A DNA stretch of 64,000 nt, taken from NCBI RefSeq assembly GCF_007750395.1, contig NZ_CP036281.1, positions 719,211 through 783,210 on the forward strand, in the 5' to 3' direction. Every line of letters begins with the position of its first letter. The stretch's first letter is position 1. The DNA is from Polystyrenella longa. Lineage in GTDB: Bacteria; Planctomycetota; Planctomycetia; Planctomycetales; Planctomycetaceae. A program made the translations under genes and the position numbers. Below are positions 1 to 64,000 of the stretch, one piece after another. The notes below the pieces were generated by a model. The model did not search any database. It worked only from the letters and a program-made list of their open reading frames with translations, and was not told the DNA's origin.

Positions 1-61
1 CCGAAACGGGTCGTTGTAAAAACGAAGTTCTGTGATGAGCGGGAAGTGACCGTTTGCGGAT

Positions 62-910
62 CTAAGTGCAGGTCGGGTCGTCCTGATCCCAGGGCGACCT
101 TTCGGGCGATGGATACGCTGGTTTTTTAGGCAGACAGGTTTCTTCGCCCAGTTGGCGGGCGAGCGTCAGGTTTTGCTGGAGGTGCTCCAGGTTCAGGCTG
201 CCGACGACCAGGCTTGTGACATACGGATTGGAAAACAGAAACCGGATCGCTTCACGCGGGCTGAGGTGACCGGCCGAGAGTCCTTTTTTGACGACGACCG
301 GCATCCCTCTTTTGGAGGCTTCCAGAATCACCGGCTCGTGGGAACGATCTTCGAGGTGGTACTCCACCATCAACAAATCGGCCCATTCCAGGGAAAGGGT
401 CGCTGCCTCAATTGTCTTGCCACTCAGGCCAATGGCGCCGATGTCTCCCTTGGCCTTCCGTTGTTGGAGGACTTCCACCACGTCGGTTTGCTGCAGAACT
501 TCGACATCATTTGCGGAGGAATGAATCAGGACAATGTCGAGATAGTCTGTTTGTAATAATGCGAGGCTACGATCCAGGCTGGCGTTAATGGAGGGCGCAG
601 AAAAGTCATAATGCGATTCGCCATCAATGAATTGTTCGCCTACTTTGGTCGACAGAATGTATTCCTGGCGTCGATGTGAAATTCCCTGACCGATTCGTTC
701 TTCGCTTAGCCCGTAGGCCGGGGCGGTATCGATGTATCCGATTCCCAAATCCAGTACGGCATTGAGTAACCGTGCTGACTCTGCTTCGCTGGGCAGGTCG
801 TAGGCTGTAGGATATTTGATCTTCTGATTCCGGCCAATTTTGAAAGCGCCGAAGCCGAGAGGTTGGGAAGCGAGATCGATCATAATAAGCTTTGCCGCCG
901 GAGTGGGCAC
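62..910 (-). CDS. Aldo/keto reductase
   Basis: This is a 282-residue NAD(P)H-dependent aldo/keto reductase with a TIM-barrel fold, expected in the cytoplasm. The catalytic tetrad can be read: Asp in IDTAPAYG, Tyr in the same motif, Lys in STKVG and His in VLIHSS. The segment GLSEERIGQGI is the usual AKR signature that follows the tetrad Tyr. Length is normal for the short bacterial AKRs related to D-threo-aldose dehydrogenase. It begins 4 nt after the stop of the upstream FAD oxidoreductase, so the two form one minus-strand operon. The substrate cannot be told from sequence. A sugar or sugar-lactone related aldehyde is a guess from family habits. Confidence 0.88.
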   Translation of the reverse strand: MPTPAAKLIMIDLASQPLGFGAFKIGRNQKIKYPTAYDLPSEAESARLLNAVLDLGIGYIDTAPAYGLSEERIGQGISHRRQEYILSTKVGEQFIDGESHYDFSAPSINASLDRSLALLQTDYLDIVLIHSSANDVEVLQQTDVVEVLQQRKAKGDIGAIGLSGKTIEAATLSLEWADLLMVEYHLEDRSHEPVILEASKRGMPVVVKKGLSAGHLSPREAIRFLFSNPYVTSLVVGSLNLEHLQQNLTLARQLGEETCLPKKPAYPSPERSPWDQDDPTCT

Positions 911-914
911 AAGG

Positions 915-2192
915 TCAGGCGACGTGTTTCGCCGAGGTTTGACTTAGTTGGGAAAAGTCCGACCACTCCGTTTCCTGTTCCCAGGGAGGTAAGGCAACAT
1001 CAGGACGGGGCCAGGTGGCGATCGTTTTTTGAAGCGATGCTGTATTGGCAATTGGACTGGAAAGTAGGGGGATGAGATCCTCCAGCAAATGTTCGCTGAG
1101 TTGCGGTGCCAATGCAAGTTTCGTTGGCCAGGCGGTCCAGATGTTTTGTTCGTGCAGGAAGTAAGCTTGCTCGGGCCGTTTCCCTTCTGGAGTGACTGGT
1201 TCAGCCCGGTCGACGCGATAGGAGGACCATTCCGTGGCAGACAGGCTAATCCCCGGAATCGCCGAAGAGAGTTCATCGGCAGCAAAGGCAAGGAGTTCTT
1301 CTCGCGGCATGTTCACGCCGAGTTCAGCAATTTGCCCCCCCAGTTGCCAGGCAGTCTGGCCAGAGGAAGTCTGTTCGCTGCTGATAGTGACTCGTGTTTT
1401 GGCTCCATCAACACAGTGTCCGTTGAGCCACGGAAGATCGCCCCGCACGACAACCATGTGCAGTGGTCGTGCTTGTCCTACCGTGGTCGAAAGTCCACAT
1501 TGTTCTCGAAGGGGGATGTTACCTTTGCCCGCTGTGAAGACGACCTGTTCCGGTTGCAGAGATAATGTTCGGGAGCATTCGGAAGAGTGGATTTGAATTT
1601 GTTCGAGGGTTCCCTTGGGAGTCAGATTGAATTTGACTCCGTCCTGCGCGTCGATTTTCAGTAGGCAGTCCCGGTGGTTTTTTAGAAAATTCTGCAAGAG
1701 TCCGGCCGGGGAAAGGACTTGTTCTTCCAGTCGGGCGAGGGTGCCGGGGCACTCTTTTAAAACTTCTGGACGCTCGGTTTCGCAGAGCGAAGTGGGGGCG
1801 ACGCGTAAACCGACCTGGGCACCGATCATACCGAGTCGGGACCTAAGAGATTCTGTTCTCCAGAGATAGCAGGAGTCGGAGCGGAGGGGAGTTTCGCTGA
1901 GGTCGGGCGTTCGTTCGCCAGCGAGACAGGCTTTCCAAATTCCGGGCATTTCTCGAATCTGAGCTGCGGAGCGAGTCAGCATTCCCTGAAGTGTGTATTT
2001 CAACCCGCCATGGATGATTCCCTGCGATGCAATGGTCTGTCCTGACCCCAGTGCCTGCGACTCCAGCAAAACGGCGGAATATCCCCGTTCAACCAACTGG
2101 TCTAGCAACCAGAGTCCGGCAATTCCACCACCAAACAGCACGACCTGTACCGGCAGAACTTCTGTTGAATTGTCCCGAGTACGCGCCTCCAT
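915..2192 (-). CDS. FAD-dependent oxidoreductase (DAO family)
   Basis: This 425-residue protein is a flavoprotein of the glycine/D-amino acid oxidase (DAO) family. A Rossmann dinucleotide motif, FGGGIAGLWLLDQL, sits at the N-terminus, followed by a glutamate (LLES) that would bind the ADP ribose. The motif SGQTIASQGIIHGGLKY follows, as in DAO-family oxidases. I place the start at ATG 2192 because an AAGGAG ribosome site lies 6 nt upstream. A TTG 15 nt earlier is in frame but overlaps that site. It is translated just ahead of the aldo/keto reductase with a 4-nt gap, so the products probably act together. Substrate unknown. Confidence 0.82.
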   Translation of the reverse strand: MEARTRDNSTEVLPVQVVLFGGGIAGLWLLDQLVERGYSAVLLESQALGSGQTIASQGIIHGGLKYTLQGMLTRSAAQIREMPGIWKACLAGERTPDLSETPLRSDSCYLWRTESLRSRLGMIGAQVGLRVAPTSLCETERPEVLKECPGTLARLEEQVLSPAGLLQNFLKNHRDCLLKIDAQDGVKFNLTPKGTLEQIQIHSSECSRTLSLQPEQVVFTAGKGNIPLREQCGLSTTVGQARPLHMVVVRGDLPWLNGHCVDGAKTRVTISSEQTSSGQTAWQLGGQIAELGVNMPREELLAFAADELSSAIPGISLSATEWSSYRVDRAEPVTPEGKRPEQAYFLHEQNIWTAWPTKLALAPQLSEHLLEDLIPLLSSPIANTASLQKTIATWPRPDVALPPWEQETEWSDFSQLSQTSAKHVA

Positions 2193-2273
2193 GCGTCGCT
2201 CCTTCAAGAAAAATAGCGTGATTCTCCCGTATTATAATTAAAGGAGAAAAGGACGAACAGACTGGTTTTTAAT

Positions 2274-2308
2274 CACAAAAAAAGGGCCAGATGAACTCCG
2301 GCCCTTGA
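2274..2308 (-). terminator. Rho-independent terminator of the DUF1080 gene
   Basis: Arms AAGGGCC (2282-2288) and GGCCCTT (2300-2306) form a 7-bp stem with an 11-nt loop. Read on the minus strand the stem is followed directly by a run of T residues (the complement of the A run at 2276-2283). It lies about 30 nt past the stop of the DUF1080 gene. Confidence 0.75.
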
Positions 2309-2336
2309 GTATTCTGTTCGTTTTTACGATTGAACT

Positions 2337-3344
2337 CTATTTCTCGACCAGCCAGATATTTCGGTAGAGGACGGGGTTACCGTGGTCCTGGAGGAAGAGC
2401 GGGCCGGGCTCATCGCTTTCGGCGAATGGAGCGGCACGTGTGGGACCTTCAACGGGAGTTTTGTCCTGAACGAGGACTCCGTTGTGGCGAACGGTGATGG
2501 TTGCCGGTTCGACTTTGGTTCCCTTGTCGTTATAAACAGGGGCGGTAAAGTCGATGTCGTATGTCTGCCAGGTGAGAGGGGGGGAGCACATATTAATTGA
2601 GGGTGATTGAGTTGCGTAGATTGCGCCACATTCATTGTCCAAACCGGCGAGTCCAAACGAGTCTAGCATCTGCACTTCATAGCGGCCCTGGAGATAACAG
2701 CCACTGTTGCCCCGTTGTTGGCCTAAGGCGAAGGGCATGAAGGGGAGTTTGAATTCGATGTGCAGGTGGCAGTCTTTAAATGTCTTTTTGCTGGTTACTC
2801 CCTGCTTGAGAAAACCTTCCTCGGTGACTTGGCCGTTTTCGAAATGGTCGCCGCTCGTTCCGTCGAATAGAACGACCGCGCCTTCGGCTGGTTTGGCACC
2901 GAGTGTCGGACTTTTCCGAGACTGCTTTTCAAGAACCCCCAGTTCATCGCCAAAGCCTTTGTCATTCACGATTCGAATCTTTCCCTCGTTTACGATTCCG
3001 ACGACATCACTTTCACTGCTCGTTAACAGAACGTGATCACCGTCGATCTTGCCAGTTCCCTGGGGAGTCTCTTTACCTTTCCAGCCATCGCCCGGTAATC
3101 CACCGACGTAGACACGGAATTCGAAATTTTCGTCCCCGCGAGAGACCAGTTGCAAACCGTACTTGGCTTGGCCGTCGTCAGTTGTAACTTCACCGACATA
3201 TTCTCCCTGATGGGAGAAATCGGCTGGAGCCGATTCGACATCGGCGTAAGCGATTTTCATTTTGTTCTCCGGTTCGTCGGCGGATAACAGAGCCGGAAAG
3301 CAGAAAGTCAGCAGAAGTAGGGAGGGGGTGATCCAGTTGTGCAT
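2337..3344 (-). CDS. DUF1080 (3-keto-disaccharide hydrolase-like) secreted protein
   Basis: This is an exported protein of about 335 residues. A signal peptide (SLLLLTFCFPALLSA) is followed by a domain of about 120 residues and then a DUF1080 jelly-roll domain in the C-terminal half. The second domain shows the family pattern FDGTSGDHFENG, then GNSGCYLQGRYEVQMLDS and NECGAIY. DUF1080 proteins are greatly expanded in planctomycetes, and some members hydrolyse 3-keto sugars or bind glycans. ATG 3344 is preferred over the TTG 18 nt upstream. The gene stands alone with its own terminator and diverges from the TPR gene at 3621. Catalytic activity is inferred from the family only. Confidence 0.8.
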   Translation of the reverse strand: MHNWITPSLLLLTFCFPALLSADEPENKMKIAYADVESAPADFSHQGEYVGEVTTDDGQAKYGLQLVSRGDENFEFRVYVGGLPGDGWKGKETPQGTGKIDGDHVLLTSSESDVVGIVNEGKIRIVNDKGFGDELGVLEKQSRKSPTLGAKPAEGAVVLFDGTSGDHFENGQVTEEGFLKQGVTSKKTFKDCHLHIEFKLPFMPFALGQQRGNSGCYLQGRYEVQMLDSFGLAGLDNECGAIYATQSPSINMCSPPLTWQTYDIDFTAPVYNDKGTKVEPATITVRHNGVLVQDKTPVEGPTRAAPFAESDEPGPLFLQDHGNPVLYRNIWLVEK

Positions 3345-3620
3345 AGGGTGGGTTCCAAACAAGAGGTGTCGTCAGGGATAAAAGGAGTCGTGTTCTATTC
3401 TGAGCCAGTTTGGAACGACTTGCAAGTATTCCAAGGGTTTCTAACCCCCAGTAGAATCAGAGGTTCTAGCTCAGAGTCGGGGCTTGTGATATAGTGTGAG
3501 GAAATAGTGAACTGGTCGACAGGAGATAGTGGACTGCCAGGAACAGGTGCGAGCGGAGAGCGGTGAGGCCGACTTCTCCAGCTTGTTTCAGACCCTCAAA
3601 GGCCTCTCGGACGATTGTAA

Positions 3621-5042
3621 ATGACAGATACCAACATTGACGCGAAACGCAAAATTGCGGCTGACTGCTTCAAAAAGGGATCCCAGGCCCTGGAATCGCA
3701 GAGCTGGGATTATGCCATAGAAATGTTAAAGACGTCCGTGAAAATGGTCCCGGAGAATCTTTTCTATCGGCAGACCTTGCGCGGAGCAGAGAAACGGAAA
3801 TACGACGATAATAAAAAAGGAAAACGTCTGGCAGGCCTGTCGATTACCAAATTGAAAACCCAAATCAAGGGTAAGCGAATGCGGTCGGACTGGGCCGCAA
3901 TGGATCAATTGGCCGAAGATGGACTGGCGTTGAATCCGTGGGACTCCAGTTTAAATGCATCACTCGGCGAAGCTGCCGCGAAACGAGGCTACGAAGACGT
4001 CGCCGAATTTGCTTACCGGCAGGCGTTAGAGATGGACTCGAACAGCCGTGACTTACTCGTCGGTCTGGCAGACGTTTATGAGGAACGCGGGAAGTTCAAC
4101 GAAGCGGCTGAAATCTGGAACAAAATCCAGCGGCTCAATCCGCTCGACAGTGAAGCCCGAATGAAGGCCAATCAGCTTTCGGCTGATTCCACGATGGATC
4201 GAGGTGGATACAACAAAGCCGAGAATACCCAGGACGTGAAACAACCAAACGCTTACGACGTCGATCGTCCGGTTAAGCAGCAGATTCCCGAACAGGTATC
4301 CGGCCCCGGCGAGGACGAAGAGGCTGACTTTCGCAGAGCAATCCGCAAAAATCCAGAAGATCGGCAGGCTTATCTCAAACTCACCGGTTTCCTGCGGGAA
4401 CAGAAGCGGTATATCGATGCTTACAATGAATTAAAAGGTGTGGCTGACAAATTCGAAGAGGATACCGTCTTCAAGGAAATATCCGAAGATGTCGAACTCG
4501 AAAGCCGCATGGAAGAAATTGAATTGTCGCGAAATGCGGTCGAAGCCAACAAGGATGATCGCAAACTGGTGAAACGATTGCAGACATTGCAAAAAGAGTA
4601 CGTGCTGCGAGAGATCGAAATCCTAAAAGGACGAATTTCACAAAACCCGAAAGACCTCGGTTTGAAATTCCGACTGGCAAAACGGTATATGAAGTTCAAA
4701 AAATGGTCGGAAGCCATTCCTCTGTTGCAGCAGGCAAGCACAGACCAGCGGCACCAGGCGGAAATCCTCGTGCATCTTGGCAAATGCTATCACGCCGATG
4801 GCAGGAAGGAGCTTGCTTTGCGACAGTTTGAAAAAGCATTACCTCTGATTGACCAACATGAGAGGCCCCAAATGTTCGTAGAGGCCCATTACTTCTGTGG
4901 CCGTATGTGCGAAGACGCGAGCAAATATGAACTGGCCGAAAATCATTATCTGGAAGTGCTCGGGGTCGACTACGACTACAAGGATGCCCGGGAGCGGCTC
5001 GATAAACTGAGTGGAATGGAAGACAAGTCCGAATCGGAGTGA
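3621..5042 (+). CDS. Tetratricopeptide repeat protein
   Basis: This 473-residue soluble protein has no signal peptide and is built largely of TPR units. Clear repeats lie near residues 15-45 (KKGSQALESQSWDYAIEML), 120-180 (VAEFAYRQALEMDSNSRDL, then YEERGKFNEAAEIWNKIQRL) and again from 230 to the C-terminus. A charged linker (around residues 195-235) splits an N-terminal and a C-terminal TPR block. TPR arrays serve as protein-binding scaffolds, and no catalytic motif is seen. It is monocistronic, ending at a bidirectional terminator shared with the convergent SMP-30 gene. Partner and role are unknown. Confidence 0.8.
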   Translation: MTDTNIDAKRKIAADCFKKGSQALESQSWDYAIEMLKTSVKMVPENLFYRQTLRGAEKRKYDDNKKGKRLAGLSITKLKTQIKGKRMRSDWAAMDQLAEDGLALNPWDSSLNASLGEAAAKRGYEDVAEFAYRQALEMDSNSRDLLVGLADVYEERGKFNEAAEIWNKIQRLNPLDSEARMKANQLSADSTMDRGGYNKAENTQDVKQPNAYDVDRPVKQQIPEQVSGPGEDEEADFRRAIRKNPEDRQAYLKLTGFLREQKRYIDAYNELKGVADKFEEDTVFKEISEDVELESRMEEIELSRNAVEANKDDRKLVKRLQTLQKEYVLREIEILKGRISQNPKDLGLKFRLAKRYMKFKKWSEAIPLLQQASTDQRHQAEILVHLGKCYHADGRKELALRQFEKALPLIDQHERPQMFVEAHYFCGRMCEDASKYELAENHYLEVLGVDYDYKDARERLDKLSGMEDKSESE

Positions 5043-5065
5043 TCGTTCCCTCTCACCTGGAATAG

Positions 5066-5108
5066 AAAAAACCGACCCTTACCAAGAATGGCTGAGGTCG
5101 GTTTTTTT
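5066..5108. terminator. Bidirectional rho-independent terminator
   Basis: ACCGACC (5071-5077) pairs with GGTCGGT (5096-5102), with an A run on the left and seven T residues on the right (5102-5108). It lies between the convergent TPR and SMP-30 genes, so it can stop transcription from both sides. Confidence 0.85.
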
Positions 5109-5158
5109 ATGGAAGATCAATCTGTCAGGCAACCAGGTGGTTGGTATTCCGGTGTGTC

Positions 5159-6106
5159 TTACTCACTGACTTTGCCGGTGAAGACATGTCCCGGAACTTG
5201 CATCTCCACAGTGTAGAACGAAGTCCTTGCGGTAACGTGTAAGGTCTTGTTTTCTGGACCGGCGAAGGTCGCGTTGGCTGGCTGCTGGGGGAGTTCGATC
5301 GTTCCCAGATGGGTTCCCTCGGGAGAAAAGACTTGCAGCCCCAGGGCTGATGTAATGTAGAGATTTCCATTGGCATCGATCGTCAGGCCATCGCCACCAC
5401 CCCGTTTGGTAATGTCTTCCGGTTGTGCCAATTCGCAGAAGGGGGCTGCTGCTCCCAACTTGCCGGGCGATTCGACCGGGTAGACAAACATGGTTGTCTC
5501 TTTGGAAGGGATGACGTACAGCTTGGATTCATCGGGAGAAAGGATAACGCCGTTAGGAGCGGCGCGATCTTCGATCAGCCGAGTGACGGTTCCGTCTGCT
5601 GCGCGATAGTAAACTGCTTCCACACCCTGTGGCCAAGGGTCGGGAGCACGAAAACGAGGGTCGGTGAAGTAGATGCCGCCGGTCTTGTCGAGAACCAGAT
5701 CATTCGGGGCGTTGAACCGTTTGCTTTCGTACTCACTCGCGAGGATCGTGACTTCTTTGGATTCCGGATTAATTGAAATCAGACTTCCGTCCATCGAGCA
5801 GGCAAACAGGGTTCCCTGTTGGTTGAACATGAGACCGTTACAGTGGCCCGAGGGTTCCAGGAAAATCGTGAGCATCCCTTTGTCGTCGATCTTGTTGATC
5901 CGATTGTTGGGGATGTCCGTAAAGTAGAGATTTCCTTTACCATCGGAGGCAGGGCCTTCGGTAAATGCGAAATCCGTATAAAGCTCCTTTATTTCACCTA
6001 CGGGACCGATTCCCTCGATCGGTTCGGCTGCGTTAACACAGCCCGCTTCCAGAAAAATTAGATTCAGGAGGCATGTGCAGCTGAAAACTCTCGCCATCCA
6101 CTTCAT
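5159..6106 (-). CDS. SMP-30/gluconolactonase-family lipoprotein
   Basis: This six-bladed beta-propeller of the SMP-30/gluconolactonase/LRE family is about 315 residues long. The N-terminus carries a lipoprotein-like signal (LLNLIFLEAGC), so it is probably anchored in the periplasm or outer membrane. Propeller motifs visible are FTEGPASDGKGNLYFTDI, FNAPNDLVLDKTGGIYFTDP and GGGDGLTIDANGNLYITS. They supply the acidic and Asn residues that bind the divalent metal in the family. Start ATG 6106 has an AAAGG site upstream; an in-frame start at 6133 lacks one. The family hydrolyses sugar lactones or related esters. The actual substrate is unknown. Confidence 0.82.
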   Translation of the reverse strand: MKWMARVFSCTCLLNLIFLEAGCVNAAEPIEGIGPVGEIKELYTDFAFTEGPASDGKGNLYFTDIPNNRINKIDDKGMLTIFLEPSGHCNGLMFNQQGTLFACSMDGSLISINPESKEVTILASEYESKRFNAPNDLVLDKTGGIYFTDPRFRAPDPWPQGVEAVYYRAADGTVTRLIEDRAAPNGVILSPDESKLYVIPSKETTMFVYPVESPGKLGAAAPFCELAQPEDITKRGGGDGLTIDANGNLYITSALGLQVFSPEGTHLGTIELPQQPANATFAGPENKTLHVTARTSFYTVEMQVPGHVFTGKVSE

Positions 6107-6296
6107 TTCAGTACCTTTCGTATTGCAAATCATCAGTAGGCATTCGTCGAGAAACCGTTTGCTCGTCCGGGGAGGGGACCGGAAAAATCAGGACAGGATT
6201 GTCGTCCTGATAAAGCGAGGAGATTTCTCCAAACGCTTTCCTATTGTGCGCAGATTTCCCCTCGGTAAGCAACTACCGACACTACAAATCAAGGTG

Positions 6297-7013
6297 TTAG
6301 GGCGAAACTTCTCCCGCCATCCGGCGGTCTTCGATTTTCAGGAACTCTTCGATCTTCTGTTCCAGAAAAAGCCCTTCCTGAAGACTGGCCAGGTTTGTGA
6401 TCAGCTTCAGCTCGCTTCCGGAATGCAATTTGGCCTTCAACAGATAGGTGTAACTGGTACCGTTCTTGCTCCGGTTGACTTTTTCCTCGACGAAAAGCTG
6501 GTCCAGGTCACCTGTATCGCGCAATTCGACCCCTTTCCACGGAATGGGACCATGTTTAATGCTTAGCCGGTGATCGCCCACCAGGATCGTCGTTCGGTTG
6601 AAAAGAGAGGCGATGGTGTAGTAAGTCAGCAATGCACCGACGGCGACATGCAAAAGCGGGAAGAGGAAGGCGATTAAACTGAACTTTCCGTCCATACCTT
6701 GAGTGGCGGCTATAAAATACCAGACCACAAGAAATCCGTCCCAGATCACGCAAAAGAAAACCAGGAACAAGATACCCCAATTGAACCATTTCCAGGTGAT
6801 GTGAAGAACTCCATGGTACTCATTGATTTCGTAATTATCCGGTGCTCCGACCTCTTTCTTGATACGGGTCGCTTCCGATTCGAGATTTAGGGAGAGGGCC
6901 TCGCCAAGGCGGGTCCAGGCGTTGCAGTAACTGCAACGGGCGACGCCCAGATCGAGATTGAAATCATTCTCCTGGAGGGCCGCTCCACATTTGGTGCAAG
7001 TCAGGTCAGACAT
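6297..7013 (-). CDS. Zinc-ribbon membrane protein
   Basis: This 238-residue protein starts with a zinc ribbon: two CxxC pairs, CTKCG near residue 5 and CSYCN near residue 27. About 50 residues later two membrane segments follow (WGILFLVFFCVIWDGFLVVWYF and IAFLFPLLHVAVGALLTYYTI). The C-terminal 100 residues are soluble, with alternating charged strands. No enzyme motif is visible. The architecture recalls the two smaller zinc-ribbon membrane proteins at 47.5-48.1 kb, though the sequences are not obviously related. It diverges from glgC across 0.49 kb. Function unknown. Confidence 0.72.
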   Translation of the reverse strand: MSDLTCTKCGAALQENDFNLDLGVARCSYCNAWTRLGEALSLNLESEATRIKKEVGAPDNYEINEYHGVLHITWKWFNWGILFLVFFCVIWDGFLVVWYFIAATQGMDGKFSLIAFLFPLLHVAVGALLTYYTIASLFNRTTILVGDHRLSIKHGPIPWKGVELRDTGDLDQLFVEEKVNRSKNGTSYTYLLKAKLHSGSELKLITNLASLQEGLFLEQKIEEFLKIEDRRMAGEVSP

Positions 7014-7505
7014 CCCGGAACAGTCTCCTTAACAATATGACGAGGGTGCCATGGTTTTATGGAATTGACTTAATGAAAAACCAACCAGGGAGGAGGTTGG
7101 ATGCCAAAAGCAGGAAAGTGGATTTCCTCTTTGCCAGAGTAAGTGACCGGAAAAGATATCAGAATCGGCAAACTGTCTGTAGGTCATCTTGTCTTTGCCA
7201 GCGAAGGGAAGGGGAAACGTTAAAAGGTAATCAATTTTCCACGTATCCATCAAAGCCGACAATTTCTACAGCCAATGACCTTTTTTTATCTCCTTAAACG
7301 TGAGAGACTAAAACTCGATAACCTCATTTCTATTCAATGATGCGGACACACTTGGGACCCCTCCTTATTTGACCAATTGAAGTTGATTCCGTTGTCGATT
7401 TCAAAGTCGACGGTCGTATGAATCAATGTCACCGGTGTTTACTGTCCGGCGACCGCGATGGATCAACCCAAGTTCCGTTTCGAATTGTTTGAAAGCTCAC
7501 TCACA
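7014..7505. other. Divergent intergenic region before glgC
   Basis: This spacer of about 0.49 kb separates the minus-strand zinc-ribbon gene from glgC and must hold both promoters. No confident gene, RNA or repeat was seen. The in-frame ATG at 7458 is an alternative glgC start. Confidence 0.5.
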
Positions 7506-8786
7506 ATGCGATCAATGGTAGGCCTGATTCTGGGCGGGGGTAAGGGAACCCGTCTCTTTCCGTTAACGGAGTACCGCTCCAAGCCCGCAGTACCGCTGGC
7601 CGGAAAGTTTCGATTGATCGATATCCCGGTCTCCAACTGCTTGAACAGTGGTGTCAGCCGCATCTATCTGCTCACTCAATTCAATTCAGTGAGCTTGCAT
7701 CGCCATATTCGCGATACTTATAAATTCGACCGATTCAACGGTGGTTTTGTAGAGATTCTGGCCGCACAGCAAACGATGGAGGGAGCCGACTGGTATCAGG
7801 GAACGGCCGACGCCGTTCGCAAGAATCTGCGTTACCTGGAGCAACCGGGGATCGAACACGTCTTGATTCTCTCCGGTGACCAACTGTATCGAATGGACTA
7901 CCGGGAAATGTTGAAGACGCACGTTGATGCGTCGGCCGATGTCACGATTGCCGCGCTGCCGGTTGACCGAGAGGACGCGCAGGGATTCGGCATTATGCGA
8001 CTGGATGATACTGGTCGTGTAAAAGGCTTCCTGGAAAAACCTCAGACCGACGAAGATCTGGAAATGGTTTGGACGGAACCGAAATGGCTCGATGATCATG
8101 GTATTCCGAGTCGAGGCCGCGGTCACTTGGCGAGCATGGGGATCTATCTCTTCAATCGAGATGTGCTCGTGGAATTACTCAAAAACAGCGACTATCAGGA
8201 CTTCGGTAAAGAAATCTTCCCGATGGCGATGCGGACGCACCATGTGCAGGTTCACCCGTTCGACGGTTACTGGGAAGACATTGGAACGATTAAGTCGTTC
8301 TACGAAGCCAACCTGGCGCTTGCCTCCCGAAATCCCCCATTCCAGTTGATGCGGCAGGATGCACCGATCTATACCGAAGCGCGACAATTGCCGTCGTCCC
8401 GGTTTGAAAAGTCGGAAATCTCAAACAGCCTGATTGCCGATGGATGTACGATTGAAGAAGGGGTTGTGATTCAAAACAGCGTGATTGGGGTCCGTTGCCA
8501 TATTGAGAAATCGGTCGTAATCAAAGACTCGATCATTATGGGAAATGACTTCTATCCCACTGACAAGGAAAACCGTTGTGAGGACGAGCACCCAATGCAT
8601 ATTGGCGAAGGGGCCGTCATTGAAGGGGCCATTGTCGATAAGAACTGCCAAATCGGTGCTGGAGCCAAGATTCTCCGCGATAACATCAAAGAGGAAAACT
8701 ACGACAACGGAAAAGTGACCGTCCGCGATGGCATCGTCCTCGTTCGCAAAGGGACCGTCATTCCTCCCGGCTGGACAAACTCCTGA
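7506..8786 (+). CDS. glgC: Glucose-1-phosphate adenylyltransferase (ADP-glucose pyrophosphorylase)
   Basis: GlgC makes ADP-glucose from ATP and glucose-1-phosphate, the committing step of bacterial glycogen synthesis. The nucleotide-binding signature LILGGGKGTRLFPLT is at the N-terminus, followed by RSKPAVPLAGKFRLIDIPVS. The substrate loop LILSGDQLYRMDY and the Glc-1-P region FLEKP are present. The C-terminal third is a left-handed beta-helix (SNSLIADGCTIEEGVVIQNS and later repeats) typical of the allosteric domain. I prefer ATG 7506, close to the usual N-terminus, over ATG 7458 which adds 16 residues. It is separated from glgA by 8 kb, but both belong to the same pathway. A full-length enzyme is expected. 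Confidence 0.95.
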   Translation: MRSMVGLILGGGKGTRLFPLTEYRSKPAVPLAGKFRLIDIPVSNCLNSGVSRIYLLTQFNSVSLHRHIRDTYKFDRFNGGFVEILAAQQTMEGADWYQGTADAVRKNLRYLEQPGIEHVLILSGDQLYRMDYREMLKTHVDASADVTIAALPVDREDAQGFGIMRLDDTGRVKGFLEKPQTDEDLEMVWTEPKWLDDHGIPSRGRGHLASMGIYLFNRDVLVELLKNSDYQDFGKEIFPMAMRTHHVQVHPFDGYWEDIGTIKSFYEANLALASRNPPFQLMRQDAPIYTEARQLPSSRFEKSEISNSLIADGCTIEEGVVIQNSVIGVRCHIEKSVVIKDSIIMGNDFYPTDKENRCEDEHPMHIGEGAVIEGAIVDKNCQIGAGAKILRDNIKEENYDNGKVTVRDGIVLVRKGTVIPPGWTNS

Positions 8787-9078
8787 GGGAGCTGTTCAGA
8801 AGCGACTTTCTTTCCCGGTGGTCCAGTCGGCCGGGAAAGTGACGGGCGATTTCTTCGATCTATTGTTGTGCCAACGGGTTACGGTTCATCTTCTTTTTAA
8901 CCCCGTAGTCAACTAGAATCGGCACCTCTATTATTGCGCCAGCATTGCCCTGACCAAGCAATATTGCTTCATCCGAGGCAGTATTACCCAACTGAGGAGA
9001 TATCCCCGGTTGTAAGGTGACGGAAAACTTTACCGGTCGGGCAGGATCTGGCAGCTCCGCAACATAAACGGTTCCGAC

Positions 9079-9501
9079 ATGCCTCTGAAGACCGAACAAG
9101 TAGAAGAACCCAGCCTCAATCTGACCCCGATGATCGACATCGTGTTTCTGTTGATTATCTTTTTTATGGTGGGAACCCAGTTCACCGAACAGGAACGACT
9201 GTTCGAGCTGAACATGCCGCAGGTTTCTGCGGCTCCCCCCTTAACAAGTCTGCCCGATGATATGGTGATTAACATTCACCAGGATGGGCGAATGATTATC
9301 TCGGGTGTGGAATACAGTCTGCCGGATTTGGAGCAGAAACTGAAAGAGGCGAGGTTGAACTACGATGACCAGGGAGTGGTCATTCGACACGATGCTGACG
9401 GAATCCATCAAAACCTGATGCACGTTCTGTCGGCATGCCATTCTGCACAGATTCGCAACATCTCCATTGCGGGCCAATTGCAGGGCGAGAAGGATCGTTG
9501 A
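9079..9501 (+). CDS. ExbD/TolR-family biopolymer transport protein
   Basis: This 140-residue protein has a short cytoplasmic start, one membrane segment (MIDIVFLLIIFFMVGTQF) and a periplasmic domain. The segment begins with the conserved proton-channel Asp (TPMIDIVF). ExbD/TolR works with a five-fold ExbB/TolQ motor to pass proton-motive energy to the envelope. No ExbB/TolQ gene lies next to it: the upstream 292 bp are non-coding, preceded by glgC. Its stop codon overlaps the TTG start of the next gene, indicating coupled translation. The periplasmic half is recognisable (DDMVINIHQDGRMIISG). Confident family call; partner unknown. Confidence 0.88.
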   Translation: MPLKTEQVEEPSLNLTPMIDIVFLLIIFFMVGTQFTEQERLFELNMPQVSAAPPLTSLPDDMVINIHQDGRMIISGVEYSLPDLEQKLKEARLNYDDQGVVIRHDADGIHQNLMHVLSACHSAQIRNISIAGQLQGEKDR

Positions 9502-11699
9502 AAGAGCAACTGAACAACTGGATCGACAAACTACTGTCCGATTCGGATCTCACCCGGGAAGAGTTTCTCTGGGGGACCATGATCGTCGCACTGTTGTGCG
9601 CCTCGACGCATCTGCTCACCATGCTGATTACCCGCTGGGGTGATTCTCGCGCTACTTCCAAATCGTGGGTCTTTTCCGCGCTGTTACACGTAGGCTGCGT
9701 CGTGGGATTGATCGTCTTTAGTCCGCCTGTCGATCACTCTACCCGAGTGGATGCCCGTTCGGAACCGATTCAGATCCAGGGGCTGATATTTGAAGAACCT
9801 CCACTCGATTCCAAGCCGAGCGAATTGTGGGAACGGGTCAAACCGACCGAGTTAAACGAAGTCGTCCGCTCGGAACAACCCGAGCGGAACCCGCTCGAAC
9901 GGCCAGAGCCGGATCGGACGCATGAAGAAAACGTCCTTAAGCTGGAAGAACTGGTCGAGCGACTGCAGACCGAGCCCGAGGCGGCCGATCCGACTGTCCC
10001 CGAAGGAGTCGACTCGGGACGAGTCGAAGAATTGGCCGAGGCCTTTCTGCCGGATGAACTCATTCCGGAACTGTTACCTCAGGAAGAGATCAATCAACCT
10101 TCCAATGAAACCCGCACACGAGAAGAGACATTAAACCGGACTGATACTCCGGCAGCAGCGATTGAACGTCTTTCGAGTTCGCAGCCAGCTACCGAGCAAC
10201 AACCGGTGGTCCTCAGTCGGGAACTGAATACGCTCGACGTGATCGAAAATCCGCAAGCACTATTGCGAGATACTTCCGTGAATGAAGTTCGTTCCCGATC
10301 GGATCGCCCTGATCTGGTCGAGCCGGAAGGTCCGGCGAGTGATAACTCGGTCGCCGTGACCGACACGGAAGGGCCTGTTGAATTCAGCCGTACCCGGCGC
10401 GGTGACGAAGGTGCTGCTGCCGCCATGAGTCTCGACCGGCAGAATCCGAATGCCGTCAATCGAACGCTCGGAAAAGAAGGAAGCTTACTCGCCCGGACAC
10501 CGAACACGTTATCCGATTCGGCAATACCTCAGCCCCAATTGCAAAGCCCGGCCCCGGTTGAGCTGAAGGCGATTGCTCCGCAACCGAAGAACTATCAGTT
10601 GCGAAACCTGGCCAAACGTCGTGAGATCGCCCAGAAGAATGGAGGCACGGAAGAGTCCGAACAGGCTGTTGAACGCAGCTTGGCGTGGCTTGCGAAAGTC
10701 CAGAATCCGCAGGGTTACTGGGATGCCGATCGTTACGGAGCCGGGCAGGTGGGTGTCGATGAAGCGGGCGTAGATCGTCAATACGCGGGCAAGCAGTCGG
10801 ATACCGGTTTAACCTCGCTGGCAGTCCTCGCTTTCCTAGGTGCAGGTTACACACATGAAGAAGGCCAGTACGAGAAAAACGTAGAGAAGGCACTCCGCTG
10901 GCTTGTCTCACAGCAGCGCGAAGATGGTTATCTGGGTGGAAACGCCCGCGCCTTTGAGATGATGTACTGCCACGGTATGGCGACTTATGCTCTGGCCGAA
11001 GCTTACGGAATGCGACAGGAGTTGGATGCGAAATCCTGGTTGCGTGAACCGATCGAAAAAGGGGCTCAATATGTCATTTCTCAACAGAACCCGAAAGATG
11101 GTGGCTGGCGATATTTGCTAGGTCAGCCTGGTGATATGAGCCTGTTCGGTTGGCAATTGATGGCGTTGAAGAGTGCTGAAATCTCAGGAATCGCCATTCC
11201 GCAAGACGTGAAAGTTCGGATGGTTCGTTTTTTGAAAGATCGGAGCCTGGGAGAGAATCAAGGGTTGGCCGGTTATGTCAAAGGCCAGCCGCCAGCCGAT
11301 TCGATGACGGCTGAAGCACTCTTTTGCAAACAGATGCTGGGCATCAATCGAACCAACCCGGCCTGTATTGAAGCAGTCGATCATATGTTGATGAACTTGC
11401 CCAGTCGGAACAACTACAACTTGTACTATTGGTACTATGGAACGTTGGCGATGTACCAACATGGTGGTCAGTCGTGGGAAACCTGGAATGGCAGCCTGCG
11501 GGACCGGATCGTTTCCGAACAACGCCGCACGGGAGACTTTGCCGGTAGCTGGGAACCTCGTTCCGTCTGGTCTCCGTACGGGGGCCGCATCTACTCTACC
11601 ACCCTCAGCACGCTCTGCCTCGAAGTTTATTACCGCTTTCTTCCGCTATATCGCATGCAGGAAGAACTGGATGAGCCCGCCGCGCGTCCGGGGGAGTGA
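9498..11699 (+). CDS. Membrane protein with squalene-cyclase/prenyltransferase-like repeats
   Basis: This protein of about 733 residues has one N-terminal membrane helix (VFSALLHVGCVVGLIVF) after about 50 residues. A 300-residue Glu/Pro/Arg-rich low-complexity stretch follows, then a C-terminal alpha/alpha toroid of about 320 residues. The toroid shows the QxxxGxW-type repeats of terpene cyclases and prenyltransferases (QNPQGYWDADRYGAG, QQREDGYLGG, QQNPKDGGWRY). I place the start at TTG 9498, which overlaps the ExbD stop as TTGA. ATG 9435 would bury 22 codons in exbD. Proteins of this design are common next to ExbB/ExbD in planctomycetes. The DxDD cyclase motif is not obvious, so cyclase activity should not be assumed. 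A binding or structural role is possible. Confidence 0.82.
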   Translation: MKEQLNNWIDKLLSDSDLTREEFLWGTMIVALLCASTHLLTMLITRWGDSRATSKSWVFSALLHVGCVVGLIVFSPPVDHSTRVDARSEPIQIQGLIFEEPPLDSKPSELWERVKPTELNEVVRSEQPERNPLERPEPDRTHEENVLKLEELVERLQTEPEAADPTVPEGVDSGRVEELAEAFLPDELIPELLPQEEINQPSNETRTREETLNRTDTPAAAIERLSSSQPATEQQPVVLSRELNTLDVIENPQALLRDTSVNEVRSRSDRPDLVEPEGPASDNSVAVTDTEGPVEFSRTRRGDEGAAAAMSLDRQNPNAVNRTLGKEGSLLARTPNTLSDSAIPQPQLQSPAPVELKAIAPQPKNYQLRNLAKRREIAQKNGGTEESEQAVERSLAWLAKVQNPQGYWDADRYGAGQVGVDEAGVDRQYAGKQSDTGLTSLAVLAFLGAGYTHEEGQYEKNVEKALRWLVSQQREDGYLGGNARAFEMMYCHGMATYALAEAYGMRQELDAKSWLREPIEKGAQYVISQQNPKDGGWRYLLGQPGDMSLFGWQLMALKSAEISGIAIPQDVKVRMVRFLKDRSLGENQGLAGYVKGQPPADSMTAEALFCKQMLGINRTNPACIEAVDHMLMNLPSRNNYNLYYWYYGTLAMYQHGGQSWETWNGSLRDRIVSEQRRTGDFAGSWEPRSVWSPYGGRIYSTTLSTLCLEVYYRFLPLYRMQEELDEPAARPGE

Positions 11700-11903
11700 A
11701 GTCGCCCGATCACCTTATAGGCGGCACGCTAATACCGTACGGGTTAGGAACTGCTTCATCGGGGAAATCGATTGCACGTTCTCCGAATGCTACCTGTTGA
11801 ATTGCAATCTGCACCGCGCTTCCGTTCAATAGAGTCTGATTTCCTTTCGGCATACCTGCTCCAGTGTGTGCCTTCCCTCCAGACGTTGAACGAAAGTGCC
11901 CCC

Positions 11904-13394
11904 ATGTCTCAACCGGAGAAGAAAAGTGCGGTCCGTTACGATCATGTCGATGAAAATTATCTTTCAGAACGACAATTAAAAAAGCATGCCGGTTGGATTT
12001 TGCTGTGGGCGTTAGGCGTCGGGGCAGTGATCTCGGGGAACTACGGTGGTTGGAACCTGGGTTTGTCCGTGGGTGGTTTCGGTGGACTGGCGATTGCGAC
12101 CATTCTGATGGCAATCATGTATCTCTGCATGGTCTTCACCATTGCCGAACTCTCCGCCGCGCTGCCGCATGCCGGCGGGTTCTTTTCTTTTACTCGTAAT
12201 GCTTTCGGCCCGACGGGAGGTTACCTGTGTGGATTGACCGACACGATTGAGTACGTGCTGACCCCCGCCGTGATTGTCTATTACATCAGCGGGTACATGC
12301 AGCAAATTCCCTTGTTCACCGAGATACCGCAGTACGTCTGGTGGTTACTCTTTTATGCCTTCTTTGTAGTGATCAACATCGTGGGGGTGGAGCTGACGTT
12401 CCGTGTCGGTCTGGTCGTCACGATGATCGCCATCGCGGTATTGCTCTTCTTCTATGCCTGCGTTCCGTTTAGCGACAGCTTTGCAATCGAAAAACTACAC
12501 AACATTCCACCAGTCGAGGGAGTCGCAGGGGCGAACGAATGGATGCCGTTTGGTTGGCAGGGAATCTTCGCCAGCCTGCCGTTTGCAATCTGGTTTTACC
12601 TGGCGATTGAACAGTTACCTCTCTCCGCGGAAGAATCGCACGACGTCGTTAACGACATGCCCAAGGCGTTGATCTGGGGGATCGTCACCTTGCTTGTTCT
12701 GTCGCTGCTCACCTTGGTATTGAACACCGGAGTCGGGGGCGGTGCCGCCGCGATTGGAGTCTCCGAGGCCCCGCTGGCCGACGGCTTTGAGGCGATCTTC
12801 GGTACCGGCGTTGGTCAGACGGTGCTGATTGTGATTTCACTCACCGGGTTGATTGCCAGTTTTCACGCGATCATCTATGCCTACGGACGAGTGTTGTTCG
12901 CACTCTCCCGTGCGGGTTACTTCCCCCGCTGGATTTCAATCACGGGCGAACGGAAGACTCCCTTCGTCGCACTCATTCTCGGGGCGATGATCGGTTTGTT
13001 TTGCACCGGATTGATTGAATACACGAAGCCCCCTGGCGGAAAAGAGTCGATTGTCGGAGCCGCACTCTTGAGCATGGCCGTCTTCGGAGCCGTCATTTCT
13101 TATGCACTCGTCATGCTCAGTTACATCAAACTTCGCTACAGTCGCCCTAACATGCCCCGACCGTACAAAAGTCCGCTTGGTATTCCGGGAGCCGTCGTTG
13201 GTTTGATTCTTTCTTTGATTGCTCTCGCCGCGACGTTCGCCGACGAGGGATACCGCTTTGCAATCTGGGGAACAGCCGCATTTGTCGTCGTCGGCATGAT
13301 CTACTTCCTCTGCTACAGCCGCTACCACCTGGTCGCCCAAGCCCCCGAAGAAGAGGACGCCCTGATTGCCGAAGCGGAGGAAGAGTTGGTGTGA
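11904..13394 (+). CDS. APC-superfamily permease (ethanolamine/amino acid type)
   Basis: This secondary transporter of about 496 residues has around 12 membrane helices. The first begins GWILLWALGVGAVISGNYGG, matching the APC family signature and in particular the ethanolamine permease subgroup. IAELSAALPHAGGFFSF is the conserved loop after helix 2. The likely start is ATG 11904 (MSQPEKKSAV); an upstream in-frame ATG at 11772 would add a 44-residue non-hydrophobic tail. It stands alone between the cyclase-like gene and a two-component pair. No ethanolamine ammonia-lyase is in the window, so substrate assignment is open. Amino acids or amines are the likely range. Confidence 0.85.
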   Translation: MSQPEKKSAVRYDHVDENYLSERQLKKHAGWILLWALGVGAVISGNYGGWNLGLSVGGFGGLAIATILMAIMYLCMVFTIAELSAALPHAGGFFSFTRNAFGPTGGYLCGLTDTIEYVLTPAVIVYYISGYMQQIPLFTEIPQYVWWLLFYAFFVVINIVGVELTFRVGLVVTMIAIAVLLFFYACVPFSDSFAIEKLHNIPPVEGVAGANEWMPFGWQGIFASLPFAIWFYLAIEQLPLSAEESHDVVNDMPKALIWGIVTLLVLSLLTLVLNTGVGGGAAAIGVSEAPLADGFEAIFGTGVGQTVLIVISLTGLIASFHAIIYAYGRVLFALSRAGYFPRWISITGERKTPFVALILGAMIGLFCTGLIEYTKPPGGKESIVGAALLSMAVFGAVISYALVMLSYIKLRYSRPNMPRPYKSPLGIPGAVVGLILSLIALAATFADEGYRFAIWGTAAFVVVGMIYFLCYSRYHLVAQAPEEEDALIAEAEEELV

Positions 13395-13746
13395 CGGGCA
13401 ACCACGAAACCCACGGACGCTCACGAAAAAGGGTGCCACTGCTGGGCAAGCCAGCAGTGGCACCCGGAAATCGTTGTTCAGATATTGAGATCGGGATGAA
13501 CCATTTCAATCCGTACTGGAAACGGGTCACCGCAAATCCAATCAGGATTACTTCTTCCAATCTGGAATGAACTCACGGACAAGTATTTTCAAGATCTTCA
13601 TAGGGTCTGCTGCTGATCTCTCGACCCCAGCGATCGTCAATACCTGTTCATCAAGCTTCATGATCCATCGATCCCAACCAGACGAACCTGAAAGTTCCTT
13701 TGTGGCCTCATTTTGCATCCGTGTTTATCTTTGTCCATCTGTGGTT
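13395..13746. repeat. Intergenic repeat cluster with a perfect 15-bp palindrome
   Basis: This spacer between the convergent permease and response regulator genes holds three repeat-like pieces. They are an ACCACGAAA / CACGAAAA string (13401-13430), a perfect 15-bp inverted repeat (13431-13445 with 13451-13465, 5-nt loop GCAAG), and a string near 13718-13749. The last reads, on the minus strand, AACCACAGATGGACAAAG and continues towards a CACGGATG. No T run follows the palindrome, so it is not a canonical terminator. An open frame starting at 13567 is mostly antisense to the regulator and is not credible. Confidence 0.6.
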
Positions 13747-15099
13747 TCAAATCTCAACACCCAGTTCCTCAATCTTTCGGTACAAGCTCGACAATCCCAG
13801 TTTCAATCGTTTGGCCGCTTCGCGTTTGTCGGGGCATTGGCGGAGGACTCGGGCGATGTGGAGTTTTTCATAGTGGCGCAGGGCACTGCGGAGGTCGTCG
13901 GTGTCGGGGAGGGGTTGGTTGATGCCGAGGAGGTCGGGTGGGAGATCGTTCACTTCGATCTGCATTCCTTCGCACATCATCACGGCCCGTTCGACGGCGT
14001 TATCGAGTTGCCGCACGTTGCCTCGCCATTGAGCCGACATCAGCATGCGGATCGTTTCACTGCTGGCACCATTGACTCGTTTGCCCATGGCGAGCGAATG
14101 TTTGGTAATGAAATGCTCGACCAGCTCGGGGACATCGTCCAACCGTTCCCGTAGTGGCGGAATGATGATCTTGCAACCATCGAACCGATAGAAGAGGTCT
14201 TCCTGCAAGGTCCCTTCTTTGACTTCCTTCTCAAGATCCTTCGTCGTTGCCGCAATAATGCGTGCATGGAACGGAATGGTCTTAGTTCCACCCAGCGGGG
14301 TGATCTCTTTGTATTCAATCGCGCGCAGCAGTTGCGACTGAGTGGCGAGCGGGAGTTGAGTGATTTCGGAAAGGAAGATCGTGCCTTCACCGATCGTTTC
14401 GAGAATGCCAGCGACATCGGTCTGGGCGCCGGTGGCGGTTCCTGCTTTCGCTCCGAAGAGTTGCGCTTCGAGTGTTTCCACCGGACGGATGGAGCAGTTG
14501 AAGGGGACGAATTTTTCCTCTTTCTTGGGACCCATCGCGTGCATGGACCGGGCGAAGAGTTCTTTGCCCGAACCACTTTCACCGACAAGCAGGACGTTGG
14601 AATTGGTGACGGCCGCTTTACGGAGGGTCTCCTGAACATCGAGCAGCGCTTTGCTGGAGCCGACGATCTCTTCGATCTTGTCGCGGCGGGAAAGTTCGCG
14701 GCGGAGGTTCTGGTTTTCAAGATAGAGGTTCCGATACTGGAAAAGTCGTTCCAGTTTGTGAACCAGATCTTCAAAGAGAACAGGTTTGACCAGGTAGTCA
14801 AAGGCGCCCCGTTTGAAGGCTTCGACCGCGTTTTCGACGGTGGCATAGGCGGTGATAATGAGAACCAGCGTATCGGGATTGTACTGCTGCAGGCGACGCA
14901 TCAGGTCGATGCCATCTCCATCGGGCAATTGCACATCGCAGATGGCGACGTTGATATGGTGGCTCGCCGCCTGGCGGACTGCCTCGTTGCAGGTTCCCGC
15001 TTCCACCACCTGATAGCCTTCGCCGGTCAGGAATTCGGCCATGGTAGTACGGATGATTTCTTCATCTTCCACGATCAGAATGACGGGTTGATTATTCAC
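13747..15099 (-). CDS. NtrC-type response regulator with degenerate AAA+ motifs
   Basis: This 450-residue regulator has the NtrC/AtoC layout. A receiver domain (phospho-acceptor Asp in AICDVQLPDGDG) leads into an AAA+ sigma54-interaction domain with Walker A GESGSGKE. A Fis-type helix-turn-helix closes the protein (KREAAKRLKLGLSSLYRKI). Two motifs needed for sigma54 activation are altered. The GAFTGA loop reads GTATGA, and the Walker B motif, usually FLDEI, reads FLSEI. The family rule is that loss of the Phe or of the Walker B Asp abolishes open-complex formation. It may therefore act without sigma54 or as a non-hydrolysing regulator. It overlaps the kinase gene start by 4 nt (ATGA), so the pair is translationally coupled. 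Confidence 0.9.
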   Translation of the reverse strand: MNNQPVILIVEDEEIIRTTMAEFLTGEGYQVVEAGTCNEAVRQAASHHINVAICDVQLPDGDGIDLMRRLQQYNPDTLVLIITAYATVENAVEAFKRGAFDYLVKPVLFEDLVHKLERLFQYRNLYLENQNLRRELSRRDKIEEIVGSSKALLDVQETLRKAAVTNSNVLLVGESGSGKELFARSMHAMGPKKEEKFVPFNCSIRPVETLEAQLFGAKAGTATGAQTDVAGILETIGEGTIFLSEITQLPLATQSQLLRAIEYKEITPLGGTKTIPFHARIIAATTKDLEKEVKEGTLQEDLFYRFDGCKIIIPPLRERLDDVPELVEHFITKHSLAMGKRVNGASSETIRMLMSAQWRGNVRQLDNAVERAVMMCEGMQIEVNDLPPDLLGINQPLPDTDDLRSALRHYEKLHIARVLRQCPDKREAAKRLKLGLSSLYRKIEELGVEI

Positions 15100-16457
15100 G
15101 TCGGGTTGACTTCCTTCGTTTCGATCCGGGTCTCTTCGGGCAGAATATCGTTCTGTTCCCGGATTGTGTCATCGGTCAGATAAATAGTAAAGGTAGTCTG
15201 CGATTCATCGGAGCGGGTCAATTCGATTTTGCCCCCCATGTTCTCCATGATGTGCCGACAGACAAACAGTCCCAGACCTGTACCGGTGGGTTTAGTCGTG
15301 TAATAGGCCTGGAACAGGGACTCTTGTTTTTCGTGGGGAATGCCGACACCGTCGTCGGTGACCGCCACCTTCAGCCAGCCCGATTCGAGCGAGGTGGTGA
15401 TCTCGATCATCTGGCCTTCTTCAGTGGCGTCCATCGCATTGAGGATGAGATTCAACAGGACTTGCACCACCTGGTCCCGCGCGACGAATAAGGGGGGTAA
15501 CCCTTTGGCGTAACGGGTGACGATTCGTTTTCCTTTTTTGCGTTTGTAATACTTGGCGATGTTCAGCGCGGCGTCGATGATCTCGTGAATGTCGGACCTC
15601 TTTTTGTCCTGCGAGGCGGGGCGGCTGAAGTCGACGAGTTCCTGGAGCGTGCGATGAATCCGGCGGAGCTGGTCGTCCACCATGTGCAGTCGTTCCTGCG
15701 TGTACTTGTCCTGATCGCGGCGCGAGAGCATCTGCACCAGCGAACTGATCGCGGCGAGTGGGTTCCCGACTTCGTGGGCAATGCCCGCGGCGAGTAAACC
15801 AAACGCGGCATGTTTTTCCTGTTGAACCAGAAAGGCCTGCGATTCCTGCAGCGCCTGGGTTCGTTCGAAAATACGTTGTTCGAGAAGCGCCTGGTTCTCC
15901 TGAAGTTCGCTGTTGAGCTGCGCGAGTCGGCGGCTGGCTCCTTTGACCAGGCTGGCGAGTGCTTTACTGGCGACCGTCACCCAACTGAGTAGAACGACCA
16001 TGAGCGCGAGACCGACTTCATCGTTACCAGGTCGCTGCGACGCGGCGATAGCGACGAAAATGCAACTGAGCACGTGTAAACCGAGGGTGGCGTAAATCAC
16101 ATTCGAAGAATAGCGAAAGGCGCAGACGAGCAGCGACATGAAGTAATAGAAGCGAAACGGGCTTTCGAGACCATGGTCGTAACTGCACAGAAGCCCGATG
16201 TAGATCGCCTCCATTAACGAGACGAACAGGGGAAACCGGCCGAGGAAGACTTTGCCCTGATAACTCCACCAGGTATCGAAAACGGCGAAGAGAGCTCCGA
16301 AAGCGAGAATTCCGTTCAGGATCAGTTGGTTCGTATCGCGCCCGATGAAGTTAACCAGCACACACCCCGCGGCCAGGCCGAACCAGCGAATGCGGACGGT
16401 GATCGTTTCGGCCGCGAGTTCCCAGTGCAGCGTTTCTTCTCGCAGTTCGCGGGACAA
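15096..16457 (-). CDS. Membrane-bound sensor histidine kinase (NtrB-like)
   Basis: This 453-residue histidine kinase pairs with the regulator downstream. The first 180 residues contain about six hydrophobic segments, consistent with an integral membrane sensor without a large periplasmic domain. A coiled-coil stretch (residues about 180-220, ELQENQALLEQRIFERTQAL) leads to the HisKA box with the phospho-accepting His in AAGIAHEVGNPLAAI. The HATPase domain shows the N box (LNLILNAMDAT), G1 (DDGVGIP), F box and G2 (GTGLGLFVCRHIME). The membrane-embedded design suggests it senses a membrane or lipophilic signal, which is inference only. Confidence 0.9.
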   Translation of the reverse strand: MSRELREETLHWELAAETITVRIRWFGLAAGCVLVNFIGRDTNQLILNGILAFGALFAVFDTWWSYQGKVFLGRFPLFVSLMEAIYIGLLCSYDHGLESPFRFYYFMSLLVCAFRYSSNVIYATLGLHVLSCIFVAIAASQRPGNDEVGLALMVVLLSWVTVASKALASLVKGASRRLAQLNSELQENQALLEQRIFERTQALQESQAFLVQQEKHAAFGLLAAGIAHEVGNPLAAISSLVQMLSRRDQDKYTQERLHMVDDQLRRIHRTLQELVDFSRPASQDKKRSDIHEIIDAALNIAKYYKRKKGKRIVTRYAKGLPPLFVARDQVVQVLLNLILNAMDATEEGQMIEITTSLESGWLKVAVTDDGVGIPHEKQESLFQAYYTTKPTGTGLGLFVCRHIMENMGGKIELTRSDESQTTFTIYLTDDTIREQNDILPEETRIETKEVNPT

Positions 16458-16914
16458 AGCGGGGCCTTTCGAGTCGTGAAGAGGAGGGTGGATGCTTCTA
16501 GATTATAGAGGGAGAGGGGGAGGCTTGACCACTGGGAGGAACTTGTTTTTGGGGACTACGAAAGGGACGAATAATACACGAAAATGAGGGGTCGATGGCA
16601 AGTCAGGGGTGGCTTGCGAAGGCACAGGCAAAATCGGTGATGTAGGTTTGCGATAGTTTCGTGTGCTTTTTCGTTCCTTTCGTGGTAACCGTTTGATCAA
16701 TCGCTTCCTCAACCCATTAACCATTTTTTCGGTACGTTGTGCATCATCGTCAGGGGTTGTCCTGCTTCGCTAAAATACTCGATTTGATTTGCCTTTGAGG
16801 CTGGTTCGTTAGGGGAAATCGAGTAGGCTTGTAGTAGGCGATGGTCGTTTTTGTGCGAGCCCCTACGGTTGGGCGACTGTCGTGTTGAGGGATGTTGAAC
16901 GGGATGGAAACGTT
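16458..16914. repeat. Divergent intergenic region with facing CACGAA repeats
   Basis: This spacer separates the histidine kinase (minus) and glgA (plus). Two imperfect copies of a CACGAA-type string lie in opposite orientation. One is at 16555-16586 (ACTACGAAAGGGACGAATAA, then ACACGAAAA). The other, at 16655-16690, reads on the minus strand ACCACGAAAGGAACGAAAAA, then ACACGAAA. The 73-residue frame across it is low-complexity translation of these repeats and is rejected. No RNA gene seen. Confidence 0.5.
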
Positions 16915-18417
16915 ATGCGTATTGTGATTGCCAGTTCGGAAGCGGTTCCCTATGCCAAAACTGGTGGGCTGGCGGATGTCGCTGCAGCCTTGCCTCAGGC
17001 GATCAGCAAGATGGGGCATGAGGTCTGGCTGGCGATGCCGTATTACCGGAAGATGGAGGAGCAGATCGACCGGGCGAAATATCCGATCCATGAAACGGGC
17101 ATCGAGTTCGATATCCAGATGGGCGAAAAAACGATGACTGGGGAACTGCTCTGGTCGGAATTGCCGAACTCCAATGTCACTGTGCTGTTGATCGATCAAC
17201 CCGACTACTTCAATCGTCCCCAGCTCTATCAGGAAAACGGTCACGATTACGCCGACAACTGTGAACGGTTTGCGTTCTTCAGTCGGGCCGTGATCGAAGT
17301 CTGCAAAAAGCTGGTCCTGCGACCGCACATCGTGCATGCGAATGACTGGCAGACCGGTTTGATTCCGGCGCTGTTGCAGACGGAGTACGCCTACCATCCC
17401 CAGTTCCTGCGCACGCGGTCGATGTTTACGATCCACAACCTGGCGTATCAGGGCCAGTTCTGGCATTGGGACATGGAACTGACGGGCCTCGACTGGAAGT
17501 ACTTCAACTGGCGCCAGATGGAAGCCTACGGTCAACTCAACCTGATGAAGACCGGCATTGTTTTCTCCGATGCGATCACCACCGTCAGTCCGTCCTATGC
17601 TAAAGAAATTCAGACACCGAATTTTGGATGCGGGTTGGAGGAAGTTCTCGCGACGCATCATGATAAGATGTCCGGAATTCTGAACGGGGTCGATACCCGT
17701 ATCTGGTCACCCGAAACGGATACGCATCTCGTTGAAAATTACGATGCGCGGACCGTGGGGGAAGGGAAAGCGGTCTGTAAAAAATCATTACAGGAACGGC
17801 TCGGTCTTCCCCAGAAAGCTGCGACGCCCTTGATCGGAATGATCTCTCGACTGGCGAGCCAGAAGGGGCTCGACATCATCTCGCAGATTCTGGAAGAAGT
17901 GATTCAGCGCGATGTGCAGTTCCTCTTCCTGGGAACGGGCGAATCGAGATACGAAGATCATCTACGATATCTGGCGAATCAATACCCGGATCAGATTGCG
18001 ACTTACATCGGGTTCGATGAAGGGCTTGCCCATCAGATTGAAGCGGGCTCGGATATGTTCCTGATGCCGAGTGCTTACGAGCCCTGCGGTTTGAATCAAA
18101 TGTATTCGATGCTATACGGTACTCCTCCGATTGTGCATGTGACAGGCGGGTTGGCAGACTCGGTGGTGGATACGACGAAGGAAACGTTGTCCTCGGGCAA
18201 GGCAACCGGCTTCTCCTTCCGGCACTACAATGCCGAATCGCTGCAGGCAACGATTCATCGCTCACTCGATCTCTTCGATGAAAAAGAAGATTGGAACAAG
18301 CTCGTGCAGAACTGCATGAAGGGGGACTGGAGTTGGACCCGCAGCGCGAAAGAGTATATTAATATTTACCAGCGCCTCTGTAGTTCACCTCGCGAAGCGA
18401 TCCCCGTGACCGCTTAG
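16915..18417 (+). CDS. glgA: Glycogen synthase (ADP-glucose type)
   Basis: GlgA extends alpha-1,4-glucan chains from ADP-glucose. The 500-residue product is a GT5 GT-B fold enzyme. The N-terminus IVIASSEAVPYAKTGGLADV holds the KTGGL ADP-glucose binding motif, HANDWQTGLIPALL is the conserved substrate loop, and MPSAYEPCGLNQMYSMLYGT carries the E-x7-E catalytic pattern of the C-terminal domain. ATG 16915 gives the canonical start (MRIVIASSE); an earlier frame start adds 11 unlikely residues. It is followed 61 nt later by the uridylyltransferase gene, suggesting an operon. With glgC at 7.5 kb and GH57 at 20 kb it supports glycogen turnover. Confidence 0.95.
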   Translation: MRIVIASSEAVPYAKTGGLADVAAALPQAISKMGHEVWLAMPYYRKMEEQIDRAKYPIHETGIEFDIQMGEKTMTGELLWSELPNSNVTVLLIDQPDYFNRPQLYQENGHDYADNCERFAFFSRAVIEVCKKLVLRPHIVHANDWQTGLIPALLQTEYAYHPQFLRTRSMFTIHNLAYQGQFWHWDMELTGLDWKYFNWRQMEAYGQLNLMKTGIVFSDAITTVSPSYAKEIQTPNFGCGLEEVLATHHDKMSGILNGVDTRIWSPETDTHLVENYDARTVGEGKAVCKKSLQERLGLPQKAATPLIGMISRLASQKGLDIISQILEEVIQRDVQFLFLGTGESRYEDHLRYLANQYPDQIATYIGFDEGLAHQIEAGSDMFLMPSAYEPCGLNQMYSMLYGTPPIVHVTGGLADSVVDTTKETLSSGKATGFSFRHYNAESLQATIHRSLDLFDEKEDWNKLVQNCMKGDWSWTRSAKEYINIYQRLCSSPREAIPVTA

Positions 18418-18478
18418 AGCCAGCTCTCAACCTCCAGTTCTTCTCGATTCGAACCTCTCAGAAACCTGCTCCTGAATT

Positions 18479-19492
18479 ATGATGCCTGAAATGCGACGGA
18501 ACCCGTTGACGGGGGAATGGACCTTGTATGCCCCGGATCGGGTAGGGCGTCCTTCGAGTTATCAGTCGAGAAGTCAACCTGCCTCGGGGGGATTCAACCC
18601 ATTCGTCGAAGGGAATGAGTCAACCACGACGGAAGAAGTTCTGGCAGTGCGGGAACCAGGCAGTGCACCGGACGGTCCGGGATGGCAGGCTCGGATCATT
18701 CTGAATAAGTATCCGGTGGTCACGCCGCTGACAGAGGATGTTGAGAATGAACAGCGAGCGGAGGGTTCGTCTCCCTTCTTCGAATCACGTCCGGTTCTCG
18801 GGCATCATGATGTCATCGTAGAATCGCCGCAACTGGTGACTCGCTTTCATGAGTTGCCTGTCGAGCAGGTGCGGCAGGTGTTTGGGCTCTATCACGTCCG
18901 CTGGCAGCAGTTGAGTGTTGACCGGCAAATCCAATATGCGATTCTGTTTAAGAATGAAGGACCTGCGGCAGGGGCTTCGTTAGAACATGTCCATTCACAA
19001 TGTCTCGGACTTCCTTTTGTACCCGATGCCATTGAGCGTCAACTGAAGTCAGCCGATGACTATCTGGAAACGCACGGGAGAAACTTCTTTGACGACTACC
19101 TCGCCGAAGAACTGAGTCAGGAAACACGGATTGTCGCCGAGACAGAACAGTTTGTGACGGTCTGTCCCTTTTTCAGTCGCTTTCCGTTTGAGACGTGGAT
19201 CGTTCCCCGAAGGCAGTCGAGCCGGTTTGAAGAGGCGACCGCAATCGAAGTTGAAGAGTTGGCTGACCAGGTGCATCAGGTATTGAATCAACTGCAACAA
19301 GTTCGTGAGGGCATCCCTTACAACTTCATCCTGCAGAGTGCTCCCTTCGGGCGTGCTTGTGATGAAAGCTTTCGCTGGCATTTTCAGATCACCCCCCGAC
19401 TGTCTCAATTGGCTGGGCTGGAACTGGGAAGTGGGCAGATGGTGAATCTAGTGTTGCCGGAAGAAGCGTCGCGGCTGTTAAAGTCTGCCTGA
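18479..19492 (+). CDS. galT: Galactose-1-phosphate uridylyltransferase family protein
   Basis: This 337-residue protein belongs to the GalT branch of the HIT superfamily, which exchanges UMP (or another nucleotide) between UDP-glucose and galactose-1-phosphate. The N-terminal RRNPLTGEWTLYAPDR is typical of GalT. The catalytic triad region reads ASLEHVHSQCLG, where the second His would carry the nucleotide, though classical enzymes have HPHxQ. A further conserved region near the end is RWHFQITPRL. Placement right after glgA suggests that it feeds or drains glucose-1-phosphate for glycogen. In several bacteria such homologues prefer ADP-glucose, which is an alternative here. Confidence 0.82.
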   Translation: MMPEMRRNPLTGEWTLYAPDRVGRPSSYQSRSQPASGGFNPFVEGNESTTTEEVLAVREPGSAPDGPGWQARIILNKYPVVTPLTEDVENEQRAEGSSPFFESRPVLGHHDVIVESPQLVTRFHELPVEQVRQVFGLYHVRWQQLSVDRQIQYAILFKNEGPAAGASLEHVHSQCLGLPFVPDAIERQLKSADDYLETHGRNFFDDYLAEELSQETRIVAETEQFVTVCPFFSRFPFETWIVPRRQSSRFEEATAIEVEELADQVHQVLNQLQQVREGIPYNFILQSAPFGRACDESFRWHFQITPRLSQLAGLELGSGQMVNLVLPEEASRLLKSA

Positions 19493-20140
19493 ACCCTCTA
19501 TTTTGCTTAGGCTGACTGACGGGAACGGCCCTCGGCGATCTGGGGAAACGATCTCAGGTAGATCGGGTAACAGATATGCCGTTGGCCGAAGAATGGGTAT
19601 AACAGGGGAGACTTTGTGCGCACTGGTCAAACCCTGAACAGAGGAATGGCCACTTGGCCTTTCCAGGGATGTTTTCAGGAGCCGAAGGTGGAGTATCCCC
19701 TATAGATTGAGATTGCCGCTCGTCTCGTCTCCCGTTACAACACGCACCCGATTTCCCCTGACAATTTCGCGATAACGGTCGATCCAGAAAAGGTTTCGGA
19801 CTTCCTTCGCAGGAAGTGAATCGGACGACTTACGGAAAGTGTCATTATTTCGGTCGTTGCCAATCTCCATTCCGCCTCGGAATAGACAAGAGTCTGGGAA
19901 TGACTGAATGAAATGCGGGAAAAAACAGGAAACTGACTTCGAGTTGCGTGCCAATCGGAATACAATTCCTCTCTAAATCAGCTGTTTGAATTCTTCCGTT
20001 CTGAAACTTGCGGTAGAATCAAACTTACACTCCCAATATTTTTCGCCCCAATATGTTCATAGTGGTCATCCATCCGGCATTGAGCCCGGGTTCTGGACCA
20101 AAAGATCGTCATCGCCTCCCCGGCAGGAAAGGATCAGAAG
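19493..20140. other. 0.65-kb intergenic region before the GH57 gene
   Basis: This region contains no open frame with credible composition; two overlapping minus-strand frames of about 80 codons at 19700-19965 lack recognisable features or a ribosome site. It presumably carries the promoter of the GH57 gene. No RNA gene or long repeat was recognised. Confidence 0.5.
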
Positions 20141-22399
20141 ATGGGCTGTCGCATTCGGCTCGTCCTGGCTATTCATAATCACCAACCCATTGGTAACTTC
20201 GATGGGGTGTTTGAAGAGTCCTATCGAGACAGTTATCTCCCCTTCATCGAAATGTTGCGCGAGTTTCCGGAACTACCGATCTCGCTGCACACCTCGGGGA
20301 GTCTGCTGGAATGGCTGGTGGAGCATCATCCAGAATATATCGACATCGTCCGATCGCTCGTGGAGCGGGGACAGGTGGAGGTTCTGGGTGGTCCGTTTTA
20401 TGAACCGATCCTGGCGAACATTCCCCGTCGCGACCGTATTGGTCAGATGGAAGCTTATTCCCGCTATCTCGAACAACTCTTCGGGCAGAAAGTGCGCGGA
20501 ATGTGGGTTCCCGAACGTGTCTGGGAACCAACCTTCGTCAGTGACATTGCCGAAGCAGGGATCGAATACACGATTCTGGACGACTACCACTTCCGCTGCG
20601 CCGGCATGACCGACGATCAACTGCACGGTTACTTCCTGACCGAAGACGAAGGGAAGCTGATCAGCATTTTCCCGGGCAGCGAAACGTTGCGTTATACAAT
20701 TCCGTTCCAGGATCCGCAGAAAACGATCGACTACCTCGGTGGAATCGCCGAACGGCATCCGGGGGCTGTCATTGCGTTTGGTGACGATGGCGAAAAATTC
20801 GGAACCTGGCCCGGAACCAAAGAGCATGTCTATGGTAAAGGCTGGTTGCGGAAATTCTTCGAAAAACTGATGGAGCACAAAGACTGGCTCTCCGTCTGCA
20901 CCATGCAGGAAGCGGTTGATTATGTCTCGCCGCTGGGTCGTTGTTATCTGCCCGACTCCACCTATCGCGAAATGACCGAATGGGTGCTGGAAACAGACCA
21001 GCAGATGCTCTATCGCGACCTGGTTCATCGTAAGGAACATGACGAAGACTGGCCGCAGCTGAAACAGTTTATCCGGGGTGGTTTCTGGAGAAACTTCCGC
21101 ACCAAGTATTCGGAAAGTAACGAACTATATACTCGCGCTCTCGAAGTGAGCGAGCGGTTGGATAACGCGTTTAAGAGCGAGGGCGAACTTGCCCGACCGG
21201 AACTGTTACAGCAGGCCCGTACGCACTTGTACAAAGCGCAGTGCAACTGTTCGTTCTGGCATGGTGCCTTTGGTGGACTCTACCTGCCTCACCTGCGAAA
21301 TGCTGTTTACGAACACATTATCGCCGCCGACAACTTGCTTGCAGAAGCCGCGGACCGATCCAAACCGTGGGTCGAAGTGACTGCGGGCGACTACAACCTG
21401 GATGCTCGCAAAGAGATTCGGCTCTCAGGAGATCGGTTGATTGGTTACTTCGCTCCCAGCCAGGGCGGAATTCTGTATGAACTCGATATCCGGGCGACGA
21501 ACCATAATCTGTTGGCGACCTTAAACCGTCGTCCCGAAGCGTATCACGATACGGTGCGAAAAGCGGGAGAACAACTGCGGAACGAGCAGGAAGGTCATCA
21601 CGAAGAGCACCACGAAGAAGGACATGATTACGAAGCGAACCATGCCGTGGCTGAATCCGAATCGGATTCGGTCGCCAGCATTCATGATCTGGTTCACTTC
21701 AAACAGCCTGATCTCGACAAGAAAATCGCCTATGACGAATGGGCCCGCAAAAGCCTGGTGGATCATTTCCTCCAACCCGGACTCGATCTGGAACGATTCC
21801 AGAAAGGGGAAGGTCTGGTCGGGGACTTCGTCGGGGCCGTTTATCAAACAGAGCTGAAACGGAATGGCGAATCGGCCGAAGTGATCATGTCCCGACAGGG
21901 TCACATGGGTCCTTACCCGGTTCAGCTAACTAAAACGGTCGTGCTGGAAACGGCTTACAGTGGTCAGTTGAAAATCAAGTACCACATGCAGGGCTTGCCT
22001 GCCGGAATGCCGGTTCACTTCGGCGTGGAATTCAACTTCGCTGGAATGGCGGCCAATGCGGATGACCGTTACTACTACGATGGTGAAGGTCGCAAGCTGG
22101 GCCAGTTACAGTCCGTTCATGAACTGCCCGCCGCCGGTCGAATCGGTTTGATCGATGAATGGCTCGGCCTCGACACGGCATTGGAAGTCTCGCAACCGGC
22201 CGAGTTCTGGACCTTCCCGATCCAGACGATCAGCCAGTCGGAAGGGGGCTTCGAACTGGTCCATCAAAGTTCCGCCGTGATTCCTCGCTGGGAATTCGTC
22301 GCCCCGGTCAATGGAGAATGGTCGACCGAGATCACCCTCGTCATCGACACCTCCGCCGCCCAGGCAAGAAAACTGCGAGAAGCAGCCGCTGTGGGGTAA
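20141..22399 (+). CDS. GH57 alpha-amylase / 4-alpha-glucanotransferase
   Basis: This 752-residue glycoside hydrolase family 57 enzyme is cytoplasmic, with no signal peptide. The catalytic domain begins LVLAIHNHQPIGNFDGVFEE. The nucleophile region is GMWVPERVWEPTF, with Glu as catalytic nucleophile, and the acid Asp lies in IAFGDDGEKFGTWPG. The C-terminal 300 residues are the beta-sandwich (DUF1925/DUF1926-like) of 4-alpha-glucanotransferases. A His/Glu-rich insert near residues 485-510 (EEHHEEGHDYE) is unusual and may be a flexible loop. It is expected to reshape or degrade glycogen or maltodextrin, fitting the nearby glgA and glgC. Confidence 0.9.
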   Translation: MGCRIRLVLAIHNHQPIGNFDGVFEESYRDSYLPFIEMLREFPELPISLHTSGSLLEWLVEHHPEYIDIVRSLVERGQVEVLGGPFYEPILANIPRRDRIGQMEAYSRYLEQLFGQKVRGMWVPERVWEPTFVSDIAEAGIEYTILDDYHFRCAGMTDDQLHGYFLTEDEGKLISIFPGSETLRYTIPFQDPQKTIDYLGGIAERHPGAVIAFGDDGEKFGTWPGTKEHVYGKGWLRKFFEKLMEHKDWLSVCTMQEAVDYVSPLGRCYLPDSTYREMTEWVLETDQQMLYRDLVHRKEHDEDWPQLKQFIRGGFWRNFRTKYSESNELYTRALEVSERLDNAFKSEGELARPELLQQARTHLYKAQCNCSFWHGAFGGLYLPHLRNAVYEHIIAADNLLAEAADRSKPWVEVTAGDYNLDARKEIRLSGDRLIGYFAPSQGGILYELDIRATNHNLLATLNRRPEAYHDTVRKAGEQLRNEQEGHHEEHHEEGHDYEANHAVAESESDSVASIHDLVHFKQPDLDKKIAYDEWARKSLVDHFLQPGLDLERFQKGEGLVGDFVGAVYQTELKRNGESAEVIMSRQGHMGPYPVQLTKTVVLETAYSGQLKIKYHMQGLPAGMPVHFGVEFNFAGMAANADDRYYYDGEGRKLGQLQSVHELPAAGRIGLIDEWLGLDTALEVSQPAEFWTFPIQTISQSEGGFELVHQSSAVIPRWEFVAPVNGEWSTEITLVIDTSAAQARKLREAAAVG

Positions 22400-22404
22400 A
22401 GTGG

Positions 22405-22475
22405 AACCACGAAAGACTCGGAACACTCGAATAAAAGAGCCTGTCAGAGAACGTTGTTTTCTGGCAGGCTTTTTT
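22405..22475 (+). terminator. Terminator of the GH57 gene, preceded by a CACGAA-type string
   Basis: AGCCTGTCAG (22438-22447) pairs with CTGGCAGGCT (22461-22470), with one G-T wobble, followed by a T run to 22475. Just before it lies AACCACGAAAGACTCGG (22405-22421), a member of the dispersed string also seen at 13.4 and 16.6 kb. Confidence 0.8.
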
Positions 22476-22691
22476 GGTGAATTCTAAATGGCTTGAATGA
22501 ATGCACGAAAATCAACCTACCATAGAGGTGATTTCGGTGCGGCATCGACTCTACTATTTCAGAGTGAATTTATCGCCTGCCTGAGTACAAGTGGCAAGAT
22601 TTCGAGGAACTCTCAACCCGTGAAACAGGACGATTCTTTATGATTCTGGAGCGTCTTCAATCACATTCCGTTGGCATGATTAGAATTGTTT

Positions 22692-23261
22692 CTAATTTCG
22701 TTTCAGAATTTCCCGCTCAAACGGGTTTTTGGGGTCCACTTCTTCATTAGTGTCGACATCTATATATTTGATGCAATCACCGAAGTTCCTTTCGATCTTC
22801 GTGATCTTTTGCAATACGTCCATCGATTTGTAATTCCAATTGAAATTACCAGTCGAGTCGATTGAAACAGCCATCGAATAGTTTTTTGTTTTCTTGCGAC
22901 ACTGAATGCCTGTTATTAATCGAGGGCTACCGCCAATGATAGTCTTTTCCAACTCATTCCATTGATCTGGAGTAATGGTCCTCGGGAGGTTTTGGTTCAA
23001 AACCTCATCGTTTGAAGTAAAAGTCAGATCACTTAATTTTGAAAAGCGCAAAAGTCGAAAATCGTAAAAAGGAATATTATACGATTTTGGATCGTTCCCT
23101 TCGCTGATATGTTGAAAGTATGCTGACAAAATTTCGGCTACGTAGATGACCACCAAGTCAATGCATTTAGACACGGAGTCGTAAACAAAGCATACAACTT
23201 GTGCTTCGCGATACGACTCCTCATCGAAGTGTTCATTTGAGATGTGTTTGAATTGGTTCAT
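22692..23261 (-). CDS. Hypothetical protein (orphan island)
   Basis: This 189-residue soluble protein has no family I can name. Composition is Asn/Lys/Ile/Tyr-rich compared with neighbours, as expected from visibly AT-richer DNA. A short hydrophobic stretch (CIDLVVIYVAEILSAYF, near residue 35) may be a buried helix. There is no signal peptide or motif with conserved Cys or His pairs. It opens a run of orphan genes through 26.5 kb that resembles laterally acquired immunity-type genes. That suggestion rests on context, not homology. Confidence 0.6.
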   Translation of the reverse strand: MNQFKHISNEHFDEESYREAQVVCFVYDSVSKCIDLVVIYVAEILSAYFQHISEGNDPKSYNIPFYDFRLLRFSKLSDLTFTSNDEVLNQNLPRTITPDQWNELEKTIIGGSPRLITGIQCRKKTKNYSMAVSIDSTGNFNWNYKSMDVLQKITKIERNFGDCIKYIDVDTNEEVDPKNPFEREILKRN

Positions 23262-23446
23262 AACAACGTAAGTCGAAGAGTATCAAACCTGGAATATTCA
23301 GGAGCATGATACTTTGATAATTTACGGGCAGGCTTTTTTTGTTTGAGGGCGATTAAATGGAACCAGAATGTAAAAGACGACGTCAAATTAGAGTCTCTCA
23401 CATACAGTATTAATGAGATATCTCTATCAGAAGGAGGTCGGCACTA

Positions 23447-23992
23447 TTGAAAAAGTTCGCTTGCATTTTAATTCCAGTAGTGTTTCTGTGTGGTCTGATG
23501 GCTTCGAACGCCTGGGCGCTGGCTACGGAAGAATTTGGCAATAAGCCGCAAGCGGAGGCGAATTATCCCTATTGGGATGATTTGGAGAAAGTGGTGAATC
23601 ACCCGAGTCGGCATTACCGCAGTCGTGGCAATGTCTTTGAATATTGCTATTTTAAGGCAGATGTGGATCAGCTGAATGAGATCCTGAAGAAGTTCGCCGC
23701 CGTCAAAATGCAGAAACATACGGTGGAGTTTAAAAAGGGTCCCGGAAAAGGGCGTGACCTGTTGAAAACGGTTGAATTTGAATTCAGCTCTCTTTTAAAA
23801 GTGAACAACGGATTCAATGCGTATAGTTTCAACGATGGTGTTGCGAAAACACCGTTGAATGGGATCAAACTCTACCGGCCCGAAGTGCGCCCCGACCCGG
23901 TGCTCACGATTTATCTCTCCGGTGACATTACCCGGGATAAATTGAAGATTCCGGGCAACTGCACTGTGGAAGATGAAACCGTAACGGAGTGA
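23447..23992 (+). CDS. Secreted hypothetical protein with TTG start
   Basis: This 181-residue protein has a clear signal peptide (MKKFACILIPVVFLCGLMAS, cut near NAWA). It starts at TTG 23447, backed by a strong ribosome site AAGGAGG at 23431-23437, 9 nt upstream. The mature part is about 155 residues, basic and Lys-rich, with a central KKGPGKGRDLLKTVEFEF stretch. No conserved domain is recognised. It is the only plus-strand gene in the orphan island, and its codon use looks more like the host genes than the flanking minus-strand genes. A periplasmic protein of unknown role is the safest reading. Confidence 0.72.
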   Translation: MKKFACILIPVVFLCGLMASNAWALATEEFGNKPQAEANYPYWDDLEKVVNHPSRHYRSRGNVFEYCYFKADVDQLNEILKKFAAVKMQKHTVEFKKGPGKGRDLLKTVEFEFSSLLKVNNGFNAYSFNDGVAKTPLNGIKLYRPEVRPDPVLTIYLSGDITRDKLKIPGNCTVEDETVTE

Positions 23993-24071
23993 AGGGGGGA
24001 CTATGAGGAGGACTAACTGACGCCTGCTTGTCTGCTTTAATTCAGCCTGAATGACTCGAACGAGCTAATCA

Positions 24072-24347
24072 TCAACCGAGCTGAGGTTTTACATGTTCGT
24101 TGTAATGATCGATAAAATCTTCGAGGGGATGAAAGTATTCAGTTGGGGAATTCTTGAAGTCTGCCGCTTTCAGTATATTAAAAGCATCATACAGAACCGA
24201 TTCATCAATCGTGGGAGGGACTGTGTGAATTCCCTCATCCCATTCCTGGTCAATTTTGATGGCCCAATCGGAAGCCTCTTCTCGACTCATCTCCCCACTG
24301 ATCAAGGCTTCGTAAACAGGTGCTAAGGTTGCAAATGAGATTTCCAT
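24072..24347 (-). CDS. 91-residue hypothetical protein, paralogue A
   Basis: This acidic 91-residue protein is mostly helical, with no signal peptide or membrane segment. It is a clear paralogue of the gene at 25050-25325: the first 30 residues (ISFATLAPVYEALISGEMS, EASDWAIK) and the last 20 are nearly identical, while the middle has diverged. The core reads SREEASDWAIKIDQEWDEG. Small acidic proteins with conserved ends and a changing middle are common among toxin-immunity families, but no toxin gene is adjacent. The duplication also includes flanking DNA (GTTCCCTGATTCATCA upstream of the start). Confidence 0.68.
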   Translation of the reverse strand: MEISFATLAPVYEALISGEMSREEASDWAIKIDQEWDEGIHTVPPTIDESVLYDAFNILKAADFKNSPTEYFHPLEDFIDHYNEHVKPQLG

Positions 24348-24431
24348 AAGGGGGTTCCTTTGAGGTTCCCTGATTCATCAGATTGGAATTCTGGACAGGG
24401 GGGAATGGGAGACAGATTTCATGAATGGCAT

Positions 24432-24938
24432 TCATTCAGATATGAGTGACTCCCCTATTTCCAGTATATTCTTGAATATTGATTCTGAAAATGGATCTTC
24501 TTCCACCAGACCAGGGGTGAGTATATCTATTACGGAAAGGTTATTACTTATTAATAACGTAGAATAAGGATCTGGGGGATGGGTACCGTCCTCAGGTTTA
24601 GATTCTTGAAATCCTTCTATTGTAGATATTCCCTTGAATCTTTCACAAAGCAAGATGCCAAATGGTCCTTCGCCATCAGGCATGACTTCATAGCCATTGT
24701 TCTCCCAGAACTCATCCATTTCGTCATCGCGGCAGAAGTAGGCTTCGACCCATGAGTCCGATAATTTATGGCTTTCAGCAATCTTATCTGCAACCAGTGT
24801 TAAGTCCGAATTGTCTGGAGAAATGAATGTCCCAATTACCGATGGCCATAGACCCAAAACATACTGGACGGACTTCTTTCTGAACGAGTCCAGACTGATG
24901 TCCGTGTATAAGACATTTGAGACTCCAGTGATATCCAT
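24432..24938 (-). CDS. Hypothetical protein between the duplicated genes
   Basis: This 168-residue acidic protein has no recognised family, signal peptide or membrane segment. I chose ATG 24938 (MDITGVSNV) because AAGGAA lies 6-7 nt upstream; the longer frame to 24995 has no ribosome site. It contains YFCRDDEMDEFWENNGYEV and ends in a hydrophobic helix (ILEIGESLIS). It sits between the two copies of the 91-residue gene and reads in the same direction. An immunity-type role is possible from context only. Confidence 0.62.
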   Translation of the reverse strand: MDITGVSNVLYTDISLDSFRKKSVQYVLGLWPSVIGTFISPDNSDLTLVADKIAESHKLSDSWVEAYFCRDDEMDEFWENNGYEVMPDGEGPFGILLCERFKGISTIEGFQESKPEDGTHPPDPYSTLLISNNLSVIDILTPGLVEEDPFSESIFKNILEIGESLISE

Positions 24939-25049
24939 GTTAAGTTCCTTTGGTTTCAGGCCAGTCGCGCGGGGGTTGGCTTCAGTTTTGATCACTGCGG
25001 AATCAGAAAAAGGGGGGTAGCCGGGCTGGAGGAATTAAAGAGCTGATCA

Positions 25050-25325
25050 TCAACCGAGCTGAGGTTTTACATGTTCGTTGTAATAGTCAATGAAGTCTTC
25101 TATCTCGTAAAAATACTCGGTTGGAGAATTTTTCAAGTCAGCTGCTCCTAAAACGTTTAAAGCATTAAACAATTTGGGAACATCAACTGTTGATGGAACA
25201 GAATGAATATCATCATCCCACTCCTGGTCTAATTTAATGGCCCAATCGGAAGCCTCTTTTCGACTCATCTCCCCACTGATCAAGGCTTCATAAACAGGTG
25301 CTAAAGTTGCAAAGGAGATTTTCAT
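25050..25325 (-). CDS. 91-residue hypothetical protein, paralogue B
   Basis: This is the upstream copy of the duplicated 91-residue gene. It matches paralogue A in the N-terminal segment (ISFATLAPVYEALISGEMSR) and in the C-terminal end (YYNEHVKPQLG). The middle has diverged: VPSTVDVPKLFNALNVLGAA here against VPPTIDESVLYDAFNILKAA there. DNA past both stops is also shared, including GAGCTGAGGTTTTACATG. The copies face the same way about 1 kb apart with one unrelated gene between them. Function unknown. Confidence 0.68.
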   Translation of the reverse strand: MKISFATLAPVYEALISGEMSRKEASDWAIKLDQEWDDDIHSVPSTVDVPKLFNALNVLGAADLKNSPTEYFYEIEDFIDYYNEHVKPQLG

Positions 25326-25679
25326 GAGGATATTCCTGTAAATGTTCCCTGATTCATCACCTAGACAATCTATTTAGGAAAGTCGACCAGCCCTTCATTA
25401 GAGCTGGCACGTCACTGTCACCATTCGACCGTGGCTTTCAGGGATCTCCGGTCAGGGGAGAGACTTAAGACTTAGAAGTCACTATCAAAAAATCAGTTCC
25501 GGAATAAAGAGTGGGATCATTCTGTCAGTCTTTGTTTCCTGTATAGCCAGCTATTCAGGTGGTCATTGCAGTTGAGTATTTGTTTGCGAGCCATTACCTC
25601 GGATTGCCATTAGCGTTATCATCATCCATGTAGCGGGATCAAAGTCTTGTTCCTTCGATGGGTTCTCCGTCCACACTTC
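25326..25679. other. Intergenic region inside the orphan island
   Basis: About 350 bp without a credible open frame. The end nearest the 91-residue gene carries the shared GTTCCCTGATTCATCA sequence (25344-25359). No other repeat, terminator or RNA was recognised. Confidence 0.45.
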
Positions 25680-26459
25680 TTATGTAATGAAATCGCTAAA
25701 ATCAGCTTCCCAATAAATACCGTGTCCATCACGAACCTTCATTCTAAATCTACTCTCATCAACCCATCCTGCATGTTGTTTTAGTTGTAACAGACAGCCC
25801 CAGTTTGACTCTGTGGTGCCAAGTCTGATCCTTTGAAGTTCTTTTTTTGACCGGTGCTTAAACAAAACAGCATAAAAAATGGTGATCTCAGGTTCGACAT
25901 CATATAAGAGTCTGACATTAAATTCGTTTGTAGGATGTGCGTAAGTTGTCTTCGATAAGCGAATGTATTTCATGTCTTCATCAATACATTTTTGGTAGGC
26001 CGTTCGTAAGCTTTTTGTATTCCATTCGTAAATAGAAGATAGCCATTCCATAGCTTGAATCATGCTGGACAAGATCATGCACTTTTTGTCGTACGGTGAA
26101 GAACTTGAATAAGCTGTAAGATCAATTGTCCAAAAGATTTCAAGAATTCCCAATCCATAGTCATGTATGTTTTCAGTTGAAGGCAAATTATGGGTTTTGT
26201 TGAAAAGCAGTATGTTCACTTTTCGAATGTTTCCAGTGTCGAATTTTTCTCGTCGCAAATGGTCCACAAAATGCATGAGTGAAGCATCACAAACATGAAT
26301 GAAATCACGTCGATAATAATTCTCAAAAAACTCTTCAATCTCTTTGGCTGGTGATACTGATATGTCTTTTAGCGTCATGTCTGATACACATATTACAAGA
26401 TTGGTCATGAGGGGATTGAGTTTAGGTCCTAGCGTGGATTGCAAAAAAAGATTCAGCAT
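25680..26459 (-). CDS. Hypothetical protein (orphan island)
   Basis: This protein of about 259 residues has no domain I recognise. It lacks a signal peptide and carries several Tyr- and Lys-rich stretches, matching the AT-richer base composition. Its C-terminus (DGHGIYWEADFSDFIT) looks like a compact alpha/beta end. The start is uncertain: GTG 26474 and ATG 26459 both fit, and neither has an ideal ribosome site. It is the last minus-strand gene of the orphan cluster, just before the host-like lipoprotein gene at 26683. Confidence 0.6.
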   Translation of the reverse strand: MLNLFLQSTLGPKLNPLMTNLVICVSDMTLKDISVSPAKEIEEFFENYYRRDFIHVCDASLMHFVDHLRREKFDTGNIRKVNILLFNKTHNLPSTENIHDYGLGILEIFWTIDLTAYSSSSPYDKKCMILSSMIQAMEWLSSIYEWNTKSLRTAYQKCIDEDMKYIRLSKTTYAHPTNEFNVRLLYDVEPEITIFYAVLFKHRSKKELQRIRLGTTESNWGCLLQLKQHAGWVDESRFRMKVRDGHGIYWEADFSDFIT

Positions 26460-26682
26460 TTCCCAACCCCGCACACCTCTGTTTTTCAGGCTTCAAACCG
26501 GGGTTTACATGATTTTGTAAATTTGTCAAAATCCCCGCCAGTCGGTATTCCGATTCAGTGATACCTCTACGTCCTGTTGAGCAGGTTTGATTTCGCCCAC
26601 ACTCAGTTTTAACACATGCCCACGTGTTTCTGCTGAGGAAATCTTCTGTTTCAGGCAAGTACATTCAGGAAGGACCCGTTTC

Positions 26683-27171
26683 ATGCCACGGTGGAACCGT
26701 TTTGGCAGAGTCGGCGCGTGCCTTGCGCTCGTCGTCTCGGTAGCAGGATGCTACAGCTATCCTTATAACCCGTATGCGCCCAATGGGCCTGGGGTTCCCC
26801 CTACGTATTCACAACCTGGACCGGCGTTCCCCCAAAATGGAACGTACATGCAACCGGGGCCAACGTACGTGCAACCTCCTTCTGGGCCGGCGGCTTATAG
26901 CCCGGCTCCCGGTTCGACAACGAACCTGTCCAGCCCCCCTTCGTCTACCGGGTTTGAACCTGTTCCCGCGACCAACGGAAGTGGTGGAACGAATTCGAAC
27001 GACGCAGTGCCTGATCCCTGGGACCAGCAAAATAATAATGGGACCAAAAGCGATCCATTCGGTGAGCAATCCTCAACCGGTGGTGCTCCAACCGGAGGTG
27101 CTTCGGACCCTTTCAAACTGGCGATAGTCGGAACTCCCAGCAGCCGACCTATCGCCCAGACAATCAGGTAG
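26683..27171 (+). CDS. Pro/Gly-rich lipoprotein, N-terminal part of a frameshifted gene
   Basis: ATG 26683 follows an AGGAAGGA ribosome site. The product has a lipoprotein signal (CLALVVSVAGC) and then a Pro/Gly/Tyr/Gln-rich disordered region of about 120 residues. The frame closes at TAG 27169-27171, but the -1 frame continues open to 27503 with ordinary sequence, so this reading is probably truncated. The heptamer C CCT TTC (27108-27114) lies exactly where the two frames could join. See the next entry for the continuation. An envelope-anchored protein is expected; homologues of this shape are frequent in planctomycetes. Confidence 0.65.
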   Translation: MPRWNRFGRVGACLALVVSVAGCYSYPYNPYAPNGPGVPPTYSQPGPAFPQNGTYMQPGPTYVQPPSGPAAYSPAPGSTTNLSSPPSSTGFEPVPATNGSGGTNSNDAVPDPWDQQNNNGTKSDPFGEQSSTGGAPTGGASDPFKLAIVGTPSSRPIAQTIR

Positions 27172-27503
27172 CCATTCGCGATCCGTTTGCCAACACGGGG
27201 ATTGACCCGAAACAGCTTGATCCCAAGCTGTTTGGCTACGACTCGAATTTCCAAAGCTGGTACCGAGGTGTCGTTGACTACGATGATGATAGCGGCACCT
27301 GGAATCTGATCTATGATTTGACTCCCGATCGAGGTGATCGGAATGGGGGCAGTATTCAGCTGCATCCGACGCAGGACTTTTCCCGGTTGAAAAATGCGGA
27401 AGCGATTTACGTCACAGGTCAGTTCAATGATTCGATGAAGGACGTGCTGGGCAAACCAGTCTTCGTCGTGCAATCGGTCAATCGCACTACTACGCGCCGC
27501 TGA
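27108..27503 (+). pseudogene. Out-of-frame C-terminal continuation of the lipoprotein
   Basis: In the frame one base back from the upstream gene, DNA after 27108 stays open for about 131 codons to TGA 27501-27503. It encodes a plausible folded domain: IRDPFANTGIDPKQLDPKL, then WYRGVVDYDDDSGTWNLIYD, and a final part with GKPVFVVQSVN. It has no start codon or ribosome site of its own near the junction. The full fused protein would be about 273 residues. Explanations are a one-base deletion, a base-calling error in the C or T run, or a programmed -1 shift at CCCTTTC. The sequence alone does not decide among them. Confidence 0.6.
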
Positions 27504-27522
27504 TTCCCTGCTAGACAATTCT

Positions 27523-27551
27523 CTGTGGGGCCAGGCTTCCCACAGCTTTTT
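27523..27551 (+). terminator. Rho-independent terminator after the lipoprotein gene
   Basis: CTGTGGG (27523-27529) pairs with CCCACAG (27539-27545) and is followed by CTTTTTG. Its position 20 nt past the stop of the -1 frame supports that the coding unit really ends there and not at 27171. Confidence 0.75.
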
Positions 27552-27749
27552 GATTGTTAATTTTCGGGCTGCTGACTCCCGTTCGTCCAGTTAATGGACA
27601 GAAACAGGTTGAATCGCTGCTCGGCATGACGCTGCGCCGCTGGTTTTTCTTATTCAGGCTCTCCGCTATAATTCAGACTGAAGGCCCCCCGACCTGTATT
27701 CCGGTGTGGCTATCCTGAATTCTTTTTTCCAGAGCGGATGCGAGCAACG

Positions 27750-28328
27750 ATGAGCAAGAAAATTCTTATTCTCGCCGGAGACTTCGTAGAAGACTACGAA
27801 TTGATGGTTCCCTTTCAAGCATTGCTGATGGTCGGTTATCAGGTGGATGCTGTCTGCCCGGAGAAGGAATCGGGTGACCAGGTCAGAACAGCGATCCACG
27901 ACTTTGAAGGGGATCAGACCTACAGCGAAAAACCGGGGCACAACTTCACATTGAACGCCACCTTTGCCGACATCAATCCGGAAGACTATGACGGATTGGT
28001 CGTACCCGGTGGCCGGGCGCCGGAATACCTGCGATTGAATGAAGACGTGTTGAAAATCGTCCGGCACTTCCACGAGGCGGATAAACCGATCGCAGCAATC
28101 TGTCACGGCTTACAGTTGCTGGCAGCGGCTGATGTGCTGAAGGGGAAAAAGACAACTTGCTACCCCGCCTGCAATCCCGAGGTCAAAATGGCCGGGGGCG
28201 AATACGTCGAGATTCCCGTTGATCAGGCCTATGTGGATGGCAACCTGGTTTCCGCGCCCGCCTGGCCCGCGCATCCTGAATGGCTGGCGAAGTTCATTGG
28301 AGTGATGGGTGGGAAGATCAGCCTTTGA
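27750..28328 (+). CDS. DJ-1/PfpI-family protein
   Basis: This protein of about 192 residues belongs to the DJ-1/PfpI class of the glutamine-amidotransferase-like fold. It starts [20 protein letters not shown] with the Glu that supports the active site, then [15 protein letters not shown], and carries the nucleophile elbow Cys in [15 protein letters not shown]. The family includes deglycases, glyoxalase III-type enzymes and stress-linked proteases, and sequence does not separate these. An upstream ATG at 27738 would add four residues. Monocistronic, 0.2 kb after the lipoprotein terminator. Confidence 0.88.
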
Positions 28329-28393
28329 GTGTGAAGGCGAATTCCAATTCGAAATGAATCAACTCTCCTGCATAAACGACAGACAGGTTTGTA

Positions 28394-28882
28394 ATGAATA
28401 AAAATGGCACAGGCTGGATTGCTCTGGGAGCGATTCTCGCCGGAATCGCAGTGATCACCGGCGCGTTCGCGGCACACGGAATGGATGGGTTTTGTGCGGA
28501 GAAATATGGAGGGGAACCCGCCGTCGTCATCGCTGGGTGGGAACATCCTCTCGCGTATAAACGACTCAACGACTTTCAGGTCGGGGCCCGCTACCAGATG
28601 TATCATGCGTTGGGGCTCATCGCCGTCGGTCTTCTGTTGGGATTCCGAGCGTGCAAGTTGGTCTCAGCGGCGGGTTGGTGCTTTCTGGCTGGGATAATCC
28701 TATTTTCCGGAAGTCTCTATGTGCTCGTACTTTCTGGCATCACCTGGCTGGGGGCGATCACCCCGATCGGCGGAGTTCTGATGATCATCGGGTGGGGTTT
28801 ATTGGCCGCCGGTGCCTGGACCGGGAGGAAATCGCCAGCGGAGGTTCCCGCTCCTCAGAACGCCCGGCAAGATCACACTTGA
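28394..28882 (+). CDS. DUF423-family membrane protein
   Basis: This 162-residue integral membrane protein has four hydrophobic segments. The first contains the family motif AVITGAFAAHGMDGF, and RYQMYHALGLIAVGLLLGF matches the conserved YHALALL region. Loops between helices are short except for an insertion after helix 1 (FCAEKYGGEPAVVIAG), longer than in the E. coli homologue YgdD. The molecular function of DUF423 proteins is not established. It lies 65 nt downstream of the DJ-1 gene and may be cotranscribed. Confidence 0.85.
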   Translation: MNKNGTGWIALGAILAGIAVITGAFAAHGMDGFCAEKYGGEPAVVIAGWEHPLAYKRLNDFQVGARYQMYHALGLIAVGLLLGFRACKLVSAAGWCFLAGIILFSGSLYVLVLSGITWLGAITPIGGVLMIIGWGLLAAGAWTGRKSPAEVPAPQNARQDHT

Positions 28883-29081
28883 AGGGCAGGGGCCTTCCTT
28901 GCGAGGTGTTCAGTCAAAGCGTAAGATTCTGTTCCTTCGCAGAATGAGTTATCCGCACGCGCTGCACTGAGATTTTCCGTGTTTGATACAGGGATCTCCC
29001 GTGTTTCATAATGAGCTGCGGTTCCACTATATAGTAACGCTTCAATAACGGTACTCCGGTACCGATTCAGACGGTGATAGC

Positions 29082-30035
29082 ATGGGTTGGTTCGATAAAC
29101 TGAAGACAGGTCTGAAGAAGACCAAAGACATTCTGAACACCGACGTTCGCGACGTTTTCAAACCGGGGGAAATCCTGGATGAAGAGAAGCTCGAGCGTTT
29201 CTTCGCTGATCTGATCCGTACCGATATGGGTGTCAAAGCAGCAACGGCGATCGTGGATGAACTGCGCACGAAACATCTGGGGCGTACCATCGTTCTGGAT
29301 GAGCTTTGGGAAACAATCCGGGGTAAGCTGAAAGACATTCTGACAGGCGATGGCGAAACGGAATGGGAAATTGAAAACCCCATGTCGCCGATCAATATGG
29401 CGGAGGAAGGCCCGACGGTCCTGCTGGTGACGGGCGTCAACGGAGTCGGTAAAACGACGTCGATTGCCAAGCTGGCGAACTATATGCATCAGAACGGTAA
29501 AAAGGTGGTTCTGGCTGCGGCGGATACATTTCGGGCGGCTGCAGTGGAGCAATTAACGATGTGGTCGCAGCGCATTGGTTGTGAAATCGTTACCAAAGAA
29601 TCGGGAGTCGACCCGGCAGCCGTGGCTCACGCAGCCTGCCAGCTGGCGAAAGAAATAAATGCCGACATCGTGATTATCGACACCGCCGGTCGATTGCAGA
29701 CACAGACGAACCTGATGGACCAGTTGGGCAAAATTGTCCGCGTGGTCGAAAAGCAGATCCCCGGAGCGCCCCACGAAAGTTTGCTGGTGCTCGATGCGAC
29801 CACTGGCCAGAACGGGATCAGCCAGGCTTCGAATTTCAGTTCGTACGCGAATTGTACGGGTATTGTTCTGTCGAAATTGGACGGTAGTGCCAAAGGCGGA
29901 ATCGTCGTTCCGATCCGTCAGGAGATGGGAATCCCAGTAAAATTTGTCGGATTAGGCGAACAAATCGATGATTTCCAGGTGTTTAATCCCGCGCTGTTTG
30001 TGGATGCACTGTTTGATCGAGGCGACGTCGCTTAA
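29082..30035 (+). CDS. ftsY: Signal recognition particle receptor FtsY
   Basis: FtsY docks ribosome-SRP complexes at the inner membrane for cotranslational insertion. The 317-residue product is the NG core only: helical N domain, then the SRP GTPase. Visible GTPase motifs are GVNGVGKTTSIAKLA (G1), DTFRAAAVEQL (insertion box), DTAGRLQT (G3) and SKLDGSAKGG (G4), ending with GLGEQIDDFQVFNP. The acidic A domain of E. coli FtsY is missing, so membrane contact would rest on the N-terminal amphipathic helix (MGWFDKLKTGLKKT). Single-gene unit with a plausible promoter region at 28883-29081. Confidence 0.95.
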   Translation: MGWFDKLKTGLKKTKDILNTDVRDVFKPGEILDEEKLERFFADLIRTDMGVKAATAIVDELRTKHLGRTIVLDELWETIRGKLKDILTGDGETEWEIENPMSPINMAEEGPTVLLVTGVNGVGKTTSIAKLANYMHQNGKKVVLAAADTFRAAAVEQLTMWSQRIGCEIVTKESGVDPAAVAHAACQLAKEINADIVIIDTAGRLQTQTNLMDQLGKIVRVVEKQIPGAPHESLLVLDATTGQNGISQASNFSSYANCTGIVLSKLDGSAKGGIVVPIRQEMGIPVKFVGLGEQIDDFQVFNPALFVDALFDRGDVA

Positions 30036-30441
30036 TTGCTCGCCCGCAAAGTTTACCACTCCTGCCTCGTTTGTTGTGTCGTGGCTTGAAATGCGACACT
30101 TTATGTGGATGTGGAAAAGTAGGGGGGATTGCTAGGAAGTGTCGGTCTGTAAAAGAGTTCCGCTCTTTACGACTGTGCGTTCCAATTCCGAATCGGTAAG
30201 AATTGTTGATTGCTCCTGTCGATAGAAACACCAGAGACCTCTCACCCTGAAGGCGCTCAAGAAACAAAAGGGTGTTGTCTGTTTCATCGTCTCCCGGCTG
30301 GTTTAAACAGACAGCCCCGAGAAACTCGATCTCATTTGAAACCAATTCATAAGGTAATAATGTTACTGCTGTCGGCAGTGACCTTATTGATCGAGTTTTC
30401 AGGAGTGCGATTCAGGAGTTACCGATCAGGAGTTTAATTTA
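30036..30441. other. Leader/promoter region of the porin gene
   Basis: A 406-bp region without credible coding sequence precedes the cysteine-rich porin gene. A 75-codon frame at 30210-30437 shows no domain. It probably holds the porin promoter and a long 5' leader. No defined RNA fold was recognised. Confidence 0.45.
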
Positions 30442-31830
30442 ATGCGGAAATTCGATATCAAAACGTGGATGTTGAAAGCCGGAAGAATATGGACATTCGG
30501 TGGCTTAGCCCTGATGTTGTCTGTTCCCGCTTTCGCTGGTGACAGCTCTTGCTGCACCGGCTCTGCTTGTACTGACTGCAATGACTGTCAGAAAATTTTC
30601 AGCGACGCTGCTGAAGAATTAAAAAACCTCGACGTACCCTGTTACTCAGGTGCTTGCTGTTCAACGGTTGATAGCTGTGGCGTTGGCTGCTGCGGATCAT
30701 CCTGCGATGGTTGCACCGGACTGATGAGTGCGTTCGATGATGATTGTGGTGGAAACTGGATGGAAGACAACGGCCTGAGCCTCACTGGTTGGGTCGAAGC
30801 GGGTATTACTTTCAACCCGGCTCAGAGCAATACGAACGCTCCTGTCGGTTTTAATAACCGTGCGAACGATCTGATGCTCAACCAGCTCTACTTCATTCTG
30901 AGCAAAGATGCTGCTGCCAACGCCGATGAATTCGGTTGGGGTGGTCAGGTTGACTTCATCTTCGGTCACGACTCAGACGACACGTCTACCTTCGGTGGTA
31001 AAGACGGAAGTTTCGATAATGACTGGACCGACAACAGTGATGGCGACATCGACAACATGGGTATTGCCATGCCACAGTTGTACGCCTCTTTCTACGCTCC
31101 CATCGGAAACGGTGTGACTGTGGATGTGGGTCACTTCTACACCATCATCGGATATGAAGTGGTTACCGCACCGGATAACTTCTTCTACTCACATGCCTAC
31201 ACGATGCTGTACGGCGAGCCGTTTACTCACACCGGCGTCAAAATGAACACCGACCTTACCAGCAACATCAATGTGACTGCCGGTATCGTAACGGGATGGG
31301 ACGACTGGGAAAATGAGTACACCTCGAACAGCTTCCTCGGTGGAATCACCTGGACGAGCGACAGCGAAGCGACTTCACTCGCCTTCGCAATCGTCTCTGG
31401 TGACGAAGTGAACTTCTCTGGCAACGACGAATCGCACCGTAACATGTACAGCATCGTCCTGACCCAGGCAGTTTCTGATAAATTGACTTACGTCTTCCAA
31501 CACGACCGTGGCCAGCAGAATGGTCTGGTTGCGGGTGAGCAGTCGACTGAATGGTACGGCATTAACCAGTACCTCTTCTACGACCTGGATGACAACAACC
31601 GCGTTGGCTTGAACTACGAGTGGTTCCGTGATGATGACGGTTCACAGATTGGAAACGGAGCAGCTAACTACTACGTGCTGCGTGCTGGCTTGAATCACAA
31701 ACTTCGCGAATGCTTGACTGTCCGACCTGAAGTTCGCTGGGACTGGGCTGACAACGGTGCTCGTCCTTACGACGACGGTGCAGACGGAAGCCAGTTCACC
31801 TTCGGTACAGACGTTATCTGGACCTACTAA
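30442..31830 (+). CDS. Cysteine-rich outer-membrane beta-barrel (BBP2-like porin)
   Basis: This 462-residue exported protein has a signal peptide (FGGLALMLSVPAFAG) and then an unusual region of about 85 residues with 14 Cys (CCTGSACTDCNDC, CYSGACC, CGVGCCGSSCDGC). From residue 105 on it is a beta-barrel with alternating aromatic/polar strands (LSLTGWVEAGITFNPA, then VGLNYEWFRDDDGS) ending in aromatic FGTDVIWTY, as outer-membrane barrels do. The barrel resembles the porin family PF07642 (BBP2). The Cys domain could form a disulfide-linked layer with other envelope proteins. Codon use is strongly host-like, hinting at high expression. Confidence 0.8.
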   Translation: MRKFDIKTWMLKAGRIWTFGGLALMLSVPAFAGDSSCCTGSACTDCNDCQKIFSDAAEELKNLDVPCYSGACCSTVDSCGVGCCGSSCDGCTGLMSAFDDDCGGNWMEDNGLSLTGWVEAGITFNPAQSNTNAPVGFNNRANDLMLNQLYFILSKDAAANADEFGWGGQVDFIFGHDSDDTSTFGGKDGSFDNDWTDNSDGDIDNMGIAMPQLYASFYAPIGNGVTVDVGHFYTIIGYEVVTAPDNFFYSHAYTMLYGEPFTHTGVKMNTDLTSNINVTAGIVTGWDDWENEYTSNSFLGGITWTSDSEATSLAFAIVSGDEVNFSGNDESHRNMYSIVLTQAVSDKLTYVFQHDRGQQNGLVAGEQSTEWYGINQYLFYDLDDNNRVGLNYEWFRDDDGSQIGNGAANYYVLRAGLNHKLRECLTVRPEVRWDWADNGARPYDDGADGSQFTFGTDVIWTY

Positions 31831-31844
31831 GACTTACTTATAAT

Positions 31845-32023
31845 CTCGAAACCTTCTGTGGCTAACCCCACCCCGGTTTCGAGAGAAGACCGGGATTTAA
31901 TTCCTGGTGACGATACCCCTCACGGTGTTCACCTGTGACTTGCCTTTTCGGGGGCAGACTTCAGGCCAAACTGTGAATCCCAAAACGCTTCTCGTTTCGC
32001 AAGAAACGGGAAGCGTTTTTTTT
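31845..32023 (+). terminator. Porin 3' stem-loop and terminator
   Basis: CTCGAAACC (31845-31853) pairs with GGTTTCGAG (31875-31883) just past the stop. Further on AACGCTTCTCGTTTC (31984-31998) pairs with GAAACGGGAAGCGTT (32003-32017), followed by an eight-T run. The second is a strong rho-independent terminator. Confidence 0.85.
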
Positions 32024-32144
32024 GTTTAGGTGAGCCATGCGATACTCGGGAAGAGGTTCAGGCACATCCTGATTAACAATTTGGTATTCAGCCTTACCTG
32101 AATTGAGGGGGCGAAGCCAAAGTTAAATGCAATGTGAAAGAGAT

Positions 32145-32537
32145 TTAGCCACCACCGCCCGATTGCTTGGCAATGTCAGCTTCGATCTGTTCGATCGATT
32201 TGATAATTGCCCCACGTACATTTTCATTCGGGTGATCTTTTAGAAGCTTGAGTTGTTTAAGCTTTGGTTCCGCATCAGCCCCCATTCTTCCAAGGGCCAC
32301 CGCCCCGAGATATGCTCTGCCCATGTCCTCACCGAGAACCATGTCTGTGATTTTGTTTAGCTTATCGTCTTTATTCTCGGGTGCATGAATATCGTATGCG
32401 ATGGGAGTTCCGGTACCAGCAGTATACCGAACGCCAGGTCGTTCCTGATTGAAGCCTAGAAAATATAGAAGAAGGTAAACTGTAATAAGTAAAAGTGCGA
32501 TGCCGAGCACCGCATACTGTATTGTCTGTTTTGACAT
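32145..32537 (-). CDS. HEAT-repeat-like single-pass membrane protein
   Basis: This 130-residue protein has an N-terminal membrane helix (YAVLGIALLLITVYLLLYFL), a short linker and a helical repeat segment. The repeats (YLGAVALGRMGADAEPKLKQ, then ENVRGAIIKSIEQI) have the spacing of HEAT/PBS-lyase repeats. The C-terminus is a Gly tail. With one membrane anchor and a small repeat domain it is likely a scaffold on the cytoplasmic or periplasmic face. It is monocistronic and faces away from the pseudopilin gene terminator. Confidence 0.7.
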   Translation of the reverse strand: MSKQTIQYAVLGIALLLITVYLLLYFLGFNQERPGVRYTAGTGTPIAYDIHAPENKDDKLNKITDMVLGEDMGRAYLGAVALGRMGADAEPKLKQLKLLKDHPNENVRGAIIKSIEQIEADIAKQSGGGG

Positions 32538-32959
32538 CAGTAGTTCCCAACTTGATGAATTGTAGATAATAGAAATCGCATGTTTAGGATTTCACTATCG
32601 AGTCTGATGTATTTACCAGCCTGATATCAGCTTGATGTCGTGATAATCCATCTTGAAGCCAGTTGATGTTTCCGTTGTTTCAGATTGAAGACATCCGGAT
32701 ATTAGAAAATACTCCCATTGAGTCGCCGTTTTAATAGGAGTTATCTGTCAAGGCCTGTGAATTCATACGCGAATTAGCAGAACTGCAACCGGAGTTGATT
32801 GAATCACAGAAGATCGTAGATTGATTTACGTATAAAGCAAAAAGCGACCACAAATTGACCAGTCAATTTGTGGTCGCTTCGGAAATTATCCATTCCTGAA
32901 GAGCCTTCTTGTTATCAAAGCTTCATAGAAATCGAGAAAGCTTGATTAATAAAAGGGGT
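32538..32959 (-). terminator. Intergenic region with an 18-bp perfect hairpin terminator
   Basis: AAGCGACCACAAATTGAC (32842-32859) and its exact complement (32862-32879) form an 18-bp stem around a 2-nt loop. On the minus strand it is followed by TTTTGCTTTATA, so it ends the DUF1559 gene. The rest of this 0.42-kb AT-rich region shows no gene. Confidence 0.75.
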
Positions 32960-34132
32960 CTAGTCAACGATTGAACCCATATTGAAGGTTTCGCCACCGT
33001 TGACGGTACCAAGAGCAATGCGGATGGATTCATCCATAGTTTCTCCAAACCATTGTACGGAACCGTCACACAGCAGGAAGAAACAGCCACCTGGATGCGG
33101 GCTGCGGAAGTTACCGACGACATGCTCGACGTTGTCACAGTCACGGATGACATCGCCATTGTCACGGCTTGCGCCCGCTGCGGCTGTAGCCATCATGTTG
33201 TCGATGACAGGGTTACGATTGAACTCCCAGAAAGTACTCGCTATCCCACTGGAAGTAATATACCCAATTGCTTCAGTATCTGTGGCTCCTGGTTCGGCAG
33301 TTGCCCATCCAAAATCAGCCAGGTAGACGTCAGATGTTCCATTCAAGTTTGCATACGTTTGGCTGTCATCACAATCTCTGCCATGGCAGATAGGCCATTC
33401 CGGGCCACCGGTAGCTTCGCCCATACATATTGTGTTGGAGGTACCATCTTTGATCTGGCCAAGCCTGAATGCTCGAGTACGCATGAAGGGTCCGAGTAGA
33501 GCTTCGTTCGGCGGGTTGATGTAACCTGATTTGGAGCCGCTCTCCGCAGTTGAGTTCCAGTCAGCTTTATAGCTGCTTGGTGCATCTTCATCGTTGCCAC
33601 TGAAGTCAGTACACCATGGGGCGAGGTTAGCACCACTGCTGAAGGCATAAGTCATGGGGGCCCAAAGTCGTACTTCAGGCAAGATATTAATTTGGATCGC
33701 ATCAGCCTGAGCAGAAGAGGGGCATCTCGCGAAGGCCAACTGAGTATTAGTGATTTCAGGCCCTACATTATACCAGTCGGAATAGAGGAAGGTCCCATCA
33801 TCATCCGCCGTTTTGAAGATGTTGTTTGCTTCGATGAAGGGGAGCAAATCAATGCCGACCCAAGTTTGGGCGTAATGATAACCGTCACCGGCGGGCTGAG
33901 AACGGTCGTAATAAGGCAATTTCGAGTAGAGATCATGGAAAGAGTGAATCGCAATACCGTACTGTTTCAGGTTGTTGCGGCACTGGGTACGACGGGCAGC
34001 CTCTCGGGCCTGTTGCACGGCGGGAAGAAGTAGTGCAATCAGGATGGAGATGATTGCCATCACTACCAACAACTCAATGAGGGTAAAACCTCTTCGACTT
34101 GCGGGTCGCATGGCGCGAGCGTGTTTACACAT
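32960..34132 (-). CDS. DUF1559 type II pseudopilin-like protein
   Basis: This 390-residue protein has a class III/IV prepilin start. After a basic leader, the peptidase site RRGFTLIELLVVMAIISILI has Gly-Phe at the cut, Glu at +5 and a hydrophobic helix, then LLPAVQQAREAARRTQCRNN. The large C-terminal domain is DUF1559 (also called SBP_bac_10), which is massively duplicated in planctomycetes. Its end, HPGGCFFLLCDGSVQWFGE, contains the typical H/N-xGG-xxFxxxDGSV motif. It is probably an extracellular pseudopilin or surface fibre component. Start may be 34132 or the Met at 34111. Confidence 0.9.
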   Translation of the reverse strand: MCKHARAMRPASRRGFTLIELLVVMAIISILIALLLPAVQQAREAARRTQCRNNLKQYGIAIHSFHDLYSKLPYYDRSQPAGDGYHYAQTWVGIDLLPFIEANNIFKTADDDGTFLYSDWYNVGPEITNTQLAFARCPSSAQADAIQINILPEVRLWAPMTYAFSSGANLAPWCTDFSGNDEDAPSSYKADWNSTAESGSKSGYINPPNEALLGPFMRTRAFRLGQIKDGTSNTICMGEATGGPEWPICHGRDCDDSQTYANLNGTSDVYLADFGWATAEPGATDTEAIGYITSSGIASTFWEFNRNPVIDNMMATAAAGASRDNGDVIRDCDNVEHVVGNFRSPHPGGCFFLLCDGSVQWFGETMDESIRIALGTVNGGETFNMGSIVD

Positions 34133-35216
34133 CTGATAAACCTTTCAGAAAAGGAAGCTTGAAGAAAACTAAAGAAGTGAAAAGAGAAAATATTGAAAGT
34201 GAAAGGAGCAATGCTCCCGTAAAATCAAATGTAATTATGATTTGGTAGTGAGACGATTAGAGATCGCTGCTCACTAATTGGGATGTGTATGTCCATAAAT
34301 AGTCAGAATAGACGTGGGTGGACACCTATTACGCTAACAAAAAAAATCAGCAAACTCGAAAAGAATTTCTGAAAATTCCAAGGTTTCAGAAATTTTTTTG
34401 AAAATACGCATTGTTAAGAAAACGTGAGATATCTATCTAGATTAACGTAATAGAGTTACGTCTGGTGTTTAAGGTGCCATGTCTTCGGGATAGTCTGGTT
34501 GCGAAGGTCTTTAAGGCTTTCGGCTAACTCAACATCCCACATGTTTTGCCGTTCAGTTGAGCCATATCTATGTCTCGTATTTTAGGATTCAGATCATATT
34601 ATTAAACGTATCGCGAGTAAATATTATTTCTCCTGGCTATGTCGCTATTGGCCGTAGGCAAGGATTAATATTACAACTCAATCTTCGATTGCGGTTTCTG
34701 CTGGATATATATTGCGGGCCGTTAGATCCTGTCCAAGATAAGCGTGGCGGCTATCGGTCCCGAAAAAGCCTTAAAATCAGCAGGCTACGCCGCCAAGACA
34801 CGCTATAAGCAGTTTCAAAACCCTCTGATGGGTAAAATTCACTCTCTATTTGTAGCGTCAAGAACAACCACAACCGGGTTTTGAAATAGCCTCTACGGTT
34901 AAATGGAATGCACTCTCGAGTTGGTTTACGTGCTTGCGAGTGGAAATGAAGACGGGCTCGTTATGGAAAATCTCGGCGAAGAGCAAATTAGCTCTGTGGC
35001 CCTAAATCGCCCCGAAATCATCCATTGCTGCAATTGAAAATCTCAACAACAGATCAGCAAACCGCTTGCGAAGAACTCCTTGCCGAGTTCGGAGATGACA
35101 TTGGCTTTCTTCATCTCCCACCGGATTGTCCACGGTTGAATGGGATCAAAGTCGAAACGAGCAACTCGCTGGATATCAGTAAGTCCGTGAAATGAGGCCC
35201 CAGCTTTCAGGACGTC
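34133..35216. other. 1.1-kb intergenic region with decayed repeat sequence
   Basis: No gene is supported here. A frame at 34557-34808 lacks domains. TAGATCCTGTCCAAGATAAG at 34723 is nearly repeated at 48100, and the following 60 bp are loosely similar too. An 11-bp inverted repeat, TTTCAAAACCC (34813-34823) and GGGTTTTGAAA (34876-34886), encloses 52 bp. These features suggest remnants of a mobile or MITE-like element, but no transposase is readable. Confidence 0.45.
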
Positions 35217-36056
35217 TCACAGCCACAGTTCAATCTTTGATTGCAGTTCCCGGGGGAGGCGTTTTTTGAGGGCTGTTTCGAGTTGGCGTTCGTGGTAGCG
35301 CGTGGAGAAGTGCGCGAGGATGAGGAGGTCGTTCTTGAATTTGTCGGCGCGTTCGTAGAAGTCGTCAAGGTGCATGTGACCGAACTTGTGGATCTTCTCG
35401 CGGCGATGTTCGGGGCGGAAGAAGGTCAGCTCCGTGATCAGAACTTTGGCGTCGAAGACGGGCGGGTAATTGTCGAGCCCAGCGGGGGCAGTGTCGCCCG
35501 TGTAACAGACGAGAGGGACGCGCGTCTCTTCGGTGACATCGGTGCCACTCAACCGGAGGTCGCGGATTTTATCTCCTGCAAGACCTATGTATTCTTCTTT
35601 CAGCTTGCGACGACGATCCCAGACGAGATATCCGACCGAGGGGACGGTATGTTTAGTCTCGAAAACGGTGACGACATGCTCGCGTGAGAGTTCAATTTCA
35701 TCGCCCGGATTCACGCCGATGAGGTTGCAGTGCATCCGACCTCGATCGAGCCTCTGCCACGCTTTGAGCATCCGCTGGACCGGTTCGACGACATCGCCCG
35801 GAATGTAAATGTTCGGCGGATCCATCTTCATCATGCGTCGCCGGGCGACGTACACGGGCAAGGCTGCCATGTGGTCGAGGTGGGCGTGGGAGATGAAGAA
35901 GGTCTGAGTTCCCATGAAGGACCAGGGGGAACCGCCCATGTCGAAGCCGAGTTTGAGCTCGGGGATTCTCCAGTAGCTTTGCACCGCCGCGCGGGAATAA
36001 CCCTCGATTGTCAGGCCTTTGTACTGAATGGACTTGAGGGGCAGGTTTTCGAGCAT
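35217..36056 (-). CDS. MBL-fold hydrolase, ribonuclease Z-like
   Basis: This 279-residue metallo-beta-lactamase-fold protein has the zinc-binding motif [14 protein letters not shown] and later His and Asp ligands ([12 protein letters not shown]; a third ligand in [16 protein letters not shown]). The arrangement matches the RNase Z / ElaC branch, which trims tRNA 3' ends. Length is close to the short-form RNase Z. A distinct role in small-molecule phosphodiester cleavage cannot be ruled out. It diverges from the BMC regulator gene across a 416-bp spacer holding palindromes. Confidence 0.8.
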
Positions 36057-36472
36057 GGGAGAGGGTCGGTATTAGGTGCAATAGATAAAGGGTTTGACCG
36101 AGGACGTACAGGTTACCCAACGTAGAGGGGGATGACAGCCGCAGGCTCACCTTAAATTTGGCGTGGGACGGGATTTGTGATGATTCTGCTCTCTGAGCTT
36201 CGGGATTGTCTGCCTTTCTGAACGTTTCATACGATGTTCCAGAAAGCGTCAAAATCTGTCACTAGAAGGGTCGGTCTGATTTTTACCTTAAGTCGTAAAA
36301 TTCCTATTGTACCATGTTTGTGGAATATTATGAATGTTTGTGCGTGTTAACCGTCGGTTAGCTTGATTAAAAGATCATTAACATGCATATTAATGGAAGA
36401 AAATGATTGATCGTGAAAGGTTACCAGCGCATACTATCTTCACAGGATGTCTACAAGATAGAGGAACAACCA
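36057..36472 (+). promoter_or_regulatory. Regulatory spacer before the BMC regulator with two palindromes
   Basis: Two palindromes lie within 50 bp. One is the perfect TAACCG-T-CGGTTA at 36348-36360. The other is an 18-bp palindrome with one mismatched pair, ATTAACATGCATATTAAT, at 36377-36394. Their position upstream of the DeoR-family gene is what an autoregulatory operator would show. The core TAACC recurs in the direct repeats before pduL. Assignment to the regulator is inference. Confidence 0.5.
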
Positions 36473-37240
36473 ATGCTGGTTGCTGAACGAAGAAGCAGTA
36501 TTCTCCACGCGGTGGAAGAAAAAGGGTTTGTCTCCCTGCATGAACTGGCTGAGCTGGTTCGGGCAAGCGAGTCGACGATCCGCCGTGATTTAGAGTTTCT
36601 CGATGGAAGCCAACAGATCCGTCGTACCCGAGGTGGGGCGGCTTATGTGGGGGAATCGATTACCTCATTTGAAGAACGGATTTCCACAGCTTCACTGGAG
36701 AAACAGAAAATCGCGGAAGCGGCAGCCAATCTCATTGAACCGGGAGAGGCGATTCTGCTCGACGGGGGGACGACGACACTCGAAGTCGCCCGCCATCTGG
36801 TGAATAAACCGCTTCAGGTGGTGACGAATTCGTTACCGATCATGAATCTGCTCGTCAATCAACCGTTGATCGAGCTGATGATACTGGGCGGGTACCTCTA
36901 TCCCAAGACCGGCGTGGCCCTGGGGCCTCAGGCGACCGCCAGTCTGGAAAACATACACGTTCGACGATTGATTATCAGCGTCGGGGGAATTACCCGCAAA
37001 GGGTTGTTCAACAGTAACGCATTGCTCGTTTCGACCGAACGGGCGATGCTGACCTCTGCTGATGAAGTCATGGTGGTGGCAGACAGTTCCAAGTTTAACA
37101 AGTCGGCATTAGTCCATTTGTGCGAACTGGAAATGGTCGATCACATGGTTGTCGATTCCGGAATTACAAATGAGTGGATCGAAATTCTCCAGCGAGCGAA
37201 TATCGAACTGACGATTGTGGATGTCAAAAAAGAGTCTTAA
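36473..37240 (+). CDS. DeoR/GlpR-family transcriptional regulator of the BMC locus
   Basis: This 255-residue regulator has an N-terminal winged helix (ASESTIRRDLEFLDGS with the DeoR signature) and a C-terminal sugar-phosphate sensor domain. The sensor motifs are LDGGTTTLEVARHL and VVTNSLPIMNLL, then SVGGITRKGLFNS and VMVVADSSKFNKSA. ATG 36473 follows GAGGAAC; an upstream TTG frame adds 22 unlikely residues. DeoR-family proteins in sugar operons usually repress until a phosphorylated sugar binds. Here it lies 64 nt upstream of pduL and is the obvious candidate controller of the BMC operon. Palindromes lie before it and direct repeats after it. Confidence 0.9.
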   Translation: MLVAERRSSILHAVEEKGFVSLHELAELVRASESTIRRDLEFLDGSQQIRRTRGGAAYVGESITSFEERISTASLEKQKIAEAAANLIEPGEAILLDGGTTTLEVARHLVNKPLQVVTNSLPIMNLLVNQPLIELMILGGYLYPKTGVALGPQATASLENIHVRRLIISVGGITRKGLFNSNALLVSTERAMLTSADEVMVVADSSKFNKSALVHLCELEMVDHMVVDSGITNEWIEILQRANIELTIVDVKKES

Positions 37241-37256
37241 GCACTCTCAATAATAT

Positions 37257-37282
37257 AAGCGTAACCAAACAAGCGTAACCAA
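37257..37282 (+). promoter_or_regulatory. Tandem 12-bp direct repeat upstream of pduL
   Basis: AAGCGTAACCAA occurs at 37257-37268 and again at 37271-37282, a 14-bp period, in the 64-bp gap between the regulator gene and pduL. It shares the TAACC core with the palindrome at 36348. A regulator-binding site or a leader element is possible. Confidence 0.5.
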
Positions 37283-37304
37283 TTCAGAAATAGAAGTAGC
37301 GGAT

Positions 37305-38021
37305 ATGACCACTTCCACCATGAATTACAGTCGTGACTCGATTGAGAAAATTGTCCGTGACGTGTTGACGCAGAAACTGGCGGGACAAGTTACGAGCCCG
37401 GCGATGCCTGCTGACAAGCCGAATCCGCTGGTGGTGAATATCTCCGCCCGGCACGTTCACCTGACCGACGAGCACGTTCAAATTCTGTTCGGCAAACCGG
37501 AACTGGAGATCGATAAAGATCTCTATCAGGATGGTTATTATGCCGCGAAAGAAACCGTCGCTGTTGTCGGCCCGCGCCGTCGCATGATTCCTAATGTTCG
37601 CGTGCTGGGACCTTGTCGGGGCGACTCCCAGATTGAACTCGCTTTTACAGACGGTATCTCCCTTGGGATTGATCTGCCTGTTCGTGTCAGTGGCGACATC
37701 AAGGGAACACCTGGTTGTGTACTGGTTGGCCCTGCGGGAGTGGTCGAACTGAAACAAGGCGTTATCCGCGCGATGCGACATGTTCACATGGGTCCGGCTG
37801 ATCTGAAATACTATGGCGTAGAGAATGGTGAAAAGATGAATCTGCGAGTCGAGTCGGAAGGTTGCACAACCGTCCTCGAAGACTTGCAGGTCCGAGCGGA
37901 TAAAGACATCAAGCTCGAAGTTCACCTCGATACGGACGAAGGTAACGCCATCAATCTGGACCGGGCGACGAAAGTCGAACTGCTCAAAAAAGAGCCCTGT
38001 GCCTGCAAACACAAACATTAA
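37305..38021 (+). CDS. pduL: PduL-type phosphotransacylase with N-terminal encapsulation peptide
   Basis: PduL moves the acyl group from acyl-CoA to phosphate inside BMCs, regenerating CoA. The 238-residue protein has the duplicated PduL barrel with His ligands for the two zinc ions in [12 protein letters not shown] (about residue 46) and AMRHVHMGP (about residue 158). The first 30 residues ([18 protein letters not shown]) form an amphipathic helix followed by a Pro-rich linker, the shape of an encapsulation peptide. In this pathway the substrate would be lactyl-CoA (or propionyl-CoA), giving lactyl-phosphate for the acetate-kinase homologue. First enzyme of the BMC operon. Confidence 0.93.
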
Positions 38022-38171
38022 ACGAAGCAAAACTTTCTCTGAGATGTTCATTCATCTCGGAAGAATTGTCAGACAATGTCTGATTTGTCGGAATGGATTT
38101 AAATACATTTGATTCTGCATCTGCAGAGTAAATAACTTTTTGATTACTTAACTTTAGTGGGAGAAAATCCT

Positions 38172-38465
38172 GTGGCTAAAACTATGGAAGCTTTGGGAAT
38201 GATCGAGACCAAAGGTCTCGTCTGTATGATCGAAGCCGCCGACGCCATGCTGAAAGCAGCAAACGTTGAAATGGTCGGTTGGGAAAAAATCGGTTCTGGT
38301 CTGGTGACCTCTTTCGTCGTCGGTGATGTTGCCGCCGTGAAAGCAGCCATCGACGCGGGTGCAAACGCCGCTTCCAAAATCGGTGAAGTCGTCAGCGTGC
38401 AGGTTATTGCCCGTCCGCACGAAGAACTTGATTCTGTCATTCCCAAGGCTGCTAAAGCCAAGTAA
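38172..38465 (+). CDS. BMC-H shell protein 1
   Basis: This hexamer-forming shell protein of about 97 residues has a single BMC domain. The start is GTG 38172 (encoding [10 protein letters not shown]) with GGGAG 9 nt upstream; an earlier GTG at 38157 would add five residues. The body reads [20 protein letters not shown], and the pore loop is KIGSGLVTS, as in PduA-like proteins, which have small polar pores. The C-terminal strand ends [15 protein letters not shown]. The 150-bp gap after pduL and the similar gap before the second BMC-H hint at separate leaders that could boost shell-protein yield. Confidence 0.93.
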
Positions 38466-38632
38466 TGGGTCTGATTTGATAACTCTTAGTTGAGACGACT
38501 GTCATGGTGCAAACTCCCGATAAGCGGAATGGCACTCCGGAAGACGTCTCTGATTTCCTGGATTCACAACTCACGTTCGATTTCCGATCGAACCTGGTAC
38601 ACACATCGAAAACTATAAAGGAATTTCGTCCT

Positions 38633-38905
38633 ATGAAGGGTGAAGCAATCGGCCTGATCGAAACCAAGGGCCTTGTTGCCCAGATGGAAGCTGCTGACGC
38701 TATGCTGAAAGCAGCCAACGTTCAACTGGTCAAGCAGATCAACATTGGTGGCGCGTTCATTACAACCGTCATTAAAGGTGATGTCGGATCTGTCCGTGCT
38801 GCTGTCGACGCCGGAGCGGCTGCGGCCTCTCAGTGTGGCGAACTCGTCAGCGCTCACATGATTCCTCGTCCGGAAGCAAACCTGATCGAAAAATTCATCG
38901 GTTAA
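38633..38905 (+). CDS. BMC-H shell protein 2
   Basis: This second single-domain BMC shell protein has 90 residues. I place the start at ATG 38633 (MKGEAIGLIETKG) with AAGGA about 10 nt upstream. The frame stays open back to 38504 but the added 43 residues resemble no BMC extension. The body (AIGLIETKGLVAQMEAADAM) parallels BMC-H 1. The pore region is NIGGAFITTV, where Gly-Ala-Phe replaces Gly-Ser-Gly-Leu, so the central pore may differ in selectivity. The pair and the lack of any BMC-T gene match the known PVM-type shell. Confidence 0.93.
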   Translation: MKGEAIGLIETKGLVAQMEAADAMLKAANVQLVKQINIGGAFITTVIKGDVGSVRAAVDAGAAAASQCGELVSAHMIPRPEANLIEKFIG

Positions 38906-39004
38906 TCCCGAAGGATCAATTCAGGTCGAGCGTCAGCGGACTGTTGTCATCAATTGTCTCAAACGGAACCAACCACTATTACTCCGGAGCACGGAATCAG
39001 CTCA

Positions 39005-40198
39005 ATGAAAGTACTCGTCGCCAATCTGGGATCAACCAGTTTTAAATATCGTCTGTATGATTTTCCGAGTGAGCAACAGCTCGCGCGGGGGGGCATTGAC
39101 CGGATCGGTCTAGGCGATAGCAACTGTTTTGTCGAGATCGGAGAGCACCGGGAAGAAGTAGTGGAAAACATCGCCAACCATGCGGAGGCGGTGCGGATCT
39201 GTTTGCAACAGTTAACGGCTCCAGAAACGGGTTGTCTCGATTCGGTCGACGAAGTGTCGGCTATCGGATTCAAGGCAGTCTTTGCTGGGCGGTTAAGTGG
39301 TATTCGGATTGTTAATGAAGAACTGCTGACAGCGATGGAGAACCTGGGCGATATTGCCCCGGCTCATAATCCACCGTACGCCGCCGCAATGCGGCAGTTG
39401 ATGCAGTCTTTCCCCGAGATTCCACTCGTGGCCGCGCTCGAAACGGCCTTTCATGAAACGATGCCGGAAGAACATCGCCTGTATGCCGTTCCTTACGAAT
39501 GGAAAACAGAATACGAAGTTCAACGGTGGGGTTTCCATGGAGCCAGCCATCGGTTCATCGGTCGTCGGATTGGTGAACTTCTCGGACGGGATGACCTCCG
39601 GGTGGTCTCGTGTCATCTCGGCGGAAGCAATTCGCTTTCTGCTCTGGTGAATGGGAAGTCGATGGCCAACAGTCTGGGGATGAGCCCACAGTCCGGGTTG
39701 CCGCACAATAATCGTGTGGGTGACTTCGATCCGTTTGCTCTTCCCGTGTTAATGAGAGCGACAGGAAAATCGCTCGAAGAGTTACTGGAGGACCTCGCCA
39801 ATAAAAGTGGGCTGCTCGGTTTGAGTGGCTTAAGTGGCGATGTTCGTGATCTGGAGGAAGCAGCAGCAGAAGGGCATGCTCGAGCCGAAATGGCTTTGAA
39901 CACGTTCGCCGCTGCGATCAAACAGTATCTCGGTTCTTATCTCGCGTTTCTGGGAGGGGCCGACGCGATTGTCTTCACGGGTGGAATCGGTGAGAACAGT
40001 CAACGAATTCGAGAGCAGGTCTGCCGCAATATGGAATGGGCAGGCATTGTACTGGATGAAACCGCGAACCAGTCTGCAACTGAGGAATGCCGCATCTCTA
40101 CACCAGAGAGCAAAACCCAGGTTTGGGTTATTCCGACAAACGAAGAAGTGGTTGTCGCTCGACAGACAGTCGAAACTCTCGAACAACATCAGAAGTAG
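39005..40198 (+). CDS. ackA: Acetate kinase-family protein
   Basis: This 397-residue kinase of the acetate/propionate kinase family makes ATP from an acyl-phosphate. ASKHA-fold motifs are [14 protein letters not shown], the [14 protein letters not shown] segment and a terminal [14 protein letters not shown]. The region corresponding to the Gly-rich loop reads [16 protein letters not shown], where usual AckA has HLGNGAS, so the active site is a variant. The start at ATG 39005 gives a standard N-terminus; an in-frame TTG at 38954 adds 17 residues. No encapsulation peptide is visible, so it probably acts outside the shell on lactyl- or acetyl-phosphate that leaves it. Confidence 0.87.
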
Positions 40199-40235
40199 TC
40201 CTAAGTTGGTTGTGTAAGCAATCAGAGGAGTCACC

Positions 40236-40547
40236 ATGTTCCTGGCACGCATTACAGGCAGTCTTGTTTCTTCGCACAAAGTCGAAGTGATGACCGGGCA
40301 GAAACTGCTCATCGTCGAACCATTGCGGGTAAACGAGAAAGATCAATCTGATCTGCAACCCACTGGTCGCACCTTCGTGGTGGTTGACCCGTTAGGTGCA
40401 GGTGAGGGGGAAGTGGTGTTATGCGTTCAGGGTTCCAGTGCCCGGTTCACGAAGGAAACCAAACATCTACCGGTTGACGCCGCCATCGTGGGGATTGTTG
40501 ATACGGTGCAGGTGGGAGGGAATACGGTGTTTAAAGGGAGCGAGTAA
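40236..40547 (+). CDS. BMC-P (EutN/CcmL) vertex protein 1
   Basis: This 103-residue pentameric vertex protein of the EutN/CcmL family caps the 12 corners of a BMC shell. The fold begins MFLARITGSLVSSHKVEVMT, and the central strand is FVVVDPLGAGEGEVVLCVQG with the conserved GxGE..L turn. AAIVGIVDTVQVGG ends the barrel. It is the first of three BMC-P genes in the operon. It is followed 2 nt after its stop by the membrane protein gene. Confidence 0.92.
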   Translation: MFLARITGSLVSSHKVEVMTGQKLLIVEPLRVNEKDQSDLQPTGRTFVVVDPLGAGEGEVVLCVQGSSARFTKETKHLPVDAAIVGIVDTVQVGGNTVFKGSE

Positions 40548-40549
40548 GG

Positions 40550-41074
40550 ATGAGTATGCAAGGCAGTCAGTTACAGCTATCGGCTCCACCGACGGAAGCC
40601 GAAAAAGAAAATCAGACCCGAACGATTCAGGTCATCATTGCCGCGTTGATTATGGGATTCGTCACCGCAGGCGGGATATTTCTCTTTTTGGCAATGGGGG
40701 ATAAAGAACTCTTAACCGATCCAAGTGAGTTCATGTTTCTGTTTGCAATCGCGTTTTCATCTATGTGCATTGTTGCCCGAGGGGTCGTGGGAGTCGTGAT
40801 GCCCAAGGCGACGTTATCCCAGATCAAACATCTTGATCGGGAGGAACAGGAAGCTCGATTGTGGATGTCGTATCAACCTCTGGCGATTGTTAGAGGGGCT
40901 CTGCTGGAGGGGCCAGGTTTCTTCACCCTGACGATGTTTTTCGTTACGGGCAACCTGCTGCTTCTTTATGTGGCAATGGGATTATTGTTCCTGATGATTA
41001 TCAGTTTTCCTTCCCGATTTAAAATTGATAACTGGGTGGAAGACAAACTGACACAACTTGACTTGAACCGCTAA
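40550..41074 (+). CDS. Membrane protein embedded in the BMC operon
   Basis: This 174-residue integral membrane protein has three or four helices: VIIAALIMGFVTAGGIFLFL, LFAIAFSSMCIVARGVVGVV, and a long C-terminal hydrophobic stretch (FFTLTMFFVTGNLLLLYVAM, then LLFLMIISF). Its start follows the BMC-P stop by only 2 nt and its ribosome site overlaps that gene, so the two are translated together. No transporter motif or conserved charged residue within the helices was seen. An inner-membrane role in feeding or positioning the BMC, or metabolite exit, is conceivable. I do not recognise the family. Confidence 0.75.
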   Translation: MSMQGSQLQLSAPPTEAEKENQTRTIQVIIAALIMGFVTAGGIFLFLAMGDKELLTDPSEFMFLFAIAFSSMCIVARGVVGVVMPKATLSQIKHLDREEQEARLWMSYQPLAIVRGALLEGPGFFTLTMFFVTGNLLLLYVAMGLLFLMIISFPSRFKIDNWVEDKLTQLDLNR

Positions 41075-41149
41075 GAATCAACTCCTTGATTTGACTCGGA
41101 CGATTCACGAGACACATTTACTTAAAACAAAACTACGAGAGACCATACC

Positions 41150-42580
41150 ATGACACAAGCGACTGCGGATGCGATTCGATCAGTGGTGGAAGAAGTGCTG
41201 GCGCAACTGGGGAACGGCCCCGTAGCTGCCCCTTCCGCCCATGGCGCAGCGGCCGGCAACTGGGGTGTTTTCCGGACGGTCGACGAGGCTGTTGTTGCAG
41301 CAACTGCTGCCTTCGAGCAACTTCAGGAAGCTACGATGGAGACTCGCAATAAAGCGATCAACATCGTCAAGCACATCTGTGACAGTCAGGCGGAAGAACT
41401 GGGACGGCTTGAGTTCGAAGAAACCAAAATCGGCAAGCTGGAACATAAAATTGCCAAATTGCAGATCATCAAAGATGTTCCCGGAACTGAATTCCTGCGA
41501 ACGGACGCCGTAACGGGCGACCATGGTTTGACGATTACTGAATACGCCGGGTTTGGTGTTATCGGAGCGATCACTCCCGTGACTCACTCCTTACCGACTC
41601 TTGCGGGGAACTTTGTGAGTATGGTTTCCGCAGGGAATACCATTGTTTGCAATCCTCATCCCAGCGGAGCGAAAATCGCCTGCGAAGGAGTTCGCCGGTT
41701 TAATAAAGCAATTTACGAAGCGACAGGCCTCAACAACCTGGTAACCATCATCGGTGAGCCGACTCTCGAAACAGCCGAGCAGGTCTTCAGTCACCGAGGC
41801 ATTAAACTACTGTGCGTGACGGGGGGACCGGGCGTTGCCCGCGCTGCTCTGGCCAGCAAAAAACGAGCGATTGTCGCCGGACCGGGGAATCCTCCCGTAG
41901 TCGTCGACGAAACTGCCGATATCGAAAACGCCGCACGCAGCATCGTGACGGGTGCCGCGTTTGATAACAACTTGCTGTGCATCGGCGAGAAAGAAGTCTT
42001 CGCCGTGGAGTCGATCTTCGATGACCTGATGCAAGCGGTCGGCCGTAACGGTGGATACCGTCTGAATGCCGACCAGGTCGCCCAACTGACGAAACTCGCT
42101 TTCAGTCCTCCCAAAGAAGCGGGTGGACATTGGGGATTGAACCGGGACTTCATCGGAAGAGATGCTTCCTGGCTCGCGGCACAGATCGGACTCAACATTC
42201 CGGCAGACACACAAATTATCTACGGTGAAACGGATACCAACAATCCATTCGTTCCCGAAGAACAGATGATGCCCTTTATTCCGTTCGTACGGGCTCGTAA
42301 CGCCGATCATGCGATTGATCTCGCGGTCGAATTCGAACATGGATTTGGTCACACCGCCATTATTCACTCTCGCAACGTTCGTAACATGTCCAAAATGGGA
42401 CGTCGGGCGAACTCAACCTTGTTCGTTAAAAACGGACCTTGTAGTGCGGGATTAGGCTTAGGGGGCGAAGGCTACCTTTCCTTCAGCATCGCGACTCCCA
42501 CAGGCGAAGGGGTCACCAATCCGCTGACCTTCACTCGTCAGCGTCGCTGTGTGATGGTGGACGATCTTCGCATCATTTAA
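41150..42580 (+). CDS. CoA-acylating aldehyde dehydrogenase with encapsulation peptide
   Basis: This 476-residue PduP/EutE-type enzyme oxidises an aldehyde to acyl-CoA with NAD+. The first 22 residues ([17 protein letters not shown]) form an amphipathic helix plus Pro/Ala linker, typical of BMC cargo. The aldehyde dehydrogenase core follows. [20 protein letters not shown] is the NAD-binding start, and [18 protein letters not shown] is conserved in the acylating group. The catalytic Cys lies in [14 protein letters not shown]. In the PVM pathway it converts L-lactaldehyde to lactyl-CoA. Placement before a BMC-P gene in the operon agrees with that role. Confidence 0.93.
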
Positions 42581-42638
42581 TCCAATTAATTGAACCTGAC
42601 ACTATTACATAAACAAACTGTACCTGAAGAATCATCCT

Positions 42639-42896
42639 ATGGAACTTGCCCGTGTCATCGGCCAAACGACTGCGACGATCAAGCACGACACTCTGAAAGG
42701 GTGCCGGTTGAAGATCGTGGAAGTGCTCGATGCCAAAGGGAAAGGGGGCGGTGATCCGATCATCGTACTCGATTCTCTGGGGAGCCGCGTTGGCGACCGG
42801 GTGCTACTGACTTCAGACAGTAAACTGATTGCCGAGATGCTCCAGGCGGATAACACTCCCGCCCGGTTTGCCATTCTCGGTCTGGCGGACAATTGA
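42639..42896 (+). CDS. BMC-P vertex protein 2
   Basis: This 85-residue EutN/CcmL homologue is shorter than the other two BMC-P proteins. The start is LARVIGQTTATIKHDTLKGC, then ILDSLGSRVGDRVLLTSDSK-type sequence (here VLDSLGSRVGDRVLLTSDSK), and the end AILGLADN. The stop TGA overlaps an in-frame TTG of the next gene, but the next true start is likely ATG 42926. Confidence 0.92.
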   Translation: MELARVIGQTTATIKHDTLKGCRLKIVEVLDAKGKGGGDPIIVLDSLGSRVGDRVLLTSDSKLIAEMLQADNTPARFAILGLADN

Positions 42897-42925
42897 AGTC
42901 CGCCTTACGAAACAGATACGAATTC

Positions 42926-43570
42926 ATGAACGTTGACCAGAACCTGATTAATGACATCGTTCAGGGGGTCCTGCAGCAGCTGCAGCCGACCGCAGCCCCG
43001 GTTACGTTGTCATCACCTTCAGTCTTCCTGGTCAAGGAAAAGTTATGGACAGCCGATTTGCTGGAGGACCTGGTTCCTGCACAAGTGAAAGTCGTCCAAC
43101 AACTGCCGGGCACGATCGTGACTCCCTCGGGACGCGATTACCTTCGGCAGAATCACATTGACGTGATTCAATCAGAAAACAACAACGGTTCCAACACTAC
43201 TGCTGGCATTCAAACCTGGAAGGTATTGGTCGTGAAATCGGCTTCTGCCTTTGAAAGTTGCTGGCCTGAGTTAGAACGAAGTCGGTCCACGAACTGGAAT
43301 CGACAACAGGCGAATGATGTCGATTCTGCCGTCACGGAAACGATCAGTATTCTCTGTCGCGGAGAAGCTTCTGGCGTAGTGATCTTAACAGACCGACCGG
43401 AAGAGGCGGCCTGTTTTGCCAATCGGAATCATCAAGTGAGAGCGGTGGCGACCTTGTCCGCCGACAGAATGAAACAACTGAAAACGAGTCTTCAACCGAA
43501 TGCGGTTTGTCTCGATCCTCAGAACTTAAGCTACATGGAGCTTCGCCAGTTATGGCGTGCTCTCAGTTAG
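42926..43570 (+). CDS. BMC cargo protein of unknown function with encapsulation peptide
   Basis: This 214-residue protein opens with NLINDIVQGVLQQLQPTAAP, a good encapsulation peptide. I chose ATG 42926 because it exposes that peptide at the terminus. Residues about 50-75 read PGTIVTPSGRDYLRQNHIDV, a TPSxRDYL segment also seen in other BMC accessory proteins. The C-terminal half (CFANRNHQVRAVATLSADRM) is weakly reminiscent of RpiB-like sugar isomerase domains found in BMC loci, but without a clear catalytic Cys. It lies between two vertex-protein genes. Enzyme or structural cargo; function not established. Confidence 0.75.
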   Translation: MNVDQNLINDIVQGVLQQLQPTAAPVTLSSPSVFLVKEKLWTADLLEDLVPAQVKVVQQLPGTIVTPSGRDYLRQNHIDVIQSENNNGSNTTAGIQTWKVLVVKSASAFESCWPELERSRSTNWNRQQANDVDSAVTETISILCRGEASGVVILTDRPEEAACFANRNHQVRAVATLSADRMKQLKTSLQPNAVCLDPQNLSYMELRQLWRALS

Positions 43571-43594
43571 CGAACTTTTTTAGGACGTAATGCG

Positions 43595-43882
43595 ATGCGA
43601 ATCGCGGAAGTAATAGGAAAAGTAACCTTGTCTCAACCTCACTCCTCGTTGCGAGGGGGCCGGTGGGTGTTAGCGGTTCCGCTGACGAAAGAAGGGTTAC
43701 AGGGAAAGAAAACAGGACGCGGGGAACCGTTTGTCGTCTACGACGACATCGGCTGCAATGCCGGTTGCCGGATTGCCGTCAGTGAAGGGGGCGAAGCGGC
43801 GGCTCCCTTTCATCCAGACAAAAAACCAATTGATGCCTACGCGGCAGCCATACTCGATCACATTGAAGTTGAATCGAAATAA
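43595..43882 (+). CDS. BMC-P vertex protein 3
   Basis: This 95-residue third EutN/CcmL protein begins RIAEVIGKVTLSQPHSSLRG and has FVVYDDIGCNAGCRIAVSEG where other BMC-P proteins have the Gly-rich turn. It has two Cys in that turn (GCNAGC), which the other two BMC-P proteins lack at this place. Three BMC-P genes match the known PVM set. Mixed pentamers or different corners are possible. Confidence 0.92.
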   Translation: MRIAEVIGKVTLSQPHSSLRGGRWVLAVPLTKEGLQGKKTGRGEPFVVYDDIGCNAGCRIAVSEGGEAAAPFHPDKKPIDAYAAAILDHIEVESK

Positions 43883-43941
43883 CTCAACCTGAACCGAACA
43901 CGATTGCTTGAAAAGCCAATAAATAAGAAAAGGTCATGACC

Positions 43942-44880
<939 letters not shown>

Positions 44881-44927
44881 GGGTTCGTGGAGACACGTAA
44901 CTACACGGAAGAAACAAAACAAGAAAT

Positions 44928-44967
44928 GGGTAGCCCGGATAATCTCGAAGAGTTGTCCGGGGCGGGC
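44928..44967. repeat. Dispersed hairpin repeat, copy 1
   Basis: GGGTAGCCCGGAT is followed by AATCTCGAAGAGTTGTC (core, 44941-44957) and then CGGGGCGGGC. GCCCGGA pairs with TCCGGGGC around a CTC-GAAG-AG loop. The same core lies at 49270-49286 in a better hairpin. It sits between the aldolase and the dehydrogenase genes. Confidence 0.6.
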
Positions 44968-45081
44968 AGCGACGAAACAAACGACGTTGCTCTTAGTTAA
45001 TCAGGCGATATTGATCAGACACGAGTCGGACGATGCTTGACCTGGCATAACACCTAACTTCGAGATAGAAACAAGAGTATC

Positions 45082-46005
45082 ATGAAAGTCAGTATTATTG
45101 GTGGTGGTGGATTGGTCGGTTCCTGTGCCGGGTTTGCATTGCAGGCTGGCGGGATCGTTCGCGAGATTGCCCTGATTGACGTCAATCCTGACGTCGCCGA
45201 AGGTCAGGCTCTCGACTTGCTTCATGGAAGCTCGTTACTGTCGGACCAGGTGATCGTTTCAGGCGGCACCGAGCAGGTGAAAGATTCTGACGTCATCGTC
45301 ATTACGGCCGGTCTTCGCCGTAAACCGGATGAAAGCCGTCTCGACTTGATCAACCGGAACGTCGAGCTGTTTAAAAAGATTCTGGTCGACATCAAATCAC
45401 ATGGCACAAAAAAAGACGCCATCTGCTTTGTCGTTTCTAACCCAGTTGACGTGCTGACCTATCTGGCCGTTAAAGAACTGGACCTTCCCTGTTCGCAGGT
45501 GATTGGTTTGGGAACGGCGCTCGATACAACGCGGTTCTGCGGTATCCTGGCGAATCGACTCAACGTCCCTCCGACACAAGTCTCCGCGATGATGTTGGGC
45601 GAACATGGTGACAGTATGGTTGCCGTCTGGTCTGCCGCTCAAATCGCCGGTCTGCCCATCGATAAATACCCCGGTGTGACTCCTACCTTGCTCGCCGAAG
45701 TGGAATCCAAAACACGTGGAAGTGGAGCGGAAGTTATCAAGAAAAAAGGGGGAGCGGGTTTTGCTGTCGGTGTCGCGATTGCTGATATCGTTCACAGCAT
45801 CGCTCTCGACCAACGTCGCGTTCTGCCTGTTTCGTCTCTGCAAAACGGAGCCTATGGCATTTCCGATGTCTGCCTCTCGGTTCCCACCGTCATCGGTCGG
45901 GCCGGTGTGCTCAGTCAGGTCGAAGTCGAACTATGGCCTAAAGAGATCCGAGGCATTCAGAACTCCGGCAAAGTGCTGCGAGAAACGATCGATAAGGTTT
46001 TATGA
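45082..46005 (+). CDS. Malate/lactate dehydrogenase-family enzyme
   Basis: This 307-residue NAD-dependent LDH/MDH family enzyme has the Rossmann motif GGGGLVGSCAG, LIDVNPDVAEGQALDL, the catalytic Asp in DTTRFCGIL and the catalytic His in MLGEHGDSMV. The specificity loop reads ITAGLRRKPDESRLDL. The residue aligned with the LDH Gln102 is Arg, as in malate dehydrogenases, so oxaloacetate/malate or another substrate with an extra negative group is favoured over lactate. Homologues in PVM BMC loci are called lactate dehydrogenase. No encapsulation peptide seen. It may balance NADH from the aldehyde dehydrogenase. Confidence 0.88.
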   Translation: MKVSIIGGGGLVGSCAGFALQAGGIVREIALIDVNPDVAEGQALDLLHGSSLLSDQVIVSGGTEQVKDSDVIVITAGLRRKPDESRLDLINRNVELFKKILVDIKSHGTKKDAICFVVSNPVDVLTYLAVKELDLPCSQVIGLGTALDTTRFCGILANRLNVPPTQVSAMMLGEHGDSMVAVWSAAQIAGLPIDKYPGVTPTLLAEVESKTRGSGAEVIKKKGGAGFAVGVAIADIVHSIALDQRRVLPVSSLQNGAYGISDVCLSVPTVIGRAGVLSQVEVELWPKEIRGIQNSGKVLRETIDKVL

Positions 46006-46149
46006 CCGTAGCGGCAGGTAAGAGTAATAAGCTGATGTTCGCAAAGTAGGTCAAGAGTTACCTGACTTATCATATAGAATGAGAGAAGATAAGTTTTACC
46101 GTCTTGGTTCCCGTTCATAATTAATTTTCCAAAACCAGAAACTGGATTC

Positions 46150-47385
46150 ATGCAAAAGAGTCTTGATCGAAAACTGAATTCCATCCACAACGATCCAAGT
46201 GGATCTAAGGAATTCATCATCGCTGATGCCAAAGATGCCGACATGGCGTTCGGGTTGAGCGCGACGGGAGAGTATGTCGATCCGGCGACTGGTCAAGTGC
46301 GCAATAAGACCTTAGGCGAATATCGGGATCAAATTCGCGAAGTCATCGCGCAGGGAATTGTAGATATCGTCCTGATGTCCGCTTCCACGGCGGAAAAACT
46401 GGCGATTGAAGAAAAGCTGTTTGAGAATTCTTTACTCACGCCTGCGGCTCGGGGCAACGATACCACCGACGTCCATATTCCACGGGGTGGTACTGCCTTT
46501 CAGGAAGCGTCGTTTCCATTTCGGTCCGCATCCATCGATCACATGATGAGTGGCAAGCTCGACCCGACCGATGCTGAACGAAAACGGGGAGTCGATCTCG
46601 CCCTCTATTCGATTACGTTCAACAATAATCGCGATCTCGATCTGCACGCACTGGAACAATACAAGCTCTTCCGTGAAGAAGCAGAACGAAAAGGGTTCCG
46701 ACATTTCCTGGAACTGTTCGATCCAAATTTGCCCGGTGCCGTTCCTCCTGAACAGGTCGCCGGATTTATCAACGATCAAATCGTTCGCACACTCGGGGGA
46801 GTGACCAGTAAGGGCCGACCTGTCTTTCTGAAGATGGTCTATCATGGGCCCCAGGCAATGGAAGAACTTGTCGCTTACGATCCGCACCTCGTTGTCGGTG
46901 TACTGGGTGGGGCAGCCGGAACGACACTCGACGCGTTTACTTTGCTACATGAAGCCAAAAAATATGGTGGCCGCGCGGCACTCTTCGGTCGTAAGATCAA
47001 CCAGGCCGAACATCAACTTGCCTTCATCCAGTTCCTGCGTCATCTGGCGGATGGTCTGATCGAACCGGTTGAGGCGGTGAAAGCGTATCATGGCGTTCTG
47101 GAAAAACTCAACATCAAACCACGGCGGACATTGGAAGAAGACCTGACGCTTCAGACTTCTGTAATGAGTTATGGTGGTAGCGGAACGACGATCAGTATCC
47201 CCAAATCGTCGACCAAACTGGCCAGTGTCAAAGCCGCGACTTGGAAGCCGACAGAGAAACCGGTAGCGAAACCGGCAGCAAAGTCAGTCGAGAAACAGAC
47301 TGCTTCCGCTCCCGATTTTAATAGCATGAGTTCTGATGAACGCTTGAAGTATCATCAGGATCGCCTCGCGAACCTGTTCGGATAA
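46150..47385 (+). CDS. TIM-barrel aldolase-like protein with C-terminal tail
   Basis: This 411-residue protein folds as a TIM barrel related to class I aldolases of the DeoC/LacD/FbaB type. FLKMVYHG holds a candidate Schiff-base Lys, and VGVLGGAAGTTLDAF with RAALFGRKINQ form a phosphate site at the barrel end. After the barrel a Lys/Pro/Ala-rich linker (KPTEKPVAKPAAKSV) leads to a short terminal helix, SSDERLKYHQDRLANLFG. The linker-plus-helix layout looks like a targeting tail, though different from the BMC helices upstream. The substrate is unknown; a second DHAP-producing or using aldolase is likely. Confidence 0.75.
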   Translation: MQKSLDRKLNSIHNDPSGSKEFIIADAKDADMAFGLSATGEYVDPATGQVRNKTLGEYRDQIREVIAQGIVDIVLMSASTAEKLAIEEKLFENSLLTPAARGNDTTDVHIPRGGTAFQEASFPFRSASIDHMMSGKLDPTDAERKRGVDLALYSITFNNNRDLDLHALEQYKLFREEAERKGFRHFLELFDPNLPGAVPPEQVAGFINDQIVRTLGGVTSKGRPVFLKMVYHGPQAMEELVAYDPHLVVGVLGGAAGTTLDAFTLLHEAKKYGGRAALFGRKINQAEHQLAFIQFLRHLADGLIEPVEAVKAYHGVLEKLNIKPRRTLEEDLTLQTSVMSYGGSGTTISIPKSSTKLASVKAATWKPTEKPVAKPAAKSVEKQTASAPDFNSMSSDERLKYHQDRLANLFG

Positions 47386-47460
47386 TCGGGTTTCCGGACG
47401 AATCGTCTGCCGCTAAGATGAGACTCTTACTACTGCAACGATTTCCAGTGAGAGTCCGAT

Positions 47461-47721
47461 ATGTACAATGAAGATGACGAGATCTACGGAGACGAGGATG
47501 ACGTTCCCCTCGATAATGAGGATGATGAACGGGAGATTGCCTGTCCCGATTGCGGACGGATGATTTACGAAGACGTCGACGTCTGCCCCTACTGCGGTTA
47601 CTTCATTCTTGACTCCGACCGGACTTATCCATCACTGCTCAATGCCTCCTGGTTCCGCTGGCTCGGTTTACTGGGCATCATTGCCGTCGTGTTCGTACTG
47701 ACGGTCATGCAAGTCTTTTAA
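47461..47721 (+). CDS. Small zinc-ribbon membrane protein 1
   Basis: This 86-residue protein has a very acidic N-terminus (YNEDDEIYGDEDDVPLDNED), a zinc ribbon with two CxxC pairs (CPDCG and CPYCG) and a C-terminal membrane helix (WLGLLGIIAVVFVLTVMQVF). It is a tail-anchored-like protein with its zinc finger in the cytoplasm. It begins 75 nt after the TIM-barrel gene, making it a probable member of the same transcript. No function can be assigned. Confidence 0.75.
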   Translation: MYNEDDEIYGDEDDVPLDNEDDEREIACPDCGRMIYEDVDVCPYCGYFILDSDRTYPSLLNASWFRWLGLLGIIAVVFVLTVMQVF

Positions 47722-47790
47722 ATCAATGCTGAATTTGCTTCACGGAAGCCTGTTTCTCTGTTTAAAATAGAGGGTCAGGTTTTTTTGTTG

Positions 47791-48102
47791 ATGCGTTCAA
47801 GCGAAAGGCACGGCGTGGGATACGGCTATGAAGGAAATGATTGGACTTCTTCATCGGACTACATCGGCTCCGATGGTGGTGAAGAAAAATATATTCGCTG
47901 CCCCAACTGCGAAGTGAAGCTGCGAATTTCCGTATTGAAATGTCCGAAATGCGGAGCCAAGGTTCAGGACCCGAAACCCGCGACCTGGTTCGAGAACATC
48001 GGAGGAGCCATCATGATCTTTTTCGCTCTTTTAATGGTGTTCGCGATCTTCAGTTGTCTCGCGGAAGCTTTCCTGGAGATCGTTTCTTTAATTACGAGCT
48101 AG
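47791..48102 (+). CDS. Small zinc-ribbon membrane protein 2
   Basis: This 103-residue protein has the same plan as its neighbour: acidic/polar N-terminus, zinc ribbon with CPNCE and CPKCG, then a hydrophobic helix (GGAIMIFFALLMVFAIFSCL). The start is ATG 47791; the frame extends two codons further with TTG. Direct adjacency with a similar layout suggests an old duplication. Its stop codon forms the start of the repeat copy TAGATCTTGTCCAAGATAAG at 48100. Confidence 0.72.
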   Translation: MRSSERHGVGYGYEGNDWTSSSDYIGSDGGEEKYIRCPNCEVKLRISVLKCPKCGAKVQDPKPATWFENIGGAIMIFFALLMVFAIFSCLAEAFLEIVSLITS

Positions 48103-48180
48103 ATCTTGTCCAAGATAAGTGTAACGGCATTTGTCAGAGAAAAATCTTGAAAACGTGGTTTTGCGTCGCTAGAAAACGCC
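48100..48180. repeat. Degenerate dispersed repeat, copy B
   Basis: TAGATCTTGTCCAAGATAAG (from 48100) differs from the copy at 34723 at two positions in the first 23, and the next 60 bp share a weak AAAAA..C..T..AAAA pattern. It overlaps the end of the zinc-ribbon gene. Possibly an element end or a relic. Confidence 0.45.
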
Positions 48181-48360
48181 ATGATCAAATGTGATGCGTT
48201 CTCGATAATTCTAAATAAACATTCTCGGATCAAAATAAGCGATCCAGATGCCTCCACTCTCTGAATTCGATTGGACGGCTGTATTCAAACCTTCCTGTTA
48301 TGTTATGGTAGATCCCCCCTCCGTTTGCCATTTATTCTTTCTCGCTAACAGGAGCCATCC

Positions 48361-49206
48361 ATGTCTAATCCGCTCACTACGCTATCGCTGTGCACACTAC
48401 TCGCGATCACCACAATGGCATCTCTCTATGCTGAGAGTGAAACAGTGCAGAAAATTGCCCGATTTGAATACAAGGGTAAGGTTCGATACGGACTCGTTAA
48501 AGGGGAGTCGATCCTCGCAATCGAAGGAGACATATTTGGTGAATGGAAACGTAGCGACTATTTGATGAAACTCGAAGATGTCAAACTGCTGGTGCCCACG
48601 GAACCGAAGCAAATCTTCGCGATGGCTGGAAACTATAAAAGTCATTTGGATGGCGAAGTTCCCGAACAGTTCAAAACACCGCAACCCTTCCTGAAGGCCT
48701 ATTCTTCATTGCAGCGACCTGATGGAGAAATTCAACTTCCTCCGGAGTCGGCTCCCGTGCATTACGAAGCGGAGATGGTGATCGTCATCGGCAAAGAAGC
48801 GAAAAATGTGTCGAAGGAAGATGCGAAAGATTACATCCTGGGGATCACCTGTGGGAATGATGTCAGTGCCCGCGCCTGGCAGAAGGGAGACGTGCAATGG
48901 TGGCGGGCGAAAGCGTCCGATACATTCAGCCCCTGCGGTCCATGGATCGTCACGGGCCTCGATTATGACGACCTGTTGATGACGCTCAAGCTGAATGGCA
49001 AAGTCGTCCAGGAAGAACGAACCAGCCTGCTACTTCACGATGTCGCCAGCACCGTCAGCTTCATAAGTCAGCATACAACGTTGCACCCCGGCGATCTTAT
49101 CTTCACAGGAACTCCCGGAAAAACAGACGTCATCAAATCAGGTGACGTCGTGGAAGTCGAAATCGAAGGAGTTGGCGTGTTACGGAATACGGTAGTTGAC
49201 GAATAG
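48361..49206 (+). CDS. FAH-family hydrolase with possible signal peptide
   Basis: This 281-residue protein belongs to the fumarylacetoacetate hydrolase family (2-keto-enol cleaving, hydrating or decarboxylating enzymes). The metal site Glu residues lie in HYEAEMVIVIGKEAKNV, and the conserved GITCGNDVSARAWQ and FTGTPGKTDVIKSGD segments follow. The first 24 residues (LSLCTLLAITTMASLYA) look like a signal peptide without a positive n-region, so export is likely but not sure. AGGAG precedes ATG 48361. It lies after the BMC transcript and converges with lutC. It may process a keto-acid from a sugar acid pathway. Confidence 0.82.
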   Translation: MSNPLTTLSLCTLLAITTMASLYAESETVQKIARFEYKGKVRYGLVKGESILAIEGDIFGEWKRSDYLMKLEDVKLLVPTEPKQIFAMAGNYKSHLDGEVPEQFKTPQPFLKAYSSLQRPDGEIQLPPESAPVHYEAEMVIVIGKEAKNVSKEDAKDYILGITCGNDVSARAWQKGDVQWWRAKASDTFSPCGPWIVTGLDYDDLLMTLKLNGKVVQEERTSLLLHDVASTVSFISQHTTLHPGDLIFTGTPGKTDVIKSGDVVEVEIEGVGVLRNTVVDE

Positions 49207-49256
49207 TCTGTTTGGAACCACAGATGGACACAGATGTTGTGTGTCGCAAAAGTTAA

Positions 49257-49296
49257 GGGTGGCCCAGACAATCTCGAAGAGTTGTCTTGGCCACCC
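49257..49296. repeat. Dispersed hairpin repeat, copy 2
   Basis: GGGTGGCC (49257-49264) pairs exactly with GGCCACCC (49289-49296). Between them AGACAA and TTGTCT pair, leaving CTCGAAGAG at the tip. It holds the 17-bp core of copy 1 (AATCTCGAAGAGTTGTC at 49270-49286). It sits between the convergent FAH and lutC genes, where it could end transcription from both sides. Confidence 0.65.
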
Positions 49297-49319
49297 AATA
49301 TTCTTCGTGTCTTCGTGAT

Positions 49320-49964
49320 TCACTTAAACTGAGCCCGATCAAAACTCTCTTCCACCAGGAACACCCTTAGTGATCTGGCACCATGGGCGCCGATCACGAG
49401 GGATTGTTCGATGTCGGCAGTTTTCGAGGGGCCGGAGATGAAGACACCAAAGTGGGGCGTCTGTTGGAATGCCTCTGTGTTGAGGCCCGTGCGGGGATAG
49501 GCTTCGTGCATGTTGTGGAGGATGTCGCTCGCGTGAACGACGATGACGACATGCTGCGCGATGAAGTAGAGTGCCTTATGTTTGACTTGGGCATCGGTGA
49601 CCCAGATCGCCCCGTTCTCTGCGACCGCAAATTCTCCGGGGACGATGGCGAAGTCAATGTCGGCCAGATCGTGTGGATCTTCAATTGCATTGAGATCGAC
49701 TTGTTTGTCTGCAGAGATATCTAGATTGGGAACGAGCGAACAAATCTGTTTTGCATCGTCATAAAAAGGTTCTTCGTGCAGTTTGGCAGAGACTGCTTGC
49801 AGGTTAGCCACGACTTCGCCGCGTCCACCTACGGCGGAGAGCATCGTCAGGAACTGTTCGGTGGGATTATCGAACTGAATCCACGCCTGATCCATGTCGG
49901 GCAGCGGGGCTGCGGGAACGAGGTGCCGGTTGATCGACTTGAGTATCTTGTCGCGGGAGCTCAT
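49320..49964 (-). CDS. lutC: LutC-like LUD-domain protein
   Basis: This 214-residue single-domain LUD protein is homologous to LutC/YkgG, part of the LutABC complex that oxidises L-lactate to pyruvate. The fold is seen in FAIVPGEFAVAENGAIWVTD and FGVFISGPSKTADIEQSLVI, the latter the conserved GPSxTADIE loop. It is the last gene of the operon; its ATG overlaps the lutB stop in TAATG. In this window it may complete the lactate branch of the BMC pathway. Confidence 0.9.
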   Translation of the reverse strand: MSSRDKILKSINRHLVPAAPLPDMDQAWIQFDNPTEQFLTMLSAVGGRGEVVANLQAVSAKLHEEPFYDDAKQICSLVPNLDISADKQVDLNAIEDPHDLADIDFAIVPGEFAVAENGAIWVTDAQVKHKALYFIAQHVVIVVHASDILHNMHEAYPRTGLNTEAFQQTPHFGVFISGPSKTADIEQSLVIGAHGARSLRVFLVEESFDRAQFK

Positions 49965-51328
49965 TACTTCTTACGTTTCTTGTACAAGTCGCGGAAACTC
50001 TCTTTGGGTGCCTCGGGCAGATCCCGTTGACGCCCCCAGCCATTGAGAGGGTTGTAGATCATCCAGCGAGGCATCAGGCGTAATGCTTTCCGGGCGACCT
50101 TGCCACCGAAGGCATACAGGCCGGGGCGTTGGAAGACTTTCGACATCACTTTCATCGGGAAAGTCTTACTGAAAGGAAGCAGCCCTCTCACATAAATCTC
50201 TTTCCGCCAGGTGAGCAACTGATGATGTAAGTCGATCTTCACAGGGCAGACATCGGTGCAGGAACCACACAGGCTACAGGCGAAAGGGAGACTCGAATGT
50301 TCTTTTGCATTCTGCGAGGGGCCAAGAATCGAACCGATTGGGCCGGGGACGGTTGATTGATAACTGTGCCCCCCACTGCGGCGATAAACGGGGCACGTAT
50401 TCATGCAGGCACCGCAACGGATGCAACTGAGTGAACGCCGGAAATCATCGCTGCCAAGAATATCACTTCGTCCATTGTCCACGAGCACGATGTGCATCTC
50501 GCCGCCCGGTTTTGGGCCATGGAAATGCGATGTATAAGTGGTGATCGGTTGCCCTGTCGCGGATCGGGCCAGCAGTCGGGTGTATAGGCTGAGGTGGTCG
50601 GGGGAGGGAATCAGTTTTTCGATTCCCATACAGGCAATATGCAGATTGGGTAACGCCGTACCCAGGTCAGCATTTCCTTCGTTGGTGCAAACAACAATGC
50701 CGCCGGTGGAGGCGATGCCGAAGTTCACTCCCGTGATGCCTGCGTCGGCAGCCAGGAAGTTTTCCCGTAAATGTTGACGGGCCGCTTCGGTCAGGTAACC
50801 GGGATCGCTCGCACCTGCTTCCGTACCCAAATGCTCGTGGAAGACCTCGCCGACTTCTTCCTTCTTGATGTGGATGGCGGGCAGAACGATGTGGCTCGGA
50901 GGTTCCTTGCGAAGTTGCACGATGCGCTCGCCCAGGTCGGTATCGACGACTTCCATCCCGGCGGCTTCGAGGTGCGGGTTGAGGTGGCATTCCTCAGTCA
51001 GCATCGATTTGCTTTTGACGACGCGTTTGACATTGTGCTCTTGCAGAATGCTAAGGACGATCTCGTTGTGCTCGGCGGCGTTACTCGCCCAGTGAACTGT
51101 GACGCCCAGTTTCTTCGCGTTGGTTTCGAATTCTTCGAGATACTGCGCAAGGTGCGCGACCGTATGCAATTTGACTTGCGAAGCGGTTTCGCGGAGTGTT
51201 TCCCATTCAGGAATGGAATGCGAAATGTTGTCCCGTTTGTGGCGGACGAACCACAGTGATTTGTCGTGCCATTGGGCCCGCTCTTCATTCGCGACAAACT
51301 TATCAGCGAGTTGTGCATGTCCAGCCAT
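49964..51328 (-). CDS. lutB: LutB-like iron-sulfur protein
   Basis: This 454-residue LutB homologue has an N-terminal LUD domain and a C-terminal ferredoxin-type part. Two 4Fe-4S motifs can be read: CIRCGACMNTCP and CSLCGSCTDVCP. The LUD domain carries GTEAGASDPGYLTEAARQHL and ASTGGIVVCTNEGNADL. The C-terminal 70 residues are basic and helical. Stop overlaps lutC start, start overlaps lutA stop, so all three are coupled. Cytoplasmic electron-transfer unit of the lactate-oxidising complex. Confidence 0.93.
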   Translation of the reverse strand: MAGHAQLADKFVANEERAQWHDKSLWFVRHKRDNISHSIPEWETLRETASQVKLHTVAHLAQYLEEFETNAKKLGVTVHWASNAAEHNEIVLSILQEHNVKRVVKSKSMLTEECHLNPHLEAAGMEVVDTDLGERIVQLRKEPPSHIVLPAIHIKKEEVGEVFHEHLGTEAGASDPGYLTEAARQHLRENFLAADAGITGVNFGIASTGGIVVCTNEGNADLGTALPNLHIACMGIEKLIPSPDHLSLYTRLLARSATGQPITTYTSHFHGPKPGGEMHIVLVDNGRSDILGSDDFRRSLSCIRCGACMNTCPVYRRSGGHSYQSTVPGPIGSILGPSQNAKEHSSLPFACSLCGSCTDVCPVKIDLHHQLLTWRKEIYVRGLLPFSKTFPMKVMSKVFQRPGLYAFGGKVARKALRLMPRWMIYNPLNGWGRQRDLPEAPKESFRDLYKKRKK

Positions 51329-52116
51329 TAAGCAACACTCCCATCAGTTGAGTTGACAGGCGTGATTCCTTCGGGCTGTCGACCCGCCAGGATTTGGGCA
51401 ATATGCATCACGGGGAAAGGCTGGGCGTGGCGTTGATTCAATCCGTTGAGATGCATCAGGCAGGACATGTCACCCGCCGTGAGGACTTCCGTTCCCGCCG
51501 CGCGATGATCGGCCAGACGATCGCGACCCATCATGCAGGATACAGCCTCTTCATGCACCGCAAAGGTCCCACCGAAACCACAACATTCGTCGGTGCGTGT
51601 TAACTCGGCAAAGGAGATGCCGTCCAGTGATTTGAGAAGTTGCCGCGCCTTATCGAAATCGTCGCCGACAGTTTCACTGCTGCGAGCAAGTCGAAGTTCT
51701 CGCAACCCATGACAGCTTTGGTGGACGCCCACTTTGTATGGGAAACTTCCACTGATGGAGTCGACCTTGAGTACGTCGGTCAGGAATTCGCACAGCTCGA
51801 ACGTCTTCGCCTGAAACTCCTGGAGTTTATTCGTAAGTGGCAGCAGGTCGGTGTAATGTTCGCGCACCATGGCAACACAACTACCGGAGGGGGCGACCAC
51901 ATAATCGTAAGGGGCAAAGACATTGATCATCCGTTCGGCCAGGGGCACGGCCGCATCCGTACAACCCGTGTTAGCCATGGGTTGGCCACAACAGGTTTGT
52001 GCGGCGGGATAATCGACTTCGCACCCATGTTGTTCGAGGACTTCCAATGTGGCCAGGCCGACATCGGGATAGAACTGATCAATATAACAGGGAATAAACA
52101 GGCCAACCCGGGGCAT
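51328..52116 (-). CDS. lutA: LutA-like CCG-domain oxidoreductase
   Basis: This 262-residue LutA homologue has two cysteine-rich CCG domains as in heterodisulfide reductase and glycolate oxidase subunits. Domain 1 reads AAQTCCGQPMANTGC, and domain 2 TDECCGFGGTFAV. The start MPRVGLFIPCYIDQFYPDV is typical of the family, with an early Cys as extra ligand. First gene of the lut operon. No LldP lactate permease or GntR regulator is present nearby, which fits internally produced lactate as substrate. Confidence 0.93.
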   Translation of the reverse strand: MPRVGLFIPCYIDQFYPDVGLATLEVLEQHGCEVDYPAAQTCCGQPMANTGCTDAAVPLAERMINVFAPYDYVVAPSGSCVAMVREHYTDLLPLTNKLQEFQAKTFELCEFLTDVLKVDSISGSFPYKVGVHQSCHGLRELRLARSSETVGDDFDKARQLLKSLDGISFAELTRTDECCGFGGTFAVHEEAVSCMMGRDRLADHRAAGTEVLTAGDMSCLMHLNGLNQRHAQPFPVMHIAQILAGRQPEGITPVNSTDGSVA

Positions 52117-52289
52117 ACAGAATCAACTTTATAGGGACAATTCAAAACCGGAATGGCTTCGAATTCAGGATCGAAAGCGGGTACAGATACAGGTCACTCT
52201 ATTCTTAAGGACTGTATTATAGAAGAGAGTCGGAGGAATGCGAACCTGCCATCTCCATTCAGACGGACTTTCCGATTGAATCCGGAGGT

Positions 52290-53399
52290 TTAAGCTTTCG
52301 CTTCGTCTCGCTTCTCTCGAATAAGATGAGCCACATCCTCCAGTTTGTCATCGAGCAATTCCCGTCCCTTTTCAAAGTCGATGCCGGTCGTGACGGCCCA
52401 CAGGGAAAGTTTTCCCCATTTGTCCTTTTCGATTTTGACGAGATCTTTTAGTGTCGTCAAAATCTGGGAGCAGCCTGCTTGTTTGGCATCGTGAGCGACC
52501 TCGTCAAGTTCTTCCTCGCGGTAGTGGTGATGATCGGGAAACGCTCGGAAGTAGGCGACTTCGAGTCCGAGTTTCTCCAGCGATTGGCGAAAAGCCTCCG
52601 GGTTGCCAATTCCGCAGAATGCGGCCACGGGAGCCAACTGTAATTTGTCGAGTTCGGTAGAGACTCCGCTGGCATTAAGGAATCGCTCAGGCGGAAAGGA
52701 AACTTCGACGGCAGCAAGATCGTCCTTTTCCTGTCGGGTTGTCGCAGAAGCTTGTCGAAAACTCTGCTGCTTTTGCTGGACTTCAGTCACCAAGCCACGT
52801 TCTGTCTGGTTGACGCGTGTGAGCATGACGAGATCAGCCCGTTTGAGTCCCTCGGGATGTTCTCTCAGCAGGCCGCGTGGGAGAAGGTAGTCGTAACCGA
52901 AAGGGGCGGAGAGATCGAGTAATACGAGATTGAGGTCTCTGTAGATGCGGCGATGTTGAAAGGCGTCGTCAAGCACGACGACTTCGGCGTCGTATTCTTC
53001 GATGGCCTGTTTGGCCGCTTCGACTCTGTTCTTGTTTAGTATATGCGGGATGCCGGGACAGAGGCGGTCGAGGACGAGCTTCTCATCATTCACTGATTCC
53101 GCCAGCTGGTGGTAACCGCGACTGACGATGACGACGGAAAATCCTTTGCGTTCGAACCAGTTGGCAATGTAGGCGACCACCGGTGTTTTTCCGGTACCCC
53201 CGGCAGTGATGTTTCCGACGCTGACCACGGCACAGTCGCTCTTCTGCGCCCGCAGCCATTTGACGTCGTAACTGAAATTGCGAAACCAGACCACCGTGCC
53301 ATAAAAGAAGGAGCAGATATACAGAACTCCGCGCGCGAGCTTGGCTGCGAAGCTTTTCTTCTCGCCGGAAATCAGTTTCCTGAATTTCGCCTCATCCAT
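52290..53399 (-). CDS. lpxK: Tetraacyldisaccharide 4'-kinase
   Basis: LpxK adds the 4'-phosphate to the lipid A precursor at the inner membrane. The 369-residue product has an N-terminal hydrophobic hairpin (VLYICSFFYGTVVWFRNF), then the Walker A motif VGNITAGGTGKTPVVAYI, and VVVLDDAFQHRRIYRDL with the catalytic Asp residues. ALITLV-type regions later include AFCGIGNPEAFRQSLEKLG and FPDHHHYREEEL. The order and length match LpxK. Its presence shows this planctomycete codes for Gram-negative lipid A synthesis. Stands alone 0.17 kb past lutA. Confidence 0.93.
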   Translation of the reverse strand: MDEAKFRKLISGEKKSFAAKLARGVLYICSFFYGTVVWFRNFSYDVKWLRAQKSDCAVVSVGNITAGGTGKTPVVAYIANWFERKGFSVVIVSRGYHQLAESVNDEKLVLDRLCPGIPHILNKNRVEAAKQAIEEYDAEVVVLDDAFQHRRIYRDLNLVLLDLSAPFGYDYLLPRGLLREHPEGLKRADLVMLTRVNQTERGLVTEVQQKQQSFRQASATTRQEKDDLAAVEVSFPPERFLNASGVSTELDKLQLAPVAAFCGIGNPEAFRQSLEKLGLEVAYFRAFPDHHHYREEELDEVAHDAKQAGCSQILTTLKDLVKIEKDKWGKLSLWAVTTGIDFEKGRELLDDKLEDVAHLIREKRDEAKA

Positions 53400-53431
53400 C
53401 AGGCTGGTCCATTTTGTCGATAATTAATTGT

Positions 53432-54247
53432 TCAGACTTTTGGGAATGCGAATTCTGTAGTGATCTTACGAGATTCATCGAAATGCAAGAATTCTCTATT
53501 AGACGAGAAAATCAAATCAGCGTTCGAAATTGTTTCAGTGTTAAATTCGGCGATTTCATTGTGATTAATAGATCGATTAACAACAGGTTGATCGAAAGAA
53601 CCAAGCAGTAACATCTTCTTGCTGATAGGCAAGGTTACTAGGGTCTTTTCTGAGGCAAGTCCGGGAGGTGAATTAATCGAATGTGGAACCGTGGGAATCA
53701 ATGAGATCGGATAGTTGGAACAGACCAAACACTGAGAAACGTCTTTGCAAACGCTGAGACTCCAGTTCCTCCGGCTGAGGATGGGCAATATTCGAATAGC
53801 TTGTAGAAAAATTTGTTGAACAAAGAATAACGAATCATTTTTTTTGTCAATCTTCGATTGGTGTTGCAAGTCTATATCCGTGATGAACGTGCTGATGTGA
53901 GACTTAAAGCAATCGGTTCTAGTTAGTAGTACGGCAACGAAGAATATAAGATCATCCATCCATTCGTCTTCAGGCATCTGTTCATTTAAAATGATACCCT
54001 TAATAATCGTGCTCCACGTGCCTTCCATCTCGGCCAGCGTTTTTTCAACGATCATTGGATCTTTAATGCTTGGAACATCAATTTTATAGAAATCTTTTTC
54101 CAATGCGATATTAGCAGGTTTTCCAGTACGGTACTTTTTTCGTTCCAGATCAAACACATGAATCATTCCATTCTCTGTACCGTCATCCGTAAAATTACTA
54201 AGGAAGAACTTGGGAATGAAATGATGTTTTCTTGGTACGTTTGACAC
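53432..54247 (-). CDS. DUF4238-family protein
   Basis: This 271-residue protein matches DUF4238: it begins PRKHHFIPKFFLSNFTDDGT, the family signature (RxHHFIPxFxLxxF), followed by a VFDLERKKYRTGKP strand. The region is AT-richer than its neighbours, typical of laterally moved genes. DUF4238 proteins have no confirmed activity; the RKHHF start has been compared to nuclease-type H-motifs. It lies between two housekeeping genes, with no mobile element seen at its borders. Confidence 0.8.
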   Translation of the reverse strand: MSNVPRKHHFIPKFFLSNFTDDGTENGMIHVFDLERKKYRTGKPANIALEKDFYKIDVPSIKDPMIVEKTLAEMEGTWSTIIKGIILNEQMPEDEWMDDLIFFVAVLLTRTDCFKSHISTFITDIDLQHQSKIDKKNDSLFFVQQIFLQAIRILPILSRRNWSLSVCKDVSQCLVCSNYPISLIPTVPHSINSPPGLASEKTLVTLPISKKMLLLGSFDQPVVNRSINHNEIAEFNTETISNADLIFSSNREFLHFDESRKITTEFAFPKV

Positions 54248-54302
54248 GTATCAAATAGCCCCTCTGATCAATGAAATTAGTAGTTATCTTAGATAAGTCT
54301 CA

Positions 54303-54339
54303 ATAAAAATACCCGGCGTCTCAATTGAGAAAGCCGGGC
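54303..54339 (-). terminator. Rho-independent terminator of the isocitrate dehydrogenase gene
   Basis: CCCGGC (54312-54317) pairs with GCCGGG (54333-54338), with an inner TCTCAATTGAGA palindrome at 54319-54330. On the minus strand ATTTTTATTG follows. Confidence 0.8.
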
Positions 54340-54380
54340 ATTCGTATCATCTCTATCTTGCTATTGTAGCAAAATGAATT

Positions 54381-55553
<1,173 letters not shown>

Positions 55554-55896
55554 CATTCCCTCTGGTAATTGTCTGTCAAACGAGTGAATATAAGTAGTGA
55601 GTAACGGTAATATCAGTTCGGGAGGCGTGGGCCCCATAGGAGCTGAGCGATTACTGTTTTTAGCTGTAATAACACTAAATTTCCTCGCACGACGTTATCA
55701 GAACGACACCCTATTTGCAATCAACAGCCCCCTCAGGGCAGGGTTAAGGCCGGTTTACAAACGGTTTTCAATTGCATATGACTCGTTTTCGTCTTGGCAC
55801 TTTGTTACCCAGTCAGATTCAGGCCGCGGTTCATTCCTTTTCCGTCGCCCATGACCGGAAGAACACCTCCGTAATTACTGTACAGGATTTTTCATA
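55554..55896. other. Divergent promoter region (isocitrate dehydrogenase / Mpo1-like)
   Basis: About 340 bp separate the two divergent genes. No open frame with domains, RNA or repeat was recognised. It presumably contains both promoters. Confidence 0.45.
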
Positions 55897-56190
55897 GTGA
55901 AACGGTTCATAGACAACTATATCGAGCGGCATTTGCACCCGGTTAACCGTCTTCTGCACCTGATTGGTGTCCCGTTGACGTTTGTCGTCTCGGTGATTTT
56001 TCTGGTTCAGGAACAGTACTGGTACGCACTGGCGGCCTTCGTTGGGGGTTACATTCTGCAATTTGCTGGTCATGCCGTTGAGGGGAACGATGCCGGTGAG
56101 GTAGTTTTGGTAAAGAGGCTAGCTGGTAAGCCCTATACCGAATTTGGTCCTCGTTCTCAGTATTATGGCTCGGAAGCGACAAAAGAGTAG
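55897..56190 (+). CDS. Mpo1-like (DUF962) membrane protein
   Basis: This 97-residue protein starts at GTG 55897. It matches the Mpo1/YGL010w family (DUF962): KRFIDNYIERHLHPVNRLLH, then helix 1 (IGVPLTFVVSVIFLVQ), helix 2 and FAGHAVEGNDAGEVVL. The His in ERHLHPVNRLLHLIG and in GHAVEG are those that bind iron in yeast Mpo1, a dioxygenase in fatty acid alpha-oxidation. A lipid-oxidation role is possible here but unproven. Confidence 0.85.
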   Translation: MKRFIDNYIERHLHPVNRLLHLIGVPLTFVVSVIFLVQEQYWYALAAFVGGYILQFAGHAVEGNDAGEVVLVKRLAGKPYTEFGPRSQYYGSEATKE

Positions 56191-56519
56191 CGATTAATCC
56201 GCCGATACTTCCTCTGCCGGTTGTGCCCGGCTTACCTATCGTTTGGGTTAATTCTGTCAGCTGAAGCGGTTCAATTCCGCGTGTGCTGCAGAATGTGTCT
56301 TCAATGTCAGTTAAGCGTAATAGAACCTGTGCGTGATCCGGTTCTGTTATAAGTCTGACCTGTCGAGACATCTCTCCCGCCAGCGTGCAGGAGAGTCCCT
56401 GACTGATGCATTTTGCTGATCGAAAATGAGATCAGCATAAAAGGTAAGCTTTGCGCGCCGTCTTTCATTGAACTGAACAGATATCAGTTCGACTTGCAAT
56501 CAGGCAGGGGGATACATCG
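56191..56519. other. Intergenic region before the TolC-family gene
   Basis: A 329-bp region with no credible coding sequence. Overlapping frames are antisense to flanking genes. No clear hairpin with T run was seen. Confidence 0.4.
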
Positions 56520-58793
56520 ATGAAGTCAAGCAAGGCAATCAACTGGTTGCTGATCTGTGTTATGTGCTGGGCCACGGTTGGCTGCAAAAGCGTGACGATG
56601 AAAGAAAAGAAGCTGAGTTACCTCGGCGACAAAGATCATCTGGAACACTACAAAGATGAAGTGACCAGTATCGAATACACAGAAGTCGCGCACTGTACTC
56701 CTGATGAAGTTAAGTTCACTCAGGAACCGCGTACTATTCGTGATCGCAAACATGATGAGATCTGGGACTTGTCGCTTACCGAGGCGCTGCACCTGGCTCT
56801 CAAAAACAACCGTGTTATCCGCACCGACGGTTCCTTCATGAATAGCACCGAGGCAATCACCAATCAGAATGCCAGTTCGGTCTACGACCCGGCCATTCAG
56901 GAAACGGGAGTGTTGTTCGGCGGTCGTGGTGTGGAAGCGGCCCTGTCTGACTTCGATGCCAACTTTACGACCAGTATGCTCTGGGGACGTAACAATGAGA
57001 TTGTGAACAGTCCTTTCTTCGGGGGGACACCTGGTGGAAACCTGACGCGGGAAACGGGAGCTTTTCGAGCGGGAGTCTCGAAGCAATTCGCTACTGGGGG
57101 TAGCTTTGCCTTAAGAAACGACTGGGACTACTCTGGTACTAATGCTTCCGGGCAACTCTTTCCATCGGCATATACAGGCAACGTTCGTGGTGAACTTCGC
57201 CAACCGTTGTGGGCTCGTTCGGGTACCGAATACACCCGCATTGCCGGACCTGGCGGAGCCGGGTTCAGCGGAGTGACCGGGGTGAGTCAGGGGGTTTCGA
57301 TTGCACGAATCAATAACGATATTACGGTTGCTGATTTTGAACTTTCGGTGATCGACCTGTTACGCGATGTGGAAACTGTCTACTGGCAGTTGTATCTCGA
57401 CTATCACCGGTATCACACCGTCGTAACTGCTCGTAACAGTGCTTTGGAATCATGGCGTAATGCCAAACTGAAATTGGATATCGGCGGTATCTCTGGATTT
57501 AAACTGGTCGATGAAGCGCAAGCTCGGGATCTCCTGTTCCAACGTCGATCCGACGCCGCCACATCCTTGGGCGACTTGTACAGCCGCGAGATTCGTCTTC
57601 GTCGACTGTTAGGTCTGTCGGTGAATGATGGACGCGTCATTCGGCCTGTTGATGAGCCGGTTGAAGCCGAATTCATTCCGGAATGGTATGGCAACCTGGT
57701 GGAAGCTCTGACCAATCGAGTTGAAATTCGCAAACAGAAATGGTCCATCCGAAGTCTTGAGTTGCAACATATCGCGGCTCAGAGCCTGACGAATCCACAA
57801 CTGGACTTCGTCTCCAGCTATCAGGTCAACGGTTTCGGTGACCAGTTATGGGGATTGGGAAGCGACGATGATGCCGCGAACACGAATAGTGGTCTTCGGT
57901 ACGGGATGGAACGGATCACGCAAGGAGACGAAACGGGTTGGACAGCCGGCGTCGAGTTGAGCATGCCGATTGGTTTTCGTTCAGCGAAAGCACAGGTTCG
58001 AAACTACGAACTCCGTATCGCCAAATCGCGTGAACAACTAGCCGTACTGGAGTTGGAAATCAGTCATGAGTTGGCAGTCGCTATCCAGAAAGTGCATAGC
58101 AACTATATCGCCGCTCGTGAGGATTTCTCGAGACGTAAAGCAGCCCGACGTCGGGTTGAATTGTACGAAGCAGAAGTCGATGCAGGAACGTCGACACTCG
58201 ACCCACTGTTGCGTGCTCAATCGAGTCTCGCTGAAGCGGAAGTGGCTTTCTATACCAGCCTCGTCGATTACAACCTGGCACTACTTGATCTGCAATATCG
58301 TAAAGGAACCGTCCTGGAGTACGACAATGTGTACCTCTCGGAAGGGAGCTGGACACCCGCCGCTTATCGACAAGCGGTTCGTCGTGCCTGGGCTCGAACC
58401 TATGCAATCGAAAATCCACATCTGCACTCCGAACCGGGTGAATTCGCCCAGTCGGAGAGCTATCCTCGCTACATCGATGTCGCCAGACCGGAAACTCGTG
58501 AAACAGAGCCAAGTCTGAAATCAAAATCATCTGTGGAAGAAAGCGAAGGACCTACCGAGGTTCCTCCCGCAATCGAAGCGGATTCACCGCAGGTTAAAGC
58601 TCCGCTGGAAAATAAAACCAGCCAACTGCCACGGGCCAACCGGTTGGAGACTGAGCTACCTGATGAATTCAACCTCGACTTTTCGAATGCATTTGAAGAG
58701 AAGCCGAAATTTGAACAAGTTCAATTTTTGAAGGAAGAGCCGTTCGCTCCTACGCGACGGAATTCTTCCGAAATCCCCGACTTTGAGGATTGA
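56520..58793 (+). CDS. TolC-family outer-membrane efflux lipoprotein
   Basis: This 757-residue protein of the TolC/OEP family has a lipoprotein signal (LLICVMCWATVGC). It is longer than the usual 450-500 residues: an N-terminal 100-residue region, two OEP halves (LTEALHLALKNNRVIRTDGS, later LELEISHELAVAIQKVHSNY) and a 120-residue Glu/Ser/Pro-rich C-terminal tail. Coiled-coil repeats with heptads (YLDYHRYHTVVTARNSALES) support the alpha-barrel. It likely forms the outer-membrane channel of a tripartite pump or secretion system whose other parts are not in the window. Confidence 0.85.
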   Translation: MKSSKAINWLLICVMCWATVGCKSVTMKEKKLSYLGDKDHLEHYKDEVTSIEYTEVAHCTPDEVKFTQEPRTIRDRKHDEIWDLSLTEALHLALKNNRVIRTDGSFMNSTEAITNQNASSVYDPAIQETGVLFGGRGVEAALSDFDANFTTSMLWGRNNEIVNSPFFGGTPGGNLTRETGAFRAGVSKQFATGGSFALRNDWDYSGTNASGQLFPSAYTGNVRGELRQPLWARSGTEYTRIAGPGGAGFSGVTGVSQGVSIARINNDITVADFELSVIDLLRDVETVYWQLYLDYHRYHTVVTARNSALESWRNAKLKLDIGGISGFKLVDEAQARDLLFQRRSDAATSLGDLYSREIRLRRLLGLSVNDGRVIRPVDEPVEAEFIPEWYGNLVEALTNRVEIRKQKWSIRSLELQHIAAQSLTNPQLDFVSSYQVNGFGDQLWGLGSDDDAANTNSGLRYGMERITQGDETGWTAGVELSMPIGFRSAKAQVRNYELRIAKSREQLAVLELEISHELAVAIQKVHSNYIAAREDFSRRKAARRRVELYEAEVDAGTSTLDPLLRAQSSLAEAEVAFYTSLVDYNLALLDLQYRKGTVLEYDNVYLSEGSWTPAAYRQAVRRAWARTYAIENPHLHSEPGEFAQSESYPRYIDVARPETRETEPSLKSKSSVEESEGPTEVPPAIEADSPQVKAPLENKTSQLPRANRLETELPDEFNLDFSNAFEEKPKFEQVQFLKEEPFAPTRRNSSEIPDFED

Positions 58794-58827
58794 CCTCCTT
58801 AGAGTCTAAGTTTCGCCGATGTGAAAT

Positions 58828-58879
58828 CCGGGGAAGGACTTTCAGTACCATTTACTGGAAGGACTTTCCCGGTTTTTTT
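58828..58879 (+). terminator. Terminator of the TolC-family gene
   Basis: CCGGG (58828-58832) pairs with CCCGG (58868-58872), with an inner CAGTA/TACTG stem, followed by seven T residues (58873-58879). It lies 35 nt past the stop codon. Confidence 0.75.
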
Positions 58880-58926
58880 GTATCTGTGGTCAACCTGATG
58901 TATGCGACTCTTCGCTACTGTTGCAG

Positions 58927-60210
58927 TTATTTTTCGGAACCCCGCTTGAGCCAGTTGTTAAACAGACTTCCCGGAATGGCTTTGGCTTTTTGAGGTTGTT
59001 CTTTTAACTGAGTCGCCAGTTGTTGCGTCAATCCTTTCTGAAAAGCCTGCTTAAAGGCTTCGCTCAGTTTCGTGGCATCGTAGGCCGATTCTCCGTGAAG
59101 GTCGGCAACGGCCAGTTCCGTTTTCAACTGCAGATCGAAATTACGTTCGAGAGAGTTAATCAACGATACAATAGGGAGCGCCAGCAATCGGGTCGACAGG
59201 GAGGCTCCTTTCGGAATGGTTGCCCGTATCTTTTCGAGATGAATGTCCCATACCTGTTTTTGAAATTGATGATCGTCCGTCAGCTGTGAATTCATCTGGA
59301 CGGACAGAGTCCCTGAAGAAAGGCTTTCGAACGGTCCGGAAAGATAATAAGAGAATTCGGTGACCGGCATCGAATCGAACGTCCAAATTGTTTTACGACC
59401 AGAGTCGTTTTCGGACGTCTTCAGTGAAAAGGGATGGCCTCCCAGCGTCCCTTCGATCTGACTGTTAAACATAAATTCATACAGCACGAGTTGCGACTGG
59501 AAATTTTCGCTGCGGAATGAGTCAACAATAATTTCACTTTGGAAGGCTTCGCCGCCTCGAGACTGATCTCGAAAGTCGATTTGCACATCATCAATACGGA
59601 AGTCTTCGATGACAAAAGGAAAACGCGGCTCGCGCGGTTTTTTACGCTTCAGCTTGGTAAATGTCCCCCGGACTCCATTGACGGAGACCGATTGAAAACG
59701 AGCTCCCTGGAAGATCGATTCCCAGTAATCGATGTTGAGATCTAATTGATCCAGTTGCAGGTCATGTTCTTCATCCGTGGCTGTGATTGACTTTAATCTC
59801 AACTGATGGATGCTGATTTCGCCAGTGAACAAGTTTCCGGTGACATCGTCGAATTCAATTCGGCTGTTCGTTTCACGTTCGATTCGGCCGGCGAATAAAC
59901 CCAAGGTCTCCGGTAAAAAGAAGAATTGCACCACCAGCATGAATCCCAGGGTGGCCATGCACAGCGCGGCGGTCCATTTACTGGACCTGCGCAGGAATCG
60001 AAAGATTCGGGATGAATAAATGGAGGGCTTTTCTGTTGTCGTTGTTTCACTATCTGCTGCAGCCCGTTTTTTCAATCCAAGATAGAAGAGCCCTTCGGCA
60101 ATCAACTGCACAATCAGCGCGACCAATTCCAGTATTGCCGGAATCAGCAAGGTGACCATGGTCACGGTCAGTTCCAGAATGGCCATCATCAGAATGGCGA
60201 TAATTTCCAT
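58927..60210 (-). CDS. AsmA-like membrane protein
   Basis: This protein of about 427 residues has two hydrophobic parts: an N-terminal block (AILMMAILELTVTMVTLLIP, then LELVALIVQLIAEGLFYLGL) and a helix near residue 90 (WTAALCMATLGFMLVVQFFF). The remaining 300 residues form beta-strand-rich repeats (LDQLDLNIDYWESIFQGARF, VRGTFTKLKRKKPREPRF), which recall AsmA/TamB-type proteins in the periplasm. Those proteins move phospholipid between membranes or influence outer-membrane assembly. The start may be ATG 60210 or GTG 60237; neither has a clear ribosome site. Confidence 0.65.
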   Translation of the reverse strand: MEIIAILMMAILELTVTMVTLLIPAILELVALIVQLIAEGLFYLGLKKRAAADSETTTTEKPSIYSSRIFRFLRRSSKWTAALCMATLGFMLVVQFFFLPETLGLFAGRIERETNSRIEFDDVTGNLFTGEISIHQLRLKSITATDEEHDLQLDQLDLNIDYWESIFQGARFQSVSVNGVRGTFTKLKRKKPREPRFPFVIEDFRIDDVQIDFRDQSRGGEAFQSEIIVDSFRSENFQSQLVLYEFMFNSQIEGTLGGHPFSLKTSENDSGRKTIWTFDSMPVTEFSYYLSGPFESLSSGTLSVQMNSQLTDDHQFQKQVWDIHLEKIRATIPKGASLSTRLLALPIVSLINSLERNFDLQLKTELAVADLHGESAYDATKLSEAFKQAFQKGLTQQLATQLKEQPQKAKAIPGSLFNNWLKRGSEK

Positions 60211-60492
60211 GGGAAGCTCGCAGAGTCGTAATTTCACCGACGGTGGTAATGGGCCCGAGTTTAGTTCAACGTTCGATAGATTAGTTGATCGTATTTTCTC
60301 GCGATTTTTTATTGCCAGGGATAGTATTGACGATACCAGAAACGATCGAGCCGTGGGTATGGATCATCCTAAATTGAATTTATCCGCTCCAGAACCGATT
60401 GCAACTGGAGAGCGGGTACTGATAATGAATGTATCCAGACGCTCCTGTTTTTCGACTCCGCTGATTGACTCCCGGGATAACCTCGTTCACTC

Positions 60493-61485
60493 ATGTCTGC
60501 TGAAAATCGTATTAAACGCCTTGTCCGGTTACTGGATCTGCTGCAGTCCGGGCACGCTTATAATTCAGTGCAACTGGCAGAATTATGTGGAATCAGTCGG
60601 CGAACTGTCTTTCGCGACATCCGGATTCTACAGGATTCCGGTGTGCAGGTGCTGTTCCATGAAGACCGGCAAGGTTATACGCTGCCGGGAAGTTTCTTCC
60701 TACCACCAATGGATCTGAAGCTGAATGAGACACTCTCGTTGCTGCTGTTATGTCAGGGCCTGGGTGATCAGCAACAGGGGATTCCATTTCAGACGGCGGC
60801 TCGTGAAGCCAGCTTTAAGTTGTTAAGCAACTTGCCCCGGCATCTTCGCGACTATGTGGGCGAGATCTCATCGGCAATTACGTTGAAGCTTGATTCCCGT
60901 GCCGAGTTCAAAGATGCAGAACCTCATTTCGAACGGATCCTGCAGGCGATTGTGGATCGACGTCAGATACGAATTCAATACGATAGCTTCTCCGATGGGG
61001 AAGAGATCAGTACCGTCTGTAGCCCTTATCGGGTTCTGTTCAGCCGACGCAGTTGGTATCTGATCGGCCGCTCGACGCTGCATCGGGAAACACGAACATT
61101 TCACGTCGGCCGCATTCGTAATTCACAGACACTCGATAGCCGTTACGAAATTCCACAAAGGTTCAGCCTGGAACGGTACCTGGGCAATGCATGGCATCTG
61201 ATCCGCGAACCTAAAGAGAAGCACACCGTGGAGGTTCTGTTTCAACCACTCGTGGCCAGGAACGTCGCCGAAGTGACTTGGCACAAGACTCAACAGACAA
61301 CCTGGAACGATGACGGAACACTCAACTTCAAAGTGCAGGTCGAAGGTCTGGGTGAAATTATCTGGTGGATACTGGGATACGGTAATCAGGCCGAAGTCAT
61401 CAAACCCAAAAAGCTCCGCCGCCAGATCGCCGAGCATCTGCAGGGTTTACTGGAACGATACCAGAGCGAACTCAAACATGTTTGA
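60493..61485 (+). CDS. WYL-domain HTH transcriptional regulator
   Basis: This 330-residue regulator has an N-terminal winged helix (YNSVQLAELCGISRRTVFRD) and a C-terminal WYL domain. The motif WYL (RRSWYLIGRST) sits around residue 195, followed by RTFHVGRIRNSQTLD. WYL proteins bind oligonucleotides or single-stranded nucleic acids and often control DNA-repair or phage-defence genes. No such target is adjacent: genes on both sides point away or converge. The regulated gene is unknown. Confidence 0.88.
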   Translation: MSAENRIKRLVRLLDLLQSGHAYNSVQLAELCGISRRTVFRDIRILQDSGVQVLFHEDRQGYTLPGSFFLPPMDLKLNETLSLLLLCQGLGDQQQGIPFQTAAREASFKLLSNLPRHLRDYVGEISSAITLKLDSRAEFKDAEPHFERILQAIVDRRQIRIQYDSFSDGEEISTVCSPYRVLFSRRSWYLIGRSTLHRETRTFHVGRIRNSQTLDSRYEIPQRFSLERYLGNAWHLIREPKEKHTVEVLFQPLVARNVAEVTWHKTQQTTWNDDGTLNFKVQVEGLGEIIWWILGYGNQAEVIKPKKLRRQIAEHLQGLLERYQSELKHV

Positions 61486-61541
61486 GTTCGCTACTGAACT
61501 GTCGATGGGTTGAAGTCGTTACAGGACTGAGCGGAACTCGA

Positions 61542-63683
61542 TTATTCCTGTCCCGGTAACCAGAGTTTTTTGTCGCCGCTGGCTTCGGGTTGGTCAGGGG
61601 ACCAGAGTCCCTGTTCCGAAGAAGCATCGACGGCGGCTCCGTTGGGCGCCAGAATGCCGACATCCAGATTGAGGTCGGCCTGTAAACCGGCGAGCATATT
61701 GCGGAACTCGGGGATTTTGGAACCGTAGTACTGGTGCATCGAAGTGACCAGTTCTTTCACCTCGGGACGCTGAGGATCACGCAGCAATACAGTCAGTTTG
61801 CGTAACTTCCACTCGAAGACCGGCTCGAAAGATTTTTCCAGTTTCGTCGCTTCTGCCAGAGCCTTTTCGACCCAGGCGAGTGCGCGTTCTTCGTTGTTGT
61901 TGAAGATCGCAATCTGCGAGAGGGTCCGGTAAGCACGGAAGCGGTCGAACTTCCCTTCGCAACCGGGACGACTTTCCAGCAGCTCTTCCAGAATGGCATC
62001 CAATACCAGGCTGTAGTGCGTCAACAGCGCCCGGTTCATGACATTCAGCATCTCATCGTCGGAGAGGTCGCTGTAGTCCAGTCGGTTGAACTGCATAGCC
62101 GTTAGTGATGACAGGGTGTGTTCGTCATCAGGTTTAATCTGGGGCAGGGGATCGAGTTCAAGCGTTTCCATTATTCGTGGAAGATCGAAAGGGAGTTGTC
62201 GTTGTCCACTGAGGGCATCCAGTACATGAGCCGCAGCGTACTTACGAACAGAGTTCGGTTCCAGCTCTGCCGGTGTCTGGCCATCGAGTACGGATTGTGG
62301 AGTCTTGGGCCACTTTTCATACACGAGATCTTCCCATTTCTCCAGGAAGAGTTCCATTCGTGGTTTAGCAGCAAACTTGGTCGGGAAACCCCAACGCCAG
62401 TAGTAGACCTGGTGTTCCTTTGGAACTCCCGGAGGTTGCGTCAGTTCGGTCATCGACTCGTTGCGACTCTCGTTTTCGAGCTTCACATCATCTGTTGCTT
62501 GTTGAACGATTTTAATCGTTTCTTCCAAGCGATCATGAGAGTCGCTGGAGATGATCACTCGTTTGTCCGATTCAGCGTCGGGAGTCTCTTTGAGAATAAA
62601 GATCTCTCCCAGAACTTCGGGAATGTCATCGGGTTTCAGATCGGTAACTCCCGCTTCGAGACGGGGACGATCCAGAACTTCAAAGCCTGCTTCGGCCCAT
62701 TCTTCAATCTGTGAGTTCTGTTGATTGGTGATGCGTTGGATTTGTCCGGCGTCGGCGAGAACGGTCAGCAGTCGCGAGATGGAGTCCACATCGTAGTGAG
62801 CCGATTCAGGGACGATCTTGTCTTCAACGCAGTTCCAGGCGAGCAACTGCGAAAGCGTTTCCAACTCGACAGCCTGACCCATGTCCTCAGTCAGTTCCGC
62901 CGCTTTATGGAAGTAATGAGCCGCCTGCGCTTCGTTGCCGTCCCACGCATGGCAGAGCCCCGCGTTATGATAGAGCAGTGCGTCTTCGGAATGGTTCTCG
63001 ATCAGCTTGACGTAAATACGCGCGGCAGGGGCATAACATCCCAGATCGGCCAGTTTGTGTGCTTTTCGATCTTCTTTCGACTCAGCATCATCACCCTGGA
63101 AGTTGAGCAGAGGTTGGCCACTGCGGAACGGGTAAGGAATGGCGTAGTTCGCATCGAACGACATTAGCTCGTAGAAGCAATCCTGTTTGGCTTCTTTGGG
63201 CGCAAGTCTCATCGCGAGGACCAGGTAAGCTCGGGCGCCCATCCAGCATTGCTGACGGGCGAAGTTGGCTGAGACGGCCGAAGCGACTTCACTCGCCAGG
63301 TCGGGAAGCAGGCCAGAGCCTGACTGAAAGACGTTGTAGATGACCGACTTCGATTCCTGGAACTTACCACTGAGCGCCGCCGTCATCGCGTAGAGACCGA
63401 TACCCGCTGGGTGCTCGGAGTTCTGTTTCAGCAAGGTTTGCAGAACCTGCCGGGCGAGATCGACCTTGCCTTGCTCAATCAGCATGGAGGAATGGGCGAT
63501 GCAGGCCCAGGCGACCGGGTTCTCGGGGTCGTATTGCTTTTCGATTAACTGCTGAGCCTGTCGGACGTTCCCTTTTTCCTGCGCAGACTGGACCTTCTCC
63601 ATAACCTCGGTCATGGCGGCACAACAGAATTTCAGCTTCTTTCCGGAACCACAGGGGCAAAGTTGATAAGGATCTAAAGGCAT
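61542..63683 (-). CDS. SEC-C zinc-motif TPR protein
   Basis: This protein of about 713 residues begins with a SEC-C metal-binding motif (LCPCGSGKKLKFCC, as at the C-terminus of SecA) at its extreme N-terminus. TPR-like helical repeats follow (VAWACIAHSSMLIEQGKVDL, then YLVLAMRLAPKEAKQDCFYE and others). The middle part (residues 400-480) is acidic and non-repetitive. SEC-C motifs bind zinc and contact SecB or ribosomes, so a link to protein export or translation is possible. Start set at ATG 63683, just before the motif; the frame is open to 63788. Confidence 0.78.
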   Translation of the reverse strand: MPLDPYQLCPCGSGKKLKFCCAAMTEVMEKVQSAQEKGNVRQAQQLIEKQYDPENPVAWACIAHSSMLIEQGKVDLARQVLQTLLKQNSEHPAGIGLYAMTAALSGKFQESKSVIYNVFQSGSGLLPDLASEVASAVSANFARQQCWMGARAYLVLAMRLAPKEAKQDCFYELMSFDANYAIPYPFRSGQPLLNFQGDDAESKEDRKAHKLADLGCYAPAARIYVKLIENHSEDALLYHNAGLCHAWDGNEAQAAHYFHKAAELTEDMGQAVELETLSQLLAWNCVEDKIVPESAHYDVDSISRLLTVLADAGQIQRITNQQNSQIEEWAEAGFEVLDRPRLEAGVTDLKPDDIPEVLGEIFILKETPDAESDKRVIISSDSHDRLEETIKIVQQATDDVKLENESRNESMTELTQPPGVPKEHQVYYWRWGFPTKFAAKPRMELFLEKWEDLVYEKWPKTPQSVLDGQTPAELEPNSVRKYAAAHVLDALSGQRQLPFDLPRIMETLELDPLPQIKPDDEHTLSSLTAMQFNRLDYSDLSDDEMLNVMNRALLTHYSLVLDAILEELLESRPGCEGKFDRFRAYRTLSQIAIFNNNEERALAWVEKALAEATKLEKSFEPVFEWKLRKLTVLLRDPQRPEVKELVTSMHQYYGSKIPEFRNMLAGLQADLNLDVGILAPNGAAVDASSEQGLWSPDQPEASGDKKLWLPGQE

Positions 63684-64000
63684 CTCGACAGTGTTCTTTC
63701 CAGTGATGTCTAAGGAGGGAAGAAGGGGAACGGGGTCTCGTTCCCGAGCGTGGTCTCTTCCTGCTCCCTGGACAGTATAACCCGTCATCGATCGACGGGT
63801 CGAATTTGATTTATAGGGGATGTTGGTCTGAAACTCTGCAAAATGCGGTCAGAGACGCAGCGTTTGTTCTATTTGCTGTTAAGAGGAGGATCGCCTCCCA
63901 AGTGATAGAACAGTCTTTAGTGCAGGTCAGTTGATTTTTTTTGTTCGAGAATCTGGTCTCGTTTGAAGAATGATCATATGTCGGGCAATCCCGGCGAAGA
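63684..64000. other. Window end, non-coding
   Basis: No gene with support begins or ends here. The in-frame region 63684-63788 before the SEC-C gene could be a longer N-terminus, but it lacks family-like sequence. Confidence 0.4.

Follow-up and report, generated by a model that had tools for sequence, protein, structure and literature searches.

A predicted class I aldolase with a conserved C-terminal tail beside the PVM microcompartment locus of Polystyrenella longa

Microcompartments of the PVM (Planctomycetes-Verrucomicrobia) type are known as organelles for fucose and rhamnose, with a single class II aldolase supplying them. In the genome of Polystyrenella longa (assembly GCF_007750395.1), a PVM locus is directly followed by a gene (46150-47385, forward strand) coding for a TIM-barrel protein with a linker and a short terminal helix, which raises the question of what a further enzyme of this kind does next to the organelle and what its tail is for. 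The analysis covered a stretch of 64,000 nucleotides of contig NZ_CP036281.1 (positions 719,211 to 783,210), called here the window, and all coordinates are those of the window unless another locus is named.

The PVM locus and the gene behind it

The window encodes, on the forward strand, a DeoR-family regulator that is the first gene of the locus (36407-37240; PF00455/PF08220), a PduL phosphotransacylase with an N-terminal encapsulation peptide (37305-38021; PF06130), two BMC-H shell proteins (38157-38465 and 38504-38905; PF00936), an acetate/propionate kinase, AckA (38954-40198; PF00871), three BMC-P shell proteins (40236-40547, 42639-42896 and 43595-43882; PF03319), a CoA-acylating aldehyde dehydrogenase (AldDH) with an N-terminal encapsulation peptide (41150-42580; PF00171, NF011927), a class II aldolase, the PVM signature enzyme, with a C-terminal encapsulation peptide, MNSLVQAITSQVMAALDARK (43936-44880; PF00596), and a member of the lactate/malate dehydrogenase (LDH) family, which closes the published-type cluster of 13 genes (45082-46005; PF00056/PF02866). 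From the regulator to the class II aldolase, this is the composition described for PVM loci (PMC11346464; PMC4207490). Two further proteins lie inside the operon. A 174-aa protein with hydrophobic, membrane-like stretches (40550-41074) occurs in only part of the related loci, and a 225-aa protein without a Pfam match (42893-43570) is encoded between two BMC-P genes; its N-terminus, QNLINDIVQGVLQQL, resembles a canonical encapsulation peptide, and the protein is probably an unrecognised cargo. In the Gemmataceae-like loci L037, L103, L118 and L130, the LDH carries a C-terminal extension with a conserved [VR]IPR[ST]AW-like end, possibly a second unusual tail.

The barrel gene lies behind the dehydrogenase gene, where the first-pass annotation had placed it. 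The gap between the two is 144 bp, and nothing in it resembles a promoter or a terminator. Behind the barrel, two small zinc-ribbon proteins, each hydrophobic at the C-terminus, are encoded (47461-47721 and 47785-48102), the first of them also occurring at the same place in several relatives (L046, L051, L055, L096, L099 and L104).

The thirteen genes of the window, namely DeoR, PduL, two BMC-H, AckA, BMC-P, the 174-aa protein, AldDH, BMC-P, the 225-aa protein, BMC-P, class II aldolase and LDH, are the same in order and number as those of locus L201 in genome G074, which we take to be the genome of Planctopirus limnophila, the model species for PVM microcompartments. In the window and in many relatives, the tailed barrel gene is added as a fourteenth gene after LDH, whereas it is absent from G074 and from its congener G034. 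The published cluster of P. limnophila, pvmABDEGHIJKLMNO, has 13 genes (PMC11958385), and this species uses both fucose and rhamnose (PMC11958385); the barrel is therefore not needed for the use of these two sugars, if the identification of G074 is right. A requirement for a second aldolase in rhamnose use was likewise considered, and is unlikely for the same reason.

In 20-kb stretches around the gene, the usual place of the barrel is the end of the series DeoR-PduL-BMC-H-BMC-H-AckA-BMC-P-AldDH-BMC-P-BMC-P-aldolase-LDH. A survey of 393 Planctomycetota genomes that are at least 90% complete, from which two marginal barrel matches were left out, found a pentamer shell gene in 60 of the 62 genomes with a full barrel match, against 156 of the 393 overall (counts uncorrected for relatedness). 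The two shell-less exceptions (G204 and G397) both encode tail-less barrels. As the last gene of complete PVM loci in many genomes, the barrel gene is part of this locus; it is an accessory gene, because PVM loci that lack it have all the other genes. That it is a housekeeping gene adjoining the BMC operon by chance, a reading to which the PVM genomes without a barrel and the genomes that encode it elsewhere would lend something, is very improbable in view of the same position in dozens of loci from many families and of the shell genes in nearly all bearers. In one Planctomicrobium-type group, the start of the barrel gene is overlapped or abutted by a gene for a membrane-like protein without a Pfam match (L050:8080-9057), with homologues in L064, L119, L131, L135, L148 and L175.

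Fold and predicted catalytic residues of the barrel

The open reading frame has an ATG start and a TAA stop and encodes 411 amino acids. The 142 homologues found are from planctomycetes without exception. An AF2 model built with 53 homologues predicts a TIM barrel at residues 1-335 (46150-47154), with pLDDT mostly above 90, followed by a flexible Lys/Pro/Ala linker (residues 336-387; 47155-47310), in which residues 340-384 have pLDDT below 50, and by a C-terminal tail (residues 388-411, PDFNSMSSDERLKYHQDRLANLFG; 47311-47382) with a terminal helix at residues 395-410 (pLDDT about 82-87). Open reading frame and model thus agree with the architecture first read from the letters, a Lys/Pro/Ala linker and a terminal helix ending in ERLKYHQDRLANLFG. 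Averaged over 6878 pairs of homologues, the core is 66% identical, the tail 47% and the linker 17%; the linker varies in length as well as in sequence (28-76 residues). Three or more cysteines, often in CxC pairs, are present in the linker or tail of about 27-30 of the 142 barrels (L033, L036-L039, L044, L045, L094, L105 and others), which suggests that these lineages bind metal or form disulfides there.

No Pfam or NCBIfam match was obtained for the 411-aa protein, and neither the protein nor its profile had a sequence match in the PDB. The fold was compared by Foldseek and then by VIA-align Z scores, and all top matches are Schiff-base aldolases: ADH synthase (2qji, Z 23.0, the best), LsrF (4p2v, 22.5), an archaeal FBP aldolase (2yce, 22.2), a sulfohexulose-1-phosphate aldolase (8tnf, 21.0) and tagatose-bisphosphate aldolases (about 20). 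Scores of 20-23 extend over about 250 residues at an rmsd of about 3 A for the ADH synthase, LsrF, FBP, tagatose-bisphosphate and SFP aldolases. In brief, the predicted catalytic residues are: D26 on beta-1 (46225-46227), unsubstituted in the 131 homologues that have the position and given its role from the fold, as is E188 on beta-5 (46711-46713); K228 on beta-6 (46831-46833), the predicted Schiff-base lysine, aligned with K203 of Escherichia coli LsrF; and R281 in a GRK motif after beta-8 (46990-46992), the predicted phosphate-binding arginine, aligned with the GRN motif of LsrF. E188, K228 and R281 are identical in all 140 aligned homologues, the tail-less ones included. The pairing of K228 with LsrF K203 was recovered by hhalign with a pairwise P of 0.001 and a probability of only 21%. 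The fold together with the invariant D26, E188, K228 and R281 marks the barrel as a predicted class I (Schiff-base) aldolase.

With LsrF and the DhnA-LacD class I aldolases and thiolases, the protein shares the TIM barrel, the beta-6 Schiff-base lysine and the GG and GR motifs. It differs from these members and relatives of PF01791 in an identity of 11-17% in structural alignments, in its C-terminal linker and tail helix, and in the lack of a PF01791 match by hmmscan even at E 10; it is therefore not filed as a member of PF01791, of which no member was found in the genome of the window itself. The barrel family has no curated model. No discussion of the gene was found in the literature searched, Erbilgin 2014 lying outside that search. 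It may have stayed unannotated because the genome matching the model species does not have it and because there is no curated model. The initial description of a second aldolase-like barrel stands as far as the barrel itself is concerned, but the other aldolase of the locus (43936-44880) belongs to class II (PF00596) and is not a TIM barrel, so that the two aldolases differ in fold.

A conserved charged tail and its association with the organelle

The tail follows the motif PDFxxM[TS]xxE[RK]LxYHRxRLxRxxG in about 123 of the 142 barrels; five others have diverged tails, twelve are tail-less and two are cut off. This recurrence goes beyond chance. The alignment of homologue tails, proposed as a check in the first-pass annotation, shows conservation, contrary to the first half of the refuting condition named there, and supports the suggestion of a tag-like tail on a linker, the linker itself being variable. 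The N-terminal end of the tail forms a capping pattern, M-[ST]-x-x-E. With the encapsulation peptides of BMC cargo, the tail has in common a short terminal helix, a flexible linker and its presence on an enzyme encoded in a BMC locus. However, those of PduL, AldDH and the class II aldolase in this locus follow the hydrophobic pattern I/L-V..[IV][TV].[QE]V[ML]..[LM] (LVQ.IT.QVM.AL in the conserved aldolase tail), from which the barrel tail departs, being charged and rich in E, R, H and Y; the dissimilarity remarked on in the first-pass annotation is borne out by this comparison. A profile of the tail, searched against 19 genomes, gave one full-strength match per genome with a tailed barrel, always the barrel, and matched no other protein. 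The tail is therefore that of a single protein and not a shared tag, and the idea of a second cargo class with a common tag finds no support. In a comparison of the tail profile with the PDB, a weak resemblance to S5a (PD[LF]xxMTxxExxAY, E 0.1) was put down to chance or to shared helix-capping.

Tail and locus are associated. A PVM locus houses just one tail-less barrel of the 12 (L149), but 78 of the 102 tail-bearing barrels that could be placed (Fisher p 5.5e-5, with L139, L185, L186, L117 and L120 counted as diverged tails; p 0.00095 in a stricter automatic count). Parsimony on the tree puts tail-less forms at three points or more, and they are concentrated on a few long branches; the events are therefore few, and the Fisher count is not one of independent events. 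The tail is retained by barrels that have relocated within genomes bearing a PVM (L050, L056, L064, L047 and others); this favours a function of the tail in trans over a by-product of position. A tail is not an absolute requirement in genomes with both barrel and organelle, since about nine shell-bearing genomes encode a tail-less barrel elsewhere in the genome and L149 lies within a PVM locus.

From the association of tail and locus, the tail probably tethers the barrel to the PVM organelle. More specifically, it could be a dedicated, non-canonical recruitment peptide of one accessory enzyme, docking at a site of the PVM shell or core that ordinary encapsulation peptides do not use; with it, planctomycetes could connect a further, often unlinked, pathway branch to an organelle that they already have. 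This is put forward tentatively, with slightly more doubt than belief. Alternatively, the tail could act in cis, folding onto the barrel of the same or an adjacent chain to serve as a lid or in oligomerisation, in a cytosolic enzyme that is merely co-regulated with the PVM operon. C-terminal tails are indeed functional in some class I aldolases, the FBP aldolases among them, and the helix has a pLDDT of about 85 in the single-chain model. Nevertheless, such a role is unlikely given that 12 homologues with the same invariant catalytic residues are entirely without a tail, that the linker is predicted to be disordered and varies, with a length of 28-76 residues, and that loss of the tail tracks absence from the PVM locus. 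The difference between the tail and the encapsulation peptides of the same locus makes a different partner plausible, and the tail could have another cargo enzyme as its partner, for example the class II aldolase, or bind to the shell from outside; the barrel would then cluster with the organelle while bypassing the usual entry route. We consider this no more probable than the cis alternative, and LDH is ruled out as a general partner, because LDH-less PVM loci such as L036, L096, L099 and L104 keep the tail.

Candidate substrates and the proposed role

The neighbourhoods of four relatives bear on the substrate. Outside the usual locus, the gene order in L179 (G204) is D-lyxose isomerase, ketohexokinase, barrel, a gene of unknown function and a GH38 mannosidase, that in L188 (G329) is barrel, PfkB kinase, D-lyxose isomerase and GH38, and that in L180 (G397) is a sugar-isomerase-like protein (NCBIfam SftI, 121 bits, under the cut-off of that model), PfkB and barrel. 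L139, which lies within a PVM locus, has the order class II aldolase, barrel, PfkB, D-lyxose isomerase and DeoR, its PfkB being 43% identical to that of L188. These isomerase-kinase-barrel arrangements suggest that the barrel is a ketose-1-phosphate aldolase with dihydroxyacetone phosphate (DHAP) and an aldehyde as products; in the mannose-type operons, fructose-1-phosphate would be the natural candidate substrate.

Sulfo-EMP pathways consist of an isomerase, a PfkB kinase and a class I aldolase acting on a ketose-1-phosphate, and the same logic is found around the relatives of the barrel. The fold is shared with the sulfo-EMP aldolases YihT and 8tnf (Z 20.5-21.0), with no significant hhalign match to YihT. 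However, sulfonate-pathway genes were not seen at the window, and the neighbours of two relatives point to mannose. At the locus of the window itself, the sugar isomerase and kinase partners are absent, and none of the 149 relatives of the window searched has Lyx_isomer. A D-lyxose isomerase/ketohexokinase route in the genome of the window was accordingly rejected, the Khk match in G000 being sub-threshold only.

The barrel could also be an FBP or other DHAP-joining aldolase that works in the synthetic direction and removes the DHAP released by the class II aldolase. FBP and tagatose-bisphosphate aldolases are among the nearest solved folds, and the PVM pathway yields DHAP (PMC8857213), but relatives of the barrel adjoin genes of the ketose 1-kinase type (PfkB, ketohexokinase), aldose isomerases and mannosidases, a catabolic arrangement, and we rate this alternative as still less likely than either of those discussed for the tail. 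The best explanation, which we regard as somewhat better than an even call, is a class I aldolase that is accessory to the PVM organelle, acts on a ketose-1-phosphate and is tethered by its own tail. As such, the barrel would probably split a ketose-1-phosphate into DHAP and a short aldehyde, with K228 as the Schiff-base lysine, and in most bearers it would supplement the class II fuculose/rhamnulose-phosphate aldolase of the PVM as an accessory enzyme. A second aldolase would widen the range of sugars, the toxic aldehyde arising where the aldehyde dehydrogenase of the organelle can oxidise it. The tail, a charged helix that caps itself and is joined through a flexible linker, would bind at a site of its own, different from the one used by the canonical encapsulation peptides.

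If this is true, many planctomycetes would feed a second sugar to their PVM organelles, and the tail would add to the known targeting peptides one that is orthogonal to them and of use for loading engineered shells.
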